A stretch of DNA of 64,000 nucleotides, taken from Nodosilinea sp. P-1105 (GTDB lineage: Bacteria; Cyanobacteriota; Cyanobacteriia; Phormidesmidales; Phormidesmidaceae). The notes below the pieces were generated by a model. That model worked only from the letters and a program-made list of their open reading frames with translations, did no database searches and was not told the origin of the DNA. Each line of letters opens with the position of its first letter. Within the stretch, counting starts at the first letter, position 1. Shown here in pieces: positions 1 through 64,000 of this stretch. The translations under genes were made by a program, and so were the position numbers. The stretch lies in contig NZ_SMDQ01000002.1 of NCBI RefSeq assembly GCF_012911975.1, positions 62,001-126,000 on the forward strand. The letters are read 5' to 3'.

Positions 1-535
1 CGCCCTACTGCCACCTCCAGATGTGCAAGCACAAATTACCGCCATCAAACAGGACATTTGGCAGCAATTCCACAGCAAAGCCGCCCTCAACTCACCCCCT
101 CACATTACGCTCCAACCGCCGTTTACCTGGCCGTTAGATCGCCTGCAAGCGCTAGAGCAACCCCTGGCGACGCTGGCTCAGCAACATTCCCCTGTGCCCA
201 TACAGTTGTCAGGCTATGGCGCTTTCCCGCCCCGGGTAATTTACATCAATGTGCTGCGTCAAGGGCCATTAATGACATTGCAACCCGCCGTGATGGATCA
301 CCTTGAAACCCACTGTGCCATTGTGGATGCTGTGGCCAAGCGTCGCCCCTTTGCCCCTCACATTACCGTGGGATTTCGCGATCTAAAGCCTGCGGCCTTC
401 CGTCAAGCTTGGGAGGCCGTGAAGGATCAGCCCTTCTTGGCCCAATTCCTCACTCCGTCCTTGACCCTGTTGCGCCATGATGGCCACAAATGGCAAATTT
501 TCTCCGAGTTTCTACTTAGTCGGCAAAACCCTTAG
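1..535 (+). CDS. 2'-5' RNA ligase family protein, 5' end probably outside window
   Basis: ORF open to the window edge; two HxT-type motifs (PPHITLQPPF, APHITVGF). Confidence 0.8.
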   Translation, partial: ALLPPPDVQAQITAIKQDIWQQFHSKAALNSPPHITLQPPFTWPLDRLQALEQPLATLAQQHSPVPIQLSGYGAFPPRVIYINVLRQGPLMTLQPAVMDHLETHCAIVDAVAKRRPFAPHITVGFRDLKPAAFRQAWEAVKDQPFLAQFLTPSLTLLRHDGHKWQIFSEFLLSRQNP

Positions 536-755
536 AGATTAAGGGTTGTGGAGTTTGTGTAGAACCCTAACAATGGGGACTCTTCCTTGACAATCAGCCA
601 AACCGTAGCTTACTATACAGAAGTAATCGGAAAAACGTTCATCTCTCTCATTTTTCTTCAACTGGATCAGAGAGAGACGGAAGTAGGGACTGATCCCCCG
701 AAGGAACGCGCCCCAATTTTTGGATCATCCTTTGATCTTTTTGGAGGCGACTCTT

Positions 756-1208
756 ATGAAACTCACTTATCGCGGCGTCAGCTACGACTATACTCCCCCC
801 ACAGTGGAGTCCAACATAACCGATGATGTTGGTAAGTTCCGTGGTGTAGATATTCGGTTCCGCACCGTTAAGAAAGCTCCGGTTCAACAACCCACAGTGG
901 ACTTAGTTTATCGTGGCGTGGCTTATCAAACGGGTACTCCTGCCGTGGCAGATGCTCCGGCCGTAGAGCCTACCCCTGTAACCACTGCGGCTGTGGCCAG
1001 TACTCCTGTCAACATCGAAGACAAAGCACGGATGCAGATGATCAATCGTCATCGTTCTGTGAAGCAGCGTCAGCAAGCGATGTTAGGCCGTCTGGCAACG
1101 GAAGCTGGTCTACCGATTGATGCAGCCAAGTACTGGAACCACATTCAAGGTAAGGTGCATCCCAGCTTTTGGGCCACCTATGGCCGTAGTGGTGCCGCAG
1201 CTAGCTAA
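756..1208 (+). CDS. DUF4278 domain-containing protein
   Basis: MKLTYRGVSYDY and VDLVYRGVAYQTG motifs; RBS GGAGG at 743-747 supports the ATG at 756. Confidence 0.8.
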   Translation: MKLTYRGVSYDYTPPTVESNITDDVGKFRGVDIRFRTVKKAPVQQPTVDLVYRGVAYQTGTPAVADAPAVEPTPVTTAAVASTPVNIEDKARMQMINRHRSVKQRQQAMLGRLATEAGLPIDAAKYWNHIQGKVHPSFWATYGRSGAAAS

Positions 1209-1233
1209 GCTCATCTGCTGCTAACTCATCATC

Positions 1234-1266
1234 AAAGCCGGAAGAGGTTTGCTCTTCCGGCTTTTT
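1234..1266 (+). terminator. Rho-independent terminator
   Basis: AAAGCCGGAAGAG-GTTTG-CTCTTCCGGCTTTTT immediately after the DUF4278 gene. Confidence 0.9.
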
Positions 1267-1429
1267 GTTGTGCTTGCTTTAGGATGACACTTGCCGAAAT
1301 TCCAACCCTAGGGCGGCGATCGCATTGGTCAGGGGCAACGTGATCGCCAAGGTCAGTAAAGGGTTCAAGATCAATGACCATGTCACAAGCTGCTGCTATA
1401 CCGATGAACCAGGCATCGCCGGAAAAACC

Positions 1430-2113
1430 ACCCAGCGATGCCGCAGCTTCTATCCGACATTTGGATGGTTTATCAGGGCAGTGGCTATGCCATGGGACAA
1501 CTAGCAGAAGATTTTGGGGCTAATTTAGGGGTCGGCCAGTCTAAAGTTAATGATGCTTTTAGCCAAGGTCTTAGCCTGTATTGGTTATTTCCAATTACAG
1601 GATCAGATTTCGGTGGTTTTGGGTCTGCCCTATCACTCCCAGGATCAGTTTGAACGCGAGAAAGAGCAGCTGATGAGCCTACTGCTTGGTCCCCATGTGA
1701 TGAGCTATCGCGGTGAACCCATGACTGTTCATATCCAGAAGGTTTGGGTGATGCCCGAAGGATATGGCAGCATTCTGTGGAATGAGGTTCAAGCCGCTGA
1801 CGTTGACTTTACGAAGCTGCCAGTGGCGATCGTATAGCCAGTCCCTGGCGTTAATCGCAGCGGTCAATCAGCCCCAGGGCCAGCGGTTTTACTGTCTCCG
1901 GGGAGCTAGTAAGCCCACTAATCTGGATGATCTGTTACCTAACCTCAAGGAGAATTTTCCCCGGGAGATGTGTAACCGCCTGTTGGCTTGGTTCCCGGGG
2001 CGGGTTACGGACGTCATTCTCACCGGGGGGGCGGAGAGTTCTTTTGGAGCGATATTCAGCGTTTGCTTAAAGAGGCTAAAATCAATCCAGTGAGTTTGAT
2101 CAGGCGCTCTTAG
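1430..2113 (+). pseudogene. ParM/StbA-like actin-family ATPase remnant with multiple frameshifts
   Basis: Fragments in successive frames read as one protein: MVYQGSGYAMGQLAEDFG / DQISVVLGLPYHSQDQFEREKEQLMSLLLG / SLALIAAVNQPQGQRFYCLRG / VTDVILTGG-GEFFWSDIQRLLKEAKINP. Confidence 0.65.
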
Positions 2114-2367
2114 CCGCTGTTAAAGCTGAGCTAGTTAAACAGCCGGGCCTGAGTTTTAGCAGCCTTTGTAAAGAAGCCCTGCACCATCTGCTACTGGGCG
2201 ATCGTCCTTCCTTTAGTCACCCTCCATGGTCTGCCAACCAACGGATTGAAAGCCTAGAAGCCCAGTTATTGAGTATAGAGCAGCGTTTTTTTGCCCAAGA
2301 GAAAAAAAGAACTGGCGCAGTGTCAAGAATAGCTGACCCTGGTTATGCTGATGGATCCCTAAACCCT
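2080..2367 (+). pseudogene. ParR/ribbon-helix-helix-like partition adaptor remnant
   Basis: Open-frame peptide FDQALLAAVKAELVKQPGLSFSSLCKEALHHLLLGDRPS follows the ParM-like remnant; no obvious start codon; in frame with the downstream dehydrogenase. Confidence 0.45.
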
Positions 2368-3480
2368 ATGGCCCCAAAAGTACTGATTGTCGGTGGTTGT
2401 GGCCGGGTGGGTCGGTGCATTGCGGCAGATTTGCGGCGTTATACCCAGTCTGCGGTCACGGTCACAACTCGGCAACCTCGGTCATTTGGGATAGAAGAAG
2501 GCTTGTCTGTCCTGACGCTGAATTTAGCGGATCGGGGGGCGGTGGAGGCTGCGATCGCGGCCCATGACCTGGTTATCCACTGTGCTGGCCCCTTTCGCTA
2601 CCGCGACGACCATGTGCTGCGCAGCTGCATTGCGGCGGGGGTGGATTACCTCGACATTGCCGACAACCCGGACTATGTGACTCAGGCCCAAGCTTTGTCC
2701 GATGCTGCCCAGGCGGCTGGGATCACTGCTATTCAAAGCACTGGCGTATTCCCCGGCCTGTCTAACCTAATGGCCCGCCAGGGGGCAGAGGCCCTCGATC
2801 AGGCGGAGACGATCCAACTCAGCTATGTGGTGGATGGGTCTGGCGGGGCCGGGGTCACGGTGCTGCGCACCACCTTCCTGGAACTGCAACAGCCAATCAA
2901 CGCCTGGATCAACGGCCAGCGCCAGCCGGTGGCCCCCTACAGCCAGCGGCAGCGGGTAGAGTTTCCACCCCCCTATGGCCCCTGCGCCGTCTACTGGTTT
3001 AACACCATTGAAGCCCTCACCCTGCCCCAGAGCTTGGCGGTACAGACTGTGGTCACTAAGTTTGGTTCTCGGCCCGATATCTATAATTACCTCACCTGGC
3101 TAATGGCCCGCTTGCCCCAGGCCTGGCTGACCCCAACGCGGATCGAAAAACTGGCCCAGATTAGCTATGCCATGACCCAGGTGAGCGATCGCCTCAGTGG
3201 TACCGGCATCGCCATGCGGGTCGATGTCACCGGCCAATGGCAAGGACAACTCACGACCGCTACCCTGACCTTTACCCATCCCGACACCGCTACCGCCGTC
3301 GGCGCTGGCACGGGCCTGGTGGCCCAGCAACTTCTGGCCGGCTACCGCAAACCAGGGGTCTGGCCGATTGAACAAGCCCTGACCCCTGCCGCCTGCCAGA
3401 CGGGATTACACCAGCGAGACCTGATCGTCACCCTAGAGCATCACCCCGGTCAAACCACGCATGCTAAGCCACCACGCTAG
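2368..3480 (+). CDS. Saccharopine dehydrogenase-like NAD(P)-binding protein
   Basis: MAPKVLIVGGCGRVGRCIAADLRR Rossmann start; full-length ORF. Confidence 0.8.
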   Translation: MAPKVLIVGGCGRVGRCIAADLRRYTQSAVTVTTRQPRSFGIEEGLSVLTLNLADRGAVEAAIAAHDLVIHCAGPFRYRDDHVLRSCIAAGVDYLDIADNPDYVTQAQALSDAAQAAGITAIQSTGVFPGLSNLMARQGAEALDQAETIQLSYVVDGSGGAGVTVLRTTFLELQQPINAWINGQRQPVAPYSQRQRVEFPPPYGPCAVYWFNTIEALTLPQSLAVQTVVTKFGSRPDIYNYLTWLMARLPQAWLTPTRIEKLAQISYAMTQVSDRLSGTGIAMRVDVTGQWQGQLTTATLTFTHPDTATAVGAGTGLVAQQLLAGYRKPGVWPIEQALTPAACQTGLHQRDLIVTLEHHPGQTTHAKPPR

Positions 3481-3539
3481 GCTGCGGCTGAGTGGTGGTA
3501 GTTAAAATGCCCAAAATTTTATCCACCTCTTTGATGAAG

Positions 3540-4262
3540 TCAGTACTGAAACACGGTGCTGACCAGCTGTTGCTGAATCTGCTGGATTAGATCTCGGGCC
3601 AGAGGCTCATAGGCGTCAAGGTCCGCCTGGGGGGGCGTGGGGATTAACACCGCCACGGCTACCCAGGGGGTAAGGCGACGATCGCTAAGTTGCGATCGCA
3701 TATTCGCCCAAAACCAGCGACTGGGGGCCGGGTGCCCGCCCCTGGGCCAGGCATACCACTGGGCCACCGCTAGCGACTGATGGTCGTTCTGGGCTTGGAG
3801 CCAGCGGGCCTGGATAGTCCCTGATGTCGGGGTCAGAGGCATACGAAGCGATTGGCTCTGTTCAATCTGCCAAGCTTGAACCCCTTGCAGGTCTAACCAC
3901 TCGATCTGAGGCTGATCGCTATGCCAGGGCTGGGGCCGCAGCAGCACCGCCACAGAAGGTAGCCCCCCTGCTTGGCGGCGATCGCCCTCGGCCTGGTATT
4001 CCGCTAAGCTCCAAGCCTGGCGATTGATTGTGACCGGCTGATGGTCAGTCATCTGCCAGCCAGGCAGCGGCAGGCCCTCCTGCTGTAGGGTTTGTAGCCT
4101 CTCCATTTGGGCCACCTGGGGCGGGTTGACCCAGGGCCACTGGCCAGTGAAGTAAGCCGGTAAGATTGCGATCGCCGCTAAGCCTGCCAGCCCTATCACC
4201 AGAGCCAATTTAAACCAGGCTATGGGCACCTGCCACCCATGGGACTTTGTCACCTTATGCAT
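3540..4262 (-). CDS. Cyanoexosortase A system-associated protein
   Basis: Single-TM protein directly downstream of an exosortase; characteristic layout and sequence. Confidence 0.7.
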   Translation of the reverse strand: MHKVTKSHGWQVPIAWFKLALVIGLAGLAAIAILPAYFTGQWPWVNPPQVAQMERLQTLQQEGLPLPGWQMTDHQPVTINRQAWSLAEYQAEGDRRQAGGLPSVAVLLRPQPWHSDQPQIEWLDLQGVQAWQIEQSQSLRMPLTPTSGTIQARWLQAQNDHQSLAVAQWYAWPRGGHPAPSRWFWANMRSQLSDRRLTPWVAVAVLIPTPPQADLDAYEPLARDLIQQIQQQLVSTVFQY

Positions 4263-4295
4263 CTCCCAAAAGCATCTTCGCCAGGGGCACCCCGC

Positions 4296-5267
4296 TTACA
4301 CCGACGACGCCCGAGACTGGGCCGTCAGGGTCAGGGCGGGGGGTACCCAGCGGCGAATCCCGACCAGCAAGCCCATCAGCGACAGCAACATCAGGGCTGC
4401 ATATAGATCTCCCCCCCACCCCTCATGAAGCCAGTCAAACGCAGCTGCCTGTCCAGTGCCGTGAAAATAGCTCAGCAGGGTGTTGCGAATCATGTTAGCG
4501 GCCAGACTAACCAGGACCACCATCGATAGAAATAGGCCGGTTTGTAGCCGCGATCGCTGCAAACCAGTCCAGTAGATCAGCATCAGCGCCACATATAAAC
4601 TCGTCAGCAACAGCTTCAGCCCAGCACAGTGGGGGGCCACCTCCACGGTTTGGCCATTGACATAGAGATACACCTGGTCCACCACCACCTGAATGCCCAA
4701 CTGGGTCAGCAAAAACCCTGCCCCTGCCGCAATCAACCGCTGCAGGGGCAGCATGTAGGGCTCAATTAAATAGGGCAACTGGGTCGGGGTCGCCAAAGCC
4801 AGCAGCAGCAGCGGCATCGCCTGTAACCTTAGGCCTGCCGTTGATTTTAGGCCCAGGCACAGCCCAACCAGCAACAGCGGCAACGACAGGTTCATCCAGT
4901 CGGTCAGACGGGTAGCATACATCAGCGCCGCCAGCCCTATGAGCCCCAGCCCCACAGGATGGCAATAGTTGGGCAACTGGACCCATCGATCCCGCTGGGT
5001 CCAGCTGAGGTAGGCGGCAAAGGGTAGGCCAATCAACCCATGGCTGAAATACTCGTGTTGAATGCTGATCGTTTTATGCAGCCAACCATCTACCCAGTGC
5101 AGCAGCAGCGGCGCGTACAGCAAGGCTAGGAGAGCAACGATGGCCCAGTTTAGGACGAGGTGACGGCGGGACATAGGTGCGGCAATGGCTGTAGACGCGG
5201 AGCAGCTTCCCCCAGGGTATGGGGATGGGTGGGGAGTTAAACCACCGGTTCCACCATAACTGGACAA
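4296..5267 (-). CDS. crtA: Cyanoexosortase A (exosortase/archaeosortase family)
   Basis: Multi-TM protein with APHCAGLK (Cys), MIRNTLLSYFHG (Arg) and WLHEGWGGDLYA (His) motifs. Confidence 0.8.
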   Translation of the reverse strand: MSSYGGTGGLTPHPSPYPGGSCSASTAIAAPMSRRHLVLNWAIVALLALLYAPLLLHWVDGWLHKTISIQHEYFSHGLIGLPFAAYLSWTQRDRWVQLPNYCHPVGLGLIGLAALMYATRLTDWMNLSLPLLLVGLCLGLKSTAGLRLQAMPLLLLALATPTQLPYLIEPYMLPLQRLIAAGAGFLLTQLGIQVVVDQVYLYVNGQTVEVAPHCAGLKLLLTSLYVALMLIYWTGLQRSRLQTGLFLSMVVLVSLAANMIRNTLLSYFHGTGQAAAFDWLHEGWGGDLYAALMLLSLMGLLVGIRRWVPPALTLTAQSRASSV

Positions 5268-5338
5268 TCCTTAGAGGAAGGGAGCCAGGCTTTGCTAAAG
5301 GTTCACACATCCCTGAGGCTGAACCCAGCGCTTTTTAA

Positions 5339-6806
5339 TTATTGCGCCCCAGCGCTGAGGGTAATAGTGCCATACCAGTTATTGTTATCAGTGGCCGATT
5401 CGTCGGTCGTAGTCGCCTGGTTGTCTATAAATGTAGGCATGGCCCCCAGCGCTCTCACCTGGGGGGTAATACGCCCGTGAGCGGTAGCTTTTGGAGGGGG
5501 CACAAAGATGGCACCCCCTTTCCCCTGGCCAGGATTAGCCCCATCCCCAGGGATCGCTTCGTTATGCTTAAACACGGTGTTGTGCAAAATCAGTCGCCCA
5601 GCCCGCAAGAAGATGGCACCGCCTAAACCGCCGCCGCCACCGCCCAACCCGACAGACCCATCACCGCCGCCAAAGCCACCATTACCTGGGTTCCCTGGTT
5701 CCCCAGGTAAACCAAAGTAGCCCCCGGCCCCACCCCAGCCCCCGGCCTCGCCGCCGCCACCAAGGCCGCCGTTGCCACCGTCGCCACCGTTACCACCGTT
5801 GCCCCCCTTCCGGTCCACCATCCCCGCCGTTGCCGCCATTGCCAGCGTTGCCCAACCCCCCAAACCCGCCTCCACCGGCATTGGCGATAGTGCCAATACC
5901 GCCAATGCCAATACCGTTGGCCCCGGCGATCGCGCCGCGATTGGCCCTGACCCGGTCATCCACTGTGTCAATGGTGATCCCTTTGGGGGCCACGGGCAGA
6001 GCATTAGCCTGGTGAATGGCGGTTCGCAGGGTGCCAGGACCACTGTCCGCCGTCGAAGTGAGGGTAATTTGCTTCAACACCCCGGGCAGGGTGGACAGGG
6101 TGGCTGTAGACCAAGGTAAAGGGGTCTGAATCTGACCTAGGAGGGTTTCCAGCACCCAGTCCCCTCCCAGGGCGGCTGGGCCGGTGAGCGTTGTTGAGGC
6201 CGCCATATCCGCCCGGGTTAAAGCCTGGACAATCGATAAAAACTGCTGTCCTTCGATCCCCTGAGCCACTTCACAGCCGTAGATCAGCAGGTCGGCCCCA
6301 GGGTGCAAATATGATCGCCACTGTTTCAGCTCATCGTTCCACTGCTGCAGGTTGTCGAGTCTCAGCTCTTCTCCTCCCAGGACCAGGCCGCCAGGACGAC
6401 CGTGGGTCACGAGATGGACAGCCCTAACATTCTGGTGGTTAGCTAAAGCCTGGGTTACCGCCGCCAACCCCTGGCCCGACGATACGACCACCGTTTGGTG
6501 ATCGGCTGACAGCCCCTTTTGCCATGGGGCCTGATTAGCCAGGGTGCTATCGATCACGACAATGTCTGACGTCCCTCGCCAGTGAGCTGCCGCCAGCCCT
6601 CCCCAGTCAGGAAACCACCGAAGGCTACTAACCAGCCCCACCATCAGAATCAGTCCCAGGGTGATTAGCCTCGCCCTAAATCTCTTTTGCCGGGAAAATG
6701 AAGCTCGTTGTCCACCGATAACCCTGTCCCCGGGGTGATGGCCCTGACCTCCCGATTGGATAGAGTTATGGATGGTTTTACCCCGATTCTGCTGAGGCTG
6801 CCCCAT
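5339..6806 (-). pseudogene. DUF4347-domain Gly-rich surface protein split by a frameshift (ORFs 5790..6806 and 5339..6043)
   Basis: N-part has DUF4347 (HLVTHGRPGGLVLGGEEL, LLIYGCEVAQG); the Gly-rich tract runs from one frame into the other at a G6 run near 5806-5812. Confidence 0.7.
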
Positions 6807-7063
6807 GGTGCTACTGACCCTGTCTGAGCGTTGCTCGATGTTAGATATAGCCCCTAGACCGAGAAAAATCTACCGCTTTGCCTAGTCTCCTGGCAGAACA
6901 TCTGGTTCCACCGACAATCAGAAAACCCTCGTCTATCAAGGCTTCAGGAGGCCCGGTTCACCAGCTGAAAAGGGTAGGGTGGGAACCTTGGCCCGTTGAT
7001 CTCTGACATTTGATCATCGATCAGAATTGTCAAGCGTTGTTACCCCACTTTTTCATTCATCTT

Positions 7064-7084
7064 TGTATGATGAGATGGCATACA
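7064..7084. promoter_or_regulatory. Inverted repeat, candidate GntR operator
   Basis: TGTATG-N9-CATACA just upstream of the likely GntR ATG at 7097. Confidence 0.45.
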
Positions 7085-7096
7085 GCATACAGCCCT

Positions 7097-7798
7097 ATGA
7101 TCTTATCGTCTCCCCCTACCATTCGCCGTGGTAAGTCTCTCTACGAGCAGGTTTACCAGGCACTGCGATCGGCTATTTTAACGGGGGAGCTAGCCCCTGC
7201 CGATCGCTTGGTAGAAACTCAGTTGGCCGAGTGGCTACAGGTAAGCCGTACCCCCCTGCGGGAGGCCCTACGCCAGTTGCAGCAAGAAGGGTTGGTGACG
7301 GCTGATATTAGCGGCGGCTTGCGGGTGACGACAATTACAGCGGCGGACGCCCGTGAGCTTTACGACTGTCGCTTAGCCTTAGAATGTTTGGCGGTGACTG
7401 GGGCCTGCAACCACGCTACCCCCGAGCAACTTCAACGAATCAAAGCCTGTGTGATGCAGGCCGAATCTATCGGTGCCCTCAGTCCCGAGAAGCCCGACCA
7501 GTTGTCGCCTCAACAACTGTTAGATGTAGATTATCAGTTCCACCATTTAATTGCCGAAAGCTCAGGGAATCAACGGCTGATTACCTTGTTAGACAGTCTG
7601 TTTGATGCCATGGCCCTATTGCGCATTCAAACCCTAAAGCAAAATCCCAATGTGCTGGACATTCGCCTAGAGCACCGACAAATTTATGACGCCATTGCTA
7701 ACCGAGACCCAGAGCAGGCTACAGCCGCCATTACTAGCCACCTGACAGCTAGTAAACAACGGGTGGTAAGAGAAATTGAAAGCTATCAGCGTGAGTGA
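7097..7798 (+). CDS. GntR family (FCD-type) transcriptional regulator
   Basis: Winged HTH LYEQVYQALRSAILTGELAPADRLVETQLAEWLQVSRTPLREALRQL plus FCD-like C-domain. Confidence 0.9.
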   Translation: MILSSPPTIRRGKSLYEQVYQALRSAILTGELAPADRLVETQLAEWLQVSRTPLREALRQLQQEGLVTADISGGLRVTTITAADARELYDCRLALECLAVTGACNHATPEQLQRIKACVMQAESIGALSPEKPDQLSPQQLLDVDYQFHHLIAESSGNQRLITLLDSLFDAMALLRIQTLKQNPNVLDIRLEHRQIYDAIANRDPEQATAAITSHLTASKQRVVREIESYQRE

Positions 7799-7915
7799 TG
7801 ATTCCAATAGCCTGGGGCCAGCGCTTAGCCTGGTGGCCAGTAGCATCTACTGCCCGATCACAAACCGCAGGATGATGCGCTGACCACTCCAATAGGAACC
7901 CTGTTAAGGGCAGTA

Positions 7916-9574
7916 CTAGGTCTCCACTTGCGATCGCAACAGCTTTAAAATCTGTTGTAACAACTCCTCTATTTGGGTCCAGGGGCTGTCAGGGGTATCT
8001 GCATCAGGAGCCTCGGGAGGAATCTTCAAGGCTTTGAGCACTTGAGGAAGTCCATGCCCTTGATAGGGATAAGGCAGGCCCAGATCAACAGCACTCTCTC
8101 GAATAGCTTGAAATAAAGCGTTGACCCGGCCCCGTTCGCGGGACATCGCCCGGATATCTGACCGGGCTTCAAGGATAAGGGCCGCTAAACCAACCACATG
8201 GGGGCAGGCCATTGAGGTACCATCCCAGGCGGCATAGGCGTCAGCCTCGGCCGATACCGCAGAGACCACAGCCACACCAGGGGCGCATACATCCAAACGC
8301 TGATTAACGTCAGCAAAACAGGTAAATTTAGCTGTGAAGAACTTACCATCAGCGCTTTTGTGCGCCCCAACTTGTCGAATATGGGCACTGCTGCTGGGGA
8401 ACGTATCCACCTGACCAATGGCCGATACCGCCAATACATCGTCATAGGCAGCAGGGTACTGAAGCTTGGTAGCTGAATTGCCAGCCGCCGCAATACAAGC
8501 AACCCCAGCATCGGTCACCTCCTGAATCTTTTGCTCCAGCAGTTCAGAGTACGTACTACTCCCCAGGCTGAGGTTGACGATATCAACCCCAGCAGTCATA
8601 CATTCATTCAGGCTGTTAATCAGGGCAGAGAATGTACCTCCCGGAAAGATTTTGCACACATGGTAATCGGCTTCAGGGGCAAACCCTCGAATTCCAAACT
8701 CATCCATGAGGCCAACAATCACGCCAGCAACATGGGTACCATGGGCCATCGGATCAAGTTTCCAACTGGTAGGGGTAGCCTCCGCCGTAAAGTCTTTACC
8801 GTTAGCGTGGTCGCCAAGGTCTTGGTGGTCAATGTAGCCTCCTGAGTCAATAATGCCGATTTTAATGCCGTTGCCTCGGTAGGGAATTTGAGCATCGCCC
8901 AATCCCATGGCTTTTTGGCCCCAACCCAGACTCTCAGTCTGTGGAAAATCCGCCAATGTTTGGTCAAAAGCCTTGAGGGCAACAACGTTATCTTGACCAG
9001 GTCGCAGAACTGGTTGATCGAGCCAAAAGCTCCAGTAATTGGCGGCGGGCCTAACCATTAGGCCACTAAGGGTATCGGCGGTTTCGCCATAAAGGGTTAA
9101 GGTGATCCGACCAGCCGCATCGGTAATTCCATCGGCATACCAGAGGCTGCCGATCAAAGTTACATGGGCATTGGCAATCGGCTGCTGGGTTTGACTGTCT
9201 CGGATCATCAACGGGATCGTTAGCTCATCATCCTTTAATGGAATCAGGTTGGCTTTAAAGTTAGGGACTATCGGCAGATCGATACCTGTCGGCTTAAATA
9301 GGTCTAGGGGCCGATCTTCCTCAACAATTAATCGGCCGTCATAGGCCCTTTTTAGATTTTCAAATCTCTCCAGTGACATCTCTGCTACCAGCAACTCTGT
9401 CTTACCGTTATGGGAAACAATTTTTTGCAAGAGTTGAATATTTAGGCTAGGGAATATGTCCCGGGCAAGAACATCAAGGTCTAAGCTCTCTAACTCTAGA
9501 GCCTGAAACCTCGGCTTACCAATCAAGGTTTTAATGTTACGAGATACTGGCTGATACTGTAATGAATTGGACAT
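7916..9574 (-). CDS. S8 family serine peptidase (subtilase), no apparent signal peptide
   Basis: Catalytic motifs IIDSGGY (Asp), HGTHVAGV (His), GTSMACPHV (Ser). Confidence 0.93.
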   Translation of the reverse strand: MSNSLQYQPVSRNIKTLIGKPRFQALELESLDLDVLARDIFPSLNIQLLQKIVSHNGKTELLVAEMSLERFENLKRAYDGRLIVEEDRPLDLFKPTGIDLPIVPNFKANLIPLKDDELTIPLMIRDSQTQQPIANAHVTLIGSLWYADGITDAAGRITLTLYGETADTLSGLMVRPAANYWSFWLDQPVLRPGQDNVVALKAFDQTLADFPQTESLGWGQKAMGLGDAQIPYRGNGIKIGIIDSGGYIDHQDLGDHANGKDFTAEATPTSWKLDPMAHGTHVAGVIVGLMDEFGIRGFAPEADYHVCKIFPGGTFSALINSLNECMTAGVDIVNLSLGSSTYSELLEQKIQEVTDAGVACIAAAGNSATKLQYPAAYDDVLAVSAIGQVDTFPSSSAHIRQVGAHKSADGKFFTAKFTCFADVNQRLDVCAPGVAVVSAVSAEADAYAAWDGTSMACPHVVGLAALILEARSDIRAMSRERGRVNALFQAIRESAVDLGLPYPYQGHGLPQVLKALKIPPEAPDADTPDSPWTQIEELLQQILKLLRSQVET

Positions 9575-9578
9575 AACT

Positions 9579-9977
9579 TCAGACCTCTTCTATAGGCAAA
9601 ACTTGGGATAACAATGCTTTGACTTGATCGACTAATTGATGTAGTCGGGCGTTCTTATCACGATCTTGGCCAGGTGGTGATTCTTTTAATGTAGAAATCA
9701 TCTCTAGAGCTGCCTCCAAATTTGAGATCAGGGCTGCAATCTTAGTCTGACGAGCATTGGCAGCCGACTGGGTCGGCTTAATGTTTGGGAGGAGGGGCTG
9801 TAGATCAGCCATTTCTGCTTCCAACTCTGCTAAAAGTTGAGCCCCCGACTGGCTCTTCTGACTCAACTGTGATGGAGGTGAACCAAAGGCTAATGCAAAC
9901 TCCTGGTCAAGACTTTGCATTAGCTCTTCTATACCAGGGGAATTTTTATTCTGGGAGTTTGGCATGGGAATCTCCAT
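9579..9977 (-). CDS. Hypothetical helical protein, co-oriented with the subtilase
   Basis: 132-aa ORF ending 4 nt before the subtilase start. Confidence 0.7.
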   Translation of the reverse strand: MEIPMPNSQNKNSPGIEELMQSLDQEFALAFGSPPSQLSQKSQSGAQLLAELEAEMADLQPLLPNIKPTQSAANARQTKIAALISNLEAALEMISTLKESPPGQDRDKNARLHQLVDQVKALLSQVLPIEEV

Positions 9978-10037
9978 TTTTTAACACGGCAATCTTGAGT
10001 TAAAATTCTCCAAAAAATGAATTTTTTGAAGAAAAAA

Positions 10038-10084
10038 GAGAGTGACTTAGACTCCAATATGACCGGAAAATTTAAGTCACTCTC
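10038..10084 (-). terminator. Terminator/attenuator-like hairpin between precursor-like gene and processing genes
   Basis: 12-bp perfect inverted repeat GAGAGTGACTTA/TAAGTCACTCTC, followed on the minus strand by a TTTTTTCTT tract. Confidence 0.6.
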
Positions 10085-10103
10085 CATGACAGTAACTATT
10101 ACT

Positions 10104-10529
10104 TTACTTGGTTGTACACTTGCGAATGCAGAGAATAGCTCGACCAGCTATATAGATGGCTCGGGCATATTTTTTGTCTCTGAAAGCTTGTACAGCCTGA
10201 CGGACAAGATTTACACAACTGGTGCAATTGCTGCCGATTCGACGAATGTACTCATAGAGACGTTTAATCAGCTTGGCTGCCCTGGATTTAAGGAGGTTGC
10301 TAACAAAAGCAGCTTCCACAGCATTATCTGCTAGGGAATTTAAATCCATAGTCCCAGCATCAGCCCCAAAGCCCGCTGCTTCCATATCAGCATCTAGGGC
10401 AGAAAGCATATCCTGTGCTTCGGATGAAAGGTTAGCCTCAAGAGTAATTAGCTCATAAAGGTCAGGATCTAATGCTGCGAAGTCAGCATCAAAGGCGTCG
10501 ACATCAAAAGTATCTACACTAAAAGTCAT
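10104..10529 (-). CDS. Precursor-like small protein: acidic N-half, basic Cys-containing C-half
   Basis: 141-aa ORF; no Lys/Arg in residues 1-80; CxxC and CxxxC in the C-terminal half. Confidence 0.7.
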   Translation of the reverse strand: MTFSVDTFDVDAFDADFAALDPDLYELITLEANLSSEAQDMLSALDADMEAAGFGADAGTMDLNSLADNAVEAAFVSNLLKSRAAKLIKRLYEYIRRIGSNCTSCVNLVRQAVQAFRDKKYARAIYIAGRAILCIRKCTTK

Positions 10530-10825
10530 GGGTCGTAATCCTCGTAGTTAGTTATGTGTTTGAGCGTTAGGCATCGTTTAATCCGGATGTTTTGATTGCC
10601 TTATGAGACTAAATTAGCCGCTGAAAATACATGCGAACAGTACACAAAGGGGTGATATTATTGTTCTCTGATTCGAGTTTATTAAGATCTGAGATTATTT
10701 TTCAGATAGAGAAATTCATTGTGTTTAAGGTGCTGAATATCGATCTTTTTCAAGAAGGCTTCAGGGGTATCAACGCAAGGCGAGAAGCATACACACTGAT
10801 CGCTCTGTGTATCAGTCTTGGACGA

Positions 10826-10995
10826 TGCCCTTCGACAGGCTCAGGGCGAACGGTTTGAGTGCATCCCACTTTTGTAGCCCTCACCCTAAATCCCTCTCCC
10901 AGAGCGGGAGAGGGACTTTGAATCCGGCCCCCCTTCTCCCATTTTGGGAGAAGGGGCTGGGGGATGAGGGTAAATTTGCATAACTGGGATGCACC
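10826..10995. repeat. Composite intergenic repeat (CCCTCTCCC hairpin family) with inverted ends
   Basis: GTGCATCCCA (10859-10868) and TGGGATGCAC (10985-10994) bracket CCCTCACCCTAAATCCCTCTCCC...GGGGGATGAGGG. Confidence 0.65.
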
Positions 10996-11260
10996 CGAAC
11001 GGTTTCAGCGCGCTCGGGCTGAGCTTGTCGTTCACGAAGTGGCTCCCAGAGGGCGCAAGCCCATTACTGACGCAACCTGTCCCGGCTTAAGTTGATACCC
11101 GGCTTCAGGCTCTTGGCGTGATCGAGGCTATTTGCCAACCCTTTCTTCGCTGGTAAAGCTCTGCTATCACACCGTCATGGCCAAAGACCAAAATCAGGCC
11201 CCTAGACGGAGCCATAAACAGTGCCGCCTAGGCAAAACGGGAATAGCGGCGCCATAGTAC

Positions 11261-12067
11261 TTATCCAAGGGCAGACTGGGCGGCCTGGGTGATGGCGTAT
11301 AAATCAACTGGGGCCGCTTCAGGGATAGATTCAGCTAACCACAGCAGGTATTCAAGATTGCCAGCGGGTCCCACCAGGGGAGACCAGGTGATTCCTTGGT
11401 ACTGCCAGCCTAGGGGTTGGGCACTGGCCAGGACAGCCGCGATCGCATCCGCCTGATCCCGAGGATTGCGCACTACCCCTTTCTTTCCTACCCGATCGCG
11501 CCCCACTTCAAACTGGGGCTTCACCAGCAGTACCACTTCACGGGGGGGAACCAATAGCGCCCACAGGGCAGGCAACACCTTGGTCAACGAGATAAACGAC
11601 ACATCCATCACCCCCAAGTCGGGGCGAGGGTCATTGTCGCGGTAAAGCTGGTCGGGAGTGAGGTGGCGCAGATTCGTGCGTTCTCGCAACACCACCCGGG
11701 GGTCCTGACGCAGGGACCAGGCCACCTGGCCATAGCCCACGTCAATGCCGTATACCCGCTCCGCCCCCGCTTGCAGCAGGCAGTCGGTAAAGCCCCCGGT
11801 GGAAATGCCACCATCTAGGGCAATGCGGTTAGGGACTGTAATGGGAAATTCGGCCAGGGCCTTGGCCAGCTTTTCGCCCCCTCGCGATACAAAGGGCGAT
11901 CGCGCCTTCACCTTGACCTCAGCATCGCTGGCAATCGGGGTACCGGGTTTATCCACCACCGTCTGGTTGACCTGCACCTCCCCCGCCCGAATCAGCCGCT
12001 GAGCTAGCTGCCGCGACTCGCACAGCCCCCGCTCCACTAGCAGGGTATCTAAGCGTTGTTTAGCCAC
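11261..12067 (-). CDS. TlyA family rRNA 2'-O-methyltransferase / hemolysin A-like
   Basis: S4 domain QRLDTLLVERGLCESRQLAQRLIRAGEV plus FtsJ-like fold; GTG start at 12067 favoured. Confidence 0.9.
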   Translation of the reverse strand: MAKQRLDTLLVERGLCESRQLAQRLIRAGEVQVNQTVVDKPGTPIASDAEVKVKARSPFVSRGGEKLAKALAEFPITVPNRIALDGGISTGGFTDCLLQAGAERVYGIDVGYGQVAWSLRQDPRVVLRERTNLRHLTPDQLYRDNDPRPDLGVMDVSFISLTKVLPALWALLVPPREVVLLVKPQFEVGRDRVGKKGVVRNPRDQADAIAAVLASAQPLGWQYQGITWSPLVGPAGNLEYLLWLAESIPEAAPVDLYAITQAAQSALG

Positions 12068-12533
12068 CGGTCTGCCCCGTTGCCGCTTGCCGCTGCCCCC
12101 GTTGGCGAGCGGCCAGTTGCTCAAGCTGCTGCTTGACTAACACTAGGCCCGCTGGAGTCCCCTGCTGGTTATAGAGATCACTGGCTTTGACCAGGGCCGC
12201 CACCGCCAGTCCGTCATTGCCGAGGTTGGCATAGGCTAAGCCACTGTTGTGGTAGGCCTCAGCACAGGTCGGCTCTAGGCTAACCGCGCGGGAAAAAGCC
12301 TCCATCGCTGGGCCGTAGCGCCCCCACTGAAAGGCATCACACCCTGACTGGAACGCCGTTCTGGCCTGGTCTGACAGGGGCAGGGAGGGCTCCAGGACGG
12401 GCATGGCAAACAGCACACTGTTGCCCAAGGGACGACGATAGGCCCACAGCATTGAGCCCATCCCCACCCCCAATATCCCCAGCACCACCGCTAGCCAAAT
12501 TCCCAATTCCATCAGTTGTTTGTACCCCGCCAC
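12060..12533 (-). CDS. TPR repeat protein
   Basis: AEAYHNSGLAYANLGNDGLAVAALVKASDL. Confidence 0.7.
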   Translation of the reverse strand: MAGYKQLMELGIWLAVVLGILGVGMGSMLWAYRRPLGNSVLFAMPVLEPSLPLSDQARTAFQSGCDAFQWGRYGPAMEAFSRAVSLEPTCAEAYHNSGLAYANLGNDGLAVAALVKASDLYNQQGTPAGLVLVKQQLEQLAARQRGQRQAATGQTGG

Positions 12534-12814
12534 CGGATGAGATATTCAGGCTAATTGTAGGTCATCACTGGCCGCAGGTTGATCTCAGGGGCAGACCTGT
12601 GGCCTGATCCCGATGTCTTCCCAAACAAAATATTGCAGCCCCTGACTCATTCCCAGTCCATGACCTAAGATGGGGCCAGGGATGGCCTAAGGTTGGGCAG
12701 GTATTCCCTATTTGTAGGGTGGCTAGTTACACTGGAATCTAGAGAAATCGTTATCTGACTTGGTAGATTAAATCTAAGTCCAAGTCCAGGCGCGGAATTT
12801 TGCCTGTGGAAAAA

Positions 12815-12842
12815 CTACAGATCCCGAGCTGGGCTTGGTATA
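12815..12842. repeat. 28-bp intergenic repeat, copy 1
   Basis: CTACAGATCCCGAGCTGGGCTTGGTATA, identical to 57759-57786. Confidence 0.9.
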
Positions 12843-12899
12843 GCGTTGTTACTATGGGCTGTTGTTGTCACGTCGTCTGGGGGTCTTGGAGTTTTGCAG

Positions 12900-13508
12900 A
12901 TGAGCAATAAAAATTCGTATGAATTGCTAGGGTTGACAGAGGCCTCCACCTTTGAGGAGATCCAGGAGGCGCGCGATCGCATGATCCACGAGTGCGGCGA
13001 CGAACCCAAACAAAAAGAGGCCGTCGAAGCGGCCTATGACGCTATCTTGATGGAGCGGCTGCGGCTGCGCCAGGAAGGCAAAATCAAAGTGCCCGATCGG
13101 ATTCGTTTTGCTGAAAATATTCCTGACCTACCCCCTTCGCCCAAAGCAGCGCCTAATTTATCCCGCCCCGAGTGGCTATCGAACCTGGTGGATACCCCCA
13201 GCCGAGATGAGGTGCTGTGGCCAGCCATCACCTTCGGAGGGTTAGGTCTATTTGGGTTCTATGCCCCCTCCTTTGCCTTGGCCATCGCCATTGGGGCCGC
13301 CATTTATTTCCTCAATCGCAAAGAAAATCGCTTCTGGCGCTCTGTGTTACTCACCATCGGCGGGCTGGCGGCGGGCTTGACCCTGGGGCTGACAGTGGGG
13401 CAGTTGTTGATTCCCCAAGGAGCACAGATGGCCTGGGCCAGTACTGATGCGATCGCTGCGGCGGTTACCTGTCTTTCCCTGTGGACGGTCAGCAGCTTTC
13501 TGCGATAA
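12900..13508 (+). CDS. CPP1-like family protein (J-like domain, membrane)
   Basis: YELLGLTEASTFEEIQEARDRMIHECGDEPKQKEAVEAAYDAILMERLRLRQEGKIKVPDRIRFAE. Confidence 0.85.
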   Translation: MSNKNSYELLGLTEASTFEEIQEARDRMIHECGDEPKQKEAVEAAYDAILMERLRLRQEGKIKVPDRIRFAENIPDLPPSPKAAPNLSRPEWLSNLVDTPSRDEVLWPAITFGGLGLFGFYAPSFALAIAIGAAIYFLNRKENRFWRSVLLTIGGLAAGLTLGLTVGQLLIPQGAQMAWASTDAIAAAVTCLSLWTVSSFLR

Positions 13509-13592
13509 GCCACCGCGCGGCTGGGCTAATCGAGGTGGGTAGCGAGATATAATTGGATATATACACAGCCTTGATTATGGGTCAGTAGAGTT

Positions 13593-13988
13593 ATGTTGCA
13601 TCGTTGGATCGACATTGTTAACCCAAAGCGTTCAAGGGCTGGAGCATCTAAGCCCTCTGATCAAGCTGAAGCGCGGGTCGTTATCGGTGCTGATGTGGCT
13701 GATCAGCGTGAGGGAACCGACGAAGGGGCTAGCCTGTTTATGCAAACTGAAGATGGCACCTTAAAAGCTGTAAAGCTGAAAACGCGGTCAGGGGCCTCGG
13801 GGGTAACATCACCAGGGTACCAACATCTCTACTCCAAAGCCCTAGCTAGGTATATTATTGATCAGGAAAAAAAAGGGAATAAGTTTTTTATTCAGCAACC
13901 AGGAGGGTCGATTAAGCGCTTCTCTGTGGTTAGAAATCCCATTGAGCCTTTTTCTAACCGCCATGGAATTGTTGCTGAGCAAGCCTGA
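13593..13988 (+). CDS. Hypothetical protein
   Basis: 131-aa ORF, no recognised domain. Confidence 0.5.
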   Translation: MLHRWIDIVNPKRSRAGASKPSDQAEARVVIGADVADQREGTDEGASLFMQTEDGTLKAVKLKTRSGASGVTSPGYQHLYSKALARYIIDQEKKGNKFFIQQPGGSIKRFSVVRNPIEPFSNRHGIVAEQA

Positions 13989-14062
13989 GGCCAGCCGCCA
14001 AGTTCTCCTTCGACGTTCACTGGTAACGTTTGATCTAGGACTGTGGAGGATTTAAAAGTGCT

Positions 14063-14419
14063 ATGGCCCCTGAGGACATTCCCAACGAGATTGATTCAGG
14101 CGAGCAATCGCCAGATGATTTTGCCTTTGTCTCGGAAGAGTTAACCTCTCAAGAAAAGGAGAGCCTAAAAAGCCACCTACTCAGAAGTCGAGAGGAAACC
14201 CGCTCAGCCATTGCCAAGCGACTGATCGCGTTACTGGGGATTACGGTTGCCTCTACCATTATTCTGTCCGGCGTTGTGATTTTAACGCCTTCCAACGATA
14301 GCGATCGAGACAGTAAATTTACGTTTTCGAAGGATGTGTTTTCTATTTTGCTCAGCACTCAAACCGGGTTGATCGGGGCGGCTTTAGGCTTTTACTTTGG
14401 CAGTAAAGAAGATGGGTAG
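14063..14419 (+). CDS. Hypothetical membrane protein
   Basis: Two hydrophobic segments. Confidence 0.55.
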   Translation: MAPEDIPNEIDSGEQSPDDFAFVSEELTSQEKESLKSHLLRSREETRSAIAKRLIALLGITVASTIILSGVVILTPSNDSDRDSKFTFSKDVFSILLSTQTGLIGAALGFYFGSKEDG

Positions 14420-14470
14420 TCATGGATATTAGGGAGTCCAGAACGCCGGTCCGGTAAAGATCTTAGGGTT

Positions 14471-15649
14471 CTACCCTGAGATGCCCGGAAAAGTGTCCGG
14501 ACTATTGTCCTGACTGATAGAGTCGTGATTAAACGCTAAACTGCCCCGTTTAGCCTGCTCGCGCTCGATCGCCTCAAACAGGGCCTGAAAATTACGTTCC
14601 CCAAACCCTCGCGCTGCGATCGCCACCCCATCGTTCGACACCACCTGTCGCTGAATAATCTCAAAAAATACTGTCGGGATCGCTAAAAACGGTTGGGTAA
14701 ACGTTTGCAGCAGTCGCACCTGGGGCAAATGGGCTTCCCAATCGACTAAAATTTGCAATTCTGCCAGGGCCTCATCCAGATGGGCATCGGGCTGAAACCC
14801 CTGACGCCGGGGTAGAGCGTCGTAATAGGTGGGAGGCACCTCTAAAAATTGCACCCCGGCCCAGCGCAGATGACCGACGGTACGCAAAATGTTGCCGGTA
14901 TGCAAGGCCACATGCTGCACCCCAGCCCCCCGATTCCAGTAGAGAAACTCCTCCACCTGGGAATTCACGGTCGTGGATTCATTCACGGGAATTTGGGCTC
15001 CCCCATGGGGGTGGGCTAACACCTGGCTGCGCAGGCCTGATTTGGCCGTATCGATAGCAAATCGCTGCTGGGGTTGAAAGCCCAACTGCCGAATGTACCA
15101 GTCTGTAGCCAGGGGCAACTCGCCTTTGGCCACATTCAACACCGCATGGTCGATGCGATCGAACGGTAGGTGGTCTGGGGATGGCGATGGTCCAAACGGG
15201 ATACCAGGCACCCATCCTGGGGGCTGATGGGTTTGCACCAGAGTGTGGCGCAGATTTCCCCACCCCTGGACCTGGCACCAGCGCCCTCGCCCCTGGGGAT
15301 CGACCTGGATCGACTGGAGCACCTGTCCCCCCCCTTGCCTTACCTGCCCTAGGGTTTGATCTAGATCAGCCACCCGCAGGGCGACATCTCCGATGCCGGG
15401 GGGGTGTTGCCTAAGATAGGTGGCTATAGGGTTGGTGTCGCTGTTGTCAGGGCTGCTCTCAGGCTCTTGTCGCCCTGGCTGGGGCGCGATCGCCCCGGGG
15501 GTACTAAACAGCAAAGGGACTTGGCCCAGATAAATCAAGACAGTCTGGCTGATGCCCAGATCAACGACCGTGCCGCCCCACTCTTTAAGAAAGCGATCGC
15601 GCCAGGGACCGACATCATCAACATAAAAGTGCAGGTGGTTGAACTCCAT
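14471..15649 (-). CDS. hppD: 4-hydroxyphenylpyruvate dioxygenase-like VOC protein
   Basis: MEFNHLHFYVDDV...DHAVLNV...QHVALHTGNI...FFEIIQRQ. Confidence 0.8.
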   Translation of the reverse strand: MEFNHLHFYVDDVGPWRDRFLKEWGGTVVDLGISQTVLIYLGQVPLLFSTPGAIAPQPGRQEPESSPDNSDTNPIATYLRQHPPGIGDVALRVADLDQTLGQVRQGGGQVLQSIQVDPQGRGRWCQVQGWGNLRHTLVQTHQPPGWVPGIPFGPSPSPDHLPFDRIDHAVLNVAKGELPLATDWYIRQLGFQPQQRFAIDTAKSGLRSQVLAHPHGGAQIPVNESTTVNSQVEEFLYWNRGAGVQHVALHTGNILRTVGHLRWAGVQFLEVPPTYYDALPRRQGFQPDAHLDEALAELQILVDWEAHLPQVRLLQTFTQPFLAIPTVFFEIIQRQVVSNDGVAIAARGFGERNFQALFEAIEREQAKRGSLAFNHDSISQDNSPDTFPGISG

Positions 15650-15841
15650 GGGGGCAACATGCTGGTAAAGACGGTGGAGAGTCGGGCAACGTATGAATCC
15701 AGACAGACAGCTGAGATGGCCTACCCTAACGGCTGGACTCCCCCCACACTGTAATGACATCCTATAGCCCTGTCAGCCTCCCCCAAAGGCTTGATTTGTC
15801 TAAACCTTTTCCTTTGGGGCAAAACGAGCGTCACGACCGGC

Positions 15842-16715
15842 CTAGGCCTGGGCTAGACGGACTGCCGCCAACAGGTCACTGTGGACCTCTGGGGAGGACG
15901 CGATCAGCAGCCCAGGTCGCATATAATCGTCGCAGGTGTGCAGCAGAGGCGGTGGATCGCCGGTTAGGGTAGTGACGATATGCCCCATTTCTTCAGCCAT
16001 AAAGGCCAGGGCAGCCCCATCGATAAACTGTCCCCTGGCCAGCACAGCTCCAGTTAAATCGCCACTGAGCAGACCGTTAAAGTTGGGAATTGGAGCCGTT
16101 TTAGAGTAGTCCGTTTTGGTGTGGTAAACCCGGTAGCGATCGCCCAGGTGAGGCCCCAGATCACCCATTTGCCAGCCTAGGCAAATGGCCGGGTTTTGGG
16201 GCATTAATTCGCAGGGGCTCACAGTCTTCAAGGGCCTGGTGTAGCCGTCCCCGAAAGGTTCCCTGCCCCCTGAGGGTATAGTAATACAGGTCTTGGCCAG
16301 GGGTAATCGCCAGGGCCGCTTCATAGTCATCATGGTTGAGCACGGCCAAAATCACCTGATAGTTGCGGTGTCCATCCAGATAGAACTGGGTGCCATCGAT
16401 TGGATCCAGGGTAATTAAATAGTCCCCTTGGGGGCCTAAATCTGTGGCTCGAAAGTACTTGGTGTTATAGGTTTGCTCATGTTCCTCGCCATAGAACCGC
16501 ACCTGCGGAAACAGGCCGAGCAACACCACTTCCACCATAGTCTGGATAGAAAGGTCAGCATCGCTGAGGGCAGAGGCGAAGAAATTGTCGCCGCCCTCAG
16601 CCTTGTCAGGTTGGGACTGAATTTGGGTCTGAATCTGGTGGGCATAGGCCCCAGCGGTGGTTAGATAAGGCAGCAGGGTCGCCAAGAGGTGGCGGGGTGT
16701 CGGATGAGTTGTCAT
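15842..16715 (-). pseudogene. Inositol monophosphatase/3'(2'),5'-bisphosphate nucleotidase-like gene split by a frameshift
   Basis: N-part (GEEHEQ, LDPIDGTQFY) and C-part (FNGLLSGDLTGAVLARGQFIDGAALAFMAEEMGH) lie in two frames overlapping at 16161-16333. Confidence 0.7.
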
Positions 16716-16806
16716 AAGTACAGGCAACCATTGAGGCAAAGCATCCCCATTTACGCATGTTTATCCAGGTTTATGATGGGAGGCGTTGCGTCTTGAGCCA
16801 GGTTCT

Positions 16807-17391
16807 ATGTTTATTGACTACATTTCCCTGATGCTAATCAACATGGTGGCCGGGTTAGTCCTACTGGCTGATTTTGTCTATCGGGGGTTAGACGGGGCCA
16901 ATCTCAAACGCTGGATTCCTGGGTTTGGCTTGGTCGGCGGCATTGCTCTGGTCACCGGGTTACACATGACCCTGACCTGGCCCTTGCCCGGCAGCTTTAA
17001 CATTTCCTTTGGGGAGACCACCCTTTTGTTTGGGGCGCTTTACGTTATGGCGGCGATCGCGATCGCCCAGGGCTGGGATTTACTCACCGTGACTATTTAT
17101 GGCTTTTTCGCGGGCCTCATGTCGGTGGTGGTGGGCTTGCGCATTATCAGCCTAGAGCAAACCCGTCAGCCCTTCGTGGCCGGCCTAGGGTTTATATTGA
17201 CGGGTCTGGGAGGAATGTTGTCAGCCCCCACCCTGGTTTACCTGCGCTACAACCAAGGCTGGCGCACCCTGGGAGCTGTGGTGCTGCTGGTGGCAGCCCT
17301 GATCTGGACAATCGTCGGTTTCCAAGCGCTATGGGGCCACATGGATAACTTCAGCGACTGGCAGCCTCCCGGGATGATCAATAACGACTAG
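16807..17391 (+). CDS. DUF981-like multi-TM membrane protein
   Basis: Several hydrophobic segments; MFIDYISLMLINMVAGLVLLADFVYRG. Confidence 0.6.
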   Translation: MFIDYISLMLINMVAGLVLLADFVYRGLDGANLKRWIPGFGLVGGIALVTGLHMTLTWPLPGSFNISFGETTLLFGALYVMAAIAIAQGWDLLTVTIYGFFAGLMSVVVGLRIISLEQTRQPFVAGLGFILTGLGGMLSAPTLVYLRYNQGWRTLGAVVLLVAALIWTIVGFQALWGHMDNFSDWQPPGMINND

Positions 17392-17457
17392 AGCAGCGTC
17401 ACGTCTTGAATTTAGGGTTAGCAAATGTAGAGAATTGGTAGCATCAAGGTCCGAAAT

Positions 17458-17645
17458 CCCCTCCTTTGGAGGCCTGTGCTGAGCCTGTCGAAGTAGGTAG
17501 GGGTGGGTCAAGCAAGCCCGAAGAACCCACCCCGCCCTCCGGGCACCCCTCCCAGGAGGGGACCACCCCGCCCTTTCCTGCGGAACGCTTTTCCTCGGAA
17601 CGCTTCGCGAACGCGAACGGGCACCCCTCCGTGGGAGGGGATGGT
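17458..17645. repeat. Dispersed intergenic repeat
   Basis: GCTGAGCCTGTCGAAG and CACCCCTCC(C)NNGGAGGGG hairpin modules. Confidence 0.5.
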
Positions 17646-17794
17646 AAGTCCTGATATGTTGAAGCAAACTCCCTGAAGATAAAAGGCTTTCGCAAACCGC
17701 TCAGCCTAATTTTTAGCCTTGACAGACCACTCCCCGACACCCGACACCCGAAATCCTCACCCACGGTGGCCATCTTTTTCCCAGGCCATACCCG

Positions 17795-18091
17795 TTAATG
17801 TAAACCTGGCTCAATTTGACTCAAGGGGATAAAGCATTCGGTGGGCAGCAGTACTGGCTTATCACCAAAAATCAACTTACCCCGGTGGGTTTTGGTGCTG
17901 ATGGCAATACCAATGGGCCGCTGTATATCTTCCGGATGCACTTCGTAGTACGTACGATAAATTTGACGAGCTGACTTAAGTAAAGCCGGGTTAAGCAAAG
18001 CTGGCAGAGAACTGCCATCCGGAGGCGGGGATGTGGGTTGGTTCGGTTGGTTTATTGGACTCGTAGACGGGGGGGTTTGTAGACCGTACAC
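17795..18091 (-). CDS. Hypothetical protein
   Basis: 98-aa ORF. Confidence 0.45.
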   Translation of the reverse strand: MYGLQTPPSTSPINQPNQPTSPPPDGSSLPALLNPALLKSARQIYRTYYEVHPEDIQRPIGIAISTKTHRGKLIFGDKPVLLPTECFIPLSQIEPGLH

Positions 18092-18167
18092 GGCTCACCT
18101 GTGACTCATCTGACACGACTGTAATCGATCTACCCAGGGGCGGCAAACTGTAAAGTTTTATTGCTTT

Positions 18168-19253
18168 TTAGCCAGCCAGGGCACTCAGCAGAGCATCCCC
18201 CATGGCTTTGCAGCCGACCAGGGTCATATTTTCCGCCATGATATCGCCGGTTCGGTATCCCTGATCTAAAACCTTGATCACAGCTTTTTCTAAGCGATCG
18301 GCGGCGGTAGGCTGATCCAGGGCATAGCGTAGCATCATCGCCGCACTCAGTACCTGGGCCAGGGGGTTGGCTTTGTCTTGTCCGGCAATGTCAGGGGCTG
18401 ACCCATGCACCGGCTCGTACACCCCAGGGCCATCGGCCCCTAAACTGGCGGACGGCAGCATACCAATGCTGCCTGTGAGCATGGCGGCGGCGTCAGACAA
18501 AATGTCACCGAACAAATTGCCTGTGACGATAGTGTCAAACTGCTTGGGCCAGCGGATCAGCTGCATGGCGGCATTATCTACATACAGGTGGCTGAGGCTA
18601 ACATCCGGATAATCAGCCGCCATAGCGGTCATGCGATCGCGCCACAACTGCGACACTTCCAACACATTGGCCTTATCCACCGAACACAGTTGTCCTCGCC
18701 GCTTTTGAGCCGTTTCAAAGGCCACCTTACCAATCCGATCAATTTCGCTGTCGGTGTAGGCCATGGTGCTAACCCCCCGCTTTTGCCCCGTTTCCGTTTC
18801 AAAAATGCCCTTGGGGGTACCAAAGTAAATGCCCCCCGTCAGCTCGCGCACCACCATGATGTCTACGCCTTCCACCACCTCTCGCTTTAGGGAGGAGGCG
18901 TCGATCAGTTGGGGCAGAATGGTGGCCGGGCGCAGGTTGGCAAACAGGCCCAGTCCAGACCGTAACGCCAGCAACCCAGTCTCTGGTCGCTGATGCCGAG
19001 GCAGTGTGTCCCATTTGTAGCCACCGATCGCCGCCAATAATACCGCGTCGCTATCCTGGCACCGATTCAAGGTTTCCTGGGGCAGGGGTTCGCCGGTTTC
19101 ATCAATCGCCGCCCCGCCGATCAGCGCCTCCTGGAACTCGAAACTCAGATCCATTTGCCCCCCCAGGGCCTTCAATACATCTACCGTAACGGCCATAATC
19201 TCAGGGCCGATGCCGTCACCGGGCAGTAGGGTAATGCGGTAAGAAGAGGTCAT
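18168..19253 (-). CDS. leuB: 3-isopropylmalate dehydrogenase
   Basis: [43 protein letters not shown]. Confidence 0.97.
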
Positions 19254-19472
19254 AACGTTGGAGAAAGGGAAATGTACGTAGAAGGCATAACGCCGGGGCG
19301 AGGCTCTGTTAATGTCAGCCAACCAAGGCTAGCCAACCTACCTGGGCTATGGTCCCCAGGCCCACTACCCCCGACCGATTCAATATCATACCCCCAGGGC
19401 GCCCTCACCCTGGCGATCGCCCCATTCCCTCTCGGTACCATTCCCTCCCAGGGCGGACACACAGGTATCTGA

Positions 19473-19756
19473 AGAACGAAAAACGAAAACAGAAAAACGT
19501 AGGGCGTAGCCCGTGCGTAGCAAAGGGAAGGGTCCAAAATTCAAAATCTAAAATCCAAAATTCCCCACCACCGGTGCATTGCGGCCTCAGGTTGATCACC
19601 AAGGTCCAGACCCCGACCGCTAATGCACCCTACGATTTCAACAATCCAAAATCCAAAATCCAAAATTCATCCCCCACCCATCCACCCATCCACCCATCCA
19701 CCCATCCCCCCATCCCCCCATCCCCCCATCCCCCCATCCACCTCCCCACCTCCCCC
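19473..19756. repeat. Modular repeat: GAACGAAAAACG / CGTAGGGCGTAGCCCGTGCGTAGCAAAGGGAAG / (A)TCCAAAA heptamers / CCACCCAT-CCCCCCAT octamers
   Basis: Direct reading; the octamer tract ends at the ATG of the next gene. Confidence 0.9.
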
Positions 19757-20407
19757 ATGCCCCAATACCTCTACCTCCACGGCTTCGCCTCTGGCCCCCA
19801 GTCCAGCAAGGCTCAGGCATTTAAGCGACGCTTTCAGCAGCTCGGGATTCCCTTGCTCATCCCCGACCTCAACCAGGGAGACTTCTCTACCCTCACCCTC
19901 AGTCGGCAAATTCAGCAGGTGAGCGAGTTAGTACAGGCCAACCCAGAACCCACAGTGCTGATTGGCTCTAGCCTGGGCGGGCTAACCGCCGCCTGGGTCG
20001 CTCAACAGCCTCAGGTCCAGAGTTACCTTACTCAGCTGGTGCTGTTGGCGCCAGCGTTTCAGTTTTTGGACCAGTGGCTGGCGCGATTGGGGCCGCATCA
20101 GTTAGACACCTGGCAGACTGAGGGGACGATGCTGGTATACCACTATGCCTATCAGCAATCGTTGCCTTTGCACTACAGCTTTATCACCGATGCCCAAGGG
20201 TACGATGATCAGGCATTGACGGCAGAAATTCCCACCTTGATCCTGCACGGCATCAATGACCAGGTGATTGCTATCGAGGCCAGCCGTGCCTATGCCGCTA
20301 CCCGCCCCTGGGTGACGCTGGTGGCGTTGCCTAGCGATCATGCCTTGGGAGATGTAGAGCAGGCGCTATGGCAGCACACCCAACATTTTCTAGCCTGTTT
20401 CGGTTAA
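19757..20407 (+). CDS. YqiA/YcfP-like alpha/beta hydrolase
   Basis: YLYLHGFASGPQSSKAQAF, LIGSSLGGLTAA, LHGINDQVI. Confidence 0.85.
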   Translation: MPQYLYLHGFASGPQSSKAQAFKRRFQQLGIPLLIPDLNQGDFSTLTLSRQIQQVSELVQANPEPTVLIGSSLGGLTAAWVAQQPQVQSYLTQLVLLAPAFQFLDQWLARLGPHQLDTWQTEGTMLVYHYAYQQSLPLHYSFITDAQGYDDQALTAEIPTLILHGINDQVIAIEASRAYAATRPWVTLVALPSDHALGDVEQALWQHTQHFLACFG

Positions 20408-20682
20408 TCCTTACTCCAGAGGGTGGGCTAGCCCCACCTAGCGGGGGTGGTCAAACCAGCGATCGCACGGGCACCACCACATCTGTAAGAGACTGGACAG
20501 TAGGCTCATCCAGAGCGTTGCTTTAGGTTTTCAGACCCAGGCAGCACTGCCAAAAACCATCGCAACTGTCACTGATCAACAGCTGCGATGGCGAGGATAT
20601 ACCTTATCCGGTTTAAGGATGCTGCCCCCAGGTTACGGGATTAGCCTGGGGAAAACTGCTACCGCCGGACGAAGAGAGGGTC

Positions 20683-22365
20683 CTAGATGTCAACCTGGTT
20701 ACCGTTGATGCCCTGGAAGCTAAATTGCCCCACAGACTCCCGATAGGTACAGCGAATATCCCGCAGCATGCTGATGGCGAGACACTCACCCAGCAGGTTG
20801 CCGCCGGTCTTGATGCCAAAGCCAGGGCGGTTGGCCCCTGCATTCGACCCCGACGTGGTGCCATCAGTGCGCCAGTGCATACCCGCCCCATCCCGGAATA
20901 GGGTGACATTCGCAATCAGCTTATTCAACTCACCATGAATGGTTAGAGGTTCACCCCGGTAGTCAGCTAATACCTGACCGCCATCCACAGGCACCTTAGG
21001 ATTTGGGAACGGACCATCGGCAAAGTAAGCCTTAGCGATAGTCGCCGCCGCAGCCGCAAAGGCTGAGTGGCCGCCAGGGTAGGCGGGGTGAGTGGGCGAT
21101 CCTTCAGGGAAGCCCATGGGCAGCAACCAGGTACCTTCGCGATCGCCCCGGTTTTGGGCGATATTTTGCTGGCGATTGTGCTCATAGATGCGGTCTAGCA
21201 CCTGGGTACGACGCCAAACATCAGCCCCTTCGCCAAACAAATCATTGAACTTCTCGTCATGGCAGGGGTTGTCAGTCGTGCCGCCCAAAGCCCCCCGGCG
21301 GAATAATTCTAGCCGCTGGGCATAGACCTCGGGCCGCAAGCGACGATGGACACACCACTTTTGGAACCAGGCGTGCTTCAGGGCATAGACACCAGCTATA
21401 GCCGCTTGACTAGTGATGTCAGGACCACCCAAGCTACCAAAGGCATAAGCCGTCGTAATTCCCCGGTCATAGGGGGTGGCTTCGGACATCGCTGCACCTA
21501 AGCCAAGCAACATGATGGTAGACCACAGCCCAGCCTGGTGGGGAAAGTCGATGTGTACCCACTGCCCCCCGTCCCGCAATGTCGTGATATAGCGCAGCCC
21601 ATTGATGATATCTGTACCACTGGGGTCGATATCGCCATTATTGACTTGATTCCAGCTGTCTAAGTCAGTCATGTAGTCAAGTCCGGGGCGCGGATAACGC
21701 TGCTGCTGCCGAATGGGTTGATTCCCAAAGTTAAAATCTTGCAGCAAAAACTGAGATACATGGGGGCCGACCTCGCAGCCCGCATAGGGACCTCGAAACA
21801 GGGTTTGGGGGGTACAGACAAACCCAAACTGTTCGTCAAACCTTAGGGCATTCAGGTCATCGCAGGCGGCGCGAATCAAACCACTGTTGGCGTATTGGTC
21901 AAAGGGTACATCGCGGCAGAGGGCCATCCAATAGCGCTCGACCATATCGATCGCTGTATTGCGGCTGGCAAAGGCGGGAGCCGCAGCCATGCGAGACCCG
22001 TTAGAATCGTTACCAATCAGCTGGTGAGAGAAGGCATTGAGCGGGTTGGCCAGCCGTCGCACGCCGCCACCCATCTGCACTTGTTCAAGGGCATCTTGGG
22101 TACCAACTTGCAGAGCATCTAACAGTGATTGCAGCGAAGCAGGGTCAACGAAGCCGTTGGCATTGTGGGCCAAGGCCTTGGTGAATGACGCAAAACCTGG
22201 AAAGCCAATCTGGGCAAACCGCTTTTCATCGTCGTTGATGTCTGGCGCAGTCAGACTAAATTCACCAGAGGCCTGATCACGCTTTTGATCGCGCAGCGTG
22301 TTGGCCTCAGTGCGTCGCCCCTCATAGTCGCGCGTCGGTAAGCAGGGATTATTGTAGTCAACCAT
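20683..22365 (-). CDS. Vanadium-dependent haloperoxidase (PAP2 superfamily)
   Basis: PTHPAYPGGHSAFAAAAATI and N-terminal MVDYNNPCLPTRDYEGRRTEANTLRDQKRDQAS. Confidence 0.85.
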   Translation of the reverse strand: MVDYNNPCLPTRDYEGRRTEANTLRDQKRDQASGEFSLTAPDINDDEKRFAQIGFPGFASFTKALAHNANGFVDPASLQSLLDALQVGTQDALEQVQMGGGVRRLANPLNAFSHQLIGNDSNGSRMAAAPAFASRNTAIDMVERYWMALCRDVPFDQYANSGLIRAACDDLNALRFDEQFGFVCTPQTLFRGPYAGCEVGPHVSQFLLQDFNFGNQPIRQQQRYPRPGLDYMTDLDSWNQVNNGDIDPSGTDIINGLRYITTLRDGGQWVHIDFPHQAGLWSTIMLLGLGAAMSEATPYDRGITTAYAFGSLGGPDITSQAAIAGVYALKHAWFQKWCVHRRLRPEVYAQRLELFRRGALGGTTDNPCHDEKFNDLFGEGADVWRRTQVLDRIYEHNRQQNIAQNRGDREGTWLLPMGFPEGSPTHPAYPGGHSAFAAAAATIAKAYFADGPFPNPKVPVDGGQVLADYRGEPLTIHGELNKLIANVTLFRDGAGMHWRTDGTTSGSNAGANRPGFGIKTGGNLLGECLAISMLRDIRCTYRESVGQFSFQGINGNQVDI

Positions 22366-22931
22366 AGAATTGTTCCTCAATGAATGGGCTAGTGAATCGC
22401 CACCAGCAGGTTGAATCGCCTTAACCTCTGGATAGGTTGTCGGGAGTAACATGGCCGTTGGCCCTGCGGGAGCAAGTTGGCGGCGTAAAAACTTGAGTAT
22501 CGTCCTGTAATCCATAGGGCAAAGGGGGGGTAAATTAACCCAAATCCATGGCCAGACCTGGAGTTTTACCTGTGGGAACACTCCAGTTTCTGAGCTGGAC
22601 CTGATGTAGAACCCTGTGGCCAAGGTTCCTAAAGCTGCAAGGCACCCCTGATGTAACCGACCCACCCAAGACAGGGCTACTCACGTGAGCTGTGGAAGGA
22701 GGTTGCCGTTGCCATGTACCTAAGCCATACACCTACGGTAGAGGGGGCTAACCGCAAATCACAGTACCCGCGCGGGTACTATTACGCTTACGTTGCAGCT
22801 CCGCTGTCCCCAACCTCTCGCATCGCCATCTCCACAGGCTGGTCCGCTTTTAATAGCCCTAGATGGCTAACCTGTTTCAAGAACTGCAACCCCTGTGCCA
22901 CAATTGGCCCAATCCTTTACCGTAAAGACAG

Positions 22932-23540
22932 GTGGTAACGGTGGAGTCGTCTACTCGTCGGCAACCTGGTGCCCAACCCAGGGATCCTAATCTGTCGGGG
23001 GTATCCCCAACCCCCCAACAGCTGCACAACATCAAGGCTCACCTTGACCTGGTGTTGTTGGCCCTAGAAGCCCTGACCGGCCTAGGGTCGGAAGCGATGC
23101 TGGCGGCGGCTGAGAGCTTGCAGTTGTCTGAGCTGCTCAGCGATCGCGTTAATCTCTGGCGGCTGCGCCAGGCCAGCCCCCTACGCAAAGGCCAGGGTCG
23201 CAAAAAGCTGGATGTGGACGAGGCCCGGGCCTTGGTATTGGTTAGCTGTCATCTGGCGGCCCAGCACCGAGATACTATTCGCCAGGCGGTAGGACGGCTG
23301 GAGCAGGCCTTAGAGCAGGGGCACCCCCCCCATCGAGCGGCGATCTTAGGTAACTACCTAGATGCCTTTACGAATGCCTACCAAGAGCGGATGGAGGGGG
23401 ATCAGAGCTCGACCCCCGATCAGTTAGGGCCGCTGGCCTTGAAACTACTCGTGGATCTGCTGTTTTGTAGCGGTCAGGGGGGTAGCCGCAAGCTGTGGGG
23501 GACCCTATTGGATCGCTCTATGCTAGAGCAGCAGGGATGA
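22932..23540 (+). CDS. DUF3038 domain-containing protein
   Basis: Cyanobacteria-specific family, paired with a DUF4335 gene. Confidence 0.75.
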   Translation: MVTVESSTRRQPGAQPRDPNLSGVSPTPQQLHNIKAHLDLVLLALEALTGLGSEAMLAAAESLQLSELLSDRVNLWRLRQASPLRKGQGRKKLDVDEARALVLVSCHLAAQHRDTIRQAVGRLEQALEQGHPPHRAAILGNYLDAFTNAYQERMEGDQSSTPDQLGPLALKLLVDLLFCSGQGGSRKLWGTLLDRSMLEQQG

Positions 23541-23604
23541 CGAAACAGGGATGACAAAACACGATTCAAACCTAAGAGCAGGGATGATCACAGGGTAAGA
23601 CTTT

Positions 23605-24900
23605 ATGGCCGCGATCGCATCGCTTACAACCTATAGCTATCAGGCGGGTACCTGCACCCTACGGCTAACCGGGCAACAGTCGCCCCTGAGTCAGGTGTCA
23701 GACCGGCCAGTACTGGCGCGATCGCGGTTTGATCTACAACTCTACGCCCCAGTCCTGGCAGCGGCAACAACTCCGGAGGACACAACCTCTGCCGCCCCTA
23801 GCCCGACAGCCCAGGCGCAACTCACAGGGCGCGCCCCCCAGTTGTCGGCGTTGGCCCATTTGGTACATCGCTATGTGTCGGTCTACCTTCAGGGAAATGA
23901 CCTGAGTTTGACGCCAGAGACAGCCCTAGAGGAAGGGGACTATACCTTACAACCCGTAGGACTGATCCGCCACCAGTTAACGGTGGCCCCAGCCAATGGA
24001 GACTCTCCGCTAACAGTCACCCTCTCGCTGTTGCAACTGGCGGATCTGGCGGATGTGCTGGAACAGGCCACTGGCGCTGTGCAAGTACTAATCGAGGCTG
24101 ACTTGCCCAAGAGCAACCCCAGAGGCCGCCCCCGCCTGCCCTTGTGGATTGGTTCGGCAGCAGCGGTGTTAGTGGCGGCCGTACTGGGCGGTCAGTGGTT
24201 GACATCGACCCCCAGCCCCGTGGTCTTTTCCCCATCCCCAGACTCGATTGCCGAGCCCGACCTGGAAACGGCCCAAGAGCGCGCCCAACAAGAGCGCGCC
24301 ATTGACGAGCCGACTGATGACGATCAAGTGGCTGCCCTAGAAGACGATGCCCCGGCTGATCCGGCTGAAACACTCCCCGAACCTGCTCGGGACCCGTTGG
24401 CGCTGGATCGACCAGCCCCCCCCTCCCCTGGCACCCGAGCCGACCAGCCCACCGAGGGTCGCCAGCCGAGTCCTCAGCCCGCCACCCCAGAGGCCCAGTC
24501 CAGCCCCAGCAATGATGTCTCTAGGGCGCAGCGATCGCGGCCCTTGAGCCTAGAGGAGCCCCCCGAAGCCGACCAGGCCGATCCAGACAGGGCACCCATG
24601 GCCGCAGCTCGGACCCCCCTGGTGCCGGGGTCAGAACCGTGGCGAGACGCCCTAGCCCAGCTCCTAGGTCAGCAGTGGCCTGCTACCCCCGATCTTCCTG
24701 CCCCCCTACGCTATCGGCTCACCCTTGACGCTGAAGGCACCATCGTCGAACGGCGACCCATGACCGCCGTATCAACCCTGTACCAGAACTCCCCTGACCT
24801 GCCTGAAGTGGGTACCGTCCTAGCCGAGGTAGCACCGGGGGAGACAATCACGGTCGAAGCTCGCTTTTTACCCTCTGGGGATGTAGAAATTCTGCTTTAA
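23605..24900 (+). CDS. DUF4335 domain-containing protein
   Basis: N-terminal SLTTYSYQAGTCTLRLTGQQSPLS; single TM and Pro-rich region. Confidence 0.75.
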   Translation: MAAIASLTTYSYQAGTCTLRLTGQQSPLSQVSDRPVLARSRFDLQLYAPVLAAATTPEDTTSAAPSPTAQAQLTGRAPQLSALAHLVHRYVSVYLQGNDLSLTPETALEEGDYTLQPVGLIRHQLTVAPANGDSPLTVTLSLLQLADLADVLEQATGAVQVLIEADLPKSNPRGRPRLPLWIGSAAAVLVAAVLGGQWLTSTPSPVVFSPSPDSIAEPDLETAQERAQQERAIDEPTDDDQVAALEDDAPADPAETLPEPARDPLALDRPAPPSPGTRADQPTEGRQPSPQPATPEAQSSPSNDVSRAQRSRPLSLEEPPEADQADPDRAPMAAARTPLVPGSEPWRDALAQLLGQQWPATPDLPAPLRYRLTLDAEGTIVERRPMTAVSTLYQNSPDLPEVGTVLAEVAPGETITVEARFLPSGDVEILL

Positions 24901-24908
24901 GGGGGGGG

Positions 24909-25385
24909 TTAAGTATGACCTGACTTGCCCTTATTTTTAGCCTTGCGCATCCGTAGGGTCGACATAGCCTTATCGACCGGGAAACCCGCCACTGGAATCA
25001 CCTGGTGCTTACGATCGGCTTCTAGTTGTTTAAGCTCTGTGTAATCCACCCAGTGGATGCAGTCGACAGGGCAGGTATCGATCGCTTCTTGAATCAGCTC
25101 TTCGGAGTCACCATCTTGGCGATACACCCGCGATCGCCCATAGTCTGGCTCGATATAAAAGGTATTGCGGGCCACATGGGCGCAGTGCTTACAGCCAATA
25201 CAGGTAAGCTCATCAACGTAGACCCCTGTTTGCCGTAATTGTCCTCCTAGTTCGGGTTCATAGCCAGTACGGTTGTCGGCCTGGCGCAGATGCCCCCCCA
25301 GTTCCGGCTCCAGGCCCGTTGGTGGCTTCGGCGTATCTGGATTAGTCACGTCTGGATTGGTCACGTCTGGATCAAATTCAAGCAT
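24909..25385 (-). CDS. Ferredoxin ([4Fe-4S], cyanobacterial type)
   Basis: CIGCKHC...CPVDCIHWV. Confidence 0.9.
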   Translation of the reverse strand: MLEFDPDVTNPDVTNPDTPKPPTGLEPELGGHLRQADNRTGYEPELGGQLRQTGVYVDELTCIGCKHCAHVARNTFYIEPDYGRSRVYRQDGDSEELIQEAIDTCPVDCIHWVDYTELKQLEADRKHQVIPVAGFPVDKAMSTLRMRKAKNKGKSGHT

Positions 25386-25466
25386 TGATCACAAGGTCCT
25401 AACAACATCTCCTAAAAACGGCAAAAGGGGCCAATAGCCCCTCTTAGCCATCAGTCTGGTCGCTCA

Positions 25467-25859
25467 TTAGCCATTCCAGCGCTGGACCACCAACCGCACA
25501 GAGCCATCAGCTTTCACCTGCTCTTCGGCCAGTTGAAACCCTTGCTTGGTTGCTTCGCTAAGCACAGTGGTATAGGCGTAGCGCTGAGTTACTTGATTTA
25601 AAAAGCCCTGAACCGTAAGGGGCTGCTGCCAATATTGCAGGTCAGTTACCAGCTCATAGTCACTCGTTTCAGGATTACGACGAAACCCGATGTCGTAACC
25701 GTTATCTTGGGTAATGACCACATCAGCCGTTTCAGTTTGCCCCTGATACCCCTTAACATCACAAGGCCCTGATTTCCAGGGGGTACCTAAATCGGTCAAT
25801 GCCGCCTTGAGAGACTCTAGGTTGCGGATTTTGGTTTTGATTTGGCTAAAGTGTGACAT
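25467..25859 (-). CDS. ycf35: DUF1257 domain-containing protein (Ycf35)
   Basis: MSHFSQIKTKIRNLESLKAALTDLG. Confidence 0.88.
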   Translation of the reverse strand: MSHFSQIKTKIRNLESLKAALTDLGTPWKSGPCDVKGYQGQTETADVVITQDNGYDIGFRRNPETSDYELVTDLQYWQQPLTVQGFLNQVTQRYAYTTVLSEATKQGFQLAEEQVKADGSVRLVVQRWNG

Positions 25860-25917
25860 CGTTTCTTAGGTAACTCTAGATACTAAAGGACTCAGAACTA
25901 AAGGGACTCAGGGTAAA

Positions 25918-26133
25918 TCACCACTGGCTATAGGAGACTTGAGAGGATGCTTTTTCGCCGATTGTCTGCTGATTAGGCTGGTTGTAATAGTCAGAGGTGG
26001 TCTGCTGAGACACAACAACACCGAGTTGAGCCTCAATAGCCGCCGTAACCTCAGCACAGGATGCCCCCACGATGCCAGTCACCGCCTCCTTGACGCGACC
26101 ATCGGGGTAGATGATGAACTCTAACGTTTCCAT
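25918..26133 (-). CDS. DUF2997 domain-containing protein
   Basis: METLEFIIYPDGRVKEAVTGIVGASC; conserved neighbourhood with ycf35 and ferredoxin. Confidence 0.8.
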   Translation of the reverse strand: METLEFIIYPDGRVKEAVTGIVGASCAEVTAAIEAQLGVVVSQQTTSDYYNQPNQQTIGEKASSQVSYSQW

Positions 26134-26530
26134 AGATAAATTAGCCAGGTTAGTTAGCCTTTTACCCTGCCATGAACTTGCAGGTTTAACAAAAATGGCC
26201 TGTGGCAACAGCCCACAATACAGCCTTGGTTTAGATCCTAACGATCGTTGGGCAAATAACCCACAATGTTTCATTACGAAAGTCAATACGCTGTATTGAT
26301 TCGGCGAGCAAAGCCTGTATTAGATGTAGTGTCGCGTAACTTTCAGAGAGCGTCAAGGCAACTTTTGTTACATATTGTCGAGATATTCACCCCTGCTTTG
26401 CCCTGAACTACCATTTCATCGGCATTCTACAACGGTCGATAATTAAGAAACGTAAAGCAACGATTAAGGAACCTTTCCCATGCCAGAACCCATTTACGAC
26501 CTACTGCTGCGGGGTGGCCGGGTCGTTGTC

Positions 26531-26576
26531 GGTGGTGCGAACACCTGCGGACAGCGCCAAGATTTTCGAGTTCTGT
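26531..26576. repeat. 46-bp dispersed repeat, copy A
   Basis: GGTGGTGCGAACACCTGCGGACAGCGCCAAGATTTTCGAGTTCTGT; near copy at 49755-49800. Confidence 0.85.
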
Positions 26577-26715
26577 TTGGAGAAGACGAGTGGGTGTTTT
26601 CCGAGTTATAGCGGCGTTCGGGGGCGTTGGCTGAGGTCAGAACCCCTCGGCGGTGCTTGATCAGCAAAATATTGAGCTTATCTATAATGAGGAGTCCGTC
26701 CATCACGGTTGTTCC

Positions 26716-27585
26716 ATGGTTTGGATTGTTGCCACCTTTTACAAATTTGTCCCCCTCAGTCAGCCGGGGACACTGCGGATTGAGCTGCTGGAAACATGCC
26801 TGGGCTGGGGATTGCGGGGGACGATCTTGCTGGCCAGCGAGGGACTGAACGGCACCGTGGCGGGCGATCGCAACCACATCGACCAACTCCTGACCTGGCT
26901 GCACGGTCATCCTGAAGTTGGCTACTTTCCCCACCAAGAATCGGCCACCAACGAGGCACCGTTTGAACGGATGAAGGTGAAGCTGAAGCGGGAAATTGTC
27001 ACCTTGGGGCGACCGGAGGTCAGCCCAGCGCAGCAGCCGGTGGGCACCTATGTCGATCCCCACACCTGGAACCAGGTGATTAACGACCCTGAAGTGATGG
27101 TGATCGACACCCGTAACGACTTTGAAGTGCAACTCGGCACCTTCCAGGGGGCAATCAATCCCCAGACCCAATCATTCCGGCAACTGCCCGACTACGTGGC
27201 CACCCACCTGGACCCGGCGCAACACAAAAAAGTCGCCATGTTTTGCACTGGCGGCATTCGCTGCGAAAAGGCCACCGCCTACCTGCGATCGCAGGGCTTC
27301 GAGCAGGTTTACCATCTGCAAGGGGGCATTTTGAATTACCTAAAGACGGTGCCTGAAGCCGAAAGCTTGTGGCAAGGGGACTGCTTTGTGTTTGACGATC
27401 GCGTCACCGTCGACCATCAGCTCGCCCCAGGCCAGTACCAGCTCTGTCTGGGCTGTGGCCATCCCGTTAGCCCCCAGGAGCAAACCTCCCCCACCTATGA
27501 ACCGGGCATTAGCTGCCCCCATTGTTATGCAGATCTAACTCCTGAACGGCGCGATCGTCTAGCCCAACGACGGCGTCACCGCTAG
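26716..27585 (+). CDS. trhO: tRNA uridine(34) hydroxylase, rhodanese-related
   Basis: VIDTRNDFEVQLGTFQGAINP; MFCTGGIRCEKATAYLRSQGF. Confidence 0.92.
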   Translation: MVWIVATFYKFVPLSQPGTLRIELLETCLGWGLRGTILLASEGLNGTVAGDRNHIDQLLTWLHGHPEVGYFPHQESATNEAPFERMKVKLKREIVTLGRPEVSPAQQPVGTYVDPHTWNQVINDPEVMVIDTRNDFEVQLGTFQGAINPQTQSFRQLPDYVATHLDPAQHKKVAMFCTGGIRCEKATAYLRSQGFEQVYHLQGGILNYLKTVPEAESLWQGDCFVFDDRVTVDHQLAPGQYQLCLGCGHPVSPQEQTSPTYEPGISCPHCYADLTPERRDRLAQRRRHR

Positions 27586-27704
27586 TGACCTAAAACTCCA
27601 TCTGGCTCCCTACCTGGGATAGAGACAAGAGCGGGGGACCGTCGGTACCCTAGACTCCATCCAGTATTGTGGATGCTGGTTTTTTCAAAAAGTAGTGTGT
27701 CGCC

Positions 27705-29045
27705 GTGGAAGACAATGTGATGCCCAGCCCGTTAGACAGCCAGGATGCAGACCAAAAACCTCCCTCTGTGCATTGGTGGTGGTGGCTAGCTGGGGGGGTG
27801 GGAGTCTTGCTGATTGCCCTATTCGGCTATGTCTACGCTAAGGGCATTTTTCGCACAGCGCCAGACTATAGCATTGCCAATGTTCCTGGCTTAGAGGATC
27901 CGCAGTTTCATCTCAGCCTGGTGGGGTTGACCAATGCCGTGGCCACCACCGGGTACATGACCGGCTTTTGGGACAATGTGGACGATATTTATGCGGCCCG
28001 CAAAGCCGCCATGGCCCAGGCGGAGCGCCTGATTCAATACGAAACCTACTTTATGACCCCAGGGCGTCGGGCCGATGACTTTGCTGATGTGGTAGTGGAA
28101 CGGGCTCTGGCTGGGGTGACGGTGCAGCTGTTGTTTGACCATCAGGGCACTGAGGCCATGCCCGCAGAGTACTGGCAGCGGCTGAGAAATATGGGGGTGC
28201 AGGTGGAGTTTTTTCGCCAGCCGGATTGGCGGGCACCGCTGGAATACAACTCGCGATCGCACCGCAAACTCTTAATTATTGATGGTCAGCAGGTGCTGAT
28301 TGGCGGAGCTGGCATCTCTGACTACTGGGATGGGGTCGAGTTCGACCACGACACCGCCCCCTGGCTCGACTTTGAAGTGGCCTACGAAGGGGAAATTGTG
28401 CGCCTGCTCCAGGGTAAGTTTCTACAGAACTGGGCCTATGCCGGGGGCGACATCAACCTCGATCGAGAGGTCAGCACCGGCCCGGACGAAGCGGTCGTTC
28501 CCTTATACATCACGGATGACACCTCAACGTTGAATGAATCGTCCATCCGCATGTTGGTGCAGCTAAGTGCATTAGCGGCCCAGCAGCGACTCTGGGTTGG
28601 TAGCCCCTATTTCGTCCCTGATCGCAACACTGCCCAGGCGCTAATTGACGCCCAAGGTAGTGGAGTTGATGTGCGCGTGTTGACCATGGGCGATGCCACT
28701 GACAAACGATTTGTCCACCTCGCCTCCCGAGAGCTCTACGGCGACCTGTTACAGGCCGGCATCGAGGTTTGTGAATATCAGCCCAGTATGATGCACGCCA
28801 AATTCATCCTGGTGGATGCGGATTGGGTCAGCACTGGCAGCGCCAATTTTGACCCCCGCAGCTATTTCCACAACGACGAACTCAACATCTCCGGCCCCTA
28901 CCCACAACTGTCTGACGCCGTGGAGCAATTCTTTCTCAACGCCATGGACAACAGCCGCTGCCTTTCCTACCCAGAGTGGCAAAATCGACCATGGACCGAA
29001 AAACTGACCGGGCAAGTCGCTCTGATCTTCAAAAATCTGCTATAG
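27705..29045 (+). CDS. Phospholipase D-like / cardiolipin synthase family protein
   Basis: SHRKLLIIDGQQVLIGGAGI and MHAKFILVDADWVSTGSANFD HKD motifs. Confidence 0.9.
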   Translation: MEDNVMPSPLDSQDADQKPPSVHWWWWLAGGVGVLLIALFGYVYAKGIFRTAPDYSIANVPGLEDPQFHLSLVGLTNAVATTGYMTGFWDNVDDIYAARKAAMAQAERLIQYETYFMTPGRRADDFADVVVERALAGVTVQLLFDHQGTEAMPAEYWQRLRNMGVQVEFFRQPDWRAPLEYNSRSHRKLLIIDGQQVLIGGAGISDYWDGVEFDHDTAPWLDFEVAYEGEIVRLLQGKFLQNWAYAGGDINLDREVSTGPDEAVVPLYITDDTSTLNESSIRMLVQLSALAAQQRLWVGSPYFVPDRNTAQALIDAQGSGVDVRVLTMGDATDKRFVHLASRELYGDLLQAGIEVCEYQPSMMHAKFILVDADWVSTGSANFDPRSYFHNDELNISGPYPQLSDAVEQFFLNAMDNSRCLSYPEWQNRPWTEKLTGQVALIFKNLL

Positions 29046-29095
29046 CCCAGAACTTAGGGATCTGCGGGTTAATAGTCTACCCAGTGGCCAGGTTT

Positions 29096-29138
29096 CGACT
29101 TCGCTCAACCTTCAGCGATCGAGGGCTGAGCGAAGTCG
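29096..29138. repeat. Inverted repeat, dispersed TTCGACTTCGCTCA family
   Basis: CGACTTCGCTCA / TGAGCGAAGTCG 12-bp arms. Confidence 0.7.
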
Positions 29139-29466
29139 TTCATGTCATGGCTCCCCTGGGGAGCAAGCCCGATCTGCGGGTAGTTTATTGTCCTCACGTC
29201 CCTTACCATCATTTCACCCCAAGCATCCCCGTTGAGATCGTTGCCTCGACAGGGATGCATTTAGGGCCTCACCCATTGATAACGTCCCCATGCCTGTGCC
29301 GCGATCGCGGAGCAAGATCAGAGGTCTAAGGCGAGGCTCCCCCCTTGAATAGTCGCCTGCTGGTGCTTTTTTGCAGACATCTTCCTCAGGCACTGAGGCG
29401 GGAATGCCTTCGGTTAACGCATTCGAGGAATTTTCGCAAACTTTGTTGCACGTTTGTAACAAAACT

Positions 29467-29484
29467 GTTACATTGATTTACATA
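29467..29484 (+). promoter_or_regulatory. HLR1 (RpaB-binding) motif
   Basis: GTTACATT-GA-TTTACATA matches (G/T)TTACA(T/A)(T/A)NN(G/T)TTACA(T/A)(T/A). Confidence 0.75.
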
Positions 29485-29512
29485 AAGCAACAAACGCCCT
29501 GGAGGGACCCAA

Positions 29513-29683
29513 ATGTACACCACCCAACTCGACAACGGTATTCTCAACAACTACGCCGTAGAGCCCACTGTTTATCTAGCGGAGTATCCTTCCCAATGGC
29601 AGCAGCAGCGCTACGCGTTACAGGGTGCTGTGGCCACTCTTTTCGTCACTGGTTTAGTGCTGGTCGCCCTGGCTGTTAGCTAA
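29513..29683 (+). CDS. Ssl1498 family light-harvesting-like protein
   Basis: 56-aa ORF MYTTQLDNGILNNYAVEPTVYLAEYPSQWQQQRYALQGAVATLFVTGLVLVALAVS; missing from the supplied ORF track (probably a length cutoff). Confidence 0.88.
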   Translation: MYTTQLDNGILNNYAVEPTVYLAEYPSQWQQQRYALQGAVATLFVTGLVLVALAVS

Positions 29684-29740
29684 ATCAGGGCTAGGGAGAC
29701 TAATTAAGTTTTAGATGTCTTTGTAAAGGAATCAGTGGTT

Positions 29741-29938
29741 ATGTTTGCACCTTTAGTTGTCCTGGTTCGTAATGCGATGGGTACTCCCAAGTTCAACAAG
29801 TTACGGGGAAAGGCCATCGCGCTGCATTCTAAAGCGATTACTCGCTTCTGCAATCGGTTTGGGATCACCAGCAAAGAGCGGCAAAGCTTGATTCGCCTGG
29901 CTCGGGACAATGGCAAGCGATTGGGCTTCTTGATCTAG
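29741..29938 (+). CDS. pgr5: PGR5 (proton gradient regulation 5) homolog
   Basis: MFAPLVVLVRNAMGTPKFNKLRGKAIALHSKAITRFCNRFGITSKERQSLIRLARDNGKRLGFLI resembles plant and cyanobacterial PGR5. Confidence 0.87.
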   Translation: MFAPLVVLVRNAMGTPKFNKLRGKAIALHSKAITRFCNRFGITSKERQSLIRLARDNGKRLGFLI

Positions 29939-30280
29939 TCGATCACATCGGGTTGTGACCAGAAACACTCAGAAATCAGGCTGCGATCTCAGTCACAGTC
30001 TGATCAGCCCGGTAAATTTAAGAGTAATAAGCCCAAGGGCTGGTTTCACCAAGGGCGATCGCTAGACAATCTCGACCCCTTTCTGGGCATTTACCATCGA
30101 CTCACCTTCAGTTTCCTCTCCAAGACAACGACTGTCAGCCCCGGTGCTCTACCGGGGCTTTTTATTGGGGCGATTGGGAGATTGAGTTTCTTATAGATTT
30201 AGATCCGCATCCATGGGGCAACACCCTATAGGATATAGGCATGACCACCGGAAGCAGCTAGAGTTGCTAGGAGTATCGCT

Positions 30281-30736
30281 ATGGGGTCTGAGGCGGCGTC
30301 CTTAGACATAATTGGTTGGCGCGAATGGGTTGCCCTGCCGGCCTTAGGGGTTCACACTATTAAAGCCAAAGTCGATACCGGAGCGCGGTCTTCGGCCCTG
30401 CATGCCTTTGAGGTGGAACAGTTTGAACGGGATGGCCAGCCGATAGTGAGGTTTCAGGCCCACCCGGTTCAGCGCAATGACACGGTGATTGTGGCAGCTG
30501 AGGCTCCGCTGCTGGATCAGCGGGTGGTGCGAAATTCTGGGGGGCAAGAACAGTTACGACCGGTGATTGAAACCTCGGTGCGGGTGGGGCATCAGGTTTG
30601 GCTCATAGAACTGACGCTCACGAACCGCGATGACATGGGGTTTCGCTTGTTATTGGGGCGTCAGGCGGTGCGCTATCGCTATTTGGTTGATCCGGGGGGC
30701 TCATACCTGCAACCATTACCAGAGCACTCCAGCTAA
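30281..30736 (+). CDS. ATP-dependent zinc protease / RimK-associated aspartyl-protease-like protein
   Basis: IGWREWVALPALGVHTIKAKVDTGARSSALHA. Confidence 0.85.
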   Translation: MGSEAASLDIIGWREWVALPALGVHTIKAKVDTGARSSALHAFEVEQFERDGQPIVRFQAHPVQRNDTVIVAAEAPLLDQRVVRNSGGQEQLRPVIETSVRVGHQVWLIELTLTNRDDMGFRLLLGRQAVRYRYLVDPGGSYLQPLPEHSS

Positions 30737-30858
30737 TTCGTTATCGAGAAATTGGGCAAGGCCAGTACAACTCGCTAATTTCAGCGCCATTACCCCGGAT
30801 ACTTTTTGATGGAATACGCTCAGAGATACGTTTGGCCGATGTTTAACCATAAGCCGCT

Positions 30859-31764
30859 ATGAAAATTGCGATTTTGTCTAGGGATGCTACGCTCTACTCA
30901 ACCCGGCGGCTCAAAGAGGCGGGAGAGGCTCAGGGTCACGACATGCCGGTGATCGATCACCTGCGCTGTTACATGAATATCACCTCCCACAAGCCTAAGG
31001 TGATCTATCAGGGGGAGCACCTGGAAGATATTGAGGCGGTAATACCCCGGATTGGGGCGTCGAATACGTTTTATGGCACGGCGGTGGTGCGCCAGTTTGA
31101 AATTATGGGGGTGTTTACGGCCAATACTTCCATGGCCATTTCGCGATCGCGGGATAAGCTGCGATCGCTGCAAATTATGGCTCGGCGAGGTATTGGCTTG
31201 CCCGTTACCGGGTTTGCCCACTCCACCAAAGATATCGACGGCCTGGTGGACATCGTTGGCGGTGCCCCCCTGGTGATCAAGCTGTTAGAGGGCACCCAGG
31301 GCATTGGGGTGGTGCTGGCAGAAACCCAGCAGGCCGCCAAGTCGGTAATCGAAGCGTTTCGCGGCCTGGATGCCAATATCCTGGTGCAAGAGTTTATTAA
31401 AGAAGCGCGGGGCATGGACCTTCGCTGCTTTGTCATCGGCGATAAGGTGGTGGCCGCCATGAAGCGCCAGGGGGCACCGGGGGAGTTTCGCTCGAACCTG
31501 CACCGGGGGGGGTCGGCGGACAAGGTGCGGCTCACCCCAGAAGAACGCAGTACTGCCATTCGAGCGGCCAAGGCCATGGGTTTGCGGGTGGCCGGGGTAG
31601 ACCTGTTGCGATCGAACCACGGCCCGGTGGTGATGGAAGTCAATTCATCCCCAGGGCTGGAGGGGATCGAAAAGGCCACTAATGTTGATGTCGCCAGCAA
31701 AATCATTGATTTTGTGGTGAAAAACGCTGCCCCCCATAAGGATCGCGATCGGATTAAGTACTGA
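30859..31764 (+). CDS. rimK: 30S ribosomal protein S6--L-glutamate ligase
   Basis: ATP-grasp; [41 protein letters not shown]. Confidence 0.95.
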
Positions 31765-31769
31765 TGTAT

Positions 31770-31955
31770 CGTTGGAGATGGGGAGATGGGGAGATGGGGA
31801 GATGGGGAGATGGGGGAGAGCGGGGAGAGTTTTGAGTTTTGAGTTTTGAGGTAGGGGCAGACCTGGGTGTCTGCCCTGGTGGGAAATTGGGCGATGGGGG
31901 TAGGGGCAGACCTGGGTGTCTGCCCTGGTGGGGAATTGGGCGATGGGGGAGGTAG
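31770..31955. repeat. GGGGAGAT heptamer/octamer tract, GAGTTTT heptamers and two 49-bp direct repeats
   Basis: GTAGGGGCAGACCTGGGTGTCTGCCCTGGTGGGAAATTGGGCGATGGGG at 31851-31899, repeated at 31900-31948. Confidence 0.9.
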
Positions 31956-32107
31956 GGGAAGAGTTTTGGACTTTTCATTCTGTCGCCCTCCGCCCTCCAC
32001 TTTTCGTCTTAGGTAATCAAGGGGGGTTGCCCTTTAAAGTTTTTTGTCATCCTCAGTTTTGGGTAGAGCCCTTGTTTTATGGTGCTTAAACGGAGGAAGA
32101 AAACACT

Positions 32108-33616
32108 ATGACACGTGAAAAGTGGTCGTCTAAGACTGTATTTATATTGGCGGCGGTTGGCTCAGCCGTCGGGTTAGGCAATGTCTGGCGATTTCCCTAC
32201 TTGGCCGGACAGTATGGGGGTGGGGCATTTTTAATTCCCTACCTGATTGCGTTTGTGGTCATGGCCACGCCCATCTTGATTTTGGAACTGGCGATCGGTC
32301 AGCGGATGCAGCAGGGGCCGGTTAAATCCCTACGGCAGATGCACCCCGCCTTTGGTGGGGTAGGGCTTTTGGGGGTAATTTCGGCTTTTTTGGTGGTGGC
32401 CTACTACGCGGTGGTAATGGCCTGGTGTTTGCTGTATCTGTTGCAGTCGTTCGCCGTCGCCTGGGCCGATGACCCTGAAACCTACTTTTTTGGCAATGTG
32501 TTGCAAATTAGTGACGGCATTGGCCAGTTGGGGGGCTTTAACGGGCCGGTGCTGGGGGCTTTGGCGGCCATTTGGCTGATGATTTATTTCTGTATTTGGC
32601 AAGGTCCCAAAAGTGTGGGCCGGGTAGTGCTCTATACGGTGCCGATCCCGGTGGCGGTGCTGGGGGTGCTGTTTTTGCGATCGCTATTTTTACCGGGCTT
32701 TTGGGCTGGCTGGCAGCTCTACCTCACCCCAGTTTGGAGCGCTATGCTCTCCCCTGAGGTTTGGACGGCAGCAGCGGCCCAGGCCTTTTTGACCCTATCC
32801 GTGGCGTTTGCGATCATGCTTACCTATGCCAGCTACAAAAACCCAGACGAAGACATTGCTAAATCCTCGTGGATTACGGCCCTGTCAGATATGGCTATCA
32901 GCCTGTTTGCTGGATTTGTGGTGTTTGCGGTGCTGGGCTATATGGCCTATGAAGCCTCAACGACAGTGGCTGAGGTCACGGCCTCGGGGCCAGGGCTAGC
33001 CTTTGTTGTGTTTCCCCAAGCCCTCAGTTTGATGCCCCTACCGGGCCTGTTTAGCGCCCTGTTCTTCTTTATGCTGCTTACCCTGGGGATCGACAGTGCC
33101 TTTTCGCTGGTCGAACCGGCGATCGCGACGATTACCGACATGAAGCCAGAAGCTAAGAGCACCCGGGTGGCGGGCTGGGTTTGTCTTGCGGCCTTTGGGG
33201 TGGGTCTGTTATACACCACCCGAGCCGGGCTCTACTTTTTGGATATCATCGACCACTTTGTGGTCAGCTACAACGCGATTTTGATGGCCCTGGGGATGGC
33301 CCTGCTGGGCGGTTGGGTATTTGGAGCCGAAGCTTTGCGCCGCTATATTAATGAAGTCAGTGACTGGCATGTGGGTCGCTGGTGGAATATAGCGATTAAA
33401 TGGGTAGTCCCTGTGGTGCTGACCATTCTGTTGGCTACCCAACTTTCCACCGATCTACGCAACCCCTATGAGGGTTATCCAGCTTGGGCCCTGGCCCTGG
33501 GCTGGGCGGCGGTGATCGTGCCCGTAGGGCTTGGCCTGTGGATGGTGCGGGGTCAGCGACAAAGCGTGACGACTAATCGTGATGCCCTGGCCGAAAGCCC
33601 AGTGGCAGATGAGTAG
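32108..33616 (+). CDS. Sodium-dependent transporter (NSS/SNF family)
   Basis: WSSKTVFILAAVGSAVGLGNVWRFPYLAGQYGGGAFLIPYL. Confidence 0.95.
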   Translation: MTREKWSSKTVFILAAVGSAVGLGNVWRFPYLAGQYGGGAFLIPYLIAFVVMATPILILELAIGQRMQQGPVKSLRQMHPAFGGVGLLGVISAFLVVAYYAVVMAWCLLYLLQSFAVAWADDPETYFFGNVLQISDGIGQLGGFNGPVLGALAAIWLMIYFCIWQGPKSVGRVVLYTVPIPVAVLGVLFLRSLFLPGFWAGWQLYLTPVWSAMLSPEVWTAAAAQAFLTLSVAFAIMLTYASYKNPDEDIAKSSWITALSDMAISLFAGFVVFAVLGYMAYEASTTVAEVTASGPGLAFVVFPQALSLMPLPGLFSALFFFMLLTLGIDSAFSLVEPAIATITDMKPEAKSTRVAGWVCLAAFGVGLLYTTRAGLYFLDIIDHFVVSYNAILMALGMALLGGWVFGAEALRRYINEVSDWHVGRWWNIAIKWVVPVVLTILLATQLSTDLRNPYEGYPAWALALGWAAVIVPVGLGLWMVRGQRQSVTTNRDALAESPVADE

Positions 33617-33838
33617 TACGCTGCGGCATCAGTCGGCCAACCATTCCTGATACCTAGCCCCTAGTCGATACTGTTGACCGTTTTGAGTCGGCGATCGCCC
33701 CTTAAAATCTTTCCGCCCAAATCACACCAGCCAGGAAAATCCCTGTTACCCTGGATGTCTACATTTTGCTGGTAGTTTGCCGACCATAGCGGCGATCGCC
33801 CACAGCAAGTCACAACATCAGGGTAATCACAACGACGG

Positions 33839-34453
33839 GTGAAAACATCACAGGTGCTAGCGCCATTTGAACTACTGTGGGCATTAATTGGGTTGGTCCT
33901 CACCATTGTGGCCACCTGGATGGAAGCATTCACCATTAACCCGCCCTGGGCCTGGGGCAGTTCTGGCGTAGAGTTGATGTCTTTGGGGGTCAGCTTTCAG
34001 GTGGGGGCCGTGTTGCTCACGGGCTGCGTCGGCGGTCGCAATGCAGCGGCTCTATCACAAATTGCCTACCTAGTTTTGGGATTAGCCCTGTTTCGTGTCT
34101 TTGAATTCCCCGTCTTTACCCAGGGAGGGGGGCTGAGTTACGTCCGAGAACCGGGCTTTGGCTACTTAGTGGCCTTCGTGCCCGCTGGTTGGATCTGTGG
34201 CTATTTGGCCTTCCAAGAGCCCCCAAAGCTAGAAAACTTGGCTTACAGCGCCCTTTGTGGTCTGGGCATCATCCATGGCCTAGGGATTATTTACCTGACC
34301 TTCGCTTCCCTGCTAGGCTGGCTACAGACCGTCTCAGCCTCTTACTGGGAGCTATTGCTGGCCTACTCGTTGGTCCCACTCCCCGGCCACTTGGTCGTGG
34401 TGTGTGCGGTGGCGGTTCTTTCCCTTACCCTGCGGCACCTGCTGTTTTATTAA
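33839..34453 (+). CDS. bioY: Biotin transporter BioY
   Basis: Six-TM protein with BioY-like GYLVAFVPAGWICGYLA; directly upstream of lspA. Confidence 0.78.
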   Translation: MKTSQVLAPFELLWALIGLVLTIVATWMEAFTINPPWAWGSSGVELMSLGVSFQVGAVLLTGCVGGRNAAALSQIAYLVLGLALFRVFEFPVFTQGGGLSYVREPGFGYLVAFVPAGWICGYLAFQEPPKLENLAYSALCGLGIIHGLGIIYLTFASLLGWLQTVSASYWELLLAYSLVPLPGHLVVVCAVAVLSLTLRHLLFY

Positions 34454-34457
34454 TTCC

Positions 34458-34934
34458 ATGGGCGTTAAAAATCGTTATTTCTGGATAGCCGCCGCGATTG
34501 GGTTAGTCCTCGATCAGGCCACCAAGTACTGGGTGGCCCAAAACTTTGAGCTGACCACCCCACCGGACTCTGTGGCTCTGTGGCCAGGGGTGTTTTACTT
34601 CACCTTTGTCACCAACACCGGGGCCGCCTTTAGCCTGTTTAGTGACAGCGGGGAATGGTTAAAGTGGCTGTCGATGGTGGTTAGTTTGGGGCTAGCAGCT
34701 TTAGGGATCTGGGTCACCTTACCCAACCGTTGGGAACAAGTGGGGTATGGACTAATTCTTAGCGGTGCCCTGGGCAACGGCATTGATCGGATGCTGGCCG
34801 GAGAAGTTATTGACTTTTTGGATTTTCGGCTGATTCGCTTTCCCATTTTCAATGTGGCCGATATCTGCATCAACGTCGGCATTATTTGCCTGTTAGTGGC
34901 GGCGGTTAAGACGCCCCAGAAGCGCGATCGCTAA
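34458..34934 (+). CDS. lspA: Signal peptidase II
   Basis: GLVLDQATKYWV, TNTGAAFSL, GNGIDRML, FNVADICI. Confidence 0.95.
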   Translation: MGVKNRYFWIAAAIGLVLDQATKYWVAQNFELTTPPDSVALWPGVFYFTFVTNTGAAFSLFSDSGEWLKWLSMVVSLGLAALGIWVTLPNRWEQVGYGLILSGALGNGIDRMLAGEVIDFLDFRLIRFPIFNVADICINVGIICLLVAAVKTPQKRDR

Positions 34935-34963
34935 CCCAAAACAGCCCCGTTTTTAACTAGCGG

Positions 34964-35695
34964 CTATCCGGCTTCGTCGGTCAAAATGGCGATTAGGGTG
35001 GCCTCTGCCATGGCTTGGGCTTGGGTAATCAAGCTCGGGTCGTCGTCGGCTTGGCCTTGGAAGTAGAGGGCCAGGGGCAGGGCCGCTGAGATGACTATGG
35101 TTTCATAGAGTTCTTGTTTGCCCCGGGCACTCAGAAACTGAAAGTGAGCGTCGCTGGCCAGGGCGTTATTAAAATTCTGGAGAATCACATCTTGCTCTAC
35201 CTGGCTCAGCTCTTCCCCGTCATTGAGCACATAGTGACTGGTGAGTAGCAGGTACATCATCGCTCCCGCCACGTTGTGTTGTAGTCGTTGCTCCCCTTCC
35301 TCGACAAGCCAGTGATGATAATTGGCCAGCAACTCAGCATAGAGGTTAGCCAGTTGCTGCTGATCGGTAGGGCTGAGGGTAGGATCGCCAGCTAGCTGCT
35401 GGGGCATCAGTTGCCGGGCAACGGGGCGAAAGCTGCTAGCACCAAGGGGGGCAGAGGACGCCGCCACTGGGGACACCGCCGCAGAAGTGCCTGAAGAGCT
35501 ACCTGCCACCATGCGTTGAAAGGCGCGGTTCATAATGGCGGTATCAGCGGAACTGGAGATGGGGTTATTCCAGGTGTTGAAGGTGTAGGGATTGGTGAAT
35601 TGGGCTTTGGCAGGTTGTAAGGGAAGAAGTAGAGTAGTTGCGATCGCAGTTCCTGCCATGATCGGTCTTACCCATGTCATCGGGATAAATGTCAT
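34964..35695 (-). CDS. Hypothetical secreted protein (DUF6683-like)
   Basis: N-terminal hydrophobic segment; globular helical C-part. Confidence 0.5.
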   Translation of the reverse strand: MTFIPMTWVRPIMAGTAIATTLLLPLQPAKAQFTNPYTFNTWNNPISSSADTAIMNRAFQRMVAGSSSGTSAAVSPVAASSAPLGASSFRPVARQLMPQQLAGDPTLSPTDQQQLANLYAELLANYHHWLVEEGEQRLQHNVAGAMMYLLLTSHYVLNDGEELSQVEQDVILQNFNNALASDAHFQFLSARGKQELYETIVISAALPLALYFQGQADDDPSLITQAQAMAEATLIAILTDEAG

Positions 35696-35747
35696 TTAAA
35701 ATCAGCTCCTAAAACTTAGAAAGAAGACGAGAGTCTAACCCTCTGGC

Positions 35748-36248
35748 TTACCGTTGGGGGGTTTGGGATATTTGGCTAAGTCGCCCCTCTAGGGCCGCCA
35801 AAAACAGCGAGCCATTATCAATTGAGTCAATTTCAATAGCCATGATCTCGCCCGATTTAGAGAAGATGCGAATGCTATCGCCCACCATCCCATCGGTTTC
35901 GTGCTCGATGCGCTCGACCTCAGTTAAAGGAATGACGCTGGTGCCCATGGGCTGGTGATAGATCACCCGGCTATCGGTCAAAATGGCCGCTTTAGTTCCA
36001 TTCAGCTGAAACGAGGCATCGTAGTAAGCCATGATCGTTTCATGGGGGTCTAGTAATTGATGGGATTCGAGATATTCCAGGGCATAGGGTTCCATATTGC
36101 TGGTCACCCGAACCCCGCCCTCTGGGCCAGTGAGAAAGAAAATAAACAGTCCAAAAAATCCTAAAAACACAGCGCCTATTGGCAGAACAATAGCCAGAAT
36201 GATCCATTTCCAAGGCTGGTTGCTTTGCGCTTGAGGTTGAGTTTCCAT
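35748..36248 (-). CDS. Hypothetical membrane-anchored protein, possible PH-like domain
   Basis: One TM followed by TNMEPYALEYLESHQLLDPHETIMAYYDASFQLNGTKAAILTDSRVIYH. Confidence 0.5.
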   Translation of the reverse strand: METQPQAQSNQPWKWIILAIVLPIGAVFLGFFGLFIFFLTGPEGGVRVTSNMEPYALEYLESHQLLDPHETIMAYYDASFQLNGTKAAILTDSRVIYHQPMGTSVIPLTEVERIEHETDGMVGDSIRIFSKSGEIMAIEIDSIDNGSLFLAALEGRLSQISQTPQR

Positions 36249-36278
36249 AGAGCGATCCTGTGTAAATGGTGAAAAGTC

Positions 36279-36545
36279 TTAGGGTAAAAGTCTCGTTTGC
36301 CCAGACAAGGTGCCCCCTGCACCGGCAGACATCAATGCGGATTCCCCTGGCAGATCCTGGGGGGTTTGAGTAACGCCGTGATCGGCAACGGGGTGCTGGG
36401 TGGGATATAACACTGAACTGGAGTAGTGCTGGGGTGCCGCTAATTCGTCAACCTGGGCGATGGGAGATCCTAGGGAGCAACTTTGAAGCAGTACCAGAGA
36501 CAGGGTGGTAAAGGCCGCTGAGGCCAGAGTATTGAGATCAGACAT
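36279..36545 (-). CDS. Small putative lipoprotein
   Basis: LSLVLLQSC lipobox-like motif. Confidence 0.45.
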   Translation of the reverse strand: MSDLNTLASAAFTTLSLVLLQSCSLGSPIAQVDELAAPQHYSSSVLYPTQHPVADHGVTQTPQDLPGESALMSAGAGGTLSGQTRLLP

Positions 36546-36679
36546 GGGGGGCTCCTTTGCCGAAGGGCCGAGTGGTATTGAGGGATAGGGGGCCTTGGCC
36601 CTCTCCCCAACCCCTCTCCCAACCTTGGGAGAGGGGCTTTAGAGGCCGACATGTGGGTGACTTCTTGGAAGCCTTGAGA

Positions 36680-37150
36680 TTAGGCTGCTGCTGCTGGAAT
36701 TAAACGCACGTTGTGCTTGGCACAAACGGCTTCGAAGGTGTCTGGATCGGGGGGGAGAGTGGTGATTTTTTCCCCGACTTCGCGGTAAAAGGCATCGGAC
36801 CAGCCCGGTAAAATCACCAGCAGCCGAGCCGTAGGAGAAACGATTCTAAAGCTGTGGGCCATGTTTTCTGGGAAGTAGATGGAGGTTCCGGGCTGGGCTA
36901 GTACGGTGCGATTGCCCAGGCGCACCTCTACCTCGCCATCGAGGATGTAGAAGGTTTCTTCCCAGGGGTGGGTGTGTAGGGGGGCACCATTGTCGGCGGT
37001 GTCCGTGGCTTCGTACATCACCCACTGTCCCCGAGTATCGCTGTTGGACACTTTGAGGATCATGGTATGGCTGAGCATTTGGAAGCGATCGCCTTCGCCA
37101 GCGGCTAACACTTTGGGGGTTTTGTTGCTGGTTTTAATTAGAGTTGTCAT
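36680..37150 (-). CDS. Cupin domain-containing protein
   Basis: APLHTHPWEETFYILDGEVEVRLGN...ENMAHSFR. Confidence 0.88.
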   Translation of the reverse strand: MTTLIKTSNKTPKVLAAGEGDRFQMLSHTMILKVSNSDTRGQWVMYEATDTADNGAPLHTHPWEETFYILDGEVEVRLGNRTVLAQPGTSIYFPENMAHSFRIVSPTARLLVILPGWSDAFYREVGEKITTLPPDPDTFEAVCAKHNVRLIPAAAA

Positions 37151-37256
37151 GGTAAGAATTCCTCAGAATTGAAGGGATAAAATTGAAGTAACGAGTGGTC
37201 GGACCGTTGAGATATACACTCGTCGAGTAGACACCGCCCTCCGGGCCAAAGCATCC

Positions 37257-37790
37257 TTATCCGCGGACTGGTACAGTGGCCATCTGCGCTAGGAGGTGGT
37301 CTAAACTGGCAGGAGTCATGGCCTGTAAGTACCCCTCAGCCATCGTGGGAGGAAGCAGTTCTAGCATCAGGTGGTTTTCCACCCAAAACTCGATCAGGTT
37401 AAATAGACCATCGCGGTTGCAGACCAGGACGCGCCACCCCTCCCGCTGGGCGATCGCCTCAATCTCGGCCTGGCTCAGGGGTACTGAAATGGCTGCATGG
37501 ACTGCCGAGAATCGATAGGGGTGAGCATTGCGACAAAAGCTCGCTTCGTCAGTGCCGCGACCGGGCATCAGTTCGCTACCCATGGGGTAGACCTCGATCA
37601 AGGTGCCATAGTCATCTTTGGTCAGGACGACATAGGCCCCCTCCAGGGGCGGAAACGGCATGATCGTGCCCTGGAATAATTCAGCTAACACCGAAGCGAC
37701 ATGGTGGGGATTTTGTGCCGGAATGGATATGTGGTGAATCATGGAAACCTCTTCAGAAGCGCCGTGGGAAGCGCTGTGTGGTTGATGCAT
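37257..37790 (-). CDS. VOC-like hypothetical protein
   Basis: MIHHISIPAQNPHHVASVLAELFQG. Confidence 0.65.
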   Translation of the reverse strand: MHQPHSASHGASEEVSMIHHISIPAQNPHHVASVLAELFQGTIMPFPPLEGAYVVLTKDDYGTLIEVYPMGSELMPGRGTDEASFCRNAHPYRFSAVHAAISVPLSQAEIEAIAQREGWRVLVCNRDGLFNLIEFWVENHLMLELLPPTMAEGYLQAMTPASLDHLLAQMATVPVRG

Positions 37791-37879
37791 CCACTATCGC
37801 TCTGCCCCCTCTGGGATTCCAGGGAAGATAGGGTAAGTTAAGCGGGAAGTTAGTAGGAGCCTAAGTTGGCTGATCTCAA

Positions 37880-38146
37880 ATGGATGATGGGGAATTCCCA
37901 TACGATCTCAGCGACCATGCACAACGCAGACTGGCTGGACGCCAGATCGATTTGCAATGGGTAGCCTTTACTCTAAATGAGCCTGCTTTGGTTGAGCCGC
38001 ATCCCGAGGATGCTACCTGCCGATGTGCCTATCGGGCTATCCCTGATGCTGAGGGGCGAGTCTTAAAAGTTGTCTATAATGCAACGACAGAGCCTTGGCG
38101 AATCGTGACAGTTCATTTCGATAGGCGAATGCGAGGCCGGTTATGA
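37880..38146 (+). CDS. DUF4258 domain-containing protein
   Basis: YDLSDHAQRRLAGRQIDLQWVAFTLNEPALVEPHPED. Confidence 0.8.
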   Translation: MDDGEFPYDLSDHAQRRLAGRQIDLQWVAFTLNEPALVEPHPEDATCRCAYRAIPDAEGRVLKVVYNATTEPWRIVTVHFDRRMRGRL

Positions 38147-38460
38147 AAATTCAGTTTGATCCAGCGGCTGATGCCCTCTATCTTCAGTTAGCTCCAGATC
38201 AGGTCGTAGATTCTGAAACGATAGAGCCCGATTTGGTATATGACTATGATGCCGAGAACCAGGTGATCGGTGTTGAAGTGTTGCGGGTCAGCGTTAACCT
38301 GGCTGACTTAGCTGTTAAGCCGCTACCCTTTAGCTCTCTTGAACAGCAGGTTGAGTTTATTAATTTTTTAGAAAGCCTGGCAGACCAAGATTTACAAGCA
38401 AAGCTAGCCTTTGCTAAACAGATTTTGCAAAACCAGCGGGCATTGTTGCAGAAAGCTTAA
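38143..38460 (+). CDS. DUF2283 domain-containing protein
   Basis: MKIQFDPAADALYLQLA; 4-nt ATGA overlap with the DUF4258 gene. Confidence 0.85.
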   Translation: MKIQFDPAADALYLQLAPDQVVDSETIEPDLVYDYDAENQVIGVEVLRVSVNLADLAVKPLPFSSLEQQVEFINFLESLADQDLQAKLAFAKQILQNQRALLQKA

Positions 38461-38741
38461 TTTGGTCTGGCAGTCCGCCAGACCATCAGTTCGATGCCCA
38501 GCGATTGACAACCACATGGCCGATTGATAGAGCTGGAAGAAACGGGTGGTTTCTCACAGGATTCTGGCCGGGGATACCCCGAAATTCGTAGCCAACGGGC
38601 CACAGAACTTTGGAGGCTTGGTATGCTTTACCAATCTTCTAGCCGATCACTACAGTTTCGTAATTTTACTTAGGGAACTTAAGTTCCATGGCATAATCCT
38701 GACTTAGGCTGCGACTGGTGCCCTAAGGGGACAGCCTGGAG

Positions 38742-38797
38742 GAAGGCAGAAGGCAGAAGGCAGAAGGCAGAAGGCAGAAAGCAGAAAGCAGAAAGGC
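38742..38797. repeat. Tandem heptamer repeat GGCAGAA/AGCAGAA
   Basis: AAGGCAGAAGGCAGAAGGCAGAAGGCAGAAGGCAGAAAGCAGAAAGCAGAAAGG. Confidence 0.9.
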
Positions 38798-38898
38798 TTG
38801 TGTTTCCAGGCCATGGTCCAGCAGTTCTTTCCTTAGGTCTGTACTAGAGTGCCGCCCATTCCCCTCAACCTCATTTCAGGGCAAGGAAGTTGTAGTTA

Positions 38899-41800
38899 GT
38901 GGTGGAAAAGCGAATTTTGCGACGCCGTGGGGTAGTGTTGACGCCCCAGGGGCAGGAAAAGTTGAATGCGGCTCGGCGACAGATGGAGCTGCAAGACAAT
39001 GAAGGGCAGCGGTTTACCCTGGAAGAATTGTGCGATCGCACCCAGCTTTCCCTCAAAACCATCACCAAAGTTCTTGATGCCAAGACCACCGTTGATCGCC
39101 AAACCCTAGAAGCGTTCTTCTGCGCCTTTGGCCTCACCCTCGATCGCCGCGATTACCAATTTCCAGAGGTTGGGCAGACACCTGGGTCTGCCCCTACGGA
39201 ATCCGATTATTCCTCGGTTGGGCAGACACTTGGGTCTGCCCCTACATCTCCCCCTTCGACTCCGCTCAGGGCAGGCCATCTCCCCATCTCCCCATCTCCC
39301 CATCTCCCCATCCCCACCACCTCCTGGGGCGAAGCCATCGATGTCTCCCACTTCTATGGCCGCCAGCAGGAACTTGAGGCCCTAGAGCAGTGGATTGTGC
39401 TCGATCGCTGTCGGTTAATTGCCCTGCTGGGCATGGGGGGCATGGGGAAGACGGCTCTGTCGATCAAGCTGGCCCAGACGGTGCAGTCTCACTTTGAGGT
39501 AGTGATGTGGCGTAGTTTGCGGGATGCGCCGCAGCTGAGTGATGTGCTGGCGGATATTTTGCCGATTCTGTCCCAGCAGCAGGAGGTAAAGTTACCCCCG
39601 GGGCAGACGGCCCAAATTGCCCGTTTGATGGATCACTTACGGCAGCGCCGTTGTTTGCTGGTGCTGGATAATGCTGAAACCATTCTGCAAACTGGCCAGG
39701 CGGTGGGCCGTTATCTGCCGGGCTATGAAGCCTATGGTGACCTGCTGCAACAGGTGGGGGCAGGCAGCCACCAAAGCTGTTTGCTGATCACCAGTCGAGA
39801 AAAGCCGGGGGAAATTGCCGCCCTAGAGGGGGATCATTTGCCGGTGCGCTCCCATGCCCTACCGGGTCTGAAAGCCCTGGATAGTCAGGCGCTGTTTCAG
39901 GCCAAGGGGCTGGCGGGGTCCACCACCGACCACCAGCGGTTGATCGATCGCTATCGGGGCAATCCCCTGGCGCTGCAAATTGTGGCTACCTCCATCCGTG
40001 ATCTGTTTGGGGGCAGCATTGCCGAGTTCTTGCAGGATGAGGCGGTGGTGTTCAGCGATATGCGACGGCTGTTGCAGCAACAATGCGATCGCATTTCCGA
40101 GCTTGAACACCAGGTGATGACCTGGCTGGCCATCCACCGCGAATGGGTAACCCTGGCCCAACTTCAAGCCGATGTGGGCCAGGCCGTGTCGCGGCGACAG
40201 TTAATTGAAGCCCTAGAAGCCCTCAATCGCCGCTCCCTGATTGAACGGGGTGACCTGGGCTTTACCCAGCAGCCGGTGGTGATGGAATACTGGGTAGAGT
40301 GCCTCCTGGAGCAAGTCTTTGCAGATTTAACCGCCATAGATGCCCCGAGTGCCAATTTCCTACCTCCCCACCTCCCCACCTCCCCATCCCCCCACTCTCC
40401 TTGGTTCCACCACTACCCCCTGATCCAGGCCACCGCCAAGGAGTACATTCGCCAGAGCCAACGGCGGGTCATGCTTACCCCCCTGGCGGAGCGACTAAAA
40501 ACCCATCTCTGCCCCAAAGAACGGCTGGCCACCCACTTGCAGCAGGTCTTGGCCCAGGTTAGGCGTCACTTTGCCCATACCCCCAGCTACAGTGCTGGCA
40601 ACCTACTTAACCTGATGTACCACCTGGGCCTGGATTTGACGGGCACTGATGTTTCAGGCCTATGGATTCGTCAGGCCTATCTGGTGAATACCCCCCTGCA
40701 CCAGTGCAACTTTACCCATGCCACCTTCGAGCAGACCGTGTTTGCCGAACCCAGCACCTACAGTCGAGCGGTGGCCTTTAGTCCGGACGGCACCATACTG
40801 GCCTCAGCCGACTTCAACCACCTGCGGCTGTGGGCGATGCCCAGTGGTCGTCTGATTCGCTCGATGCCCCACAACACCTGGACCTGGCGGCTCGCCTTTA
40901 GTCCAGATGGCACCCGTCTGGCCAGCGGCACCACCGATAATGTGGTCAAAATCTGGGATGTAGCCACCGGGCAGTGCCTCAAAGTCCTAGAAGGGGAGGA
41001 CGAGGGGTGTTCTTCGATTGCCTGGAGCCCCGATGGTCGCCAACTGGTCGGCAGCTACCACAACCACATTCGCCTCTGGGATGCCGTCACCTGGACACTC
41101 CTCGGCACCCTGAGCGACCATACCCACCGGGTAGCTTTTGTGGCCATTGCCCCCGTCGCTGATGCCCAAGGGCGGGTGATTCTCGCCAGCGGCAGCCATG
41201 ATCAAACGGTGCGCCTTTGGGATCTCCAAACCCAGCAATGTCTGCATGTGCTGCGGGAACATGCCAACTTGGTCTGGAACCTTGCCTTTAGTGCGGACGG
41301 CAAAATCCTGGCCACCAGCAGCATGGATGGCACTATCCGCCTCTGGAACGTGGCCACAGGGGACCTAAAAACCACTCTCACTGGCCATCGCCATATTGTT
41401 AGTGCAGCCACGTTTATCCCCAATACCAACATCTTGGTCAGCAGCAGCTTTGATCAAACCCTGAAATACTGGGATATTCACCAGGGCACGTGTCTCCATA
41501 CCACCGTGGCCCATCGTGGCGAAGTGTGGGGCGTTGCCAGTACCCCAGATGGTCGCCTCATCGCCAGCGTCGGCAATGATAAAGCAGTCAAACTGTGGGA
41601 TGGTCTGACTAAACAATGCGTGAAAACGATTCGGGGATCCTCCAGCCAGGTCTATGGGGTTACGGGGGCCAGTCCTGGCTTTTTAGTGAGTGGTGGCGAT
41701 GACGAACTAGCCCGAATTTGGGATTTAAGGACTGGCCAGTGCTGCCAAACCCTGGTAGGCCATGACAGCTGGGTCTGGGCGGTGGTGGTTGATGTGGCCC

Positions 41801-42636
41801 GGCAACGGTTAGCTACAGCCGGGGGCGATGGCAAAATTCGGATTTGGGATCTAACGACTCACCACTGTCTGACCGTGCTGCCCGGTCACACCGCCCCGAT
41901 CTATGGTCTGGCCTTTAGTGCCGATGGCCAAACCCTGGCTAGTTGTGGGGCCGATGCTGGCACTAAACTGTGGGACATGCAGACCGGCGACTGCCTCCGT
42001 ACCTTGGAGGGACACCGCAGTTGGGTGTGGGATTGTGCCTTGGCCACCCACTCCCCCTGGTTGTCGACGGCCAGTAATGACGAAACCGTCAAGCAATGGG
42101 ACATTCAAACCGGTGACTGTTTACGCACCCTAGCTGGCCATAGGGAACGAGTTTGGGCCGTGGCCATTGCCCCCGAAGATGACCTGATTGTCTCCGGCAG
42201 TGAGGACTATACGGCCAAGGTTTGGGACGCCACCACCGGCGAGTGCCTGAGCACTCTCAAGGGTCACACCAGCCAGGTTAAAACCGTGGCCTTTGACCCG
42301 TCGGGACAATGGTTGGCCACCGGCAGCCAAGACTGCACTCTCAAACTCTGGAACCGCCGGGGGGAGTGTCTGAAAACCTTCGAGGGCCACACGAGCGCTG
42401 TTTCTTCTCTGACCTTTCTGGCCTCGATGCCGATGGACAAATCCGCTTCTCCCCTCCCCTGTCTGGTTAGCGGAAGCCACGACGAAACCATTCGACTGTG
42501 GAATATTACCTCTGGGGAATGTCTACAAGTGCTTCGGAGTCCCCGCCTCTATGAAGGGATGACCTTGGCCCAGGTGCAAGGGTTGAGTGCCGCTGCGATC
42601 GCATCCTTGCAAGAACTCGGGGCCCAGCCCTCTTGA
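38899..42636 (+). CDS. STAND NTPase (HTH + NB-ARC) with WD40 repeats
   Basis: Walker A GMGGMGKTALS, LLVLDNAE, and 14 recognisable xWD/xWN blade ends. Confidence 0.92.
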   Translation: MVEKRILRRRGVVLTPQGQEKLNAARRQMELQDNEGQRFTLEELCDRTQLSLKTITKVLDAKTTVDRQTLEAFFCAFGLTLDRRDYQFPEVGQTPGSAPTESDYSSVGQTLGSAPTSPPSTPLRAGHLPISPSPHLPIPTTSWGEAIDVSHFYGRQQELEALEQWIVLDRCRLIALLGMGGMGKTALSIKLAQTVQSHFEVVMWRSLRDAPQLSDVLADILPILSQQQEVKLPPGQTAQIARLMDHLRQRRCLLVLDNAETILQTGQAVGRYLPGYEAYGDLLQQVGAGSHQSCLLITSREKPGEIAALEGDHLPVRSHALPGLKALDSQALFQAKGLAGSTTDHQRLIDRYRGNPLALQIVATSIRDLFGGSIAEFLQDEAVVFSDMRRLLQQQCDRISELEHQVMTWLAIHREWVTLAQLQADVGQAVSRRQLIEALEALNRRSLIERGDLGFTQQPVVMEYWVECLLEQVFADLTAIDAPSANFLPPHLPTSPSPHSPWFHHYPLIQATAKEYIRQSQRRVMLTPLAERLKTHLCPKERLATHLQQVLAQVRRHFAHTPSYSAGNLLNLMYHLGLDLTGTDVSGLWIRQAYLVNTPLHQCNFTHATFEQTVFAEPSTYSRAVAFSPDGTILASADFNHLRLWAMPSGRLIRSMPHNTWTWRLAFSPDGTRLASGTTDNVVKIWDVATGQCLKVLEGEDEGCSSIAWSPDGRQLVGSYHNHIRLWDAVTWTLLGTLSDHTHRVAFVAIAPVADAQGRVILASGSHDQTVRLWDLQTQQCLHVLREHANLVWNLAFSADGKILATSSMDGTIRLWNVATGDLKTTLTGHRHIVSAATFIPNTNILVSSSFDQTLKYWDIHQGTCLHTTVAHRGEVWGVASTPDGRLIASVGNDKAVKLWDGLTKQCVKTIRGSSSQVYGVTGASPGFLVSGGDDELARIWDLRTGQCCQTLVGHDSWVWAVVVDVARQRLATAGGDGKIRIWDLTTHHCLTVLPGHTAPIYGLAFSADGQTLASCGADAGTKLWDMQTGDCLRTLEGHRSWVWDCALATHSPWLSTASNDETVKQWDIQTGDCLRTLAGHRERVWAVAIAPEDDLIVSGSEDYTAKVWDATTGECLSTLKGHTSQVKTVAFDPSGQWLATGSQDCTLKLWNRRGECLKTFEGHTSAVSSLTFLASMPMDKSASPLPCLVSGSHDETIRLWNITSGECLQVLRSPRLYEGMTLAQVQGLSAAAIASLQELGAQPS
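39168..39327. repeat. Intergenic-type repeats embedded in frame in the NB-ARC/WD40 gene
   Basis: Two 48-bp units GGTTGGGCAGACACCTGGGTCTGCCCCTAC..., then CTTCGACTCCGCTCAGGG, then CATCTCCC heptamers. Confidence 0.85.
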
Positions 42637-42806
42637 TCCATGGCCCCTAACCCAGGGTAAGCCGTCCAAGGACTGGCCTGACATCAGAGATGATTGGGCT
42701 TAACCCATTGGACCGACACCCATAGACCTAACCCAAAAGATACCCCCAGCGGTCGTAACCAACTGGGGGCATCCATTGCATCAGGCAAAACTCAAAGCGA
42801 CAGCAC

Positions 42807-45350
42807 CTATTCCTCAGGTGCAACCGGCACCGGCTTCACATGCCAGATATCCCGAGCATAGTCGGCAATGGTGCGATCGGCAGAGAACTTACCCGACCGG
42901 GCCGCATTTAGGATGGACATGCGGGTCCAGCGATCCTGGTCTTCATAGCAGCGACTGACATGCTCTTGACATTGAATGTAGGCGGCATAGTCGGCCATCA
43001 CCATGTAGGGATCGTCCACCAACAGCGAATCCAGCAGGGGTAAGAACAGATTGGGATCCTCAGGACTAAACAGCCCAGAGGCAATCACATCCACCACTCG
43101 CTTCAGCTCGGGGTTGGTGTCGTAGTAGTGCCAGGGGTTGTGACCCACCGCTTTGCATGCGCCCACCTGCTCAGTGGTCAAGCCAAACAGGAAGAAGTTG
43201 TCAGCCCCGACCTCTTCGCGAATTTCCACATTAGCCCCATCTAAGGTGCCAATGGTCAAGGCCCCGTTGAGGGCAAACTTCATGTTGCCGGTGCCCGAGG
43301 CTTCTTTACCAGCGGTGGAAATTTGCTCGGACAGGTCAGAAGCCGGAAAGATGCGCTGGGCGGCCGACACGTTGTAGTTAGGCAAAAACACCACTTTCAG
43401 CCGTCCAGCCACAATTGGGTCGTTATTCACCACATCGGCTACGGCGGTAGTGAGCTTGATGATCAGCTTAGCCATGGCATAGCCAGGGGCGGCCTTGCCA
43501 CCAAAGATCACGGTACGGGGCACCACATGATCCCCGGGGTTTTGCACCATGCGGTTGTACAGGGTGATCACATGCAGCACGTTTAGCAGCTGGCGCTTGT
43601 ACTCATGGATACGCTTAATTTGCACATCAAACATGGAGTCGGGACGCACCTCAATGCCCATGGTGCTTTGAATATGGTGGCTGAGATCCCACTTGTTAGC
43701 CTGCTTGATCGACTGCCAAGCCCGGCGAAACTCGTCGTTATCAATATGAGCTTCTAGCTGCCTGAGGTCGTCTAGGTGGGTAATCCAGCGATCGCCGATG
43801 GTCTCAGAAATGAGCTGGGCCAGGCGAGGATTACACTGCAACAACCAGCGACGGGGGGTAATGCCGTTGGTTTTGTTGGTGAACTTTTCAGGCCACAGGT
43901 CATAAAAGTCGTGGAGCACGTCTTGCTTTAATAACTCGGTGTGCAGCGCTGCGACGCCATTAACAGCGTGACTACCCACACAGGCCAGGTTAGCCATGCG
44001 CACCCGCCGCTCAGGACCTTCTTGAATCAGCGATAACCGGGCCAGTCTCTCTGGATCTTGGGGATAGCGCAGCTTCACCTGATCTAGAAAGCGGTGGTTA
44101 ATTTCGTAAATTAGCTCTAGGTGACGGGGCAGCAGCCTGCCAAACAGGTCCACCGACCAGCATTCCAGAGCTTCGGGCAACAAGGTGTGGTTGGTATAGC
44201 CAAAGGCCTTCTGGACAATGGGCCAGGCGGCGCCCCAGGTGAAGTGGTACTCGTCAATCAGCAGGCGCATCAGTTCGGCAACACCAATGGCTGGGTGGGT
44301 ATCATTCAGCTGAATTGCTGCGAAGTCTGCCAAGTCGTCTAGGCTAGGGTGATCCCGCAGGTGTAGACGAATAATGTCTTGCAGAGCACAGGTTACAAAG
44401 AAGTACTGCTGCTGTAGCCGCAGTTCCTTGCCCTGAGCGGTTTCATCATTGGGATATAGCACCTTGGTGATATTTTCAGAGATCATTTTATCGGCCACGG
44501 CCCCAAAGTAATCTCCAGCATTGAAGGCATTCAGGTCAAAGGCCGTACCGGCCTCGGCCTTCCACAGCCGCAGAATATTGACGTTTTCAGTGCCGTAACC
44601 CGGAACGGGCACATCGTGGGGAATGCCAATTACAGTTTGGCTGGGCACCCATTGCACCCGATAATTACCGTCACTATCTTTATGGACCTGGGTGTAACCA
44701 CCAAACTTGACCTCAACCTGGTAGTCGGGCCGGGCAATTTCCCAGGGGTTACCAAACGTCAGCCAGCGATCGGGTGCTTCCACCTGGTGACCGTTGTGAA
44801 TGGCCTGGGTAAAAATGCCAAACTCGTAGCGAATACCATAGCCCACAGCGGGTAGATTGAGGGTGGTGAGGGAATCCATGAAACAGGCGGCCAAGCGACC
44901 CAGACCGCCATTACCTAGCCCTGGTTCAGCTTCACGCTCAAGCAGCTCATCCAAGTCCAGGCCGCAGTCCGCCAAGGCGCGACGCATGGGTTCGTGTAAC
45001 CCTAAATTGATCAGGCCATTCCCCAGGTGACGCCCCATCAAAAACTCTGCCGACAGGTAGTACACCACCTTGGCTTGGGCCTGGGCATAGGTCTTGGCCG
45101 TGCGGATGCGCTTCTTCAGCAGCTCATTGCGTACGCTATGGGCCAAGGCCATGTAATAGTCGTGGGCATTGGCAAATTGTTCGTCCTTACCCTGGACCCA
45201 CTGCAAGTTGTTAAACAAGGCTTGCTGGAGTTGTTGGGATGGCTCTCCTAGGTCGGTCAAGACGCTAGCTGTAGGGCTGACCTCTGGACTAAGCCCAGGG
45301 GTAGCGGTCACCACCTCAGGTGAAGATAGGTGAGCTGGTTGTCTAATCAT
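42807..45350 (-). CDS. glgP: Glycogen phosphorylase
   Basis: [27 protein letters not shown] PLP-site motif. Confidence 0.97.
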   Translation of the reverse strand: [847 protein letters not shown]

Positions 45351-46440
45351 ATAAACCCCTAACTACATTGAAGACTAATGAGGTACGTGAATGATCCCAA
45401 AATGCTTGACTTAAGGAGATGGACCTTACCTCATCTAGCAAGAACTGCTACAGAACTATGCCTCGCCTAGTAAGGGATGCCACGGAATAGTGATTCTAGC
45501 CATCTAAGACCAACACATCAACAATACTAGGCCTGTCATAAACATTGGTCTAACCTTACAAGTCCAGACCAATCTCATATTAACTGCCCGCAGACAAAAA
45601 AAAGTATCATTCAAAACGCATTCTTGATGTCAAGCGAATTTTTGCTTTGCTTGGATGCGGAGAAGCTAGCCATAGCCAACTCAAACTAGATATTTAAAAC
45701 TATCCTAAATACAAAGTTTAGCCCACTGCCATTGACTTTCAGCCAAAATTACCAGGCCCCCGGGAAAAAGATTATGAGAATAAGATGTCGCAATGTAAAG
45801 CTAATTGAAGCAGCTCATAAAAAGGTTGCGACAACCTGAGAGTGGCCCGAAAGGCCCTACGAGTAGGCGCTTGCAAAAGTTAAGGAACGTTAAGCCTGTG
45901 GGACTGATGAGCTTTAAGCACTGCTTTTAAACGATCTCATGATTTATTTTGGGCATGCACTGGATAGTCTCACCTTTTTTTTAGGTTCATGAATCTATAG
46001 TAAATATTAACGCTGCCTATTTTAGTTTGGAAAAAATATTTTGGTCAGCTTAGTTGATTAGAGCATGATCTTTGAAGCCTTGAAACCAGAGAAGGGTAAA
46101 GATTAAGAAATAGCTAGAAAATCCTTTAACTGGGATCCCTTGCTCTTAGGATGGATCTGGTTTTGCAAAGAGCCTGACCAAGAGTTGTCTTCAAGAGTTG
46201 CCTTGTTGTTGTGATTTCGGTAAAAATTCGGCTAGGGCACGGTCGGCATAGCGTCGATACATCACAGGTCTGTACAGCCCCAGGTGTCCATCCCCCCGAA
46301 GTTAGAGATCACACGGCCCAAGATGGCAGGGCTGAACCAATGAGTTCCATGAGTTCAATTAAGTAGGTCTGTTAGTAGATAACTCGGTTAGATAGTTGGC
46401 GCGCGATCGTGCCATTCGAAGACCTTTCCAGGAATTGACT

Positions 46441-49089
46441 ATGCACATCACCAATCTCGATGAGCTAGAAGCGTTAATTGCCCGAGTTAAAGCGGCCCAG
46501 CAGCAGTATGCCCGCTTTTCCCAAACCCAGGTAGATCACATTTTTAAGCAGGCGGCCCTGGCGGCGAATGCGGCTCGCATTCCCTTAGCCAAGCAAGCGG
46601 TGACCGAAACTGGCATGGGTGTGGTGGAAGACAAGGTGATCAAAAACCACTTCGCCTCGGAGTACATCTACAACAAGTACAAAGACGAAAAAACCTGCGG
46701 CGTGGTGGAAGCCGACAAAACCTTTGGCATGCAGAAAATTGCGGAGCCCGTCGGCCTGCTGGCGGGGATCGTGCCCACCACTAACCCCACGTCTACGGCC
46801 ATCTTTAAGGCATTGCTGGCCCTGAAAACCCGCAATGGCATTATTTTTTCCCCCCACCCTAGGGCCAAAGGCTGCACCATTGAAGCGGCCCGGGTGGTGC
46901 TGAAGGCAGCGATCGAGGCGGGGGCTCCGACCGATATTATCGGCTGGATCGACGAACCCACCGTGCCCCTGTCCCAGGCCCTGATGCAACACCGAGACAT
47001 CAACCTGATTTTGGCCACCGGTGGCCCCGGCATGGTGCGGGCCGCTTACTCCTCAGGCAATCCCTCCTTAGGGGTGGGGGCAGGCAACACCCCAGCGGTG
47101 ATCGATGCCACCGCCCACCTGAAGATGGCGGTGTCCTCCATTCTGCTGAGTAAAACCTTTGACAATGGCATGATCTGTGCCAGTGAGCAGTCGGTGATTG
47201 TGGAAGATGCGGTGTACGACACCGTACGTCAGGAATTCTGCGATCGCGGTGCCTACCTGCTTAACCCCGAAGAACGGGACAAAGTCCGCCAAATTATTCT
47301 CAAAGATGGCCATCTGAACGGGGCGATCGTCGGCCAGCCCGTGAGCAAGCTGGCGGAACTAGCGGGGATCACCCTGCCCGAGACGGCCCGGGTGATCATT
47401 GGGGAAGTTGATGCCATTGGCACCGAAGAACCCTTCGCCTTTGAAAAGCTCTCGCCCATCCTGGCCATGTATCGGGCTACAGACTTTGCCGATGCCCTGG
47501 CCAAAGCCCAGGGGCTGATTACCTTTGGTGGACGGGGCCACACCGCCGTGCTTTACACCGCCCCCGGCAACCATGAGCACATCGAGGAATTTGAGAACAA
47601 CGTGGAAACGGCGCGAGTGTTGATTAACACCCCCGCGTCCCAAGGGGCGATCGGCGACCTGTTCAACTTCCGCCTTGACCCCTCCCTCACCCTCGGTTGC
47701 GGCTCCTGGGGCGGCAACTCCGTCAGCGAGAATGTGGGCGCGCACCATGTGCTCAACATCAAAACCGTCACCGAACGACGGGAGAACATGTTGTGGTTCC
47801 GGATTCCGCCCAAGGTGTACTTTAAGCACGGCTGCATGCCCGTGGCCCTGCGGGAACTGGCCGGTAAACAGCGGGCCTTCATTGTCACCGACAAACCCCT
47901 CTATGACATGGGCATGACCAAAGGATTAGAGGAGGTGCTAGAAGACGTTGGGATCAAGTACGACATCTTCTACAATGTGGAGCCCGATCCTTCCCTAGCC
48001 ACCATCAACCGGGGGCTAGACCTGATGAAAACCTTCAACCCCGATGTGATCATCGCCTTTGGCGGTGGCTCCCCCATGGATGCGGCCAAAGTGATGTGGA
48101 TGATGTACGACAATCCCGACATCGAGTTTGAGGGCCTAGCCACCCGATTTATGGACATTCGCAAACGGGTGTATAACCTGCCCGACATAGGCCAAAAAAC
48201 CCTGATGGTGGCAATCCCCACCACCTCAGGTACCGGGTCAGAAGTCACCCCCTTTGCGGTGGTCACCGACGATCGCACCGGCATCAAGTACCCCCTGGCC
48301 GACTATGCCCTGACCCCCAATATGGCCATTGTTGATCCCGAGCTGGTGCTGCATATGCCCAAGGGGTTGACTGCCTTTGGCGGCATCGACGCCCTCACCC
48401 ACGCCCTGGAAGCCTACGTGTCGGTGTATGCCTCGGAGTACACCAATGGCATGGCCCTGGAAGCCATTCGGCTACTGCTGAAATACCTGCCCAGTGCCTA
48501 CACCAATGGGGCCAACGATCCCAAAGCGCGGGAAAAGGTACACTACGCTGCCACTATGGCTGGCATGGCCTTCGCCAATGCCTTCCTGGGGGTGTGCCAC
48601 TCCATGGCCCACAAGCTGGGGTCCACCTTCCATGTGCCCCACGGCCTGGCTAATGCCCTGATGATCTCCCATGTGATCCGCTATAACGCCACCGATGTGC
48701 CCTTTAAGCAGGCAATCTTCCCGCAGTACAAGTACCCTAATGCCAAGTGGCGCTACGCCCGCATTGCCGACTACCTGCAACTGGGCGGCACCACCGAGGA
48801 TGAAAAGGTGGAGCGGCTAGTGGATGCGATCGAGGATTTGAAGCGCCAGCTCAATATTCCCATGACGATTCGAGAAGTGCTGAACGACGACGACAAAGCC
48901 TTCTACGACCATGTAGAAGAGATGGCAGACCAAGCCTTTGATGACCAATGCACCGGGGCCAACCCCCGCTATCCGCTGATCCGCGATCTAAAAGAGCTAT
49001 ACACTCTGGCCTACCGGGGCTGCCGCATTGAGGCCACCCTGTTTCACCCAGAAAACCAGGAGGAGTTGCCGCCAGTGGCGATCGTGTAG
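46441..49089 (+). CDS. adhE: Bifunctional acetaldehyde-CoA/alcohol dehydrogenase
   Basis: ALDH domain plus Fe-ADH domain (AHKLGSTFHVPHGLANALM). Confidence 0.96.
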   Translation: MHITNLDELEALIARVKAAQQQYARFSQTQVDHIFKQAALAANAARIPLAKQAVTETGMGVVEDKVIKNHFASEYIYNKYKDEKTCGVVEADKTFGMQKIAEPVGLLAGIVPTTNPTSTAIFKALLALKTRNGIIFSPHPRAKGCTIEAARVVLKAAIEAGAPTDIIGWIDEPTVPLSQALMQHRDINLILATGGPGMVRAAYSSGNPSLGVGAGNTPAVIDATAHLKMAVSSILLSKTFDNGMICASEQSVIVEDAVYDTVRQEFCDRGAYLLNPEERDKVRQIILKDGHLNGAIVGQPVSKLAELAGITLPETARVIIGEVDAIGTEEPFAFEKLSPILAMYRATDFADALAKAQGLITFGGRGHTAVLYTAPGNHEHIEEFENNVETARVLINTPASQGAIGDLFNFRLDPSLTLGCGSWGGNSVSENVGAHHVLNIKTVTERRENMLWFRIPPKVYFKHGCMPVALRELAGKQRAFIVTDKPLYDMGMTKGLEEVLEDVGIKYDIFYNVEPDPSLATINRGLDLMKTFNPDVIIAFGGGSPMDAAKVMWMMYDNPDIEFEGLATRFMDIRKRVYNLPDIGQKTLMVAIPTTSGTGSEVTPFAVVTDDRTGIKYPLADYALTPNMAIVDPELVLHMPKGLTAFGGIDALTHALEAYVSVYASEYTNGMALEAIRLLLKYLPSAYTNGANDPKAREKVHYAATMAGMAFANAFLGVCHSMAHKLGSTFHVPHGLANALMISHVIRYNATDVPFKQAIFPQYKYPNAKWRYARIADYLQLGGTTEDEKVERLVDAIEDLKRQLNIPMTIREVLNDDDKAFYDHVEEMADQAFDDQCTGANPRYPLIRDLKELYTLAYRGCRIEATLFHPENQEELPPVAIV

Positions 49090-49173
49090 TTAGGCCCAAT
49101 CCCAGGGGTCTAGTCTTAGCTGAGGCTGATGGAGCCGAGGAGATGCAGACCCCTGAGATCGGTTGGCCCCAGA

Positions 49174-49512
49174 CTATTCCAGCAGTAGGGTTTTGGTGAG
49201 GATCACCATCCACACCTCGACTGCGCTCGGTGGAACCCCCTCGACTGGATTCGGTGGCGTCTGCTCGGAGGGGCTAACCGCTGGGGGAGTCCCTCCGCTT
49301 TGGGGCACTGGCAGGGGATCGCTCCAATCGTTGGGGTCGGCATAGCCGAGGGCATGGAGGATTTTGATGGTGCGGTCTAGGGCGGGTAGGCTGCCGTAGA
49401 GCAGATGGCGGACTTTTTCGGGTCGAGGCGGACGGGGACTGCTGGCCGACGGCGGCAGGCTGGACGCACTGCCGGACACAGCACCGGCGCCCGGTTCGAG
49501 ATATTGCAACAT
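49174..49512 (-). CDS. Conserved cyanobacterial hypothetical protein
   Basis: KVRHLLYGSLPALDRTIKILHALGYADPNDWSDPLP. Confidence 0.65.
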   Translation of the reverse strand: MLQYLEPGAGAVSGSASSLPPSASSPRPPRPEKVRHLLYGSLPALDRTIKILHALGYADPNDWSDPLPVPQSGGTPPAVSPSEQTPPNPVEGVPPSAVEVWMVILTKTLLLE

Positions 49513-49754
49513 CGGTTCTGTTTCCTTTTTTGCGTTTGCAGAAAACAAACCCTTCGCCGCCATCCCCTCCTCGGAGGCTTGTACTGTTCGCACAGCGACC
49601 CCAGAGGGGGAACCTGTCGAAGTGGGCGGGGGTGGGTTTGAGGAAAACAGAACGCGAAAACCCTAGCGACCCACGCTGGAGGTGCAAACTGGGTGCTAGG
49701 GTTGATCCTAGCCTCGCAATCTGCTGGATAGACTTGCGGGGTTAGCTGTTCGTA

Positions 49755-49800
49755 GGTGGTGCAAACACCTGCGGACAGCGCCAAAGCTTTCGAGTTCTGT
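49755..49800. repeat. 46-bp dispersed repeat, copy B
   Basis: GGTGGTGCAAACACCTGCGGACAGCGCCAAAGCTTTCGAGTTCTGT; 42/46 identical to 26531-26576 by eye. Confidence 0.85.
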
Positions 49801-49892
49801 GTGGTCACCGTTCGGTTGAACGGCTTAATGTAAGAGCATAGTGGGGCGACTCCCCGCCGTCAACCGTAGCCTTCACAATTACCCTTGCCCCC

Positions 49893-50148
49893 CTACCCAT
49901 CCAACGGACTGCGCACCCCCCGCCCACCGCGATTCAGCACGTGGGTGTAAATCATGGTGGTCTTCACATCCTTGTGCCCCAACAACGATCTCGTCGACTC
50001 CCATCTTTCTAGGGTGGCGCTTGTTGTGGAACAGGATGAAATCCCGAATGTAGTAAACATAGGACTTCTCGGTTTTTAGGCTGAAATGCTTAAGGCGAAT
50101 GGTTTCCCTTACCTGATCAAGCAGACGCGGTGGTTGAGGTGGTGACAT
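49893..50148 (-). pseudogene. intI: Integron-integrase-like tyrosine recombinase, internally deleted (N-terminus joined to C-terminus)
   Basis: N-part [43 protein letters not shown]-part in another frame [31 protein letters not shown]. Confidence 0.85.
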
Positions 50149-50156
50149 AGGTGGAT

Positions 50157-50392
50157 GCTGGATAACCCCGATAAGAGGGGTATTATCCGTCAAAAGTGCT
50201 GGCTAATACCCTTAGCTACCATGCTTAACCCTCAAAAGTGCTGGATAACACCCCAAACCCACGGTGTTATCCAGCGATAATGAAATGATGATTAATTCCT
50301 TAAAATCTGGGTATTATCCCGCAGATCTGGTGGACAATACCCATTAAAACAGTGGTTATCCACCGGATCTGATGCTTAACATATAGTTAGGC
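50157..50392. promoter_or_regulatory. attI-region candidate with repeated TGGATAAYACC-type motifs
   Basis: At least eight related motifs in both orientations, ending in GCTTAAC-ATATA-GTTAGGC (RYYYAAC/GTTRRRY cores). Confidence 0.5.
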
Positions 50393-50514
50393 AGCTTACG
50401 CGACTGCTGCTTGAATGTTGAATTTTGTCTCTAGCTATTAGAGTTACTCTTGGAAATCTTATACTAATAAGTAGAGCTGCTTACCAAGTTGTTGTTAAGG
50501 AGAGAGGTATTATT

Positions 50515-51624
50515 ATGTCTATTCTTAATCCCAGCTTCAATGTCGGCTGTCTTTTAGAGGAATATGGAATCAATAGTCCTCAAGATTACGAGAATCTTAA
50601 GGACGTAAATATGAAATCAAGTTTCTGCCGGAGGCTCTTTAAGTTATTGGAGAAAGAATCCGAAATAACTATTCATGAACTAAAGAAGTTTAGAAATTCT
50701 TTCCGGGTAAATATACACTATGCTGTTTCTTTGAATGAAAATTGCTGCATAGGAAATTTACCTTGCGCTACTTTTCTTAAGAAAGCATCTTTTTTTGCGT
50801 CAAGAGTTATCATATCTTTCCCTTTTCCTGCTCACAGTAAGATTCAGTTTCTAAATCCTTCTATTCAAGTATTTGGCAAGAGAGATATAGAAGCCTTGGA
50901 GTTGAGATCTCAAAAATTTGGCTACGAGATATTCTATGGACTTCTAAAATTGATTTGTCAGTGTCGTCTTTTGTTAAAAGAAAATTGCCTCAAAATAATT
51001 CCAATTTATTCTGAAAATCAGAAGAAAATAGAAAAGATTCTGGAAGAAGAGTGTGAGCTACTGTCAGCAAACTTTGAGCTAGAAAAGCTAATTTATTGTT
51101 TTGAAGAAGTTAATAAAGACGTTTTACTCCAACCACATTTTTCAAAGATCCGAGAGGAAGATATTGTCAAAATCAAGCGCATTGAAAAAGCTATATATGA
51201 ACAGTTTGAGATATATTTTCATAATCTGATTTATGACTTAGATTCTCCAGACCAATTTGCGCAAGAGAAGATATTTCTAAGGGAGTTAGTGGAAATAAGT
51301 AAAGGTGTCCATCAGCTAATGATCAGCTTTGATAACATTCTGGATAAGAGTAGCCGATTGAAAAAAGGGCTTCAAATCTTTTCTGGACTCACAGTCTTAG
51401 CTGGTGTTTGTCCCGCTATTTTGCTTAATCAATTCCTTGTAGGTGCTTTAATTGGAACAGCTGGGACTGTTGTTTTTCCAGGGCTAATAGTTAGCATCAT
51501 ACAAGATTGGTTTATTAATAATTACGAGGCGATTCAAGAATATAAGAAGCAGGATGAAGTTTACTTGGCTTGGCGTATGGCTTACCCTGAAACTGATAGG
51601 TATTTCAAACCATCTAATTCTTGA
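50515..51624 (+). CDS. Orphan integron-cassette protein with C-terminal hydrophobic hairpin
   Basis: AT-rich ORF; RBS AAGGAGAG before the ATG at 50515; GLTVLAGVCPAILLNQFLVGALIGTAGTVVFPGLIVSII near the C-terminus. Confidence 0.75.
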   Translation: MSILNPSFNVGCLLEEYGINSPQDYENLKDVNMKSSFCRRLFKLLEKESEITIHELKKFRNSFRVNIHYAVSLNENCCIGNLPCATFLKKASFFASRVIISFPFPAHSKIQFLNPSIQVFGKRDIEALELRSQKFGYEIFYGLLKLICQCRLLLKENCLKIIPIYSENQKKIEKILEEECELLSANFELEKLIYCFEEVNKDVLLQPHFSKIREEDIVKIKRIEKAIYEQFEIYFHNLIYDLDSPDQFAQEKIFLRELVEISKGVHQLMISFDNILDKSSRLKKGLQIFSGLTVLAGVCPAILLNQFLVGALIGTAGTVVFPGLIVSIIQDWFINNYEAIQEYKKQDEVYLAWRMAYPETDRYFKPSNS

Positions 51625-51665
51625 ACAAATTTTGAGGTGATTATACTTAACCTTTTGAGCTATTT

Positions 51666-51750
51666 GCCTAACAATTCGCTTGGAGCGGACTTTCGGCGAA
51701 TCTTGGTCATGGCAGAAGTTATCTTCAGCCGCTCAAGCGAGCCGTTAGGT
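51666..51750 (+). other. attC recombination site 1
   Basis: GCCTAAC...GTTAGGT with long imperfect palindrome (GCCTAACAATTCGCTTGGAGCGG / CCGCTCAAGCGAGCCGTTAGGT). Confidence 0.85.
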
Positions 51751-51969
51751 TCACTCAAAGCCATGTTCTGAACTGTAACTTGATGATCAAGAGGTTCAAT
51801 AACCAGTGCATGAAAGGAAGCTGGCAAAGGCTGATATGGAGAAGACTGGTCCAATGATGGTTTGTCGGCTAGTCTTGCAGAACCTTTCTAAGCTCTCCGA
51901 AGCACCATTTTTATGACAGACGGAACCCAGACCCATTTCGCGACAAGTTAGGTTATCAGAGGATCTAGC

Positions 51970-52500
51970 ATGACTGGCCAGGCACATTCCCACGCTGATC
52001 TCAACTCCGGCTCTGAGTTCTCCTCGTCTGAATGCATGAAAAAAGTCGAGCTCTTGCAGGGTTACTTAGAAAGTTCGATCAAGGATGTTGGCAGAAAGCG
52101 GAAGATAAATCAGCAGCGAGCCACTTCGATCAAGGTCTTGATTCTCTGTCTTTCAGGCGGAGCTACCGTACTGCTCGGGCTCGACATAGGCATGCATGCT
52201 CAACTGCCCCTTAAAAATCTTGCTTTTGCCTTCACAGCTATCGTTACTGTACTGAATGCTCTTGAACCATTCTTTAACTATCGTGCTCTGTGGGTTGAAC
52301 ATGAGCGAGCAAATGCTTCGCTCTATCAGTTAAAAGACCGACTTAACTTCTACGTTACAGGAAAAGAAAAAACAGGCTTAGATATCAGCGAACTAGAAGA
52401 ATTCTATGCTCAGTACGAGCAGATATGGGAGATGCTAAATCAAGCGTGGATTGCTCAACGTCAACGATACCACGAGATTAGCTCTCAGCCGAATGAATAG
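51970..52500 (+). CDS. SLATT-like / DUF4231-like membrane protein
   Basis: Two TM segments with flanking helices: LEPFFNYRALWVEHERANASLYQLKDRLNFYVTG. Confidence 0.65.
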   Translation: MTGQAHSHADLNSGSEFSSSECMKKVELLQGYLESSIKDVGRKRKINQQRATSIKVLILCLSGGATVLLGLDIGMHAQLPLKNLAFAFTAIVTVLNALEPFFNYRALWVEHERANASLYQLKDRLNFYVTGKEKTGLDISELEEFYAQYEQIWEMLNQAWIAQRQRYHEISSQPNE

Positions 52501-52541
52501 AAAATAAACCTTGCCAAGGTTAGAGCGATCGCAGATCGCCT

Positions 52542-52703
52542 GTAGGTTGGGTTGACGAAGGAAATCCAAAAAGCTCGAAAGGGTTTTGCTCCTGAACCAT
52601 CGTGTCTTAAAGGGTAATATCTTCATCAACTCCCTAATCATTTTGGCTGAATGATTGCGTTGTTTTTCTAGATGTTGGGTTTAGCTAGCTCAACCTAACC
52701 TGC
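52542..52703. repeat. MITE-like element with AGGTTGGGTTGA / TCAACCTAACCT ends
   Basis: TAGGTTGGGTTGA at the left end and TCAACCTAACCTG at the right end. Confidence 0.4.
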
Positions 52704-52825
52704 TGACTAGCAAGAATTAAGAACTGAGTTTTAGTTCTCTATACTGAACTGAGTCTAGCCCAATTTCTGAGGCAGACAAGCAGCGGTGTGGGCTAAAATA
52801 GGGAAAGTCGCTGCCCACTTCCTAC

Positions 52826-53299
52826 ATGAGTGAAGCTGTCTACATTGAAACGAGTATCTTAGGATACCTCACTGCTCGACCCAGCAGAGACCTGGTTGTG
52901 GCTGCCAATATTGAGATCACCAGAGAGTGGTGGGATACACGTCGCAGTAAATTTCAGCTTTATACATCTCAAGCAGTCGTAAAGGAAACTTCCCAATGCG
53001 ACGCTCAAATTGCAACCCAGCGGCTCGAAGTTATTCGTGATTTTGATTTGCTCGAACTGAATCAATCTGTCCTTGACCTGGCGGAGCAATTCCTAGAGCG
53101 TAGTAGTCTTCCTGCGAAAGCCGATGTTGACGCGGTTCATATCGCCGCCGCAACGATTCATGGAATGGATTATCTGCTCACATGGAACTGCAAGCATATC
53201 GCTAATGCCCAAATTCAGAAGAAATTGGCAGAGATCAGTTTCGATTCCGGGTATGAGTTGCCGATTCTTTGTACACCCTATGAACTGCTTGGAGATTAA
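52826..53299 (+). CDS. PIN-domain toxin (VapC-like)
   Basis: VYIETSILGYLTARPS...KADVDAVHIAAATIHGMDYLLTWNCKHIANA. Confidence 0.85.
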   Translation: MSEAVYIETSILGYLTARPSRDLVVAANIEITREWWDTRRSKFQLYTSQAVVKETSQCDAQIATQRLEVIRDFDLLELNQSVLDLAEQFLERSSLPAKADVDAVHIAAATIHGMDYLLTWNCKHIANAQIQKKLAEISFDSGYELPILCTPYELLGD

Positions 53300-53301
53300 C
53301 T

Positions 53302-53493
53302 ATGTATCAAGATGTAATTGTGGAAGAAATTCACAGAATCCGTGAAGAGTATTCACGGTCGTTCGACCATAACTTGAAAGCACTTTTCGCTGATCTGCAA
53401 AAGCAACAAGCTGAGAGTGGCAGAAAAGTTGTGAATTTGTCGCGGAAGCACGGTCTAACAACTCCAACGCAGCAGACGGACGAAAGTCGCTGA
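53302..53493 (+). CDS. Putative antitoxin partner of the PIN protein
   Basis: 63-aa ORF beginning 2 nt after the PIN gene stop; helical charged N-part. Confidence 0.65.
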   Translation: MYQDVIVEEIHRIREEYSRSFDHNLKALFADLQKQQAESGRKVVNLSRKHGLTTPTQQTDESR

Positions 53494-53539
53494 TGCTGAG
53501 TTCGAGGTTATCTGCCGTCGCTGGTTGGGAACGTTGGGC
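53453..53539 (+). other. attC recombination site 2
   Basis: GTCTAAC...GTTGGGC with paired arms GGTCTAACAACTCCAACGCAGCAGACGG / CCGTCGCTGGTTGGGAACGTTGGGCC. Confidence 0.85.
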
Positions 53540-53621
53540 CGCTTAAGGTAATCTGTTAGACGGTTATCCGAGCATATCGACTGAGTACCAGGGGTTGAAT
53601 CGAATCAAGGCATTTAACGTC

Positions 53622-53650
53622 AGCATGTATTGACGATGTAAATACATGCT
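53622..53650. promoter_or_regulatory. Inverted repeat operator candidate upstream of brnT
   Basis: AGCATGTATT-N9-AATACATGCT. Confidence 0.6.
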
Positions 53651-53666
53651 GCTTACAATATGGGGT

Positions 53667-53963
53667 ATGGATGTATATTTCGTGCTCAATGGCGTTACCT
53701 TCGTTTGGAATGACGAGAAGGCCAGGGTTAATCCCCTAAACCACGATGGAGTTACTTTCCAGCAAGCTGCAGAGGCTTTCTTTGATCCATTCCTTTCGGT
53801 GATTGATGCAAGTCGCAATGAGGAAGCCCGCGATGCTGTCATTGGTTTAGACAGACGCTGGAATCTTTTATACGTCGTCTATATAGAGCGTGAAAACGAC
53901 ACCATTAGGATTATTTCGGCTCGTAAAGCGACACGCAAGGAACGTGAGTACTATGAAGGTTGA
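53667..53963 (+). CDS. brnT: BrnT family toxin
   Basis: VTFVWNDEKARVNPLNHDGVTFQQAAEAFFDP...IRIISARKATRKEREYYEG. Confidence 0.88.
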   Translation: MDVYFVLNGVTFVWNDEKARVNPLNHDGVTFQQAAEAFFDPFLSVIDASRNEEARDAVIGLDRRWNLLYVVYIERENDTIRIISARKATRKEREYYEG

Positions 53964-54237
53964 TGCTTTGAAACAAAGATTGAATAGGGATCGACCCATG
54001 ACAACGATCACTATTCGGATGCCAGAAGATGTAATTGAGGATCTGAAGCGTCTAGCCCCAATATTGGGTTTTTCCGGGTATCAACCCTTGGCACGTGCTT
54101 ATATTGGTCAAGGGTTGCGTAGTGACCTTGAGCGATTAGAGGGAGATACCGTCTCTGCGTTGATTGCCAGTTTGAAGCGTCATGGTGTGAGTGATGAAGT
54201 ACTTCAGGAGGCATTGGGTGAGGCTACTCAGCGCTAG
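53953..54237 (+). CDS. BrnA/RHH-like antitoxin
   Basis: TITIRMPEDVIEDLKRLAPILGFSGYQPLARAYIGQGL; overlaps the end of brnT. Confidence 0.75.
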   Translation: MKVDALKQRLNRDRPMTTITIRMPEDVIEDLKRLAPILGFSGYQPLARAYIGQGLRSDLERLEGDTVSALIASLKRHGVSDEVLQEALGEATQR

Positions 54238-54262
54238 CTTTAAGTCTACGCTACAGCCAGCA

Positions 54263-54348
54263 GCCCAACACTGCGTTGGTGCGGACGGTACAGAGGTTAT
54301 CGGTGGGAGTTCAAGCCTGTCTGCCGCCGCACAACTTCACCGTTATGT
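54263..54348 (+). other. attC recombination site 3
   Basis: GCCCAAC...GTTATGT with paired arms GTTGGTGCGGACGG / CCGCCGCACAAC. Confidence 0.75.
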
Positions 54349-54365
54349 CGCCGCCACCCCCCTCA

Positions 54366-54537
54366 ATGGCATCATGGCTTTATACGATTGAATCAACTGT
54401 GACAGATGGCGAAACTCTACTACTGCGGTATGGCAGAGCAAAATGGTAAACCCAGGATTGGACGAAGCGCCCGATTGTTAGGAGTCAGACCCGGTGTTGA
54501 CATCGATATCGAGAACGACTTGTTGCTAGCAAGCTAA
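54366..54537 (+). pseudogene. Frameshifted remnant of a last cassette ORF
   Basis: MASWLYTIESTVTDGETLLLRYGRA continues in another frame as EQNGKPRIGRSARLLGVRPGVDIDIENDLLLAS*. Confidence 0.5.
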
Positions 54538-54613
54538 TCTAGAGCGATCGCTCTCGGCCTTCTATGGCATTTCTATCCGTCGCTGCCGCTGGCTTCCTAC
54601 CCCCCAATGCCAC

Positions 54614-54645
54614 AGCGCCCCGTGTGGACCTACACACGGGGCGCT
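54614..54645. terminator. Strong hairpin AGCGCCCCGTGTG/CACACGGGGCGCT
   Basis: 13-bp perfect stem, 6-nt loop, no clear U-tract; between the cassette array and the desaturase 3' end. Confidence 0.5.
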
Positions 54646-54755
54646 GACTCAAAGCGGGATAACCCTGTCACTGGTGGCAAAGGTGACTAATGTTTGTGCC
54701 AGCCGATACTAGCCAGCGATCGCGCTTAAACCCGAAATTGACATGGCCTAGCGGT

Positions 54756-55613
54756 TTACCGCAGTTGGGCTAGGGCATCTGCTGGGGGGCGCACCACACG
54801 CTTAGCCAAACCGACCACTTCCAGAGTCCGAATCGCCCACCAGGTAACATCAACTTCCCACCAGCGCCAGCCCGCTGGGGCCACATTGGGAAACGCATGG
54901 TGATTATTGTGCCAACCTTCGCCGTAGGTCAGTAGGGCTGTCCACCACAGATTACGAGAGCCGTCATCCACATTAAAGCGACGCTTGCCCCACATGTGGG
55001 TAGCCGAGTTAATCAGCCAGGTGGAGTGCCACAGGGTGACAATCCGCAAAACACTGCCATAAATCACAAAAGACCAACCACCCAGGGCAAATAAACCGAT
55101 CGCCACTGGAATTTGTAGCAGCAGAAAATACTTATCCAACCACAAATAATAGGGATCACGGGCGATATCAGGGGCAAAGCTGCGATAGATCTGACGGTCA
55201 AAAACCGACGGCTCAGGATAAAGCATCCACAGTATGTGGCTCCACCAAAACCCACGGCTGGCGGCGTAGGGATCTTTTTCCGCATCTTCAGTGTAGAGAT
55301 GATGTTGACGATGTCCTGCTACCCAAAAAATAGGTCCACCTTGTAGCGCCATTGCCCCCACCGTGGCCAGCACGTACTCTAGCCACTTCGGTACCTGTAA
55401 ACTGCGATGGGTCAGCAACCGATGGTAGCCCAGACAAATGCCGATGCTACCAAAAAGCCAATGCAGCAATACCATTACCCCCAAAGCCGACCAAGAGAAA
55501 AACCAGGGTGCCAATAGGGCGATGCCGTGCATTAGGCCAAAAAAGCCTAAGACACTCCAGTGCAGCTTGGCAGCTGTCGGCTGGGTGGGTGGCCGCGTCA
55601 TTACTTGAGTCAT
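54756..55613 (-). CDS. desC: Acyl-CoA/acyl-lipid desaturase (delta-9 type)
   Basis: HRLLTHRS, HRQHH, HNNHH histidine boxes. Confidence 0.9.
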   Translation of the reverse strand: MTQVMTRPPTQPTAAKLHWSVLGFFGLMHGIALLAPWFFSWSALGVMVLLHWLFGSIGICLGYHRLLTHRSLQVPKWLEYVLATVGAMALQGGPIFWVAGHRQHHLYTEDAEKDPYAASRGFWWSHILWMLYPEPSVFDRQIYRSFAPDIARDPYYLWLDKYFLLLQIPVAIGLFALGGWSFVIYGSVLRIVTLWHSTWLINSATHMWGKRRFNVDDGSRNLWWTALLTYGEGWHNNHHAFPNVAPAGWRWWEVDVTWWAIRTLEVVGLAKRVVRPPADALAQLR

Positions 55614-55628
55614 AGAAAATCCTTATCC

Positions 55629-55787
55629 GTAAGTGCTTACCAAGGTCGTTTGATCAATGACGTAACGACCTCCAGGTAGCTACGCCTTGGCTGGCCCTGT
55701 AAGATTGCCTGCGCCCGGTGTAGCATGCAAGTGTTGCTTGCAAATACAGACTAACAATTTCTTTGGTAATATGCAAGTGTCACTTAC
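55629..55787. promoter_or_regulatory. Three related palindromic sites, candidate TetR operators
   Basis: GTAAGTGCTTAC (55629-55640), GCAAGTGTTGCTTGC (55727-55741), GCAAGTGTCACTTAC (55773-55787). Confidence 0.6.
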
Positions 55788-55864
55788 TTTTATGCCAAGT
55801 CCAACTCGGCATCGATCGTGTCCGCTGGCAACACCTACCCTCTGGACTTGGATTCAATTGATCT

Positions 55865-57088
55865 ATGGCAGTCAAACGCAAATCGGCGCGACAGCGCCTT
55901 ATTAATGCAGCATTCCAGCTATTTTCCAGTCAAGGGGTAGCCGCCACCACCACTCGCCAAGTGGCCGACTTGGCTGGGGTAAATGAGGTGACGCTGTTTC
56001 GTCAGTTTGGCAGCAAGCACGGCTTGCTTTCTGCTGTGATGGAAGAGGCTGAGGTTCTGTCTAGATTAGATAGCTGTTTCGATCGCGAGACAGTCCAACA
56101 AATGACGCCGGATCAGGCGTTAAGAAACTATTTTGTACAATCCTTAGACACCCTAGACCAGTTAGCCGAGTTAGTCTGTTCGGTGGTGGGGGAAGCCGGG
56201 CAGTTTTCGACCACGAACCAGCAGGCTGTGGGACGAGGCTTACAAAGCGTCAAGGGGTTTACTAATGACTATTTTTCCCTGATTTTGGCTGATAGTGAAT
56301 CCTCCAGCCCCCTAGCCACCGATCAAGTGGCTGGCCTGGTGACCGCACTGCTGGTGAGTTATGCCGTCATTGATGGTACGACGCCATACCACGCTCTCTG
56401 GCCCAACCGCGAGACCTTGATCGAGTGGCTGGTGCAGTGGCTCCTGTGTCTGCGATCGCGCCCACCCACCGGCCCCTACCTCAGCTTGGCCCCAGTCACA
56501 CCAATGGCCAGTACCACCGCCGATCTACCAGCCCCTGTGGTCCATCGCATTTTGCAGACAGCCCGCAAAGCTGGGGCGCAAAGTTATGCCATTGTCTATG
56601 TTCTCTTCGGGGCAGGGTTAACCCCAGAGGAAATTGCCCAATTGCAGAGGGTCAATGCCGTCTATGATCAGCGGCAGCACATTCTGCAAGTGGGCCATCA
56701 GCCCCGTCAGGTACCCGTCAATCAGTGGATTATGGGCCATCGCTACGGCACTTACACTAAAAATCCCCTGACCCGCTGGCTCAAAAGTCGTAACGACGAG
56801 GCTGCGGCTATGTTTATCGGCAGTGCTGGTCAACCGATGACAACCCCCTTGGTGCGACAGTTGTGGACAGACCTAACCACTGACATTGTTGCCCCCACTG
56901 GACAGCCTCCCGCGATCGAACAGGCCCGGGCTACCTGGTGTATCGAAATGCTGCTTAAAGGACTGACCCCCCAAGGGCTGAGCTTACTGACTGGGTTGGC
57001 GGAAGATCAACTGATCCCATTGGTACAAAAAGCCCAAGAGCGAGCAGCCCTAGAAGAAGCGTTGCGGCTTGACCGTCAGCCTGATTAA
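55865..57088 (+). CDS. TetR family regulator with extra integrase-like C-terminal domain
   Basis: N-terminal HTH RLINAAFQLFSSQGVAATTTRQVADLAGVNEVTLFRQFGSKHGLL; C-part IVYVLFGAGLTPEEIAQLQRVNAVYDQRQHILQV. Confidence 0.85.
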   Translation: MAVKRKSARQRLINAAFQLFSSQGVAATTTRQVADLAGVNEVTLFRQFGSKHGLLSAVMEEAEVLSRLDSCFDRETVQQMTPDQALRNYFVQSLDTLDQLAELVCSVVGEAGQFSTTNQQAVGRGLQSVKGFTNDYFSLILADSESSSPLATDQVAGLVTALLVSYAVIDGTTPYHALWPNRETLIEWLVQWLLCLRSRPPTGPYLSLAPVTPMASTTADLPAPVVHRILQTARKAGAQSYAIVYVLFGAGLTPEEIAQLQRVNAVYDQRQHILQVGHQPRQVPVNQWIMGHRYGTYTKNPLTRWLKSRNDEAAAMFIGSAGQPMTTPLVRQLWTDLTTDIVAPTGQPPAIEQARATWCIEMLLKGLTPQGLSLLTGLAEDQLIPLVQKAQERAALEEALRLDRQPD

Positions 57089-57228
57089 GACTGGGTTAGC
57101 ACGTAGCGAAGGATATGACTTAGATAAGCCCGATCACCTCAGCTTCAGTACTGCCCTATACAGCGTTCGCTGAAGGGCCGACCAGTAAGATAAAAGAAAT
57201 GCGCCGCAACGGTACCGAGGCTAATGCC

Positions 57229-57687
57229 ATGACCCCCCTATTTAAAAAGTTAAATTTCAAAGGGCAAACAGACCTGCTAGTGGTGAATGCTCCAACCAGT
57301 TTTGAGCCTGAGCTTGCAGCCTTAGCCGGAGTAACGATTCACCGCCATGTAGACAGCTTAGCGAGCATTGAATTTTCCTTAGCCTTTGTCATGCAGCAAC
57401 AAGAGGTTGACCATCTAGCGGCCATCATTGGTCCCAAAGTGGAGGGGGATGGCCTCGTCTGGTTTGCATATCCTAAGCGCAGCTCAAAGAACTACACCAG
57501 TAGTATTAACCGCGATACCGGCTGGGCGGCCTTGGGGCGACTGGGCTTTGAACCCGTGCGGCAGGTGGCCATAGATGCAGATTGGTCAGCCCTACGATGT
57601 CGCCGGGTAGAGTTCATTAAAACGATGACTCGTGACGCTAAACGGTCCATTTCTGCCGCCAGTCAGGTCAAGACGACTCAGCCATAA
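57229..57687 (+). CDS. Hypothetical protein (DUF3052-like)
   Basis: Rossmann-like ORF: VWFAYPKRSSKNYTSSINRDTGWAALGRLGFEPVRQVAIDADWSALRCRR. Confidence 0.5.
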   Translation: MTPLFKKLNFKGQTDLLVVNAPTSFEPELAALAGVTIHRHVDSLASIEFSLAFVMQQQEVDHLAAIIGPKVEGDGLVWFAYPKRSSKNYTSSINRDTGWAALGRLGFEPVRQVAIDADWSALRCRRVEFIKTMTRDAKRSISAASQVKTTQP

Positions 57688-57758
57688 CCACCAGGACACT
57701 GACCATCTCTAAATCGTAACCAGGTCCAGCCGTAACAGTTCGCCTGGGAAAGCTACAG

Positions 57759-57786
57759 CTACAGATCCCGAGCTGGGCTTGGTATA
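57759..57786. repeat. 28-bp intergenic repeat, copy 2
   Basis: Identical to 12815-12842. Confidence 0.9.
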
Positions 57787-57826
57787 AACCCGTAATTCTT
57801 AGACACCACTCTTTCTTCCTGTAACC

Positions 57827-58396
57827 ATGATTTTAGCGTCAACCACCTCTGATACAGCCGTTCTGCTGGAGACGCTGCACTTTGCGGCCGTAAAACACCA
57901 AAACCAACGGCGCAAAAACAAAGAGGCCACCCCCTATATTAATCATCCCATCGCCGTAGCTAGACTATTGGTCGGCGAGGGGCAGGTCACTGACTTGGTC
58001 ACCTTACAAGCGGCCATTCTGCACGACACCCTAGAAGATACCAACACTACGGCCACAGAACTGGACGAGCATTTCGGTGCTGCGGTGCGACAGGTGGTCG
58101 AGGAAGTCACCGACGATAAGCGTCTGCCCAAAGAAGAGCGCAAGCGATTGCAAATTGAGCATGCGCCGCACTTATCTAGCCGGGCGAAACAAATCAAAAT
58201 CGCTGACAAAATTAGCAATGTGCAAGACATGATTGCGTCGCCCCCAGTGGGTTGGCCCTTGGAGCGGCGGCTAGCCTACCTGGACTGGTCCGAGCAAGTC
58301 ATTGCCGGTTGCCGGGGTTGCAGTCCCTCCCTAGAAGCCCTGTACGATCAGATCATGGAGCAGGGACGGCAAAAGTTAGCCGCCAATCCTACCTAA
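57827..58396 (+). CDS. HD-domain protein, MESH1/SpoT-hydrolase-like
   Basis: TPYINHPIAVARLL...AILHDTLEDTNTTATEL...IKIADKISNVQDM. Confidence 0.85.
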   Translation: MILASTTSDTAVLLETLHFAAVKHQNQRRKNKEATPYINHPIAVARLLVGEGQVTDLVTLQAAILHDTLEDTNTTATELDEHFGAAVRQVVEEVTDDKRLPKEERKRLQIEHAPHLSSRAKQIKIADKISNVQDMIASPPVGWPLERRLAYLDWSEQVIAGCRGCSPSLEALYDQIMEQGRQKLAANPT

Positions 58397-58466
58397 CCCG
58401 AAACTAGGATAACGCTGTCCCCTGATCGGGAGGGGTGGATCAAAACGCATACATCAGTAGTATCAA

Positions 58467-58538
<72 letters not shown>

Positions 58539-58548
58539 CTATTTAACG

Positions 58549-58633
58549 TGGTGGGCCGGGCTGGATTCGAACCAGCGTAGGCGTAGCCAGCGGATTTACA
58601 GTCCGCCCCCATTAACCACTCGGGCACCGACCC
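58549..58633 (-). tRNA. tRNA-Tyr(GTA), 3' CCA apparently encoded
   Basis: GGGTCGGTGCCCGAGTGG...GGACTGTAAATCC...GGTTCGAATCCAGCCCGGCCCACCA; long variable arm. Confidence 0.93.
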
Positions 58634-58749
58634 GCCCTATCCACGATTTATAATCCTAGCATGGATGGTGAAGGATTAAAGGTCGCCAATGAAAATCACC
58701 CGAATTATTTTACTGAGAGTGAAATTTGGGGATCAGCCCCCGGTCAAAC

Positions 58750-59208
58750 CTAGCCCCGGTAGATCAACCAGGCCAACCCCCAACCAATCAGTACCCCTAT
58801 CCCACCAAATCGCGCGGCTTGCCAAAAGGGCTCTCGCAGGTGCTGCCAAGACAGGACTCGACTGGCCAGGTCGAGTTCAAAGTCAGTGACCTCGGCTTGA
58901 AGTTGGGCCACTTCTATCTGGACCATCTGGTGGTCTGAGTTGGACCCAGCGTCTTGGACCTGCTGAAGTTGAACCAGGTTGCCCACGCCCGTCCGCAGTC
59001 GTTTCAGGCGTTCTTCTAGATGGCTCAATTGCTGTAATAACTCTGGCAAAGACGATGATGGGACATTAGCCCCCTGACCGTCTGATCCTGGGCCAAGGGA
59101 ACCTTGTTGAGAGGAGCGCCGAACTTGGCGATCGCGGGGCTTAATCATGCACAATACAGAAAGAAACAGAACGAACAGCGTAACTCTGCTGTTCTTAGTT
59201 AACCCCAA
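58750..59208 (-). CDS. Hypothetical coiled-coil protein with C-terminal TM
   Basis: Heptad-rich middle; FWQAARFGGIGVLIGWGLAWLIYRG at the C-terminus. Confidence 0.55.
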   Translation of the reverse strand: MGLTKNSRVTLFVLFLSVLCMIKPRDRQVRRSSQQGSLGPGSDGQGANVPSSSLPELLQQLSHLEERLKRLRTGVGNLVQLQQVQDAGSNSDHQMVQIEVAQLQAEVTDFELDLASRVLSWQHLREPFWQAARFGGIGVLIGWGLAWLIYRG

Positions 59209-59532
59209 TTGGCGCTTGAAACCATGCCACCTGCACCAGATTTTTCGCGACCTGCTACCTCAGATCAGCTCCTGAGCGAGTTATCTACCCTTGAATTGGC
59301 TCAGGCCCTGGCTGAACGCCTAGCCATACAACCCTTAGACTGGCATCGGTTAAACCGCGATCGCAAGATCCGAGCTGGCGAGCAACTGGCTGCCGCCTTG
59401 GTTTACCTACTCCGCCAACAACCCGACGAAGCCCTACCCCGAGCCGAGCAAGCGGTAGGCTGGCTAAACCAGACACTGACCCCTCCCCCCTGCCCCACCC
59501 ATGGCGAGCGAGCTCAAAAAGCAGCCCATTAA
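59209..59532 (+). CDS. Hypothetical small helical protein
   Basis: 107-aa ORF. Confidence 0.45.
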   Translation: MALETMPPAPDFSRPATSDQLLSELSTLELAQALAERLAIQPLDWHRLNRDRKIRAGEQLAAALVYLLRQQPDEALPRAEQAVGWLNQTLTPPPCPTHGERAQKAAH

Positions 59533-59609
59533 AGCTGAGAATCACCTGAGCGATATATTCGGCATGTCCTTTTTGACTGCCTCGGCTAGCCCTGATGGGC
59601 TAAGCTCTC

Positions 59610-60059
59610 CTATCGAATCAGCGGCAGGCGCTTGGGTACTTTCAACGCTTTTCCCAAGTGCAGCTCCCGGCCCCCTTGATTCCAAATCACCTGATCAAAC
59701 ACCTGATACAGGATGTAGAGCCCCCGACCACAGTCCTCGGCATGAAAAATGCATTCCCCAGGGAAGGTATCGTCACAGCTACAGGGATAATTAAACCCAT
59801 GCCCTTGGTCGGCAATCACCCACCAAAGAAAAGTACCGGAAACAGCATACTTAACAGAAACCTGCTTCGTGGGATCTAGACGATTGCCATGTTTAGCGGC
59901 ATTGACCAAAGCCTCCTGTAACCCCAAGCGAAGCTCAGCATGCCAGGACTGAGGCACCTCCGCCAAGAGTAAATCTAGAACGGGGTGGAGGTATAAAGTC
60001 GAAACAAAGCTCAACGTGCTCCATTTCTGTCGGCTAACTGGCGGAGAAACTGCAACCAC
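59610..60059 (-). CDS. ATP-binding protein, anti-sigma regulatory factor type (HATPase_c)
   Basis: LGLQEALVNAAKHGNRLDPTKQV and ADQGHGFNYP. Confidence 0.85.
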   Translation of the reverse strand: MVAVSPPVSRQKWSTLSFVSTLYLHPVLDLLLAEVPQSWHAELRLGLQEALVNAAKHGNRLDPTKQVSVKYAVSGTFLWWVIADQGHGFNYPCSCDDTFPGECIFHAEDCGRGLYILYQVFDQVIWNQGGRELHLGKALKVPKRLPLIR

Positions 60060-60314
60060 TCAACAATCTCCAGAGCCTCTAAGGACGCTATATAGCATCT
60101 GAGCAAGTTTCTCAAAGCTGCACTCTGAGTCAGTTACTGCATCAGTTATTTTGGATACCGTAACCTTAAGCTTCAGCCCTAGAGGTATTCACTCTGGGCT
60201 GTAACAGCTTGAGTCAAGCTAGCTCGAATGCCGAAAATTCAAATGATTAGAAACTAACAGGCAATTTATTATTTAAGTCTACTTTTTCACTATAGCAAAC
60301 TTCGTTATGTATGC

Positions 60315-60980
60315 TTATGTCATTGCCTGGTGCTGCTGAGCGGCTTCAGCCACAATGGGGGACTCGTCTTGGGCGAGTTGCTGTAGGGCGGCTTTGGCTT
60401 CAGGCTGGGAAAATCGAGATAGCGCCTGCACCAGACGATGGCGCACTTGCCAATCGGGATGAGTGGTAAAGGGCAGTAGCACGGGCAAAGCACGATCGTC
60501 TTGCAATTCTCCTAACGCCCCAATCGCAGCGGTGGCAATCAACTCGTTGTCAGAGGTGACGGCCCCTTGCAGCAGGGTAAAGGCTTCAGGTTCGCCGAGT
60601 TCGCCTAAGGCCGCCACAATGCTGAATTTTACCAACCACTCGTCGGTGCTGTGGTACAAAGACATGAGTTCACCATAGATGCTTTTCAGCTGTAAGCCAC
60701 CAATGGTATCGGCTGCGGCTGCCTGGACATCAGGTTCTGGATCCCCGGTGAGGGCTCGACGCAGCAACGCTTCTGCGGTGACTAAATCTTGGTGGCCCAG
60801 GCTGGCCAACTGGCTAACAGCAGCGTAACGAACCCGGGCGTTGCCGTCATTGGCCGCTAGCTGGACCAGTTCAAAGGCTGCGGCAGGGTCCAGTTCCCGC
60901 ATTTGATTCACAGCTCGCAGCCGATCCCCATAGTCTTCGGAATGGAGCAGTTCTCTGACAGAATCTGGGGTAATAGCCAT
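60315..60980 (-). CDS. nblB: HEAT-repeat phycobilisome degradation protein NblB-like
   Basis: MAITPDSVRELLHSEDYGDRLRAVNQMRELDPAAAFELVQLAANDGNARVRYAAVSQLASLG. Confidence 0.8.
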   Translation of the reverse strand: MAITPDSVRELLHSEDYGDRLRAVNQMRELDPAAAFELVQLAANDGNARVRYAAVSQLASLGHQDLVTAEALLRRALTGDPEPDVQAAAADTIGGLQLKSIYGELMSLYHSTDEWLVKFSIVAALGELGEPEAFTLLQGAVTSDNELIATAAIGALGELQDDRALPVLLPFTTHPDWQVRHRLVQALSRFSQPEAKAALQQLAQDESPIVAEAAQQHQAMT

Positions 60981-61100
60981 AGCGTAGTCTTCGGCACACA
61001 TCTGCTCTTTCTACTATCGGCTATTTCGGGGATCAGCGATAGCCCCCTGGGGCGGTTCTCCTGTGGCAAGCTTGGCCTTTAGTCCAACCATCCAATCATC

Positions 61101-61568
61101 ATGCATCTCTCCTCACTGCCGCCCAATTACCATCTGAGACCAGCCCAAACCCACGATCGGTGGCCGATTCGATGGTTGGTGCTGCGGGCCATGCTGGACC
61201 CTACCCAACTGCGTTGGCAACAATTTTGGCTCATTGAATGCGATCGCCACATTGTGGCTTGTGGGCAGTTACGCACCTTTGCCGACAGCCAAGAATTGGG
61301 GAGTTTGGTAGTGCGCCCTGGTTGGCGGCGACAGGGATTGGGGACAACGTTAACCCAACACCTGATCCAGCAGGCCACTCAACCGCTGTATCTGGAATGT
61401 TTGGGGACTGGTCTAGCCCAGTTTTATCGGCGGGTGGGGTTTGTCCCCATTGGTGACAAAGAATTACCCCAAGGCTTGCGGCGGAAGTTTGGGCTGTCTG
61501 GGGCGATCGCCCGTCGCTTGCACCTACCCCTCTACCAAATGTACTGGCCAACATCTGGGCCAGACTAG
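61101..61568 (+). CDS. GNAT family N-acetyltransferase
   Basis: LGSLVVRPGWRRQGLGTTLTQHLI. Confidence 0.9.
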   Translation: MHLSSLPPNYHLRPAQTHDRWPIRWLVLRAMLDPTQLRWQQFWLIECDRHIVACGQLRTFADSQELGSLVVRPGWRRQGLGTTLTQHLIQQATQPLYLECLGTGLAQFYRRVGFVPIGDKELPQGLRRKFGLSGAIARRLHLPLYQMYWPTSGPD

Positions 61569-61570
61569 TG

Positions 61571-62083
61571 CTAATCAGTGCTTCGGGCCATTTCCCGCAC
61601 AATATCGCCCCGGGTTAGCATCCCGACCACTTGCTTTTGGTCATTCACCACCGGTAGGCGACGAATTTTCTTGTCATGCATCAGGTGGGCCGCATCTCGT
61701 AGGGACTTGTCAGGGGTAATCGTAATCACTTTATCCGTCATCACATCTTTGACTAACTGCCCCAGGGCTTTGTGTAGCTCCTGGTTGTATTGGTTCGGAT
61801 TCTTTAGATAGATGACGCTATCTAGCAGCATGATGTAAGCGGGCACATCAACGCCAGTGGTTTGCCACATCAAGTCAGATTCCGACAAAATACCCACCAA
61901 GTTATTGGCGTCGTCAATTACGGGAAGGCCACCGATGTGGTTGTCTGCCAGCAACTGAATGGCATCTTTCAGAATGGTTGTGGGGGTCACCGAAATCGGG
62001 TCGGTGGTCATCACGTCAGCAACGGTTTTAGCCATAGGTAGGGGTGAAAGTTGAGGGATGGTCTTGAGTATAGCTATCACCAT
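61571..62083 (-). CDS. CBS domain-containing protein
   Basis: Two CBS motifs: VADVMTTDPISVTPTTILKDAIQLLADNHIGGLPVID; DVMTDKVITITPDKSLRDAAHLMHDKKIRRLPVV. Confidence 0.92.
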   Translation of the reverse strand: MVIAILKTIPQLSPLPMAKTVADVMTTDPISVTPTTILKDAIQLLADNHIGGLPVIDDANNLVGILSESDLMWQTTGVDVPAYIMLLDSVIYLKNPNQYNQELHKALGQLVKDVMTDKVITITPDKSLRDAAHLMHDKKIRRLPVVNDQKQVVGMLTRGDIVREMARSTD

Positions 62084-62163
62084 GGGTGTGGGTGGTGACT
62101 TATGGACTAAGCCAGCAGCTATAGCTTCATTCTAGAAAAGGTTTTCACCCAACCGATCCCCTG

Positions 62164-63201
62164 TCACAGGTCGTTACAGTAATGTTCTAAAATGTCGGCG
62201 CAATGGGCGATCGCCCCCAGATGGGCAATCTCATAGCCATGGGTGTTGTGGGTCGGGAAGCTGAGACAGGCGGCTCGGGCCACATGGCCAAATTTCATCG
62301 CGATCGAGGCATCGCTACCAAAACCGCTGATGGTCGCCAGTTGAATTGGCAGGTTGTGCTGGGTGGCGGCACGGCGTAGCTCCCAGTTCAGCCCTTCATC
62401 GTAGAGGCCATAGCCGTCCTGGGACAGCAACACTGGAGCATCCCCCGCCTGGATCGGGTATTCAGCGGCGAGGGGGCAAATTTCCAGAGCAATTAGGGCA
62501 TCTAGGCGCTGCCTTTGGGTGAAATATAGCGCCCCCAGGGCCCCCACCTCTTCTTTGGCTGAAGCCACTAAATATACGGTGACGGGTGGAGTGGTCAGGC
62601 GCTCTGCCAGGGTCAGCAAAATGGCCAGGGACGCTTTGTTATCAAGGGTGTAGCTGGCGATGTAGTCCCCCAGGGCAAAAGGCTGCTTGCGGTGCTTCCC
62701 TACCACCACCCGGGTGCCAGGGCGAATCCCGGCTGCCGCTAGTTCTTGGGGCGATCGCTTGGTTTCAATCCAGGCGGTTTCCCAGCGGATGGGCTTAGTC
62801 TCCTGCTGGGCTTTTTGGGGCGACTCATGGGACACATGGCGGGAACCAAAGCTCAAAATGCCGCTGATGGTGTGATAGTCGCCGATTAAGTCCACTACCC
62901 CTTCCCCATACACCCAGGGGTAAGCGCCCCCTAAGTTACGCACCGCCACTCGCCCATCGGTATAAATCGTTTTGACGATCATGCCAATTTCGTCTTTGTG
63001 GCCCGTGATCGCGATCGCGCGGCTCTCATCCTGCCCCGGAATTTTGGCAATAATATTATCCGCCTCATCCTGCCAGTGTTCGACCCCCAGGTCAGTCAAG
63101 AGCTCGATGAGTCGGTGGTTAATTTCCGTCTCGGCCCCACTGGGGGAGTGGCAGAGGACTAGGTCTGCGATGCATTGGAACAGGAGAGTGTGGTGGGGCA
63201 T
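62164..63201 (-). CDS. M42 family metallopeptidase (glutamyl aminopeptidase/endoglucanase-like)
   Basis: IAITGHKDEIGMIVKTI, LDNKASLAILLTLAERL, SAKEEVGALGA. Confidence 0.88.
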   Translation of the reverse strand: MPHHTLLFQCIADLVLCHSPSGAETEINHRLIELLTDLGVEHWQDEADNIIAKIPGQDESRAIAITGHKDEIGMIVKTIYTDGRVAVRNLGGAYPWVYGEGVVDLIGDYHTISGILSFGSRHVSHESPQKAQQETKPIRWETAWIETKRSPQELAAAGIRPGTRVVVGKHRKQPFALGDYIASYTLDNKASLAILLTLAERLTTPPVTVYLVASAKEEVGALGALYFTQRQRLDALIALEICPLAAEYPIQAGDAPVLLSQDGYGLYDEGLNWELRRAATQHNLPIQLATISGFGSDASIAMKFGHVARAACLSFPTHNTHGYEIAHLGAIAHCADILEHYCNDL

Positions 63202-63204
63202 GAG

Positions 63205-63395
63205 GATTGGGGGGAGATGGGGAAGGTGGGGAGGTGGGGAGAGAATTTTGAATTTTGAATTTTGAGTTTTGAACTTTGAACTTTGCTGCCACTGAGTGTG
63301 GGCAAGGCCCTACGCACCAGCTAAGTTCTTCCCTTTGCTACGCACGGGCTACGCCCTACGTTTTTCGTTCTTCGTTTTTCGTTCTTATTTTGAGG
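63205..63395. repeat. Modular repeat, inverted relative of 19473-19756
   Basis: GGGGAGGT heptamers, TTTTGAA heptamers, CTTCCCTTTGCTACGCACGGGCTACGCCCTACG, CGTTTTTCGTTC. Confidence 0.9.
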
Positions 63396-63504
63396 AGGCC
63401 AAAGAGATGGAGAGAATTAGATCTATCTACGGCATTGTGCGGAGGGGCTGTTAGAGGCCAGGTGGCCTTGGGTTGACTAGGGCAGACGAGTCTTCCATTA
63501 TGCT

Positions 63505-64000
63505 GTGCATCAATCCCATTCTTCCCACCCTCAACCGCTACGGTCTCCATCCACTCGCATCACCATCTATCGGTCCAAGCCCGCTTGGCGGCGCTGGCCC
63601 TGGTGGAAGTGGGCTATTGGATTTGGGGTGGGATTGCTGCTGGTTTTGGGGATCAGCCGCCAGTTTCAGGGCCAGGCTTCCCTAGAAACCCTGGATCCAC
63701 TACCCCAGGATCCTTACATTCAGGTGTATTTCAACCAAAATCAAGCCGCCTTCTACACCGATCCCTATCGCCAGATCACGCGCCACGGCGATGATTTAGA
63801 GCAGGTGCTCGTGGATGCGATCGCCGCCGCCAACACCTCCATTGATGTCGCTGTGCACGAGTTTTCCCTACCGGGGGTAGCCCTGGCCCTGGCCCAACGG
63901 CAGCGAGACGGTGTCCCAGTCAGAGTGGTGATTGAAGACACCTACAACACCTCCATGGCAGACCGCAATCGCGGTACCATCGCCCAAATGGAGGACAGGG
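63505..64000 (+). CDS. Phospholipase D-like protein, truncated by window end
   Basis: GTG-start frame: WWKWAIGFGVGLLLVLGISRQF TM, then DDLEQVLVDAIAAANTSIDVAVHEFSLPGVALALAQRQRDGVPVRVVIED; open to the end, so absent from the ORF track. Confidence 0.75.
   Translation, partial: MHQSHSSHPQPLRSPSTRITIYRSKPAWRRWPWWKWAIGFGVGLLLVLGISRQFQGQASLETLDPLPQDPYIQVYFNQNQAAFYTDPYRQITRHGDDLEQVLVDAIAAANTSIDVAVHEFSLPGVALALAQRQRDGVPVRVVIEDTYNTSMADRNRGTIAQMEDR

What the first reader, a model, noticed from the sequence alone, without database searches (positions are those of the whole stretch)
7916..10529. Candidate undescribed peptide system: charge-split precursor, small helical protein and cytoplasmic-type subtilase
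Seen: the 141-aa ORF has 18 Asp/Glu and no Lys/Arg in residues 1-80, then 16 Lys/Arg and only 2 acidic residues in 81-141, with Cys at 102, 105, 134 and 138. Downstream on the same strand are a 132-aa helical protein and, 4 nt later, an S8 protease without a signal peptide. Inference: the acidic half is a leader or inhibitory pro-region neutralising a cationic helical Cys peptide that the subtilase releases, as in bacteriocin-like or RiPP-like systems. I recognise no cyclase, radical-SAM enzyme or transporter nearby, so it does not fit a standard RiPP class.
Basis: partly seen in the sequence, partly recalled or inferred. Interest (0 to 1): 0.85.

Follow-up and report, generated by a model that had tools for sequence, protein, structure and literature searches.

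The report
Three-gene protease-released cationic peptide cassette
A small mobile set of three genes, found in a cyanobacterium and again in distantly related bacteria, appears to make a strongly positively charged helical peptide locked behind a negatively charged leader, together with the protease that probably frees it; it matches no described antimicrobial-peptide system.

Summary
The same three genes, in the same order and on the same strand (charge-split precursor, small acidic helical protein, S8 subtilase), occur in a Calothrix MAG, a Chromatiales MAG, a Planctomycetota MAG and a short contig filed under Trueperaceae. In all five the leader is acidic (pI 4.1). It is followed by a hinge ending in an aromatic residue and a 65-66 residue cationic helical core (+13 to +21). 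Cysteines are lost in matched pairs, which predicts nested disulfides across a helix hairpin. An RNA hairpin follows the precursor in all five. In the window the cassette is a ~3.46 kb insertion holding nothing else; close relatives have the empty site. The nearest S8 relatives outside the triads sit beside RiPP-maturation enzymes (TIGR03975 rSAM, YcaO/SagD, SagB), so the subtilase most likely removes the leader. Peptide release is well supported by inference; antimicrobial or self-lethal membrane activity is plausible but untested. No Pfam, NCBIfam, PHROGs, PADLOC or PDB family matches the precursor. Best filed as a new variant of subtilase-matured ribosomal peptides.

The parts
10104..10529 (-). 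Precursor, 141 aa: acidic leader (residues 1-75, net -18, pI 4.1), hinge SLADNAVEAAF, cationic three-helix core (residues 76-141, net +14, pI 10.6, Cys 102/105/134/138)
10107..10304 (-). Predicted released core (residues 76-141 of the precursor, VSNLLKSR...CTTK); the cleavage point after F75 is inferred from the conserved aromatic residue and the constant 65-66 aa core
9978..10103 (-). Intergenic RNA hairpin followed by a U run directly after the precursor stop (GGAGAGUGACUUA...UAAGUCACUCUCUUUUUU): probable partial terminator or stabiliser
   Evidence: MFE -37.5, z -5.5; equivalent hairpins in L002-L005
9579..9977 (-). Small acidic Cys-free helical protein, 132 aa, pI 4.6; conserved segment ALIxxLExAxxLVxxL; proposed immunity, chaperone or protease partner
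7916..9574 (-). S8 subtilase, 552 aa, no signal peptide; I9-like prodomain (13-86), beta-sandwich (about 117-200), catalytic domain with D243, H278, S454, C-terminal helix 531-551
7793..11260 (.). Inserted cassette, about 3.46 kb, between a GntR-type regulator gene and the tlyA-type rRNA methyltransferase gene; absent from the same site in relatives G015, G002 and G004

Best explanation
A self-contained, horizontally moving cassette that makes a protease-released cationic peptide. (1) The precursor is made in excess, because a hairpin after its gene limits read-through into the two downstream genes (inferred). (2) The acidic N-terminal half keeps the amphipathic cationic C-terminal half soluble and inactive, and presents the hinge to the protease (inferred from charge and conservation). 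(3) The cytoplasmic S8 subtilase, made as a zymogen with an I9-like prodomain, cuts after the conserved aromatic residue of the hinge (VEAAF, LDVQF, LDVAW) and frees a 65-66 residue peptide of net +13 to +21 (inferred). (4) Once out of the reducing cytoplasm the peptide forms a disulfide-stapled helix hairpin (C1-C4, C2-C3) plus one amphipathic helix and acts on membranes, most likely as a bacteriocin-like antimicrobial freed by lysis or a general exporter (inferred). (5) The small acidic protein is the partner that holds the core or protease in check, as immunity or chaperone; this is the weakest step. Shown: gene order, conservation, charge split, Cys pairing pattern, hairpins, empty site, S8 kinship. 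Inferred: cleavage, site, activity, export.
For: The triad is conserved in order and strand in five loci across at least three phyla, with precursors 24-41% and S8s 36-61% identical to the window's. The charge split beats 2000 shuffles in all five. The core measured from the hinge aromatic is 65-66 aa in all five although leaders run from 73 to 93 aa; Cys positions in the core are 27/30/59/63, 30/59/63, 27/30/59/63, 27/63 and 33/62. AF2 puts those Cys at the facing ends of helices 100-117 and 121-139. Core helix 1 is strongly amphipathic (moment 0.71-1.02; shuffle p 0.0004-0.011). A hairpin follows the precursor in all five (z -5.5, -3.5, -7.3, -7.2, -2.7). The nearest S8 relatives sit beside TIGR03975 RiPP rSAM (L006, L007, L008), SagD/YcaO and SagB (L009). 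QhpE (NCBIfam NF049966, E 5e-20 but below cutoff) is a cytoplasmic S8 that removes a leader from an operon partner (PMC7876137). The empty site shows that only these three genes came in.
Against: No dedicated transporter, modifying enzyme or recognisable immunity gene is in the cassette or beside it in the other loci. Disulfides need export or an oxidising compartment, and no export route is encoded. L002 has one Cys (C4) without its predicted partner. The precursor AF2 model is only moderate (mean pLDDT 60.9; core about 72-80). The small protein is poorly conserved (21-31%). Triad S8s form one group in the tree only weakly (65/84). L004 is a 4.5 kb contig whose taxonomy is unsure, and all four relatives are MAGs. 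No cleavage or activity data exist.
Confidence: 0.55

Rival explanations
1. Intracellular suicide effector: the subtilase is activated by a trigger such as infection and releases the cationic helical core inside the producer, which permeabilises its own membrane, in the manner of protease-activated bacterial gasdermins. The small acidic protein is the brake.
For: Minimal three-gene mobile cassette with an empty site; no exporter or modifying enzyme; cytoplasmic zymogen-type S8; a toxic core held by an acidic domain in cis; sporadic distribution.
Against: Conserved paired Cys imply function outside the reducing cytoplasm. The precursor has no match in PADLOC; the S8 matches only generic subtilase models. 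S8 relatives are tied to RiPP enzymes, not defence genes. The hairpin layout suggests a steady excess of precursor.
Confidence: 0.2
2. Maturation of a structural or enzymatic subunit: as QhpE trims QhpC, the S8 trims a small cationic helical protein that then serves as a cofactor-bearing, nucleic-acid-binding or assembly subunit, not as a weapon.
For: QhpE is the nearest named S8 maturase by function and cuts in the cytoplasm; the last two helices of the core have a TPR-like look (only a sub-threshold RPN6_N match, E 0.005).
Against: No enzyme or partner subunit travels with the triad. A +13 to +21 amphipathic core under an acidic leader is the classic pattern of a neutralised antimicrobial. 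A four-Cys metal site is ruled out in L004 and L005, which keep only two Cys each.
Confidence: 0.15
3. The precursor and small protein are regulators or inhibitors of the subtilase rather than substrates: the acidic half or the small protein binds the protease and controls a general intracellular proteolysis system.
For: The small protein resembles the C-terminal helical tails of two S8 relatives (L010, L011; shuffle p 0.001 each in 35 comparisons), so it could dock on the protease.
Against: The S8 already carries its own I9-like prodomain. The most regular feature, core length and paired Cys, lies in the basic half, which an inhibitor would not need. The precursor has its own hairpin-bounded unit.
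Confidence: 0.07
4. Chance neighbours with no functional link.
For: None found beyond the lack of experiments.
Against: Same three genes and order in five loci, with homologous precursors, all inside one inserted segment in the window.
Confidence: 0.01

Closest known systems
QhpE / QhpC (quinohemoprotein amine dehydrogenase leader peptidase and its substrate)
   Same: Cytoplasmic subtilisin-like protease encoded with its substrate, removing an N-terminal leader from a small protein (PMC7876137); NCBIfam NF049966 matches the S8 at E 5e-20
   Different: The match is far below the equivalog cutoff (71.8 against 165 bits). No QhpD rSAM, QhpF exporter or dehydrogenase subunits here. The S8 has a larger N-terminal region.
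S8 leader peptidases of lanthipeptides (NisP, ElxP, AmyP group)
   Same: Subtilases that free an active peptide from its leader (PMC10885120)
   Different: No lanthipeptide synthetase, no Ser/Thr-Cys ring pattern, no LanT; the core is a 65-66 aa helical peptide, not a small ringed one
S8 proteases beside TIGR03975 rSAM, YcaO/SagD and SagB genes (L006-L009)
   Same: Same protease family with the same N-terminal region, about 34-39% identical
   Different: Those clusters carry peptide-modifying enzymes; the charge-split precursor is absent beside them
Circular and leaderless bacteriocins with saposin-like folds (AS-48, aureocin A53, lacticin Q)
   Same: Cationic helical peptides of similar size acting on membranes (PMC6072434)
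   Different: Those have no cysteines (PMC6072434) and no long acidic leader or subtilase; the known ones are mostly from Gram-positive bacteria
Plant alpha-hairpinins
   Same: Helix-turn-helix with two pairs of Cys joined C1-C4 and C2-C3 (PMC7191063)
   Different: CXXXC...CXXXC spacing in plants against CxxC...CxxxC with an extra amphipathic helix here; no sequence kinship shown; shared topology only
Alpha-defensin type anionic propieces
   Same: Acidic pro-region in cis balancing a cationic disulfide peptide until a protease removes it (references in PMC6057973)
   Different: Eukaryotic, secreted, beta-sheet core; analogy only

Membership tests
S8 subtilase (Pfam PF00082) | Asp/His/Ser triad and subtilase domain above the gathering cutoff | tested here: met
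   PF00082 121.9 bits against 21.8; D243, H278, S454 invariant in 11 homologues; PDB fold match 3whi pro-subtilisin E
QhpE equivalog (NF049966) | Score above the curated cutoff and presence of qhp genes | tested here: not met
   71.8 bits against cutoff 165; no qhp genes recognised among the ORFs read at 3-16 kb of the window
PatA/PatG cyanobactin protease (TIGR03895) | Score above cutoff, short core peptides with cyanobactin precursors | tested here: not met
   37.3 bits against 421; the precursor has no NCBIfam match
RiPP (general) | Ribosomal precursor with leader and core, leader removed by a protease | tested here: inconclusive
   Leader/core anatomy and a linked S8 of a RiPP-associated family; cleavage not tested
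RiPP (general) | Enzymatic post-translational modification of the core | tested here: not met
   No modifying enzyme in the inserted cassette or recognised beside the triads in L002-L005
Circular or leaderless bacteriocins with saposin-like fold | Cationic helical peptide without cysteines, no long leader | tested here: not met
   2-4 conserved Cys and a 73-93 aa acidic leader
Alpha-hairpinin | Two antiparallel helices, CXXXC...CXXXC, disulfides C1-C4 and C2-C3 | tested here: inconclusive
   Helix hairpin in AF2 and pairwise Cys loss fit the connectivity, but spacing is CxxC...CxxxC and disulfides are not shown
Known anti-phage defence system (PADLOC) | Match of the system's own proteins | tested here: not met
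   Precursor: none; S8 only generic subtilase and IetS protease models; small protein only weak coiled-coil hits
Bacterial gasdermin system | Gasdermin-fold effector cut by a linked protease | tested here: not met
   All-helical 141-aa precursor, no gasdermin match in Pfam

The most novel reading that the evidence does not exclude
A previously undescribed class of bacterial peptide weapon or suicide effector: an unmodified, disulfide-stapled cationic helical peptide kept inert by a covalently linked acidic leader and released by a dedicated cytoplasmic zymogen subtilase, spread as a complete three-gene mobile cassette across phyla.
Probability: 0.4. Interest if true: 0.85.

Novelty: new variant of a known kind. 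Interest (0 to 1): 0.7.

Why it matters
It would extend subtilase leader removal from small modified peptides to a protein-sized, apparently unmodified cationic helical peptide. It would also show in bacteria the charge-neutralised pro-peptide logic known from animal defensins. Genome-mining tools that look for modifying enzymes would miss it. The conserved triad and hinge make the claim directly testable with three small genes.

Tried and rejected
Precursor-based scans: the window precursor found no relatives in genome contigs, 98 relatives or plasmids, and the L003 precursor none in viral contigs; the S8 query opened the family instead. Profile A1 in 390 cyanobacteria of the class, 65 of the order, 185 relatives of G394 and 198 of G396 found no further strong member. 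Viral S8 hits were generic subtilases. Plasmid S8 hits (Paracoccus, Streptomyces) that were opened lack the triad. Apparent Pfam, PHROGs and PADLOC hits of the small protein are weak coiled-coil matches and were rejected. Foldseek of the precursor gave nothing with E below 0.9; PDB profile hits are designed helical proteins and hemagglutinin coiled coils, taken as noise. Homology of the small protein to the precursor leader was tested and not supported (p 0.08-0.61); its likeness to S8 tails of L010/L011 is suggestive only. A Zn site from the four Cys was rejected because L004 and L005 keep only two. The charge-split scan of other S8 loci found only the four known precursors with this layout; the remaining hits, mostly Arg-rich or frame-shadow ORFs, were set aside.

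Full report
Observation. The three ORFs are at the stated places: precursor 10104-10529, 132-aa protein 9579-9977, S8 subtilase 7916-9574, all on the minus strand, with 4 nt between the last two. The residue counts are exact. The charge split is reached by none of 2000 shuffles of the same residues, in the window protein and in four homologues.

It is a conserved system. The precursor itself found no relative in large scans, but the S8 sequence led to 38 loci in genome contigs. Reading the neighbours of the best hits showed the same triad, same order, same strand, in L002 (Calothrix MAG), L003 (Chromatiales MAG), L004 (4.5 kb contig filed under Trueperaceae) and L005 (Planctomycetota MAG). Precursors align over their whole length at 24-41% identity to the window's; S8s are 36-61% identical. 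The small proteins are more variable, 21-31%. Each of these four genomes has only the one strong precursor match. The S8 of L002 is split by a frameshift.

It is rare and mobile. Profile searches of 390 cyanobacterial genomes of the class, 65 of the order, and 185 and 198 relatives of the Chromatiales and Planctomycetota genomes found no further strong member. In relative G015 (91-94% identical flanks) the GntR and TlyA-type genes that flank the cassette lie about 217 bp apart, and in G002 and G004 about 0.6 kb apart. Alignment with G015 puts the inserted segment at about 7793 to 11260, with nothing in it but the triad and upstream non-coding DNA. The cassette is also poorer in GC (precursor 0.45, gap 0.31) than the window mean of 0.54. 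So the system is complete in three genes, or borrows export from the host. The direction (gain here, not loss there) is inferred from rarity, not proved.

Anatomy of the precursor. All five have a leader of pI 4.1 (net -18 to -22 as split), then a hinge of the type SLADNxVEAAF / AENDLDVQF / EDTLDVAW, then a core of 65-66 residues with net charge +13 to +21. The core length measured from the hinge aromatic is constant although the leaders run from 73 to 93 aa; in L005 the aromatic was chosen by eye. Aromatic P1 residues suit subtilases (general knowledge). AF2 gives moderate confidence in the core (about 72-80) and low confidence in the leader: helix 63-98, then a hairpin of 100-117 and 121-139. 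No solved structure resembles it.

Cysteines. In core numbering they are 27/30/59/63 (window, L003), 30/59/63 (L002), 27/63 (L004) and 33/62 (L005). By alignment L004 keeps C1 and C4 only, and L005 keeps C2 and C3 only. Matched loss of partners predicts disulfides C1-C4 and C2-C3 at the facing ends of the hairpin and excludes a four-Cys metal site in those two. L002 is the one imperfect case. Disulfides imply that the active form works outside the reducing cytoplasm.

RNA hairpins. Directly after each precursor stop codon there is a stem-loop: window -37.5 kcal/mol, z -5.5, followed by a U run; L003 z -3.5; L004 z -7.3; L005 z -7.2; L002 z -2.7 over a longer gap. This fits a partial terminator or stabiliser that gives more precursor than protease, as known in bacteriocin operons (own knowledge; one paper search gave no hit). 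The simple terminator scan did not list the window hairpin, because its loop is longer than the 3-8 bases that scan allows.

Protease. The S8 has no signal peptide and an intact triad (D243, H278, S454). AF2 (mean pLDDT 77.6) shows a beta-alpha-beta prodomain at 13-86, a beta-sandwich at about 117-200, the catalytic domain and a C-terminal helix at 531-551; unprocessed pro-subtilisin E is among the best fold matches. Its closest non-triad relatives lie beside TIGR03975 RiPP rSAM C-methyltransferases (L006-L008), and beside SagD/YcaO and SagB (L009). The triad S8s form one group, weakly supported (65/84). QhpE, a cytoplasmic subtilase that removes the leader of its operon partner QhpC, is the nearest functional precedent, but the NCBIfam cutoff is not met.

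Small protein. Acidic (pI 4.1-5.5), without Cys, helical by sequence pattern only. Its conserved segment resembles the C-terminal tails of the S8s in L010 and L011 (shuffle p 0.001 each, 35 comparisons made). This hints that it docks on the protease, or on the basic core; an immunity or chaperone role is the working guess.

Mechanism and rivals. Best: leader-locked cationic peptide freed by its own subtilase, acting on membranes outside the cell (0.55). The suicide-effector reading (0.2) fits the lack of exporter but not the Cys. A QhpC-like subunit (0.15) and a protease regulator (0.07) are less likely. None of cleavage, activity, export or immunity has been shown.

Known families. The precursor and small protein have no significant match in Pfam, NCBIfam, PHROGs or PADLOC. 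Saposin-like bacteriocins share charge and helicity but lack Cys. Plant alpha-hairpinins share the disulfide topology only. Acidic propieces that silence cationic peptides are established in animals, though the mechanism is debated. Eight literature searches found no description of this triad; the library is open-access papers only, so absence is not proof.

Noticed in passing
window 10855-10999 and 11003-11100: Dispersed non-coding repeats at the upstream edge of the cassette: the 10855-10999 unit has many further copies in the same genome and in other cyanobacteria; they may have helped the insertion.
   Followed up: partly
window 5339-6806 (-): DUF4347 gene (5790-6806) whose Gly-rich continuation lies in an overlapping ORF in another frame (5339-6043): looks like one gene with a frameshift, beside an exosortase (EpsH) gene at 4296-5267.
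   Followed up: no
L052 5737-7515 and L053 5812-7596 (Streptomyces plasmids): Full-length relatives of the S8 whose catalytic Ser is replaced (GTSMA to GTAIA or GTTIA) and oxyanion Asn to Asp (PAGD): apparent pseudoproteases, each downstream of a Gln-rich small protein.
   Followed up: partly
L006, L007, L008: S8 of this family downstream of TIGR03975 RiPP rSAM C-methyltransferases in Nitrospirota and Desulfobacca; likely leader peptidases of that RiPP type.
   Followed up: partly
L013 5859-9377: S8 relative next to a PRMT-like methyltransferase and a tetrapyrrole-methylase-fold methyltransferase (YabN/CobI-like, possibly borosin-like) in Reyranellaceae.
   Followed up: no
L054 7342-7587 and L055 7331-7582 (Paracoccus plasmids): S8 relatives followed at once by a conserved small hypothetical protein (RFVLVYSDDRDPSREET...): another S8 plus small protein pair of unknown role.
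   Followed up: no
L010, L011: S8 relatives upstream of thioesterase-like and NRPS-like genes in Massilia and Pseudoduganella, with C-terminal helical tails like the small protein of the triad.
   Followed up: partly
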